Below are positions 1-25,543 of a DNA stretch of 25,543 nt, piece after piece. Under the pieces are notes generated by a model. The model was not told where the DNA came from. It worked only from the letters and a program-made list of their open reading frames with translations, and made no database searches. The stretch covers positions 1 through 25,543 of IMG/VR virus record IMGVR_UViG_3300043772_002356; one strand, 5' to 3'. The DNA comes from a virus. The position numbers were made by a program, and so were the translations under genes. Each line of letters begins with the position of its first letter. Position 1 is the first letter of the stretch.

Positions 1-438
1 CTTGGTGGCTTCTTCGACTTCCTTGCGGGTGCCTTCAGACTTGGCGCGTTCGAGTTCAGTGACCTTGGCGGCGAAATCATCGCGCTCCTTCTTGGTCATC
101 TCGTACTGCTCGCGGAACTGCTTGATTGAGGTCGGTTCCGGCTTGGCGGGTTCCGTCTTCGCAGCAGGTGCGGACTCTTCCTTCTTCGGAGTGAACCGAT
201 CTAGGTTGAACAGGTCTTCAACCTTCGGCTTCGGAGCTTCGGCAGCCGGGGTAGTGGTGGCAGCAACTGGGGCCGGCTCAGGAGCGGGAGCGGGAGTTGG
301 TGCAGCAACAGGCGCAGGCATCGCTGAACCCATCGGGTTGTCCAGACCTTGCCCTTCGATAGCGTCGATGCCGGAAAATGCTTCGGAATAATCTGCGCCC
401 CGTTCGGTTGGGGCATCTGGTGATAGCAGCGGGTTCAT
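1..438 (-). CDS. Putative scaffolding protein, N-terminal part (cut by window edge)
   Basis: This frame is open from an ATG at 436-438 to the left window edge, giving 146 codons without a stop; the C-terminus lies outside. The start overlaps the stop of the preceding small gene as ATGA, which suggests translational coupling. The N-terminal 30 residues are acidic and unremarkable. Residues about 38-65 form a Pro/Ala-rich linker. From about residue 100 the sequence becomes charged and probably helical, with a coiled-coil look (E/K/R-rich, few aromatics). In phages the gene directly after the portal is usually scaffold or protease, followed by the major capsid protein. The charged helical composition fits scaffold better than protease. 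The function is inferred from position and composition only; no catalytic motif is visible. A head-associated structural protein of another type is possible. Confidence 0.5.
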   Translation of the reverse strand, partial: MNPLLSPDAPTERGADYSEAFSGIDAIEGQGLDNPMGSAMPAPVAAPTPAPAPEPAPVAATTTPAAEAPKPKVEDLFNLDRFTPKKEESAPAAKTEPAKPEPTSIKQFREQYEMTKKERDDFAAKVTELERAKSEGTRKEVEEATK

Positions 439-698
439 TCGAGGTTCTGATTAAGAGTCGTTTTTTCTTTTCGCATTTCCACCAGACCATTCAGTTCCTC
501 GATGAACGCACGCGCACCGGCGCGCTTGCAGTTGGCATTCCAGCCATGCTGCGGGTTCTCCGAGGGCGGAAGGTTCCAGCAGAAATTATTGAAGGCCGCC
601 AAGAGCGCGGCTTGGAGTTCGGGCGTTTCGAGCATTCGCTCGACTGATTGGAGGCGCTGCTTGTCGCGCTGAAACTCTTGCTTGGGGGATTGTATCAT
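435..698 (-). CDS. Small hypothetical protein between portal and scaffold
   Basis: This encodes 87 residues. The ATG at 696-698 overlaps the portal stop (ATGA), and its own stop overlaps the next start the same way, so it sits in a coupled portal/small protein/scaffold block. There is no recognisable Shine-Dalgarno sequence. The protein is mostly helical in character, with an N-terminal charged segment (Q/R/K/E-rich, about residues 5-25), a middle segment with two Cys and several Trp/Asn residues, and an Arg/Glu-rich C-terminal helix. No membrane segment or signal peptide is seen. Small genes at this position often encode head-completion or assembly accessory proteins, but nothing in the sequence proves that. 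The product is unrecognised. Confidence 0.7.
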   Translation of the reverse strand: MIQSPKQEFQRDKQRLQSVERMLETPELQAALLAAFNNFCWNLPPSENPQHGWNANCKRAGARAFIEELNGLVEMRKEKTTLNQNLE

Positions 699-2968
699 TG
701 GTTAAGGATGTCGGCCTGAGTCTTGAGATCCATGGCGGCAATGTCCGCCCGAGTGAGCGCACCCTTGCGCTGAGCCTCGGCGATCGTATTGGCGTTCTTG
801 CGCTGTTGATCTTGCTCGAAGGCCACCTGCTTCTGGACGCGCTTCTGCTCGGAGTTCGCGGCAGCGATCTGAGCCTTGGACTGCGCGGTGATGAGCATCG
901 ACTGGATCTTCGCAGCGGTCTCGGCATCCATCCCATTTCCAGCTGCGCCCGCTTCGGCCTGAGCCTGAGCTTGCTGCTGAAGACGCTGCACGTAGCCCTT
1001 GATGTAGTTCGAGGCCTGAGCGATGCCGTCGTTGTAGAGCTTCATGTTCTGCTCTTGGCCGGGGTCCTGAGCGATCAGCTGCATCTGCTCCTGGATGTGC
1101 TGAATGACGTTGGCCAAGCCAAGCACGCGTTCCATGGTCGGCATACCGTTCTGTTCCTTCTCGATGCGCCCGATAGCGCCACCAAGCATCTGGAGAAGCG
1201 TCTGGATGTACTCGGGCCGATTGATCGAAGTCGCGATAACCACCGGCTGACCGTCGATGAGCGTGCCCCACGCCATCGTAGCGCGCTCGACGGCCGGCGA
1301 GACGGGTTTGTTGTCCACCGGTGCGAGACGATTCGCCAAGAGGGGGTCGTCGGTGTTGGCTTCGACGTACATGTGAACCACCTCGGCTTGGGAATCCGGT
1401 GCTAGCAACGGGCGGATGGCCATGAGGCGGTCAGCCTGCGCGATCTCGAGCATCTTGTTGCCGGAGCCCATGACGCGCTCGGGCATGATGTCCCAGCTGT
1501 CGAGGTTGTTGAACACGGACGGATCGACGCCTTCGGCTTCGCACTTGCGACGGAACTGAACGCAGTCGGGATGGTCGATCGTGCAGAACCGGCGAGCGAT
1601 CTCGCGGTACTGGAAGGTCTGCTGGGTGTAGGCGCGGGTGAGCATCGAGCCCATGAGCGCATTGGCGTTGTTCACGCGAGCCATCACCTCGGTCGCCGTG
1701 AGTTCCTTCGATGAACCGTCGTTCACGTCCTGCGTGTAGGCCGCACTGGACTCGGCCATGATCTGTCGGTGCATGGCCATGGCGCCCGAGAGCATCGGGT
1801 AGTCCAGCACGTGACGTTCGGATTGCGGAACCCATGAGAGTCCTTCCGGGATCACGCCCATGTTGAACAGGTCGATCTTCTCCATCCGCTCAGCGTCACC
1901 GTCAGCGACGTTGCGGAAAAGCCACAGCATCTGCTCGAACACCGAGTCGGTGAATTTGCAGCGCATCCGATTCTGGAGATGGCAGACGGAGTACAGCAGG
2001 TATCCGAGTGACCGCACGGAATGCCAACGGAACGGAGGCACCACAGCGCCGTCGGCAAACTGGACGTGCATCAGTTCAAAGATGTCGCGGCCGTAACACC
2101 GATCTCCCGCATCGAAGAGCCACTGTCCAGCGGTCTGCATATTGCCGATGCCGCTGTTGTACTGGTCAACGATGATCCGGCGGCGCCAGGAGGGGTCGTC
2201 ACTGGTCGTGTCCAGGAAGTAGAAGTCGTAGCAACGCAGCACCGGCGTCGCGTCGGAACCCCAGTAGCCGGAGTTCTCCTTAAAATCTTCCTCAATCTTC
2301 TCAGGGAAGTATTGGCCGGACCAGTCGTTGACCTGGAGGCTGGTAGCCTCGCGTTCGATCATCGCTGCCAGCAGCTGGTTCACCAGCGTCAGATTCCAGC
2401 CGGGGTCCACGTTCTCACCACGGGTCATGCGGATCAGGTCCTGAGCCGTAAAGGACGTGTAGATCGCGAAGTGCGACAGGTTCTCCATCGTGGTCAACGT
2501 GTTGGTCGGGACCAAGATGTCCTCAGTGCCGCGAGCCGATGGGCACCAGTCGCGATCACGAAGCCAAGTGACTGGCCCGATGCCGTGAAGCACCGTGGCC
2601 GCAAACTGAGACTCCAAGACCGTGGAGTATTTCGGAGACCGCTTCATCACGCGGTTCAGCTGCTTCGTGATGATGTTGCCCCACTGGGTGCGCTTGTCGC
2701 GGGGTCCGATGTCGAGACCAACCGAGAAGTAATTCTGCGGCTTCAGGAACGCGTTCGTGAACTGCTGGCGAGAGGCATGGATGATCCGGGTGCCTTCCAG
2801 GAAGTTGACGTTCGTCTGGATGCGGTTGTCGCGTGCTTCCTCCTGGGTGTATGGAGGGTTGCCGTTGAAGCAGGAGTTGATGCGCGCTCGGTTGCGGGAG
2901 CGCGGCTGTTCCGCTTCGAGCATGGCGCTAACGACGTTCCAGACTCTGCTGGGTTCCTTGAAGCTCAT
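695..2968 (-). CDS. Portal (head-tail connector) protein
   Basis: This is a 757-residue protein, similar in length to P22-type portals (about 725) and longer than T7 gp8. It forms the dodecameric ring at the capsid vertex through which DNA is packaged and ejected. The large alpha/beta body with many Trp/Tyr residues is followed by a long Gln/Ala-rich helical C-terminus (last about 130 residues), as expected for the portal barrel. It lies two small genes and an SSB downstream of the large terminase, the usual terminase-portal-scaffold order. I chose the ATG at 2966-2968 because it lies 7 bases after the upstream stop; an upstream TTG at 3034 would add 22 residues that overlap the previous gene. 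No clear Shine-Dalgarno sequence precedes it. Identification rests on length, composition and context. Confidence 0.8.
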   Translation of the reverse strand: MSFKEPSRVWNVVSAMLEAEQPRSRNRARINSCFNGNPPYTQEEARDNRIQTNVNFLEGTRIIHASRQQFTNAFLKPQNYFSVGLDIGPRDKRTQWGNIITKQLNRVMKRSPKYSTVLESQFAATVLHGIGPVTWLRDRDWCPSARGTEDILVPTNTLTTMENLSHFAIYTSFTAQDLIRMTRGENVDPGWNLTLVNQLLAAMIEREATSLQVNDWSGQYFPEKIEEDFKENSGYWGSDATPVLRCYDFYFLDTTSDDPSWRRRIIVDQYNSGIGNMQTAGQWLFDAGDRCYGRDIFELMHVQFADGAVVPPFRWHSVRSLGYLLYSVCHLQNRMRCKFTDSVFEQMLWLFRNVADGDAERMEKIDLFNMGVIPEGLSWVPQSERHVLDYPMLSGAMAMHRQIMAESSAAYTQDVNDGSSKELTATEVMARVNNANALMGSMLTRAYTQQTFQYREIARRFCTIDHPDCVQFRRKCEAEGVDPSVFNNLDSWDIMPERVMGSGNKMLEIAQADRLMAIRPLLAPDSQAEVVHMYVEANTDDPLLANRLAPVDNKPVSPAVERATMAWGTLIDGQPVVIATSINRPEYIQTLLQMLGGAIGRIEKEQNGMPTMERVLGLANVIQHIQEQMQLIAQDPGQEQNMKLYNDGIAQASNYIKGYVQRLQQQAQAQAEAGAAGNGMDAETAAKIQSMLITAQSKAQIAAANSEQKRVQKQVAFEQDQQRKNANTIAEAQRKGALTRADIAAMDLKTQADILNQ

Positions 2969-2975
2969 ATCGGTG

Positions 2976-3368
2976 TCAGATTGCTTTCCGTTCGTGCGAA
3001 ATCCAGCAATTATCGGGCATTTCGGTCTTGCCAAGATACGAAAGAGGGACCCAGACCTTCAGCTTCAGGTAGCACCCGCAGACTTCGCAGGTGCCAGCAA
3101 GCCCCTCCCCTTGCAGAAACATCGCCATGTCATTGCGCGCCTGTTCCTGCTCCAGAATAGCCTCAGCCACGGTCTTGGTAACCGACCGTGCATCCGTGGG
3201 TTTGTTGTGAATACAGCGGTTGCAGGTATCAATGCGATCCTGCGCCTGCCGGCGATCGACAGGCGTTCCACCATCACCAAGCCATTCGGCTAGGATGCGC
3301 GCTCCTTGAGCCGTCTGGCGCAATTTAGCGGCCGCACGTGCGACAGCCTGAAACCCTTGGTTGTACAT
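2976..3368 (-). CDS. Small hypothetical protein with Cys pairs (possible zinc-binding)
   Basis: This 130-residue protein has Cys pairs at C49/C52 (CNRC) and C94/C97/C99 (CEVCGC) plus a Cys followed by Trp at 121-122. The spacing recalls short phage zinc-ribbon-like proteins, and zinc binding is inferred from it. Residues 1-30 are Ala/Arg-rich and probably helical. The ATG at 3366-3368 is preceded by AGGA with a 4-base spacer, one of the few SD-like signals in this arm. The first 44 bases overlap the end of the upstream gene in a different frame. The gene sits directly before the portal, so a role in head or connector assembly is plausible but unproven. No enzyme motif is visible. Confidence 0.7.
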   Translation of the reverse strand: MYNQGFQAVARAAAKLRQTAQGARILAEWLGDGGTPVDRRQAQDRIDTCNRCIHNKPTDARSVTKTVAEAILEQEQARNDMAMFLQGEGLAGTCEVCGCYLKLKVWVPLSYLGKTEMPDNCWISHERKAI

Positions 3369-3600
3369 TGGATCCTGGTGTTGAGTACGTGGACGGAAAG
3401 CGGGCCTTGGTGTAGTTCTCTAGGTCCAGTTGGGCCTTCTCGAGTGAAGCCGGTAGACCGTTGGCGGCCCGATGCTGCGCGATGATTCTGGCCGTTTCGT
3501 AGAAATCATCGTTCATCGGATTGGGTTTATTCCACTTGGTTTCGGGCTGGTAATACTGCCATCCACCGTTGGGGAACGAAGTCAGATTCATGTTGCTCAT
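3325..3600 (-). CDS. Small hypothetical phage protein
   Basis: This encodes 91 residues starting 9 bases after the SSB stop, with no clear Shine-Dalgarno. The N-terminal half has the pattern W-x-Y-Y-x-P-E-T-x-W followed by N/P residues and then a helix containing a HRAANG-type segment (residues about 35-48). I recall similar short proteins in packaging modules of other phages, starting with a GGW...QPET...W stretch and carrying an H-R-x-x-N segment, but this could not be checked. The C-terminus ends in a Cys-x-x-Cys-type tail (about residues 86-89). It overlaps the next gene by 44 bases. The molecular role is unknown; membership of the head/packaging operon is the only functional clue. Confidence 0.7.
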   Translation of the reverse strand: MSNMNLTSFPNGGWQYYQPETKWNKPNPMNDDFYETARIIAQHRAANGLPASLEKAQLDLENYTKARFPSTYSTPGSNVQPRVSGCRTCGR

Positions 3601-3609
3601 ACGGCAGCA

Positions 3610-4032
3610 TTAAAACGGGAGATCGTCTGAATCGTCCAGATCAGGCTTGGGAGCAGCTGGGGCAGACTCGCGGCGCGGAGCCGGCGCAGCGCCTTCATCG
3701 CGACCCTTCAGGAATTGGAAGGTCTCAATCATGATCCGAGTGGTGGACCTCTTCTCGCCGGTCTTCTTGTCGTCCCACTCTTCCCGAGTCAGACGTCCCT
3801 CAACCAACAACGGATGCCCCTTCTTGACGTACTGGGCGATCGTTTCAGCCTGCTTTCCAAAGGCCTTGCACTCAGCATAGTAGACGTCTTCCTTTTCTTC
3901 ACCGGACTCAGTCTTCCAGCGGCGATTGACTGCCATGCTCAGGTTGCAGACGGCGGTTCCCTTCGGCAGGTGCTTGAGTTCTACGTCGCGGGTCAGGTTT
4001 CCGACTAGGATGACTTTGTTGAATGAGGCCAT
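3610..4032 (-). CDS. ssb: Single-stranded DNA-binding protein
   Basis: This 140-residue protein has a complete bacterial-type SSB. The OB-fold begins with FNKVILVGNL at residues 4-13 and contains the usual GTAVCNLSMAVN strand and the WDDKKTGEKR loop (about 87-96). A short Pro/Ala/Asp linker follows, then an acidic tip ending DDLPF, the motif that recruits partner proteins to ssDNA. It coats ssDNA during replication or recombination. It starts 4 bases after the terminase stop and has no Shine-Dalgarno, so it is probably expressed with the packaging genes, which is unusual. The RecT/RecE-type recombination genes lie about 18 kb away on the other strand. From memory the N-terminus resembles Verrucomicrobiota SSBs, a weak host hint. 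Confidence 0.95.
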   Translation of the reverse strand: MASFNKVILVGNLTRDVELKHLPKGTAVCNLSMAVNRRWKTESGEEKEDVYYAECKAFGKQAETIAQYVKKGHPLLVEGRLTREEWDDKKTGEKRSTTRIMIETFQFLKGRDEGAAPAPRRESAPAAPKPDLDDSDDLPF

Positions 4033-4036
4033 AAGA

Positions 4037-5809
4037 TTAGGAGTAGGTTAGCGAATGTTGAGACTCCACTGACCGGCGCTTGTCAGACATACGCGTCAGC
4101 CACTTTGGTGTCTGTCGCTTGACAATACCAACACCGTGGCCGCCTGCAATCTCAAAACCGTTTCGGCGCGCCATTTCGAGCGCAACCACGAACGAATCCC
4201 ACAAGTCAGGCGATCGGCCCATGCGTTCCTTGGTCTTGTGCTTCGGCTCCACGTCGATCAATCCAGTACGGGCGATACCCCACTCGCGCATCGCACCTTC
4301 CTCGGCGACTTCACGGGGCAGTTTCCGCAACTGCTTGGATTCGATGAGTAGGCGAGACGAATACCAGAGCGCAGTCACCATCTTGCCGTAGGCCTCGCGC
4401 TCGGTCTTCGCATCCCCCTGGCGTACCGGACGATCCAGTGGCTTCCCGCCGAACTCAATCGGAACCACCTGCGGAGACCACAGGCGAGCGAACGCAGACA
4501 TCAGTGTGCCGCGTCCAGTGGAGTCAAACCCCACCTGCTCCGGGTTGATATTGCGCTGCTTGCAGTACAGCAACACGTACTCGGCAATTTGCTCTTCGGC
4601 CTGCTGTGCCTTTACAGCCGTGACCGGAATCACGATGGGCGGCTCCGCGAATGCTAGCACCGTGCGACCGGACGCATCTGGTCCGAACTTGAGGTCCGTC
4701 ATAACGCATCGGTCACCGCCGACGCCTGAGTACGCAGCGTCGATGCCGATCACTCGGATGATCTTGTCAGCGCGGTCCCACGCGACATCGTCGAACGCTT
4801 GGTTCTGCTCGCACAACGACATCGTGACCACGCGCCTGGTGCCACCGTCCCGAGGCAGCAGACCGAGGTTCATCATCGAGAACTGCAACGAGTCCCGGCC
4901 GTAGTAATCGAGGTCCGCCTGAATCTGCTCCGGCGTAATGATGCCTCGATACGGATTCGTGCCCTTGGGGAATTTCGCATTCGGCGTGTCGTATCCACAC
5001 AACTGGACAGCCAACCCACCGGGCGCCCGCGTTCTCCAGGTGCGCGTCTTCTCCAAGTATTCGAGACCCTCCCAGCCGCCGAATGTCGGATGCGGTTCGC
5101 ACACTACGCCAAGCGCATCATTGCGGTCCTTGGGGTTGCCCATCGCGATCAGCTTGAACTCGGGGTTCTTGCGAAGGTTGGCCACCGAGTCCAAGAAACC
5201 GCGCCCCATCAGCGAGGCTTCGTCCGCGATCAACATCACGCGGTCGTTCTTCAAGCCGACGTAGTTCGAGAGGCCGACAAAGGTGCCGCCCACCTTGCAC
5301 GCTACACCGATGATGCCGTCTCGAAAGTCTTGCGCTTCGGCGTCTTCATCTGAACTGGTCAGGATGAACCGGCTTTCAATCACGCGGCCCGGGAGCCACT
5401 CGCGACGTTCCTTGGCTTTGTTGTGAAGCTCTTTGATCGAGCCCCAGATTCGCAGCTGGAGACCCTCACGCGTCGTTGACGACATGATGATCGAGGTGCC
5501 CTTCGGCCAGATGTAGAACGAGCACAGCCCAAACGCTGCGGAGTTGTACGTCTTGCCAGATGAACCCGGCCCCATGATACCGACCTCTTGGTTCTCGACG
5601 AATGCTTGGATCAGAAGCTCCGACCATTCATGCCAGTCGAAGTGCGGCCACAGCGCCGTCATGGCAGCGCGGAAGTGGTAATACTTGCCCTGACCGTACT
5701 TCACGCCGGCGTTGTGAATGTACCCGCCACGACGCACCATCTCAGCCTCGATCAAGAAGCGGTCTTTTGTACGCCACGGTATGGACAGGTAATCGGGGCT
5801 TTCATTCAT
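4037..5809 (-). CDS. terL: Terminase large subunit (packaging ATPase/nuclease)
   Basis: This is the motor that pumps DNA into the prohead and cuts the concatemer. The 590-residue protein has an N-terminal ATPase with Walker A GPGSSGKT at residues 80-87, Walker B VMLIADEA (191-198, with D196/E197) and a coupling motif AMGNP (222-226). The C-terminal RNase H-like nuclease has candidate metal ligands D357 (in GIDAA), D429 (in GFDST) and D535 (in SPDLWD). I chose the ATG at 5807-5809 because AGGA lies 10 bases upstream. In-frame ATGs at 5854 and 5893 would add 15 or 28 residues but overlap the divergent gene. No small terminase gene is visible in the window. It heads the minus-strand packaging operon and is followed 4 bases later by ssb. 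Confidence 0.95.
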   Translation of the reverse strand: MNESPDYLSIPWRTKDRFLIEAEMVRRGGYIHNAGVKYGQGKYYHFRAAMTALWPHFDWHEWSELLIQAFVENQEVGIMGPGSSGKTYNSAAFGLCSFYIWPKGTSIIMSSTTREGLQLRIWGSIKELHNKAKERREWLPGRVIESRFILTSSDEDAEAQDFRDGIIGVACKVGGTFVGLSNYVGLKNDRVMLIADEASLMGRGFLDSVANLRKNPEFKLIAMGNPKDRNDALGVVCEPHPTFGGWEGLEYLEKTRTWRTRAPGGLAVQLCGYDTPNAKFPKGTNPYRGIITPEQIQADLDYYGRDSLQFSMMNLGLLPRDGGTRRVVTMSLCEQNQAFDDVAWDRADKIIRVIGIDAAYSGVGGDRCVMTDLKFGPDASGRTVLAFAEPPIVIPVTAVKAQQAEEQIAEYVLLYCKQRNINPEQVGFDSTGRGTLMSAFARLWSPQVVPIEFGGKPLDRPVRQGDAKTEREAYGKMVTALWYSSRLLIESKQLRKLPREVAEEGAMREWGIARTGLIDVEPKHKTKERMGRSPDLWDSFVVALEMARRNGFEIAGGHGVGIVKRQTPKWLTRMSDKRRSVESQHSLTYS

Positions 5810-5852
5810 CTTGCGGGAATCCTGCGATGGCCTTTCAATGGGTTCAAGCGTC
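5810..5852. promoter_or_regulatory. Divergent junction between packaging and tail modules
   Basis: These 43 bases separate the chosen start codons of the two divergent operons, so promoters for one or both must lie here or inside the 5' ends of the coding regions. The stretch 5813-5825 is a near-palindrome (GCGGGA / TCCTGC around a central A, one G-T mismatch) and on the minus strand contains the terminase SD. No confident -35/-10 pair was recognised. The regulatory role is inferred from geometry only. Confidence 0.3.
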
Positions 5853-7892
5853 ATGGTCGCCGAAAAGAATCGCGTGGTTGACGGCCTGCTCACCTCTGAA
5901 GGGGGTGTAGATAGCGGGTTCTCTCCGTCATTGATTCAACCCAACCAACTGGCTTGGGCGGTGAACACGACTGTCCGTGGAGGTTTTCCTAAGGCGCGGC
6001 CAGGGATCTGGTTGAAAGGGTTGACGTTCCCGGACGTCACCGAGGTTTACCAGAACGGGTACTACAACGCGGCCGTCAAAAAAGCGTTCACGGAGGGCTT
6101 CTTTCAGGGCTGCGGGACCTACATTTCCGACAACGAAAAACCCTACCTGATGGCCGCAATCGGTGGGAAAATTTTCCAGATAGACATATCCGCTGGATTT
6201 CTGGTTCAGGACCTGACTCCGATTGGATTCCAATTCACGGTCAACACCAGAGGCCGGGTCTCAAACGTCGCTACCTACGTTTGCGCTGCATCCCACGGGC
6301 TCGCCGCTGGAATGGTCGTGCGACTCCCGGAGCCTGTTGGCGCATCGTTCCCTGAAGGATTCTTTGGGGACTTCGTAGTCGATAGCGTGCCTTCGCCGAC
6401 GACTTTCACGGTGTACAATCCCGGAGTGGATGCAGGACCGCTGCTTGGACCATTGTTCTTCGGGTACAAAATGGAGACGGAAAGCCCAACGGCTGACCAC
6501 GTGTTTTTCCAGCAGGCCGAAAACTGGTTGGTTGTCCAAGACCAGCAGAGCCCACCGTACCTTTACAACGGCGGGTCCTTGAGGCGCGCAACTGGCGAAG
6601 AGGTTCCAATCGGAGGCCCGATGGCTTACGGAAAGGGGCGCCTCTGGGTTGCCAATGGATCAGAATATTACGGCGGCGATCTGGTGTATGGCGATCCGGC
6701 CTATGGGCGCGACAGCGTCATTCGATTCACCGAGAACACATTCCTCAATGAAGGTGGCGCCTTTGCCGTCTCCAATGGCCCGATCACCGGACTGGCGTTC
6801 GGTGCCAACTTGGACACGTCCCTGGGAGATGGCGACCTGCTGGTATTCACTCCGACTGCGACCTACGCGTTCAATGCTCCAGTGGACCGCGATGTTTGGA
6901 AGGATCTCGATTATCCGATCCAGCGATTCGCGCTGTTGAACTTCGGCTCGTTCAACCATGAGTCGATTGTCCCGGTCAACGGTGACCTGTTCTTCCGAGC
7001 GCAGGACGGCATTCGGTCGTTGATCTACGCCAGGCGCGATTTCACCGAATGGGGAAACACCCCTATCAGCCGGCAGGTTGTGAGGGCCTTGGCCTACGAC
7101 ACGGAATTTTATCTCAAGGCTGCTAGCTCCGTGAACTTCGACAACCGGATGCTGATGACCATACAGCCGCAGAAGGTGAACGGTCGCGGCATCGTTCATC
7201 GCGGGTTGGTTGTCATGGATTTTGACTTGGTTTCCGGAATGGGCCGGAAGCTGCCTCCCGCTTGGGAAGGCGTCTGGACGGGTGCTGACATTCTCCAGAT
7301 GGTGACGGTTCGGGTTCAGAAATCGGAACGCTGCTTCTTTTTCGGGCTTAATCAGGGAAAGATCGGCCTCTACGAGGTTACCCGCACTGGTCAGTTTGAT
7401 TTCGATGGGTTCGATGATTCTCCGATCGAGTGGATCGTTGAAACACGCTCACTCACGTTTGCCGAGCCTGCCAACAAGAAGCGCCTGATGAGCGCCGAAC
7501 AGTGGTACGATCAGGTCATGGGCAACATCGAAGCCAAGGTCTACTTCAAGGCCAACGAGGGCGAGTGCTGGCATCCGTGGGCCGAGATCAAAGACTGCGC
7601 GAAATACCGCAACTGCGAGCCCGGTGAGGTTTCGTGCCCGCCGGCGGTGATCAACTGCCAAGAGGTCAAATACTACCAGCCGCCCGCCCGATCGCGCATT
7701 GCCCTGCCACAACCGCCCGACAAGTGCGACGTGCAGACCGGCGGTTTCACTCGCGATGGCTACGAATTCCAGCTGCGTTATGTGAACACCGGCAGGTTTC
7801 GCTTGAAGCGAATTGCCATGGTTGCCCAACGTCTCCAGGAGGACATCTACGGCGATCTCAGCCGGGTGGCCTGCCCGTTACTCTCTGCCTAG
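5853..7892 (+). CDS. Tail nozzle / P22 gp10-like packaged-DNA stabilisation protein
   Basis: This is a 679-residue, beta-rich virion protein. Residues about 10-52 (GGVDSG..PSLIQPNQLAWAVN, then a short Arg/Gly/Pro segment) recall the N-terminus of P22 gp10-like or tail-nozzle proteins. It is followed by beta-propeller-like repeats with aromatic/Gly/Asp strands. It would close the portal channel and form the distal part of a short tail. Residues 133-195 are a module that recurs in the neighbouring spike and looks like an insertion into the propeller. Near the C-terminus six Cys fall within residues 572-625. I prefer the ATG at 5853; a TTG at 5811 and an ATG at 5838 are alternatives overlapping the divergent junction. 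There is no SD. It is the first gene of the plus-strand virion operon and ends one base before the spike start. Confidence 0.7.
   Translation: MVAEKNRVVDGLLTSEGGVDSGFSPSLIQPNQLAWAVNTTVRGGFPKARPGIWLKGLTFPDVTEVYQNGYYNAAVKKAFTEGFFQGCGTYISDNEKPYLMAAIGGKIFQIDISAGFLVQDLTPIGFQFTVNTRGRVSNVATYVCAASHGLAAGMVVRLPEPVGASFPEGFFGDFVVDSVPSPTTFTVYNPGVDAGPLLGPLFFGYKMETESPTADHVFFQQAENWLVVQDQQSPPYLYNGGSLRRATGEEVPIGGPMAYGKGRLWVANGSEYYGGDLVYGDPAYGRDSVIRFTENTFLNEGGAFAVSNGPITGLAFGANLDTSLGDGDLLVFTPTATYAFNAPVDRDVWKDLDYPIQRFALLNFGSFNHESIVPVNGDLFFRAQDGIRSLIYARRDFTEWGNTPISRQVVRALAYDTEFYLKAASSVNFDNRMLMTIQPQKVNGRGIVHRGLVVMDFDLVSGMGRKLPPAWEGVWTGADILQMVTVRVQKSERCFFFGLNQGKIGLYEVTRTGQFDFDGFDDSPIEWIVETRSLTFAEPANKKRLMSAEQWYDQVMGNIEAKVYFKANEGECWHPWAEIKDCAKYRNCEPGEVSCPPAVINCQEVKYYQPPARSRIALPQPPDKCDVQTGGFTRDGYEFQLRYVNTGRFRLKRIAMVAQRLQEDIYGDLSRVACPLLSA
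6249..6437 (+). repeat. Beta-repeat module inserted in the nozzle protein
   Basis: This encodes about 63 residues with the pattern SNVATY-x-C..HGL..G..V...F.G.F.V..V.S.TTFTVYNPG.D, the same pattern as the modules of the adjacent spike. Flanking residues look like continuous propeller sequence (an IFQIDISAGF strand before, an AENWLVVQDQ strand after), which suggests insertion. Confidence 0.6.
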
Positions 7893-7893
7893 T

Positions 7894-10800
7894 ATGCCCT
7901 CTTCAAACCCAGTTGATTACGGAGCGGATCCCTGCGGGCTACGAAACAGCGCGTGGGCGATCAACGAATGCTTGCTCGCAGCTGGTCGGTGCGATTTCCC
8001 AGCCGGCACGTTTCTGCTGGGGTCGAGTCCGGGGGCGAAGATCATCAATCGAATCCGGACTGGTGGCGTGGCGACATTCAACACGTCCACGCCGCACGGG
8101 CTTATTGCTAACGAAAAAATCACGCTTTACGGGTTTTCCGATTCAACCTTCAACGGAACAGGCGCCAGCCAGTTGGGCTTTCAGGTTGTTTCGATCATCA
8201 ACCCCACTCGATTCACGGCAGCAGTTCCCGGCGCCGACACTGGTTTGGTCACTGAAGACGGCTGGATCAACCTAATCGGAGGCGGATACACATCTTCGTT
8301 GGTTCTCGGCTACGGACTTGCGATCGACAACGTCGAGTTTGTTGGAAAAGGCATCGGGCAAACGACGCTGAAGTTTGCAAACCATACGTCAACCAAGCGA
8401 CTCGATACCTACGGATTCAACATCCAGATGATCAAGACGCTGGGGAATTATCCCGGCAATGGCGCGGTTGGAGGTGTTGGAGCATACCCGGGCCGCCCTG
8501 TGGATGCGACGAATTGCAAGAACACGCTGATTCAAGGCATCACGTTCGACGGCAACTACACGAACAACTCGGTTGCTGACATCGCAATTACATCCGTTTC
8601 AAGGACCGCTGGAGTAAACACGTACACGACCGCTTACCCGCATTTCATAACTGCGGGGGCAACTCCATCGTATGTCCCTCCCGTCGTTCCGTCCCCGTAC
8701 ACTAATGTCAGTGAAATTAATCAGTACATTTCAAATGTAACTATTGGTGGAGTCAGTGACATAAGTTTTAATGGGTACGGTTATGTTCAAAACATAACAC
8801 AACAAACATTCCAGAGAGATTTTCGAGCGGTAATCATCGGCGGAAGGAACAACGGTTTTGCTGACATCTACACCAAGCACCCGCAATGGAACTTTGGTTT
8901 TACGCTTGGTGATACCGTTGTCATTACGGGGATGACCGACCCGGCCTTCAATGGCACAAAAACGGTCGCTGGATTCCTTCCGGGTGGTCAGGAGTTTTAT
9001 TGTTCTCGCATTACCGCGCCAATAACGCTGCCTGCTCAAAACGGACGCGTCTACTCTCCAACCTACTACCCCGACGTTCCGGCTACCGCGCAAACGACCG
9101 CAGGAGTCAACTCCTCCTACACGGTCGCTGGCATCAATCATCGCGGTGAAAACGCGGTGTTCCGTGACAACCAGTTTTACGACTTCGGCGTTGGTATCGC
9201 AGATGCCGAGACGTTCATTGCCCTTTCGTTCCTACCGATGACGGTGAACACGGAGACGCAGGGTGCGAGGGTGATCAACAACAAATTCGGATACCAAGGC
9301 CGAAACTCGATTCAAAGCGTTCTCTATCCCGGCAACGCAGAGGCCAACACCCAGTGCGCGATCGGCGGCTTTTCGAGCCTTGTGAACCCGATCAACGTGG
9401 TTTCCCGATCCGCTGGCGTGGCCACGTACACCTGCGTGATGAAGCACACGTTGCGGGTGGGGGATGTGGTGCCGGTGACGATGGGGAACTACGTCTTTGG
9501 AATTGTCTCTGCTCAGCGGCAATCGAATGTCGTTACGTTTACAACATCGCAAAAGCATTTCCTTGCACCTGGAAACACCGTTTCGGTTGATGTAAGCGAC
9601 AACTCGTTCGACGGATCTTTTGCGGTCGTGAACGTAATCAATGACTTGACGTTCACTGTTGCCCAGGTGGGGGTTGATGTTTTTCCGGCAATCGTGGTGA
9701 ACGGATACGGTGTTGTAAATCTGGCGCTCTCTGGATCGTTGACGGTCGTATCAACGCCAGATTCTTACCGATTTACTGCAAATATCGCTGGAAACAACAT
9801 CTCCCCAGGAGCTTACATCGACGGAAGCGTCGAAATGCTTCGCAGCCAGCGGATCCTTGCAGCTGGATGCACCTTCGAGCGCAACGAGGTTCGCGGAGGA
9901 CCAAACAAGGTCAACCAGCAGAGTCCAGTTCATGCTATCACCGTTCGAGAGACGTTAAACGCCGAGGTTCGCTACAACAATTTCGACGGGTTTACTGGAA
10001 CCTGCTTCTACGTTGATTCGTACCAGCACTTTGGAACGCGTATTCACAACAACTCAGCGTTGGAGATTTGCGCGTTCATAGCGTTAACCGTGCAGGATTG
10101 GTATGAGTTGATCGGGCCGTTGACAGCGAATCCGAATCCGTATTCCACATTGATTTCAGCACACCGCGACATGGTTGTTGAAAACAATGACGTGTTACTT
10201 CAAGGGCCGGGAACTTGGTATTACCAGACGGCTTTCGATCCGCTCGACGCTGCGTTTATCGTCCTGAATCACGACGTTGACCGCAGCAAGTGGTACTACC
10301 CGACGGACTACCAGATTCCGATCAACCCCCCGTTGGCGTCTCCGGCAGGTGCGTCAAGAGATGGGAGCGGCATTTCAACATTTACAACGCAATCGGCGCA
10401 CGAACTTCAAGTTGGAATGGAAGTTTCTGTGGTTGGAGTTGCTGACGGAACATTCAATGGCGTTTTTACGGTTCTTACCGTACCAGCTGCAAATCAGTTC
10501 ACGGTTACAAATCCAGGTGCAGTCACCGCATCTGCGGGCGGCTTCGTTGGCATTAACCTCCCGGTGAAATTCCCCTGGGAAATGCTGCCCATCGCCTACC
10601 AGCGGACATCAAACGTCGCGACGTTCACCACGAACAAGGCGCATCACCTGTCCATCGGGGATCACGTGACGACCGAGGGTTTCCTCAACACCAGCTTCAA
10701 CGACGAAAACATCGTCACTGGAACGCCGACCCCGACCACGTTCACCTGCGCAAATGTCGGCCCGGACGTGGCGTTTACATCGGCAACCGGCAACTTTTTC

Positions 10801-11031
10801 CGGTACGTCAGCAACATCCAGATCACGTGCAACACTGTGCGTCGTTTGAGCGGGCAGGATCTTGTTCGCAACAACGGCGGCCGGTTTGGCGCATCGTTCC
10901 TGGCTGGACGGCCAGACCGGTGCGTTGCGCCGCTGGATCAATTTTTCTATTTCGATTGCCCGGGAGGGTGTCTCGATCTTCAATGCGACCCCGGCCCGTG
11001 TAAGCCAGACGATTACAGCTACCGAATCTAG
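7894..11031 (+). CDS. Tail spike with beta-helix (pectate-lyase-like) fold and repeated beta modules
   Basis: This encodes 1045 residues. The N-terminus carries the signature of pectate-lyase-3-type tail spikes: a VDYGAD segment, an AINECL helix with Cys, then DFPAGTFLL (about residues 6-43). The middle has Asn/Gly-rich rungs such as NTLIQGITFDGNYTNN and VRYNNFDGFTGT, typical of right-handed parallel beta-helices that bind or cut surface polysaccharide. At least six modules with an ATFTT..H.L..G..V......FNG.F.V pattern are interspersed. The last 40 residues contain five Cys. The ATG at 7894 follows the previous stop by one base; an earlier in-frame start at 7813 would overlap it by 80 bases. 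No SD is seen. A catalytic activity is not demonstrable from sequence alone. Confidence 0.75.
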   Translation: MPSSNPVDYGADPCGLRNSAWAINECLLAAGRCDFPAGTFLLGSSPGAKIINRIRTGGVATFNTSTPHGLIANEKITLYGFSDSTFNGTGASQLGFQVVSIINPTRFTAAVPGADTGLVTEDGWINLIGGGYTSSLVLGYGLAIDNVEFVGKGIGQTTLKFANHTSTKRLDTYGFNIQMIKTLGNYPGNGAVGGVGAYPGRPVDATNCKNTLIQGITFDGNYTNNSVADIAITSVSRTAGVNTYTTAYPHFITAGATPSYVPPVVPSPYTNVSEINQYISNVTIGGVSDISFNGYGYVQNITQQTFQRDFRAVIIGGRNNGFADIYTKHPQWNFGFTLGDTVVITGMTDPAFNGTKTVAGFLPGGQEFYCSRITAPITLPAQNGRVYSPTYYPDVPATAQTTAGVNSSYTVAGINHRGENAVFRDNQFYDFGVGIADAETFIALSFLPMTVNTETQGARVINNKFGYQGRNSIQSVLYPGNAEANTQCAIGGFSSLVNPINVVSRSAGVATYTCVMKHTLRVGDVVPVTMGNYVFGIVSAQRQSNVVTFTTSQKHFLAPGNTVSVDVSDNSFDGSFAVVNVINDLTFTVAQVGVDVFPAIVVNGYGVVNLALSGSLTVVSTPDSYRFTANIAGNNISPGAYIDGSVEMLRSQRILAAGCTFERNEVRGGPNKVNQQSPVHAITVRETLNAEVRYNNFDGFTGTCFYVDSYQHFGTRIHNNSALEICAFIALTVQDWYELIGPLTANPNPYSTLISAHRDMVVENNDVLLQGPGTWYYQTAFDPLDAAFIVLNHDVDRSKWYYPTDYQIPINPPLASPAGASRDGSGISTFTTQSAHELQVGMEVSVVGVADGTFNGVFTVLTVPAANQFTVTNPGAVTASAGGFVGINLPVKFPWEMLPIAYQRTSNVATFTTNKAHHLSIGDHVTTEGFLNTSFNDENIVTGTPTPTTFTCANVGPDVAFTSATGNFFRYVSNIQITCNTVRRLSGQDLVRNNGGRFGASFLAGRPDRCVAPLDQFFYFDCPGGCLDLQCDPGPCKPDDYSYRI
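8047..8244 (+). repeat. Spike beta module A
   Basis: This encodes GGVATFNTSTPHGLIANE, then a STFNGT turn, and ends NPTRF...VPGADTG. It is the clearest full-length copy and matches the module in the nozzle protein. Confidence 0.6.
8596..8838 (+). repeat. Spike beta module B, with AT-rich insertion
   Basis: It starts VSRTAGVNTYTTAYPHFITAG and resumes as GGVSDISFNGYGYVQ after a segment of about 30 residues rich in Pro/Asn/Tyr. The inserted part and what follows (8701-8820) are only about 33% GC, far below the neighbours. Confidence 0.45.
8845..9022 (+). repeat. Spike beta module C
   Basis: This encodes RNNGFADIYTKHP, then LGDTVVITGMTDPAFNGTK and a GQEFYC strand. The GD..V..G..D..FNG core of the module is kept, while the first strand is diverged. 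Confidence 0.45.
9397..9681 (+). repeat. Spike beta modules D (half) and E in tandem
   Basis: Half-module D (SAGVATYTCVMKHTLRVGD) is followed at once by full module E (SNVVTFTTSQKHFLAPGN, DNSFDGSFAVVNV, LTFTVAQVGVDV). The tandem arrangement suggests internal duplication with loss of the second half of D. Confidence 0.5.
10354..10542 (+). repeat. Spike beta module F
   Basis: This encodes GSGISTFTTQSAHELQVGME, then DGTFNGVFTVLTV and NQFTVTNPGAV. It is a well-conserved copy. Confidence 0.55.
10597..10800 (+). repeat. Spike beta module G
   Basis: This encodes TSNVATFTTNKAHHLSIGDH, then a NTSFND turn and PTTFTCANVGPDV. The FNG core reads FND here. It is followed by a final beta-helix rung and the Cys-rich end. 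Confidence 0.55.
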
Positions 11032-11033
11032 CC

Positions 11034-12005
11034 ATGCCAACGATTGACATCACAGCTGGAGAGCTTCCCCCTCCCCAGTGCTACGCCAGCGAACAAGATC
11101 GGCTGGAGGCGTATGCGGCCGCATTGATTGCCCAGCAGACGGTCGCGCCGGAGTGGGAGGCTAACGCGGTTTCACCGCCCGCAGGATCCCCGCTTTATTG
11201 GCTCAGGCTTGATGCCAACGCAAACCCTATCGAGATCCTGAAGTACAGCGCCACGGCCCCGGCCGGCTGGGCGCGGGTTCAGACGCAGTTTACATACGGC
11301 GTCGGTGGCGGTGCAGCTAACGCCTACACGGTGACGCTGAGTCCCACTTCGCCAGGTGTGAATCAGGCTTATCGAACCGGTGTGTGCTACGCGTTCATCG
11401 CTCCCGCTGCAAACACCGGCGCAACCACGATTGACGTTGATACACGTGGGGTTAAGGCGATCACGAAGTTTGGCACCATTCCGCTGGTCGCCAACGACAT
11501 CGTGGCAAACCAGATGTGCGTTGTGGTCTACGACGGCACGCGTTTCCAGCTGCTGAATCCCGGATTAAACGTTGGTCCGGTAAACTTTTCGCCCGGAACT
11601 GATCGCCAGTTCCTTCGGACCAACTCGACGCCGGCGACGGTTTGGGAGTCGGGGTACATTACGCCAGTGGCGAGTTATCTGGCGATTCCAGCGGCGGGAG
11701 GCACAGCGTCATTTTCACACGGAATGAGCGTTCTTCCGTTGTCTTGGTCAATCGGTATTATTTGTATAACAAATGATACTGCTAACCCGGGTGACAGCCA
11801 ATACGAGGTTGGTGATTTTATACCTGGAAATGATTTGCTGTTCAGCACATCAGAAAGCCTGTTTACAACATACGCAAACTCAAACGTAATTGCGATGGTT
11901 AGATTTAACGGAGCGTTTGCAATATACGTTCGCAAGAAAAATTCCGGCGATCTAGGTTTAATCACCGAAGCCAAATGGAGAGTCATGGCCCGAGCCATCC
12001 GCTAA
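11034..12005 (+). CDS. Tail fibre protein
   Basis: This is a 323-residue virion protein. The N-terminus (PPPQCYASEQDRLEAYAAAL, residues 12-31) looks like a virion-attachment segment. Residues about 88-176 form a common phage fibre-shaft domain (AYTVTLSPTSP, then ANTGATTIDVDTRGVKAI, ending VVVYDGTRFQLLNP). Residues about 211-323 form a separate tip with a SHGMSVLPLSW strand and a conserved-looking W near the end, probably a receptor-binding beta-sandwich. The tip-coding DNA (11761-11940) is about 39% GC, whereas 11101-11160 is about 72%, so the tip may have been exchanged. It starts 2 bases after the spike stop, with no SD. Together with the spike it would mediate host recognition. Confidence 0.75.
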   Translation: MPTIDITAGELPPPQCYASEQDRLEAYAAALIAQQTVAPEWEANAVSPPAGSPLYWLRLDANANPIEILKYSATAPAGWARVQTQFTYGVGGGAANAYTVTLSPTSPGVNQAYRTGVCYAFIAPAANTGATTIDVDTRGVKAITKFGTIPLVANDIVANQMCVVVYDGTRFQLLNPGLNVGPVNFSPGTDRQFLRTNSTPATVWESGYITPVASYLAIPAAGGTASFSHGMSVLPLSWSIGIICITNDTANPGDSQYEVGDFIPGNDLLFSTSESLFTTYANSNVIAMVRFNGAFAIYVRKKNSGDLGLITEAKWRVMARAIR

Positions 12006-12006
12006 C

Positions 12007-13092
12007 ATGAGAAAAACCCTCGCCCAAGCCAAGAACTCCACGATCGCACAGGCTGTTGGTCTGGCCACCTGCGACGAGCGTTTCGTCCAGCTGCTGAACG
12101 AGGCTCAAGCGCGGCTTGCCGACATGGGCAAGTGGTGGGGCACGTACAAGAAGCTCCGCATCTGCGTCACCGCCGGCTGCATCACTTGGCCTCGCGAGGT
12201 TAAGACGATCGAGGCGATGAACGTCTGCGGGTACAACATCCCGATCCAGAACCAGTGGTACGAGTTCCAGACCGACGAACGGGCGCCGCGCACCGGTTGC
12301 GGCCGTGAGGGCTGCGAGCAAGACCAACTGCTGGATCGCGGTATGGTCACGCAGTATCGGGATTCGATCGAGACCTGCTATTTTCAGGTGGCACCAGAGC
12401 TAGCAGCTGATGCTGGCAAACGTGTCCTGCTTCAAGGGATTGATCCGGTAACCAATGAGGCCATTCGGACCTACGACACCGTTTCCGGAGAGTATGTGTG
12501 GGGTGAATACGTCACTCTGCCAAACCCCAACATCACTCCGTTTGTCCAGACAACGAAGCAATTCAAGAAGCCTGGACTCACCGGCGCCCAGAAGCCGCTG
12601 ACTCAAGGAAGGCTGTACATTTCGACCTACAACGGTACTGTGACCACGGAAGTCGCACTCTGGGGTCCCAGCGAAGAAAACCCCGAGTACCGCCGGACCT
12701 ACCTGATCGGGATGCCCGAGGTCTGCGGTGGAACCTCCGGATGCAACGCGCAAGCGGAGAATGATTGCATCGACCACGGCGACGGATGCGTGCCTCCAGA
12801 TGAGGAATGCACCAACACGGTAGTCGAGGCGATCGTGCGCCTGGAGTTCATTCCGGCTATCGTTGACTCCGATTGGCTGTTCATCGGCAATCTCCAGGCG
12901 ATCAAGCACATGATGAAGGCCATCCAAAAGGAGGACCGGAATCAGTACACCGAGGCTGAGCGCGAGATCCAGTTGTCCCTGCGATCCCTCAGAAACGAAC
13001 TAGAGGCCTACAGCCCCAACGAGCGCAGCGTGATCAACGTGCAGCCGTTCGGATCGGCCAAGACTGAATTCATCTTCGGTGGATTTATCTGA
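12007..13092 (+). CDS. Probable tail adaptor (head-tail joining) or similar virion protein
   Basis: This encodes 361 residues. The N-terminus (TLAQAKNSTIAQAVGLATCD, then FVQLLNEAQARL and KWWGTYKK, residues 4-49) is helical and resembles the start of proteins of the T7 gp11 (tail tubular A) or adaptor type. The rest is beta-rich with Trp/Tyr strands, and residues about 270-335 return to helix. Two Cys clusters are present: C98/C103, and five Cys within residues 240-268. It starts one base after the fibre stop and its own stop overlaps the next ATG (TGATG). No SD. Tail-adaptor is the best guess from fold type and from the nozzle/spike/fibre context, but another tail or neck structural protein cannot be excluded. 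Confidence 0.45.
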   Translation: MRKTLAQAKNSTIAQAVGLATCDERFVQLLNEAQARLADMGKWWGTYKKLRICVTAGCITWPREVKTIEAMNVCGYNIPIQNQWYEFQTDERAPRTGCGREGCEQDQLLDRGMVTQYRDSIETCYFQVAPELAADAGKRVLLQGIDPVTNEAIRTYDTVSGEYVWGEYVTLPNPNITPFVQTTKQFKKPGLTGAQKPLTQGRLYISTYNGTVTTEVALWGPSEENPEYRRTYLIGMPEVCGGTSGCNAQAENDCIDHGDGCVPPDEECTNTVVEAIVRLEFIPAIVDSDWLFIGNLQAIKHMMKAIQKEDRNQYTEAEREIQLSLRSLRNELEAYSPNERSVINVQPFGSAKTEFIFGGFI

Positions 13093-13556
13093 TGACCGAA
13101 GAGCTTCCAGTTGTAGTGCAGCCGGTGACGTGGTTGGACATCCTCACGGATAAAACCATCACGTTCGACGATCGTTTGGACAGATGGGAAGCGTTCGTAT
13201 CAAACCTTCCGCCGCAGGAGTGTCCGCTGAAGCACACGTTCCCGGAAGGGATGTACGTGCGCGAAATCTTCATGCCGGCCGGTTCGATCGTCACCAGCCG
13301 CATCCATAAGTTCGACAACCCGTTCTTCATCACCAAAGGCAAGGTCACGGTGGTCAGCGAGAACGAGGGGTGCGTGACGTACACGGCGCCATACTCCGGC
13401 ATCACGAAGCCCGGAACCCGTCGGGTGCTGCTGATTCATGAGGACACTGTTTGGACCACGGTTCACCTGAATCTTGATAACAAGAAGGATCACGAAGAGC
13501 TTTTGAACGACCTCACATACGTGAGGCAAAACCAATACTTACCATGTCATTCGTAG
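13092..13556 (+). CDS. Cupin-like small protein
   Basis: This encodes 154 residues. The central part has a small beta-barrel pattern: YVREIFMPAGSIVTSR (residues 55-70), a His at 72, ITKGKVTVVSE (80-90), then ITKPGTRRVLLIHEDTVWTTVH (104-125). This matches cupin motifs 1 and 2. The first motif keeps only one His where canonical metal-binding cupins have a H-x-H pair and a Glu, so a metal-dependent enzyme is doubtful. I recall related cupins in the virion modules of other phages, so it may be a structural or host-interaction protein. Its ATG shares one base with the previous stop, and its 3' end overlaps the next gene by 13 bases. Function unknown. Confidence 0.65.
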   Translation: MTEELPVVVQPVTWLDILTDKTITFDDRLDRWEAFVSNLPPQECPLKHTFPEGMYVREIFMPAGSIVTSRIHKFDNPFFITKGKVTVVSENEGCVTYTAPYSGITKPGTRRVLLIHEDTVWTTVHLNLDNKKDHEELLNDLTYVRQNQYLPCHS

Positions 13557-14293
13557 GAACAGCCATCGGTTTGGGCGCCGCCGGTATCGTCACGTCAGGC
13601 GTCGGAATGGGCCTTCAAGCATCGTCTGCTAGCTCAGCCCGAAAACAAGCCAGACAGGCAGCTGAGACGCCGGGACTCGATCTTGCTTCTTTGGTCGGAG
13701 AATCTGAACAGCTGGCGCCACGGACACGTGAACTTGAAGCGCAGCGCAATCAGTTTGCCCGCGCCCAGCTTCTGGAGTCCCTCGGCATTCAGATTCCCGG
13801 TTATCAGGAAGGGCAGTCCCAACGCACTCAGAACGCGCTAGCACTACTTCGCGGAGAACTACCGGCCGATGTCGCGGCGCAGGTTCAACGGCAGGCTGCT
13901 GGACGTGCGCTCTCTGGAGGGTTTGCCGGCAGTCAGGCCGCCAGAAATCTGACGGCACGCGATCTTGGCCGCACGTCCTTGGCGTTGCAGCAGGCGGGAG
14001 GTCAGCAGTTTGCCAACATCCTTGGCACTACGCCGTTGGCACCAGTTGCGAATTACGAGTTCACCCCGCAGGACATCACTCGCCTCCGTGAGTCAGAACG
14101 CATCTCGCGCATGAACGCGTTGGCCGGCGTGGCATCCATGCCAAGTGCTGGTGGTGTTGTTGGCCAAGGCCTCGGCTCACTTGGATCCGGATTGACCAAC
14201 CTTGGATTCGCTCAATTGGGGGCACAGTACAAAACCCCAACAGGCGGCGAAAGCGATCTGGTCTCGACTCAACGCAAACTCATGGGAGGCTAA
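13544..14293 (+). CDS. Putative internal virion (ejection) protein, small
   Basis: This 249-residue protein begins with a Gly/Ala/Val-rich hydrophobic segment (residues 3-25) that could insert in a membrane. A long Ala/Gln/Arg-rich helical middle follows (about 30-165), then a Gly/Ser-rich tail with GQGLGSLGSG (about 207-216). This composition is typical of the smaller ejection proteins of short-tailed phages (T7 gp14, P22 gp7/gp20 type), which leave the capsid ahead of the DNA. It sits immediately before a coiled-coil protein and the giant ejection protein, a consistent cluster. It overlaps the cupin gene by 13 bases and has no SD. The assignment is by composition and position; sequence homology could not be tested. 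Confidence 0.5.
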   Translation: MSFVGTAIGLGAAGIVTSGVGMGLQASSASSARKQARQAAETPGLDLASLVGESEQLAPRTRELEAQRNQFARAQLLESLGIQIPGYQEGQSQRTQNALALLRGELPADVAAQVQRQAAGRALSGGFAGSQAARNLTARDLGRTSLALQQAGGQQFANILGTTPLAPVANYEFTPQDITRLRESERISRMNALAGVASMPSAGGVVGQGLGSLGSGLTNLGFAQLGAQYKTPTGGESDLVSTQRKLMGG

Positions 14294-14296
14294 TTT

Positions 14297-15715
14297 ATGG
14301 CAAACCCCTTCTCAGGACTCGAAAACATCGGGCAGTCGTACCTCGCAGGCGTGCAGCTGGCGAATCAACGCCAGGCGCGTGAGGAAGCAGCGGCGCAGCG
14401 GCAGGAAGAGGCGCGGATCCGGCAGGACTACTACAACCAGCTGGGTATCGAACGAAGGGCTGCACTCGATGAGCGCATCAAAGCTCGTCTCGATGCTGCG
14501 GCGGGACAGTTTGGTCAGGATCTTGTGCTGAATGCTCAGGGAGAACCTGACTATGCAGGGTCTGCTTTGAAACGCGATCAGCGCCTTCAAGAAGAGCAAC
14601 TAGCCGCCGCAGAGGGAGAGCTTGGTGCTTTGTTTGGAACGCAAGCACCGCTATCACCAGAGGTCATTGCAAGCCCAGCCTATCAGACTGGAAAAATTCG
14701 CGGCACGGCGAAACGATTAGCCCAGGAGAAGGATCTGACTGCGGCGATGATCCGGCGCGGGTTTATCCCTGCCGATCAAGAGCAGGACCGCGAGCTTCCA
14801 GACGAAGTCAAAAACCAAATCGAAGACATTTCGACTCCTGACATTTTTTCTGGCGAGGTCCCTGTCACTGCTGCGCCCACCCGTCCAGGCGCGCCCATGG
14901 GTGGTGGCCAACGAATGTTGTTCGGTGGGAGACAGTGGATTGCTCCTACGCCTACGCCTAAGAAGGCGGAGAAGGCGGGGAGTATAAAATATACGCGTCC
15001 CAGCGGTGAGGAGGTTGAACTTTACCTCACGCCAGAAATGGCCCTCGAGGAACAAGCCAAACGCCTTGCATCTCCTGATAAGGAGCCAGACTTGTTTGCT
15101 GACATCGACGCTGCGCAACAGCAGCTGAAAAAGCTGCGCGTTGGTGGCCAAAAAGAGTTCAACCTCAAACGCCTTGATGACGGCACCGTCAAAGTCGTTC
15201 CTGACGAAATGTTTTCAATCGGCAGAACTGCCGCTGAAATCCAAAAAGACCTGGAACTTGAGCGCAAAAACCGGGAGCAAATACTGAAGGAGTCTAAAAC
15301 AATGCCTGGCCCTGAAGCTGGCATCCAACAAGGGACCAATCGAGTTCCTTCAGTTGCACCAAACCGCGTCATAGACTACCGGCAAATTCCGGGATTACCT
15401 CGAATTGGGAGGGCTTCGACCAACACTCCAGTGGTTGCCACGCCTAGGATGGCGGTGAATTCGCTTCAGCCGGCAAGCCCTGATTCAAGTGAGTCGCTTT
15501 CCGAACTGGATCCAGAAGAACTCAGACAGGCCTTGCTTGAAGCTCGATCCGCCGGGATTGATCCAGCTGCGCTTGGGCTTGAACTCAGAGGCGCTTTGAA
15601 TCAAGCCGGGGTTCCAACCGCAGCTGGAACTAACTCCCTGCCATTGGGATTGTCTCAAGAACAGTTTGACGCAATTCTGAGTTTGCCGCGGGGCCGTGCG
15701 CCCGTGGAACTTTAA
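14297..15715 (+). CDS. Putative internal virion protein, coiled-coil
   Basis: This encodes 472 residues. After a short N-terminus, residues about 20-115 are Gln/Glu/Arg/Ala-rich and predicted helical or coiled-coil. A Pro/Thr-rich segment lies around residues 190-222, followed by more helix (about 250-345) and a Pro/Ser/Leu-rich C-terminal part. No enzymatic motif was found. The ATG is preceded by GGGAGG at 14284-14289 with a 7-base spacer, the only strong Shine-Dalgarno among the virion genes, suggesting higher or independent translation. It lies between a probable ejection protein and the giant ejection protein, so an internal core or ejection role is likely. It could also be a virion-associated chaperone or scaffold for the giant protein. 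Confidence 0.5.
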   Translation: MANPFSGLENIGQSYLAGVQLANQRQAREEAAAQRQEEARIRQDYYNQLGIERRAALDERIKARLDAAAGQFGQDLVLNAQGEPDYAGSALKRDQRLQEEQLAAAEGELGALFGTQAPLSPEVIASPAYQTGKIRGTAKRLAQEKDLTAAMIRRGFIPADQEQDRELPDEVKNQIEDISTPDIFSGEVPVTAAPTRPGAPMGGGQRMLFGGRQWIAPTPTPKKAEKAGSIKYTRPSGEEVELYLTPEMALEEQAKRLASPDKEPDLFADIDAAQQQLKKLRVGGQKEFNLKRLDDGTVKVVPDEMFSIGRTAAEIQKDLELERKNREQILKESKTMPGPEAGIQQGTNRVPSVAPNRVIDYRQIPGLPRIGRASTNTPVVATPRMAVNSLQPASPDSSESLSELDPEELRQALLEARSAGIDPAALGLELRGALNQAGVPTAAGTNSLPLGLSQEQFDAILSLPRGRAPVEL

Positions 15716-15721
15716 CCTACC

Positions 15722-18700
15722 ATGGCAATCGAGATCGACTTTGGACGCGAGCTTGGCCGGCTGGCGTTTCCTGACGACGTTACTGACGAACAAGCTCAGT
15801 CTTACGTCCGCGAGAATTACCAAGCGATCCGACAAGGTTTGCTGGCGCAGCGTCAGCAGGAAATGGCCGATGAGACCTCTCAGCTGGAGGCGGCAAAATT
15901 CCGCGCTGGTGAGTACGGCACACTGGAGACCTTGGGCGGTCAAATCGCGGAGTTGCCAAAGGCTGCTTTAAGCGGTCTCGGCCAAGCGGCGAAAGGCTTC
16001 GCACGGGTCTTTGAGGCCGGCGATCCATTCACTGAATTAACCGTGCAAGAGCAGCGACAGATGGCTGCCCGAAGCCCGGTGACCGCAGCTGGCGAGAGTT
16101 TGATTTCAGCCGGCGAGGCAATGCCTTCGCTGCCCGGGGTTCAAGAAACCATTCCGGCTCAAATCTCTGGCGGCATCGGCAGTACGCTGTCCGTGCTTCC
16201 AGGTGCGTTGGTTGCTGGGCCTGTCGGCGCCGGCGCTCTCTACGGCTTCTCAGCAGGTGAAGCTGGAGCCGAAGATGCCCGTCGCGTAATCAACCGACGC
16301 ATTGCCGAGCGACTGGCTGCGGGTGACACGCAGGGCGCCAACGATCTTCAGGCCCAAGCATCGCAACTGGAATCCCAAGCATTCGCGCTGAATGCTCCTA
16401 TTGGTGCCGTTTCGGAAGGCACGTTAGGTCTTGCTGGCAAACTGCGATACGGACGCAAATCCATCGGCGGCGTTGGTGAGCGGCTTGCCGAGCGACTGGT
16501 TCCGAAGGCTGCTAGCGTCCGCACTCAGAACATGATCCGAGGCGGCATAGAAGGCGCTGTCACCGAGGGTCTTCAAGAATCTCTCGAGCAGACCATGGGC
16601 AACATGGCTGCCAAGGTCACATACGATCCCGAGCGCGGCATCATGGATGGTGTCGCTCAGGCTGGTTTCATCGGTGCTGCGACTGGTGGTTTGGTCGGTG
16701 GTATCGTTGGCTCCGAGCGGAATCCGAATCTCGCCACTGCAAATGCAGTCGCCGAAGCCACGGGCGCTGATCCTGCCAACCCGTTGCCCCGTTCTGCGGC
16801 CACCGTGTCCGGCATCGAGGATGGTGCTCAACCCACCGGCCCGATCGAAATCGAGCCCGAGATCACGGCAGAGGATGTCCTACGGATGTCCCAGGAGGCC
16901 GGGATTCCGATGCCGGAGGAGCAGGCACCCGCACCCGCGCCGGCACCGCAGGCTGTCGTGACTCCCGCGCCCGCCCAGGCCGCCCCGGAACCCGCGCCCG
17001 CCCCGGCACCCGCCCCCGCCCCCGCCGCACCCGTCGATACCGAAACCGGCCTGACTTCCGACGAGCAGGACGAACTCGACCAGTTGATCACGGCCGAGGA
17101 CGCCGGACTCCTGAGCGAGGAAGGTGCTATCACTCTCGCGGCCTATCGCGCCCGCTTGGGCACCGAGCCGGCTGCAATCCAAACCCAACCCACACCCAGT
17201 GCCGTTCAAGAACAAGTCCCAGATGAAGGCGTGCTACGCCGAGAAGAACCGCAACCCCCAGTCGAAGTGGGACTGCGACAAGTGGATCAAGGAGGGCGGC
17301 CTGCCGAAGTCGGAGGGGCCGAAGCCGAAGTCACCCCGGAAGAAGTACAGCAAGTAAAAGCGGAGGTGGTTCCGGCGCCTGCGCTTTCACCCGCTCCCAC
17401 TCCCGTCCCTGTCACCCCAGCTGCCCAATCCACAAAGCTCCCCAAGGATCTTGCTGGCGCCAAGCCGCGCTACAACGTCTCGATGGATGCGTATCTTCCG
17501 AGGTTTGACAGCGACTTCGATCTTGCTGCGTTCATCGTGACGCAAGCGAACCCGTCTAAGCGCGATGCAGACTACTTGAGCTGGGCAGTCGAGCGATCTG
17601 GAATGACTCCGGAGGAAGTCCGCAAACACGGTCTCAAGGTTCGCGCTGAACTCAAGAAGCTAGCATCCCAAACCAAGGGCGGAACTTCTCAGAAGCCGGC
17701 CACGTTGACCGTTCCGTCGGTATCAATTTCGATGCCGGAGGTGCAGGTTACGCCGACTCCGGCACCTGCGCCTGCGCCTACACCTGCACCGGCTCCAGCG
17801 CCCACCCCGGCAAAACCTACCCCAGCACCTCAAGCCGATCCCAACGAAAAGCTCGCCGCATTCATCGAAGATGTAGATGGCGCGATTACGAATCTCGAAT
17901 CGCCGGCCAAGCTGCGTGCGATGGTCAAGAAAGCCGTTGCTGCCGGTTACATCACAGCCAGAGATGCCGCTGAGATCGCCAGCGTTCAGAAGTCCATGGG
18001 AAGCGCCGAGGACACGACTGATGCCTTCGGTGAATTTGCTGGTTACCTGAGCATGGAGTTGGAGAAGCGGAGGAAGGTTCCCGCGCCGGCACCGGTTGCT
18101 GCACCTACGCCCGCTCCTGCACCTGCACCCGCTCCAGCTGCGCCCGCTCCTGCCAAGAAAGCCACCAAAGATCCCGCGACCATGACGGCCAGCGAGATCA
18201 ACAAAGAGTTGGATCGCTTGGACGCCGAAAGCTCTGCCATCACTGATGAGCTTATTGCAGTAGGTCGTGGGTCAGAGTTGACTTCGGAAACCCTCAAAGG
18301 AAGTGATCCAATTTCATTGAGGGCTCGCGCAAACTTTGATCGTCGATCAGACCTTCGTCGCGAGATTTCATCCCGGTATGGCCCGAACGCTCCGAGTCGT
18401 TTGCCGGCTGGTCAGAAAGGTTTTGGGCCAAGAAAGACGGCCGCCCAATCTGCCATCGACGCCATCGACAAAGTCAGCAAAGGCCTGTCGGAAAACCAAT
18501 ACTCAGACCCGCTGTTCCTAACGCCGCTGGCGAAGCTAGCACTGCAAATTGCCAAGGGTTTAATCCAAGCCGGCGTTGCGGTAGATCGGGCGATCCGTCA
18601 AGCGATCGCGCAGGCTAGACAGCAGTTTCCGAATGATCCTGCCAACGACACTCAGCTGGAAGATCGTCTGATTCGTGATGCTGAATACACAGCTGCTGTT

Positions 18701-21700
18701 GCCAGTGGCGACATGGCTAAGGCTCAGCGGATGGTTGATGAGGCTGCGGTCGCATCTGGTGCATACCGTGGAATCGGAAAGCGGCTGTCCGATTGGGCTA
18801 GGAATGATACCGACGAAGCCACTCGCCGGGTGCGATTCACGAATCCATCAACGGGAGAACAAGCGACCTTTGGAGATGTTATCTCCGATCTGCAATCAAT
18901 CTCGGATGAGGCTGCGCCAGAATACGTTCGATGGCTACAAAGCATTCCGAACAAATCTACTGCGACTGCTGACATTGTCTCCGACATTACCTGGATTTCC
19001 CGATTAGAGGCTGCGGAGACGCAGGATGATGCGGGGAATCTAATTCCGCCTTCACAGCGATTCCAATCAACGAAGGCCGTTCAACCCGACCGGGTCGAAG
19101 CCATCCTCAAGAAGGTAATCGCCGCTACCGATCCCCGTGGAAAGGCGTTCGAGGCCGTGGCTGCGTTGTCGAACTTCGTGGTTTTCCAAGCCTCGAAGAT
19201 CGCGCTGCGTATCTATCAGTCCACCAAGTCATGGGTCGCAGCACGCAATGCTGGCATGGACTACATCAAGTCCCACGTCCAGCTGAGCAATGAAGCGGAG
19301 ACTGCCGATAACTTCGAGGAGTACATCAAGGCTTTCCCGAACCAGGAGATTCCTGCTGGCACACCTGAGCGTCCGCAGCCGCCGAATCCCGCCGAGCGCG
19401 TCGAGTCGCGGGGCCTGTTCGTCGGCGACATCGAACGTGATACCGATGAGAACTGGGCATCCGAGGCGAGAAAGTGGGTCGATTTCTACAAAGGCAATTT
19501 GGAACGCGCCTTTCAGGTTGTCCTCACCGCAGACATTGATAACGCATTCAAGGAATACATTCTTGGGGAAATCATCCAACGCAACCAGTTGGACATCGCC
19601 CGAGGCAAGGGTGACGTCGAAACAATGCGAGCGTTAAACCTTGAGAAGCGACTGGCGGATTCAGCGAAATCGCTTGGTGCTGTTACCGCTAAGGCGATGG
19701 CAGCACGCAGGCTCGCCCAGGAACGTTTCTGGTGGGCTCAGCCGGCTATGATCCTTCGCAACCTGATTCGCAAACGTCAGGATGAGTTGATTCCGTTTGC
19801 CAAGATTGAGTCTGAGCAGGTGCGTAAATGGCTTACTGAATCAGGTCGCGAGGCTGTGAACCAGATTCGCGAGGCCATGAAGAAGGCGGATGCTGTGTTT
19901 GCCCGCGAGTTCCGCAAGATCAAACAGGTGCCCGGCGAGCCCGAAGGTCCTCCCATCGAGATCAAGTGGCAGGACATCCTTACTAAGGCTCTGGACACTC
20001 AAGGTTCAGTGCGGCAGAAGATGCTTCAGGTTATCCTGGCTGACCCGCGCCTGCGTAACCTAAGCCCTGCTGGCATTGCGGAGATCACTAACCTCCTGAC
20101 CAACGCTTGGGAAACGAAGCGGAATCAAATCTTCAGGGCTGAGTTCCAGAAGAAGGTGCCGCTGCCGAACGTCAAACCCGATGTTCGCGAGAAGCTCTTC
20201 CGCTCTCTACCTCGCATCCTGAAGTACGCCAACATTGCCAGGGCTACCCCGGGTAGTTTCTCGATTCAAGACGGCCCTGATACGTTCCTGCTGTGGAATC
20301 AGGCATTTCGAGACGCAGTGGCGCCGGAGTTTGGTGTCGCTGAGATCAACGGCGCCACGGCCCGTAAGATTACCGACCTAGCCCAGAAAGCGCAGGCTCA
20401 AAGCGGCGTCAATCGCAACGAGATCATCCAGCAGATGTTCCGCCTCATGGCCCGCGAAGGCGGTGTGCGGTTCTCTGATGCACTGCGTGATTACTGGTAC
20501 GCTGCCGTGCTATCAGGCGTTCGCACGCAGGTGGACAACGCGATGAACGTGTTCAACGGATTCCTTAACACAGCCATGTTTGCTGGCATGGCAAAGAAGG
20601 ATGCCGGCTTTGTAGCCTACTCCGCGCTCAAGGGTCTCGATGAAGGCATCCGCGACTTCTGGCCCATGCTCTGGCGTGGCGAGCTTTACCGCTCTGTCAA
20701 CTTCAACCCTGACCAGCCGGGAAGCGCACTTGAAGGACTAGGTCAGTCTCGCAATTTGTTTGCCAAGGGAATCAGTCAGTTCAAGTACGTTGGCCGACTC
20801 ATCAACGCGCTTGATCACATGACTGCGCTGATGTCTGACTCAACCGCCAAGGCATACGCGTTACGCAAGTTGTACGGCCCGGAGGTTGCGCGTCGGTATC
20901 TCACTCCGTCGAAGGAGGCGGTCGCTGCGGCGCGAGCGCGAGCCATCGCCGAAGGCACCCGCCCTGAACTCGTCAACAAGCGCACCCGCGAAATCATCCA
21001 AGAGAAACTGCCCGTCGAAATCTTGCTGACCGCGAAAGATATTCGCGAGATGACCACGTTTACTGAAACGCCTCAGGGAATCCTTGGGAGTTTGTACCGT
21101 GGTCTCGATCAAGCGGCTCAGGGCAAGACGCTTTACAAGGTCCTGTCGGGAACGAACTTCCTGCGGTTCGCAGCAAACTCTGCAAACGAAATTCTGAACT
21201 TCGCTTTCCCAGTTGCGTTTATTCGGTACTACCAATCCGCACCTGGAAGGTCAGAAGGCGAATACGGTCTGAAGTTTTCCGAGTCGCGCCGCGACCTTCT
21301 CTTAGCGAAGGCAGCATTTGGAACTGCGCTTGGCATCTATGCTGGTGCCTTGTTCCTCGGTGACGATGACAAGGAAGAGGATCGAAACATCGACATCACT
21401 GGGTCGTTTAAGTCTCTCGATCCGAACAAACGCAAGCAGCTGCTAGCAGAAGGCCGGCAGCCGTATTCCATTCGATTCGGCAATACCTACGTGTCCTACC
21501 GCCAGCTGGGATTCGGTGGTGTGCTTGCGACCATCGGTGAACTCCGCGATCGCCAGTTGTTTTCCCCGGATAAGTGGTCCGAGGAAAACATCATCGAAAA
21601 GATCCTGGATGGCGCCGCAGCTGGAATGTTTATCGTCAAGGACTCGACCGCGATCTCTGGTCTGACCGAGCTTCTGGGCTTTGCCAACGCCTACAAGTAC

Positions 21701-22252
21701 GACACCGACGAGTTCATCGAGAAGTCATTCCCGCGCTACGTTTCGCGCCTAGCAGGGTCTTTGGTTCCCAACATCTTGAAAGAAGTCGATGCGTGGTCTG
21801 ATCCGTCGATCTTTAAGACTGAGGCTGGCAACTTCGGATACGAATACTTCCTTCAGCAGGTGCCGTTCGGCCGTCGCGACATCGGGCCGGGTCCGATCCT
21901 TAACGTGCTGGGTGAGCCGGTTAAGGTTGAGCGGTATCCGTGGAGTCGATGGGCCAAGGAACGGGAAGAGGATCCCGCCTGGACCACTCTTGGTAAACTC
22001 GCCAGCCGGGGCGTGTTCATGCCGACGCCTGCCATCACCGTGAAGGTCAACGAGAACGGCACTCGCCGCGAGATGACCCGCGAAGAGAAATACGCGTACC
22101 AACGGGCCGTTGGTCAGGGTTATCGCAAGTTCATCGAGCAGAATTCCAAGCGTCTGCTGGCACTCCCGCCTGCCGAAGCAGCGGACTTCATCGACAAGAA
22201 CGCAGACCGCATTCGCCGAAATGCCAGAACAAATCTGAAAAATTCGTTCTGA
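15722..22252 (+). CDS. Giant internal virion / ejection protein (large polyvalent-type)
   Basis: This encodes 2176 residues. Order: an N-terminal helical domain (1-60); hydrophobic Gly/Ala segments at about 148-180 and 312-330; then Pro/Ala linkers at 401-438, 677-704 and 787-811 separating small domains (about 570-655 and 705-786). A long helical region (about 830-1550) follows, then a region around 1590-1640 with a AVLSGVRTQVDNAMNVFNGF segment like that in large polyvalent and internal phage proteins, and a hydrophobic helix near 1858-1878 followed by DDDKEED. It is probably ejected into the host and helps DNA cross the envelope. No lytic transglycosylase or protease motif was recognised. 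The gene starts 6 bases after the previous stop, without SD, and contains an out-of-frame small gene at 17199-17357. Confidence 0.7.
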   Translation: MAIEIDFGRELGRLAFPDDVTDEQAQSYVRENYQAIRQGLLAQRQQEMADETSQLEAAKFRAGEYGTLETLGGQIAELPKAALSGLGQAAKGFARVFEAGDPFTELTVQEQRQMAARSPVTAAGESLISAGEAMPSLPGVQETIPAQISGGIGSTLSVLPGALVAGPVGAGALYGFSAGEAGAEDARRVINRRIAERLAAGDTQGANDLQAQASQLESQAFALNAPIGAVSEGTLGLAGKLRYGRKSIGGVGERLAERLVPKAASVRTQNMIRGGIEGAVTEGLQESLEQTMGNMAAKVTYDPERGIMDGVAQAGFIGAATGGLVGGIVGSERNPNLATANAVAEATGADPANPLPRSAATVSGIEDGAQPTGPIEIEPEITAEDVLRMSQEAGIPMPEEQAPAPAPAPQAVVTPAPAQAAPEPAPAPAPAPAPAAPVDTETGLTSDEQDELDQLITAEDAGLLSEEGAITLAAYRARLGTEPAAIQTQPTPSAVQEQVPDEGVLRREEPQPPVEVGLRQVDQGGRPAEVGGAEAEVTPEEVQQVKAEVVPAPALSPAPTPVPVTPAAQSTKLPKDLAGAKPRYNVSMDAYLPRFDSDFDLAAFIVTQANPSKRDADYLSWAVERSGMTPEEVRKHGLKVRAELKKLASQTKGGTSQKPATLTVPSVSISMPEVQVTPTPAPAPAPTPAPAPAPTPAKPTPAPQADPNEKLAAFIEDVDGAITNLESPAKLRAMVKKAVAAGYITARDAAEIASVQKSMGSAEDTTDAFGEFAGYLSMELEKRRKVPAPAPVAAPTPAPAPAPAPAAPAPAKKATKDPATMTASEINKELDRLDAESSAITDELIAVGRGSELTSETLKGSDPISLRARANFDRRSDLRREISSRYGPNAPSRLPAGQKGFGPRKTAAQSAIDAIDKVSKGLSENQYSDPLFLTPLAKLALQIAKGLIQAGVAVDRAIRQAIAQARQQFPNDPANDTQLEDRLIRDAEYTAAVASGDMAKAQRMVDEAAVASGAYRGIGKRLSDWARNDTDEATRRVRFTNPSTGEQATFGDVISDLQSISDEAAPEYVRWLQSIPNKSTATADIVSDITWISRLEAAETQDDAGNLIPPSQRFQSTKAVQPDRVEAILKKVIAATDPRGKAFEAVAALSNFVVFQASKIALRIYQSTKSWVAARNAGMDYIKSHVQLSNEAETADNFEEYIKAFPNQEIPAGTPERPQPPNPAERVESRGLFVGDIERDTDENWASEARKWVDFYKGNLERAFQVVLTADIDNAFKEYILGEIIQRNQLDIARGKGDVETMRALNLEKRLADSAKSLGAVTAKAMAARRLAQERFWWAQPAMILRNLIRKRQDELIPFAKIESEQVRKWLTESGREAVNQIREAMKKADAVFAREFRKIKQVPGEPEGPPIEIKWQDILTKALDTQGSVRQKMLQVILADPRLRNLSPAGIAEITNLLTNAWETKRNQIFRAEFQKKVPLPNVKPDVREKLFRSLPRILKYANIARATPGSFSIQDGPDTFLLWNQAFRDAVAPEFGVAEINGATARKITDLAQKAQAQSGVNRNEIIQQMFRLMAREGGVRFSDALRDYWYAAVLSGVRTQVDNAMNVFNGFLNTAMFAGMAKKDAGFVAYSALKGLDEGIRDFWPMLWRGELYRSVNFNPDQPGSALEGLGQSRNLFAKGISQFKYVGRLINALDHMTALMSDSTAKAYALRKLYGPEVARRYLTPSKEAVAAARARAIAEGTRPELVNKRTREIIQEKLPVEILLTAKDIREMTTFTETPQGILGSLYRGLDQAAQGKTLYKVLSGTNFLRFAANSANEILNFAFPVAFIRYYQSAPGRSEGEYGLKFSESRRDLLLAKAAFGTALGIYAGALFLGDDDKEEDRNIDITGSFKSLDPNKRKQLLAEGRQPYSIRFGNTYVSYRQLGFGGVLATIGELRDRQLFSPDKWSEENIIEKILDGAAAGMFIVKDSTAISGLTELLGFANAYKYDTDEFIEKSFPRYVSRLAGSLVPNILKEVDAWSDPSIFKTEAGNFGYEYFLQQVPFGRRDIGPGPILNVLGEPVKVERYPWSRWAKEREEDPAWTTLGKLASRGVFMPTPAITVKVNENGTRREMTREEKYAYQRAVGQGYRKFIEQNSKRLLALPPAEAADFIDKNADRIRRNARTNLKNSF
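16922..17035 (+). repeat. Pro/Ala linker 1 in the giant protein
   Basis: About 38 residues of mostly alternating Pro-Ala dipeptides encoded by GC-rich, degenerate codons. It separates the N-terminal membrane-active part from the next small domain. It is probably a stiff, extended linker. Confidence 0.85.
17199..17357 (+). CDS. Nested out-of-frame small gene (Lys/Cys/Trp-rich, 52 codons)
   Basis: In the +1 frame relative to the giant protein, a GTG at 17199 opens 52 codons ending in TAA. The product reads PFKNKSQMKACYAEKNRN at residues 2-19, then SKWDCDKW (22-29), with a Lys/Pro-rich basic tail. Of its 52 codons, 51 end in G or C; just upstream of the GTG in the same frame A-ending codons appear, so the bias begins at the start codon. 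The pattern F-K-x-x-[AS]-Q-x-x-x-C-Y-A...W-D-C-x-x-W recalls short phage proteins from memory. The giant-protein frame here reads a featureless E/V/P/Q-rich linker. No SD precedes it. It may be an expressed nested gene, or a captured gene now read out of frame; expression is unproven. Confidence 0.45.
   Translation: MPFKNKSQMKACYAEKNRNPQSKWDCDKWIKEGGLPKSEGPKPKSPRKKYSK
17750..17833 (+). repeat. Pro/Ala linker 2 in the giant protein
   Basis: 28 residues of Pro-Ala/Pro-Thr dipeptides between two small helical domains. Codon-level sequence differs from linker 1, so it is not a recent nucleotide duplication. Confidence 0.8.
18080..18154 (+). repeat. Pro/Ala linker 3 in the giant protein
   Basis: 25 residues of Pro-Ala dipeptides separating the domain at about residues 705-786 from the long helical region. 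Confidence 0.8.
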
Positions 22253-22296
22253 TTACGCTAGACACGTGACGTCAGTTGCTATACGGTGACTGACGT
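22253..22296 (+). promoter_or_regulatory. Inverted repeat abutting the recT start codon
   Basis: ACGTCAGT (22269-22276) and ACTGACGT (22289-22296) are perfect inverted repeats of each other. Allowing G-U pairs in RNA, the inner bases extend the stem to 12 pairs around an AUAC loop. The 3' arm ends at the base before the recT ATG, so an RNA hairpin would sit against the start codon. There is no T-tract, so a classical terminator is unlikely, and no SD precedes recT. It could be a DNA operator at the virion/recombination boundary or an RNA element controlling initiation. Confidence 0.55.
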
Positions 22297-23304
22297 ATGA
22301 GCAACCTACAAGTCGCAACAACACAGCAATCGCAACCTCTCAGCGCCTTCTCTTCGGAGAACGCGTTCGTGTCCGTCCAACGCATGGCCAAGGCCCTTGC
22401 GTCCAGCACGCTCGTTCCCGATTCCTACCGGGGCGAGGCTAACCTCGGCAACTGCATCATCGCGCTGGAACTCAGTCAGCGCATCGGCGCCTCGGTCATG
22501 GCCGTCATGCAGTCGATGGTTCCAATCCACGGCAAGCCCACGTGGTCTGCCTCGTTCCTTATTGCCACGGTCAACAGCTGCGGTCGGTTCTCCCCGATGC
22601 GTTTCCGCTGGGTCGGGAAAGAGGGGACAGATGACTGGGGCTGCCGCGCTTTCGCTGTCGAGCGCGAGGGCAACCTCGAGCTTGTCGGCGCTCTGGTGAC
22701 GATCGCCATGGCCAAGGCCGAGGGTTGGTATTCCAAGAATGGATCTAAATGGAAGACCATGCCGGAGCAGATGCTTCAGTATCGCGCAGCTGCGTTCTGG
22801 TGCCGCGCCTATGCGCCGGAGATCGCGCTGGGTATGCACACTTCGGAAGAGATCCACGACACTCAGGTGGCCCAACAGGTCGTGCAGCCGTCTGTCGCTA
22901 CCACCGTGACCAGTTCCGTTGTGGACGTGACCCCGAATCCGCCCGAACCGAAACCCCGCAAGAAGAAGGTCGAGCCAGAAGCCATCGCGGTCGCTGAGCC
23001 TGTGCCTGTGCCTGTGCCTGAACCTGAACCTGCGCCGGCTCCCGAGCCTGAGCCCGCACCGGTCGAGGCTCCTGCCACCCCGGCACCGCTGCCCGAGTTG
23101 GTTGAAGAAACCGTCGAGTCCACGCTGGCCTCGGTTGGTGCGACCTACGAGCAGCTGGTGAAACTCGCCACCGAACTGAACTGGTGGCCGACGCCCGAGG
23201 CGTACCCGACGGCGAATGATCTGACTGAAGACCTGAAGAAGTGGGTGATCCGCAACAAGCGCGGTATCGGTCGGGCAATGATGAAGGCCGGAGGTGCTCT
23301 GTGA
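22297..23304 (+). CDS. recT: RecT-family single-strand annealing protein with C-terminal extension
   Basis: This encodes 335 residues. The core (about 1-195) carries strong RecT features: GNCIIALELSQRIGAS (51-66), then MAVMQSMVPIHGKPTWSASF (68-87), and KWKTMPEQML followed by a RAAAFWCRAYAPEI helix (151-176). It promotes annealing of complementary ssDNA in phage recombination. A Pro/Glu/Val linker (about 212-268) joins the core to a separate helical C-terminal domain (270-335) with WW and K/R residues, absent from compact RecT proteins as I recall them. The partner exonuclease lies one gene downstream. The ATG directly follows an inverted repeat and lacks an SD. The gene's 3' end overlaps the next start (GTGA). 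It is likely the first gene of a recombination operon. Confidence 0.9.
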   Translation: MSNLQVATTQQSQPLSAFSSENAFVSVQRMAKALASSTLVPDSYRGEANLGNCIIALELSQRIGASVMAVMQSMVPIHGKPTWSASFLIATVNSCGRFSPMRFRWVGKEGTDDWGCRAFAVEREGNLELVGALVTIAMAKAEGWYSKNGSKWKTMPEQMLQYRAAAFWCRAYAPEIALGMHTSEEIHDTQVAQQVVQPSVATTVTSSVVDVTPNPPEPKPRKKKVEPEAIAVAEPVPVPVPEPEPAPAPEPEPAPVEAPATPAPLPELVEETVESTLASVGATYEQLVKLATELNWWPTPEAYPTANDLTEDLKKWVIRNKRGIGRAMMKAGGAL

Positions 23305-23549
23305 ATCAAATATCACTGCTAGGGCAATGTTTTCACACGTTTTCCGAAAATGGCAAATTGGAGTGGCAAGGAGTTGTCATTGGGAACCCGGAACCAGGGT
23401 GGTATCTGGTTCAACTTTGTGAATGGTTGTTTGGAAATGCGAGTAATCGGCGCATCGTCAGGATTGAAGAAATGAGTAAATGGGTTTTTTACAAGGATAG
23501 TGAGCAGATGAATGAGGCTTACGACCGTAAGTATTCAGGAGAATTGTAA
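23301..23549 (+). CDS. Small conserved-type hypothetical protein between recT and recE-like genes
   Basis: This encodes 82 residues starting with GTG. GGAGG at 23290-23294 has a 6-base spacer, and the GTG overlaps the recT stop (GTGA), so translation is probably coupled. The protein is compact and aromatic-rich: IGNPEPGWYLVQLCEWLF (residues 26-43), then RIVRIEEMSKWVFYKD (50-65). I recall small phage proteins with a similar GNPEPGWYLVQL...W stretch but no known function. It lies between the annealing protein and its exonuclease, so an accessory role in recombination is a reasonable inference. No membrane segment, zinc motif or signal peptide is visible. Confidence 0.75.
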   Translation: MNQISLLGQCFHTFSENGKLEWQGVVIGNPEPGWYLVQLCEWLFGNASNRRIVRIEEMSKWVFYKDSEQMNEAYDRKYSGEL

Positions 23550-23550
23550 C

Positions 23551-24345
23551 ATGAAACTTATCCACCCCATCGACGTACACACGTATCGCCAACACCCGGC
23601 CATCAACATCTCCAGTCTCAAGGCCTTCTCCCGCTCACCGGCGCACGCCATGGTCGGCTTTGAGGAAGAGAAGGAAACCACGGACGCCATGAACATCGGC
23701 AGCCTGCTGGACCACAAGGTCCTCGGCACGCCGTACCTCTGGACCACGTCGCCATTCGATGACTACCGGACCAAGGAGGCACGCAGCTGGAGAGACGAGC
23801 AGGAGGCCCGAGGCGTCACCGTATTCAAGCAGGACGCAATCGAAACCGTCGAGCGCATGGTCGAGGCCGTTCGCGAACACCCGGTTGCCGGCCGCCTACT
23901 GGCGGAACCGGGCAAAGCGCAGGTCGGGATGTTCGGTGAGTTCGATTCCTGCGAACGCAAGGGCCTGATCGACTGGTTGCCCAACACGACCCCGGTAATC
24001 GTGGACTTGAAGAAATGCCGCGATGCTAGCAAGGCCGGGTTCCGGCGCCAGATTGGCCAGCTGCGCTATGACGTGCAGGCTGCCTACTACCGTGACCTGT
24101 ACCGGGACATCACCGGCGAGACACGCGCATGGCAGTGGATCTGCGTCGAAGACCAAGCGCCCTATGCGGTCGCTGTGTATCAGCTGGACACCGAATCCTT
24201 GGACAAGGGTTCTAGCACGTGGCAGTCGTGGATCCGCCAGTGGATGATCTGCGAAGACACCGACAGCTGGCCCGGGTACCACGGCGACTCCATCCAGATC
24301 ATTCAATCCCCAACCTGGATCCTCAAAGATGAAACTCTCCCGTGA
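23551..24345 (+). CDS. RecE-like PD-(D/E)XK exonuclease
   Basis: This encodes 264 residues. Motifs in order: GSLLDH (50-55), the usual G..H motif; D141 in GLIDW; VIVDLKK with D152 and K154, the catalytic D-x-K core; then a QLRYDVQAAYY helix (170-180) with Q176, as in RecE C-terminal and related nucleases. It would degrade one strand of double-stranded ends to produce ssDNA for the RecT-family protein. I chose the ATG at 23551 because AGGAG at 23537-23541 lies 9 bases before it; an upstream ATG at 23512 would overlap the previous gene by 38 bases. The 3' end overlaps the HTH gene by 17 bases. It is much shorter than E. coli RecE, but similar to phage-encoded versions. Confidence 0.85.
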   Translation: MKLIHPIDVHTYRQHPAINISSLKAFSRSPAHAMVGFEEEKETTDAMNIGSLLDHKVLGTPYLWTTSPFDDYRTKEARSWRDEQEARGVTVFKQDAIETVERMVEAVREHPVAGRLLAEPGKAQVGMFGEFDSCERKGLIDWLPNTTPVIVDLKKCRDASKAGFRRQIGQLRYDVQAAYYRDLYRDITGETRAWQWICVEDQAPYAVAVYQLDTESLDKGSSTWQSWIRQWMICEDTDSWPGYHGDSIQIIQSPTWILKDETLP

Positions 24346-24556
24346 AGCCATCGAACGTGTGATCGGGAAGCAGCCACCGGTTCCGATTATCGAAGAGCAA
24401 CCCAGCGGCACCTGGAGGCAGATGACCGATGACGAATGCAAATCGATCATCGAGGCCAAGCGCAAGAATCCGACGTACACCTATCGTGAGTTAGCGAAGA
24501 AATTCAAACGGTCGCACAGTGTAATCTGGAACGTAATCAATGGAGGTAAATCGTGA
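24329..24556 (+). CDS. Small helix-turn-helix protein 1
   Basis: This encodes 75 residues. Residues about 49-72 form a helix-turn-helix of the homeodomain/resolvase type (YTYRELAKKFKRSHSVIWNV), with basic residues in the putative recognition helix. A Pro-rich stretch precedes it. It overlaps the exonuclease gene by 17 bases and its stop overlaps the next GTG. Its product probably binds DNA, perhaps as a regulator of the recombination operon or of early/late switching. The tandem neighbour has the same type of motif. No SD of quality is visible before its ATG, so it may depend on upstream translation. Confidence 0.75.
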   Translation: MKLSREAIERVIGKQPPVPIIEEQPSGTWRQMTDDECKSIIEAKRKNPTYTYRELAKKFKRSHSVIWNVINGGKS

Positions 24557-24762
24557 ATGCACTCATCTCAAACGCAGTCGCCCGTGGGTGGATCAGTTTC
24601 CCCGATCCAGTTGCGGTGCCAGCACGGGCACCGGTTCCGGTATTCAATGCCAGACGCGCCTGGAAATTGTGGAACGAAGGTCAGAGCTTGGCCTACGTGG
24701 CGAAGGCTATCGGCGTGAAGAAGCGCGCCGTCTGGGCGATCATTAAGGAGGGACGGCCGTGA
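24553..24762 (+). CDS. Small helix-turn-helix protein 2
   Basis: This encodes 69 residues starting with GTG, overlapping the previous stop as GTGA and preceded by GGAGG at 24542-24546 with a 6-base spacer. Residues about 42-67 form a helix-turn-helix (GQSLAYVAKAIGVKKRAVWA) that aligns with the first HTH protein in spacing and ending (W-x-x-I-x-x-G). The N-terminal part is unrelated and rich in Pro/Val/Ala. It is probably a distant paralogue that acts as a DNA-binding regulator, possibly with the first as a pair. No effector domain is present. Confidence 0.75.
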   Translation: MNALISNAVARGWISFPDPVAVPARAPVPVFNARRAWKLWNEGQSLAYVAKAIGVKKRAVWAIIKEGRP

Positions 24763-24947
24763 GCGACCAAGACACAATCCGCATCACGTTCCAAGGACTG
24801 CTGTCGATCTATCTACCCGAGAAGACGATGATGGAGGTCTACAATGCAACCGAGCTGTGCTGCCGTCGCAATGGCTGGGGAATCGCAATCAACGAAGAGA
24901 ACACGCTGGACTTTGTGGAGATGCAACGAGTGGAGGAATCGAAATGA
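24759..24947 (+). CDS. Small hypothetical protein
   Basis: This encodes 62 residues with a GTG start overlapping the previous stop (GTGA) and an SD AGGAGGG at 24746-24752, 6 bases away. The sequence has a beta-type N-terminus (DTIRITFQGLLSIYLP, residues 5-20), two adjacent Cys at 34-35 and an acidic C-terminus. It is coupled to both neighbours by 4-base overlaps, arguing that it is translated. No family was recognised. Confidence 0.65.
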   Translation: MSDQDTIRITFQGLLSIYLPEKTMMEVYNATELCCRRNGWGIAINEENTLDFVEMQRVEESK

Positions 24948-25216
24948 GCGATACACCGAGGACGGATGAGTCGTATAGCATTGATGATCTACGAAAAGTA
25001 GCTCAGGACATCGAACGCGAACTTAACCGAGCGTGTGGGATGTACAGGAAGCTTGATATTCACGCTCTTGATCTGGTTGATAGGATAATACGGTTGGAGG
25101 CTGCGGGGGATGCAGTCGAAAAAAAACTTGGATGCGGGTGTGGATGCTATGGTCTTTGCAAAGTTTGCCAGAGCGCATCCGAGAACTGGCGCAAAGCCAA
25201 GGAGGCCAAGCCGTGA
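24944..25216 (+). CDS. Small coiled-coil protein with Cys cluster, MSDTP paralogue A
   Basis: This encodes 90 residues from an ATG that overlaps the previous stop (ATGA), with GGAGG at 24932-24936, 7 bases upstream. It begins MSDTPRTDES, as many short phage proteins do, followed by a charged helix (DDLRKVAQDIERELNRA, 14-30) and DRIIRLEAAGDAVEKK (46-61). A Cys cluster follows at C64, C66, C68, C72 and C75, then NWRKAKEAKP. The next gene is a paralogue that keeps the start, helix and KAKEAK ending but lacks the Cys cluster. The helix could dimerise, and the Cys cluster could bind metal. Function unknown. Confidence 0.7.
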   Translation: MSDTPRTDESYSIDDLRKVAQDIERELNRACGMYRKLDIHALDLVDRIIRLEAAGDAVEKKLGCGCGCYGLCKVCQSASENWRKAKEAKP

Positions 25217-25219
25217 GCG
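25193..25219 (+). repeat. Repeated gene junction, copy 1
   Basis: A 27-nt segment holding the KAKEAK codons, an AAGGAGG Shine-Dalgarno, and the GTGAGCG start of the next gene. It matches 25444-25470 with one substitution. Confidence 0.8.
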
Positions 25220-25467
25220 ACACGCCCATCTCAGACAGCACCGCTCACAACGTAGCCGATCTGGGAATGCTGTGCAGGAGGTTGGAACGCGAACTTACCG
25301 CGTCCAACGCAATCATCCGTCAGCAGCAATTGTTGGATGAACAAAACCTACAGCTTCAAGAGCGCATCAAGCGGCTGGAGGAGGCGGGGGATTTGATGGT
25401 GCAGCATTTTTACACTGACGAACCACGTTCCGAAATGTGGGAGAAAGCCAAGGAGGCCAAGCTGTGA
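25213..25467 (+). CDS. Small coiled-coil protein, MSDTP paralogue B
   Basis: This encodes 84 residues from a GTG overlapping the previous stop (GTGA), with GGAGG at 25201-25205, 7 bases upstream. It reads MSDTPISDST, then a long helix with RRLERELTAS (22-31) and RIKRLEEAGDLM (57-68), ending WEKAKEAKL. It is clearly a paralogue of the preceding gene: same N-terminal MSDTP, same RLEEAGD/RLEAAGD element and same KAKEAK ending. A tandem duplication that includes the junction sequence explains this. The Cys cluster of paralogue A is replaced by an H/F/Y/E segment. Function unknown; perhaps an oligomeric accessory protein. Confidence 0.7.
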   Translation: MSDTPISDSTAHNVADLGMLCRRLERELTASNAIIRQQQLLDEQNLQLQERIKRLEEAGDLMVQHFYTDEPRSEMWEKAKEAKL

Positions 25468-25470
25468 GCG
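25444..25470 (+). repeat. Repeated gene junction, copy 2
   Basis: Second copy of the 27-nt junction, 251 bases after the first and different at one position (T for C before the GTG). It again supplies the SD (AGGAGG at 25451-25456) and GTG for the following gene. Confidence 0.8.
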
Positions 25471-25543
25471 CAATGAATTGTATTGGAAAGATACTCAAAC
25501 GGTTTCTTGGAATTGCGTGTTCTCATTATTGGCAACCGCTAAA
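25464..25543 (+). CDS. Small protein, N-terminal part (cut by window edge)
   Basis: A GTG overlapping the previous stop (GTGA), with AGGAGG 7 bases upstream, opens a frame that stays open to the window end (26 codons). The visible part reads MSAMNCIGKILKRFLG, then a C-x-H-x-W element. It is basic and possibly helical at the start. The C-x-H-x-W element recalls small zinc-ribbon-like phage proteins, but the rest is missing. It continues the coupled gene series. Confidence 0.55.
   Translation, partial: MSAMNCIGKILKRFLGIACSHYWQPL

Follow-up and report, generated by a model that had tools for sequence, protein, structure and literature searches.

Complete genes that lie within another gene, in a different reading frame, and are separately translated are exemplified by Rz1 within Rz of phage lambda and by E within D of phiX174, pairs in which the inner gene is tied to a single host gene. 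On the usual view, overlapping genes originate when one fixed host gene is overprinted. The nearest precedent for the nested module described here is the ShiLan domain: as described (PMC11855218), it resembles the nested family in being an out-of-frame ORF within an insertion that leaves a phage gene in frame and free of stops, and the two also share a GTG start and a patchy occurrence in close relatives.

The window analyzed here is the whole of the IMG/VR virus record IMGVR_UViG_3300043772_002356 (25,543 bases). Its plus strand carries a giant virion-type ORF of 2176 codons (positions 15722-22252), recognized from the ORF list, from homologues of its C-terminal part and from a single weak match of residues 1892-1955 to phrog_6651 (internal virion protein, E 5.1e-05); the putative label "ejection protein" given to this ORF rests on that match. 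The window also contains a minus-strand large terminase match and tail-fibre matches, and matches to RecT and exonuclease VIII lie downstream of the giant gene. In the +1 frame relative to the giant ORF, on the same strand, a small ORF runs from a GTG at 17199 to a TAA at 17355-17357 (52 sense codons) and encodes a peptide of net charge +10; read in the host frame, the same DNA (17198-17356, residues 493-545, hereafter the module) specifies an acidic linker rich in E, V, P, Q and G (SAVQEQVPDEGVLRREEPQ...). The nested frame is open for 28 codons upstream of the GTG (plus strand, 17115-17198), a segment with no similarity to the family and no Shine-Dalgarno sequence before the GTG. Downstream (17357-17442, plus strand) the host frame continues as a P/A/V-rich linker, and relatives lacking the module have a P/A/V/T linker alone at this place. 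The conserved C-terminal part of the giant (19178-22240, plus strand) served as the query for homologues with and without the module. Further P/A-rich repeats of the giant ORF, at 17740-17850 and about 18100-18200, form low-complexity linkers resembling that of the module.

An earlier note on this DNA had singled out the small ORF as a complete gene, buried out of frame, in which 51 of 52 codons end in G or C. This holds: the sole exception is TCA, and no other of the 2125 same-frame 52-codon windows of the giant ORF reaches 51 such codons (mean 33.7). The 28 same-frame codons directly upstream include nine that end in A or T, and GC3 across the 11 large ORFs in the window ranges from 0.52 to 0.79. 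The excess is partly forced, because a T at a peptide wobble position creates a host-frame stop whenever the next codon starts with AA, AG or GA. Openness and length by themselves are uninformative, since codon-order shuffles of the host ORF gave an 80-codon open stretch in the nested frame in 500 of 500 cases; it is conservation that points to a gene.

A peptide scan of IMG/VR yielded 34 relatives, and a profile scan at least 241 confirmed members among at least 600 candidate stretches, of which the best 80 were retained; together with the window and two named records (MW202828 and MT497078) these make up 117 peptide-selected loci. At 115 of them (window included) a longer ORF encloses the peptide, and the relative frame never varies; the two exceptions are L084, which is cut off by a contig end, and L102, whose host frame has a stop within the module. 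Start codons are ATG in 99 loci and GTG in 18, with every GTG belonging to the clade of the window. Two loci have one of their frames interrupted: at L102:4577-4699 the host frame is stopped and the peptide intact, and at L003:10001-10156 the peptide is stopped internally while its host frame stays open, either of which could reflect mutation or sequencing error. Among genome contigs, 6 of 12 gave nested copies, again in the same frame, with MAG bins labelled Quisquiliibacterium, Flavobacteriaceae, Aureispira, Sulfuritalea, Sphingomonadaceae and Bacteroidetes. One of these, L324, is a 3.5 kb contig from a MAG labelled Quisquiliibacterium (a betaproteobacterium) that carries a window-like giant ORF with the nested peptide; its host or its binning is doubtful, because the window clade seldom uses Shine-Dalgarno signals. 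A plasmid collection searched with one nested peptide gave no match. Searches of PHROGs, Pfam and NCBIfam with the peptide of the window and those of six nested relatives returned no usable match (0 PHROG families at E 1 for the window peptide), and a DUF1391 assignment for the L023 peptide was rejected as sub-threshold (16.3 bits against a cut-off of 27.3).

The genes that harbor the module are of two kinds: giant ORFs, several of which have no detectable similarity to one another outside the module, and a protein of about 390-440 residues, which in L042 is encoded between portal-like and capsid-like ORFs, the position of a scaffolding protein (a neighborhood assigned by gene order and sequence, without a PHROG match). 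When the L042 host protein is compared with giants by BLASTP, the module region aligns and little else, such that the host-frame segment, too, has a homologous counterpart in unrelated hosts. Five scaffold/giant pairs share 77-83% DNA identity within the module, as against 33-40% in the 60 bases before it and 32-40% in the 60 bases after it, and the giant/giant pair L035/L038 shows 48% before, 77% within and 27% after. Similarity between unrelated hosts begins at the start codon or one base earlier, and the unrelated flanks in different hosts mark the module as a discrete block.

Selection on the two frames was assessed from differences at the three codon positions of the host frame. In the window clade (15 distinct sequences, with the truncated-host loci L011, L016, L018 and L019 left out), the module shows 0.196, 0.121 and 0.088 differences per site at the first, second and third host position, versus 0.307, 0.245 and 0.518 in the rest of the ORF, and none of 298 other windows has a third-position difference as low as that of the module. 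The corresponding values for 66 scaffold-type sequences are 0.359, 0.221 and 0.240 in the module versus 0.282, 0.195 and 0.483 elsewhere, with 0 of 53 windows reaching so low a third position. A drop at the host third position combined with variation at host position 1 is as expected of a gene that has its wobble at the first host position. The host frame leaves a mark of its own: of the 1055 peptide wobbles in 98 distinct peptide-selected modules at which a T would stop it, 1 has a T, compared to 371 of 995 in 71 free-standing relatives (those above 100 aa being left out both here and from the tree described below), and T occupies 250 of 1319 other peptide wobbles in the same 98 modules. The count of 1/1055 is not circular, because these loci were chosen by their peptide only; that of 0/172 for a second nested set, the SEAQ-type copies, is circular, as those were selected by an open host frame. 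In free-standing genes, the frame used for nesting averages 5.4 stops and is open in 0 of 80, and the other same-strand frame averages 1.5, such that the choice of frame is not accounted for by ease of opening alone. Silent changes can clear all stops from the used frame for 192 of 192 peptides and from one antisense frame for all peptides; the other same-strand frame can be cleared for 18 of 87 window-type and 69 of 90 free-standing peptides: the used frame is thus permissive, but not uniquely so. These patterns indicate that purifying selection acts on the nested frame and that the host frame is also kept coding within the module (L102 being the exception), and with both codon positions and host-stop avoidance showing constraint, the nested dual-coding gene that had been put forward for this locus is borne out.

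Relatives of the nested peptide also occur as genes of their own. A scan with the pattern MPFKxEAQ returned at least 120 stretches, of which 119 matches were classified; among the matches listed, 104 are free-standing, 10 are nested in the usual frame (in host ORFs of 776-3275 codons), two are nested in the other frame and three are partial. The two in the other frame, SEAQ-type ORFs inside short ORFs of L142 and L187 (130 and 100 codons), are probably due to chance and were set aside. L326 is free-standing and of the C...DC type of the window. An hhalign comparison of the nested profile A1 with the free-standing profile A7 aligned A1 over its length (probability 95.5, E 1.5e-08), and the nested, scaffold-hosted profile A8 matched A7 at probability 99.6 and E 1.3e-24, scores that are inflated in that both sets were partly found by their MPFK start. 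The N-terminal MPFKSxxQ block, which reads MPFKNKSQ in the window, has invariant M-P-F and Q8 in the 49-row alignment A5. Matches to phrog_1375 come only from free-standing members (best E 4e-05), and nested members of the C...W[DN]C type have no match in PHROG, Pfam or NCBIfam; we therefore call the window peptide a relative, rather than a member, of phrog_1375. The family resemblance put forward in the earlier note is thus confirmed by peptide and profile searches and by the profile matches to small phage genes that stand free. A free-standing relative away from the portal context is gp48 of the Streptomyces phage FlowerPower (L238:9001-9219), annotated as hypothetical and situated between annotated peptidase and holin genes. 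In L121, L150, L151, L153, L154 and L193, the block MPFKSEAQRR forms the N-terminus of proteins of 239-926 residues, indicating that the family exists also as a fused domain.

In a tree of 211 peptides, labels change 17 times, compared to 88.5 in shuffles, and its starred branches require only two changes to giant hosts, two to scaffold hosts and one to free-standing genes; the tree rests on 48 columns, and 126 of its 208 inner branches are open. A single opened cassette, passed on by common descent and then relocated, and separate nestings would account for these data equally well.

Scans based on the host protein do not select for the peptide (at least seven contigs in the scaffold scan and 7 of the 11 carriers in the giant scan had already been seen). 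Of 80 scaffold-type homologues, 68 carry the family peptide as a nested ORF, 53 recognized by pattern and 15 by eye (with MPFQ, MPIK, MPFV or MPFL starts), and 12 are without it; two of these 12, L254 and L255, have an ORF starting MLSK[RK]KNQ at the expected place, possibly a diverged or decaying copy. Among giant homologues, 11 of 16 contain the nested peptide and 5 of 16 lack it in the same linker. L349, for example, reads GYRARLGG..., then the module, then KARVAPAPVVEVTTSTKLPKN, and L337 reads DYRARLGG, a P/A/V/T linker, then TTSTKLPKN; this empty site indicates that the giant exists without the module, but it is not a clean excision, as the surrounding linker also differs. MT497078, one of the Flavobacterium elemo phage records, has its single copy in the giant gene and a 35%-identical scaffold-type protein without a nested ORF. 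A first set of 39 records had one copy in 27 and none in 12, and a second set of 34 had one in 29 and none in five; all 56 copy-bearing records (56/56, mostly fragments) had exactly one. In 17 records picked for a module-less host gene, most of them fragments, no copy was found elsewhere. The module is thus dispensable for some phages. An alternative raised at the outset, that a foreign gene was set into a tolerant linker, is borne out as regards a discrete block with unrelated flanks that some giants lack; the gene may be foreign or native to the phage. The proposed comparison of relatives for homologues, presence or absence, and constraint per frame thus returned homologues in many other genomes, sites with and without the module, and constraint on the nested as well as on the giant frame.

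Among nested SEAQ-type copies, a Shine-Dalgarno match of at least 5 nt precedes 9 of 10 starts, compared to 859 of 19556 same-frame positions (4.4%) in the same ORFs. No such match occurs at any of the 117 window-type loci, six of which have one of 4 nt; the window clade and its relatives seldom use this signal (24/174, 4/46 and 34/382 genes; 2/11 in the window). We infer that initiation in the window type is likewise independent, at the nested start, and that the peptide is produced. The peptides have a mean net charge of +10.9 (n=127), versus -8.5 for the same DNA in the host frame (n=117). AlphaFold2 (49 rows) predicts helices at residues 6-18 and 26-33 and a low-confidence tail (pLDDT 76.7, pTM 0.46). 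A profile search of the PDB gave one chance-level match (E 1.4) and a Foldseek search of the PDB with the predicted model four matches, the best at E 5.5, and no fold was assigned on this basis. Upstream neighbors of 62 free-standing copies include 10 portals (by family match or cluster), two large terminases and three giant ORFs (1-10 bases upstream), making 15 of 62, with the two next-largest clusters (12 and 9 members) consisting of unassigned proteins; the ten neighbor proteins for one family test were hand-chosen. Such neighbors make involvement in assembling the head, packaging DNA or ejecting it the likeliest function, though tentatively and with the odds somewhat against it. The T7 proteins gp6.7 and gp7.3 are small podophage virion proteins involved in core/nozzle assembly and ejection (PMC11784390); they offer a possible functional analogy only.

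Several other explanations could produce some of these features. If the nested ORF were a product of chance, with the giant alone translated and the apparent conservation due to the host linker, then long open stretches should be common in this frame of a GC-rich giant ORF, as they are, and the host frame should be conserved in the module, as it also is. However, the codon-position pattern is reversed within the module, the same peptide recurs in unrelated hosts and as free-standing genes with starts and stops retained, and the cassette edges and profile match to free-standing genes contradict this explanation, to which we give next to no credence. Equally hard to credit is a conserved signal at the nucleotide level (an RNA structure, or a packaging or recoding site): the block is indeed better conserved than its flanks, but differences cluster at the peptide wobble (0.196 and 0.359 in the two host types), and the unit held in common with free-standing genes is the peptide.

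It is very improbable that a frameshift truncates the host protein and adds the peptide at its end. In favor of this, the nested frame of the window clade is open upstream of the start for a median of 30 codons, but a same-frame stop lies within seven codons upstream in 11/15, 61/81, 39/53 and 3/10 loci of the other groups, similarity starts at the start codon, which is ATG or GTG in 117 of 117 peptide-selected loci, and the Shine-Dalgarno matches at SEAQ-type starts are at odds with it. A selfish cassette would account for the patchiness in close relatives, the shifts between host genes and the stop-free host frame, but it would be one of only 52 residues, without a nuclease family in Pfam, PHROGs or NCBIfam, never present twice in a record, confined to a single place in the 68 carrying scaffold-type homologues and related to free-standing genes, and we regard it as improbable.

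We favor, with a probability of roughly nine in ten, the reading that the nested ORF is a real, selected and independently initiated gene. It would encode, in the +1 frame of the giant gene, a small basic phage protein that is predicted to form two helices, ends in a lysine-rich tail and belongs to a wider family of phage proteins of 40-70 residues that are usually free-standing. Its translation most likely begins at a start codon of its own (GTG in the window, ATG in most relatives). Read in its own frame, the cassette would give the basic protein, and in the stop-free host frame an acidic, probably disordered linker, which would allow it to sit in the linkers of unrelated proteins. The cassette seems to have moved between host genes (the giant ORF and the scaffold-position protein) and to have been gained or lost in close relatives. 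With less assurance, though still as the better-favored view, we propose that the family has two states, free-standing or a buried dual-coding cassette, and that the buried one changes host gene while keeping one register.

The open-licence literature yielded no description of the nested family (most subscription papers lay outside the search). Annotations of the carriers MW202828 and MT497078 give the host gene only, and the profile libraries searched have no model for the nested type, leaving its abundance and role uncounted. If our reading is true, gene finders that forbid full overlap miss such a buried cassette, and the host-frame segment that unrelated giant phage proteins have conserved would be the shadow of the nested gene. 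Flavobacterium elemo phages, with BAL314 as host, are cultured carriers, so that translation and function are directly testable.

The nested gene is widespread; it is new as a relocating overlapping gene and is otherwise an ordinary overlapping phage gene. As opposed to one fixed host gene being overprinted, other genes seem to carry within them a gene family that existed beforehand and that moves among them, with both frames under selection: unlike Rz1 in Rz and E in D, its members occupy several unrelated host genes and also stand free. ShiLan is a 195-residue HNH nuclease (PMC11855218), whereas the nested family consists of basic proteins of 37-68 residues without a nuclease motif and, unlike ShiLan, resides in virion-type hosts that are unrelated to one another and includes many members that stand free.
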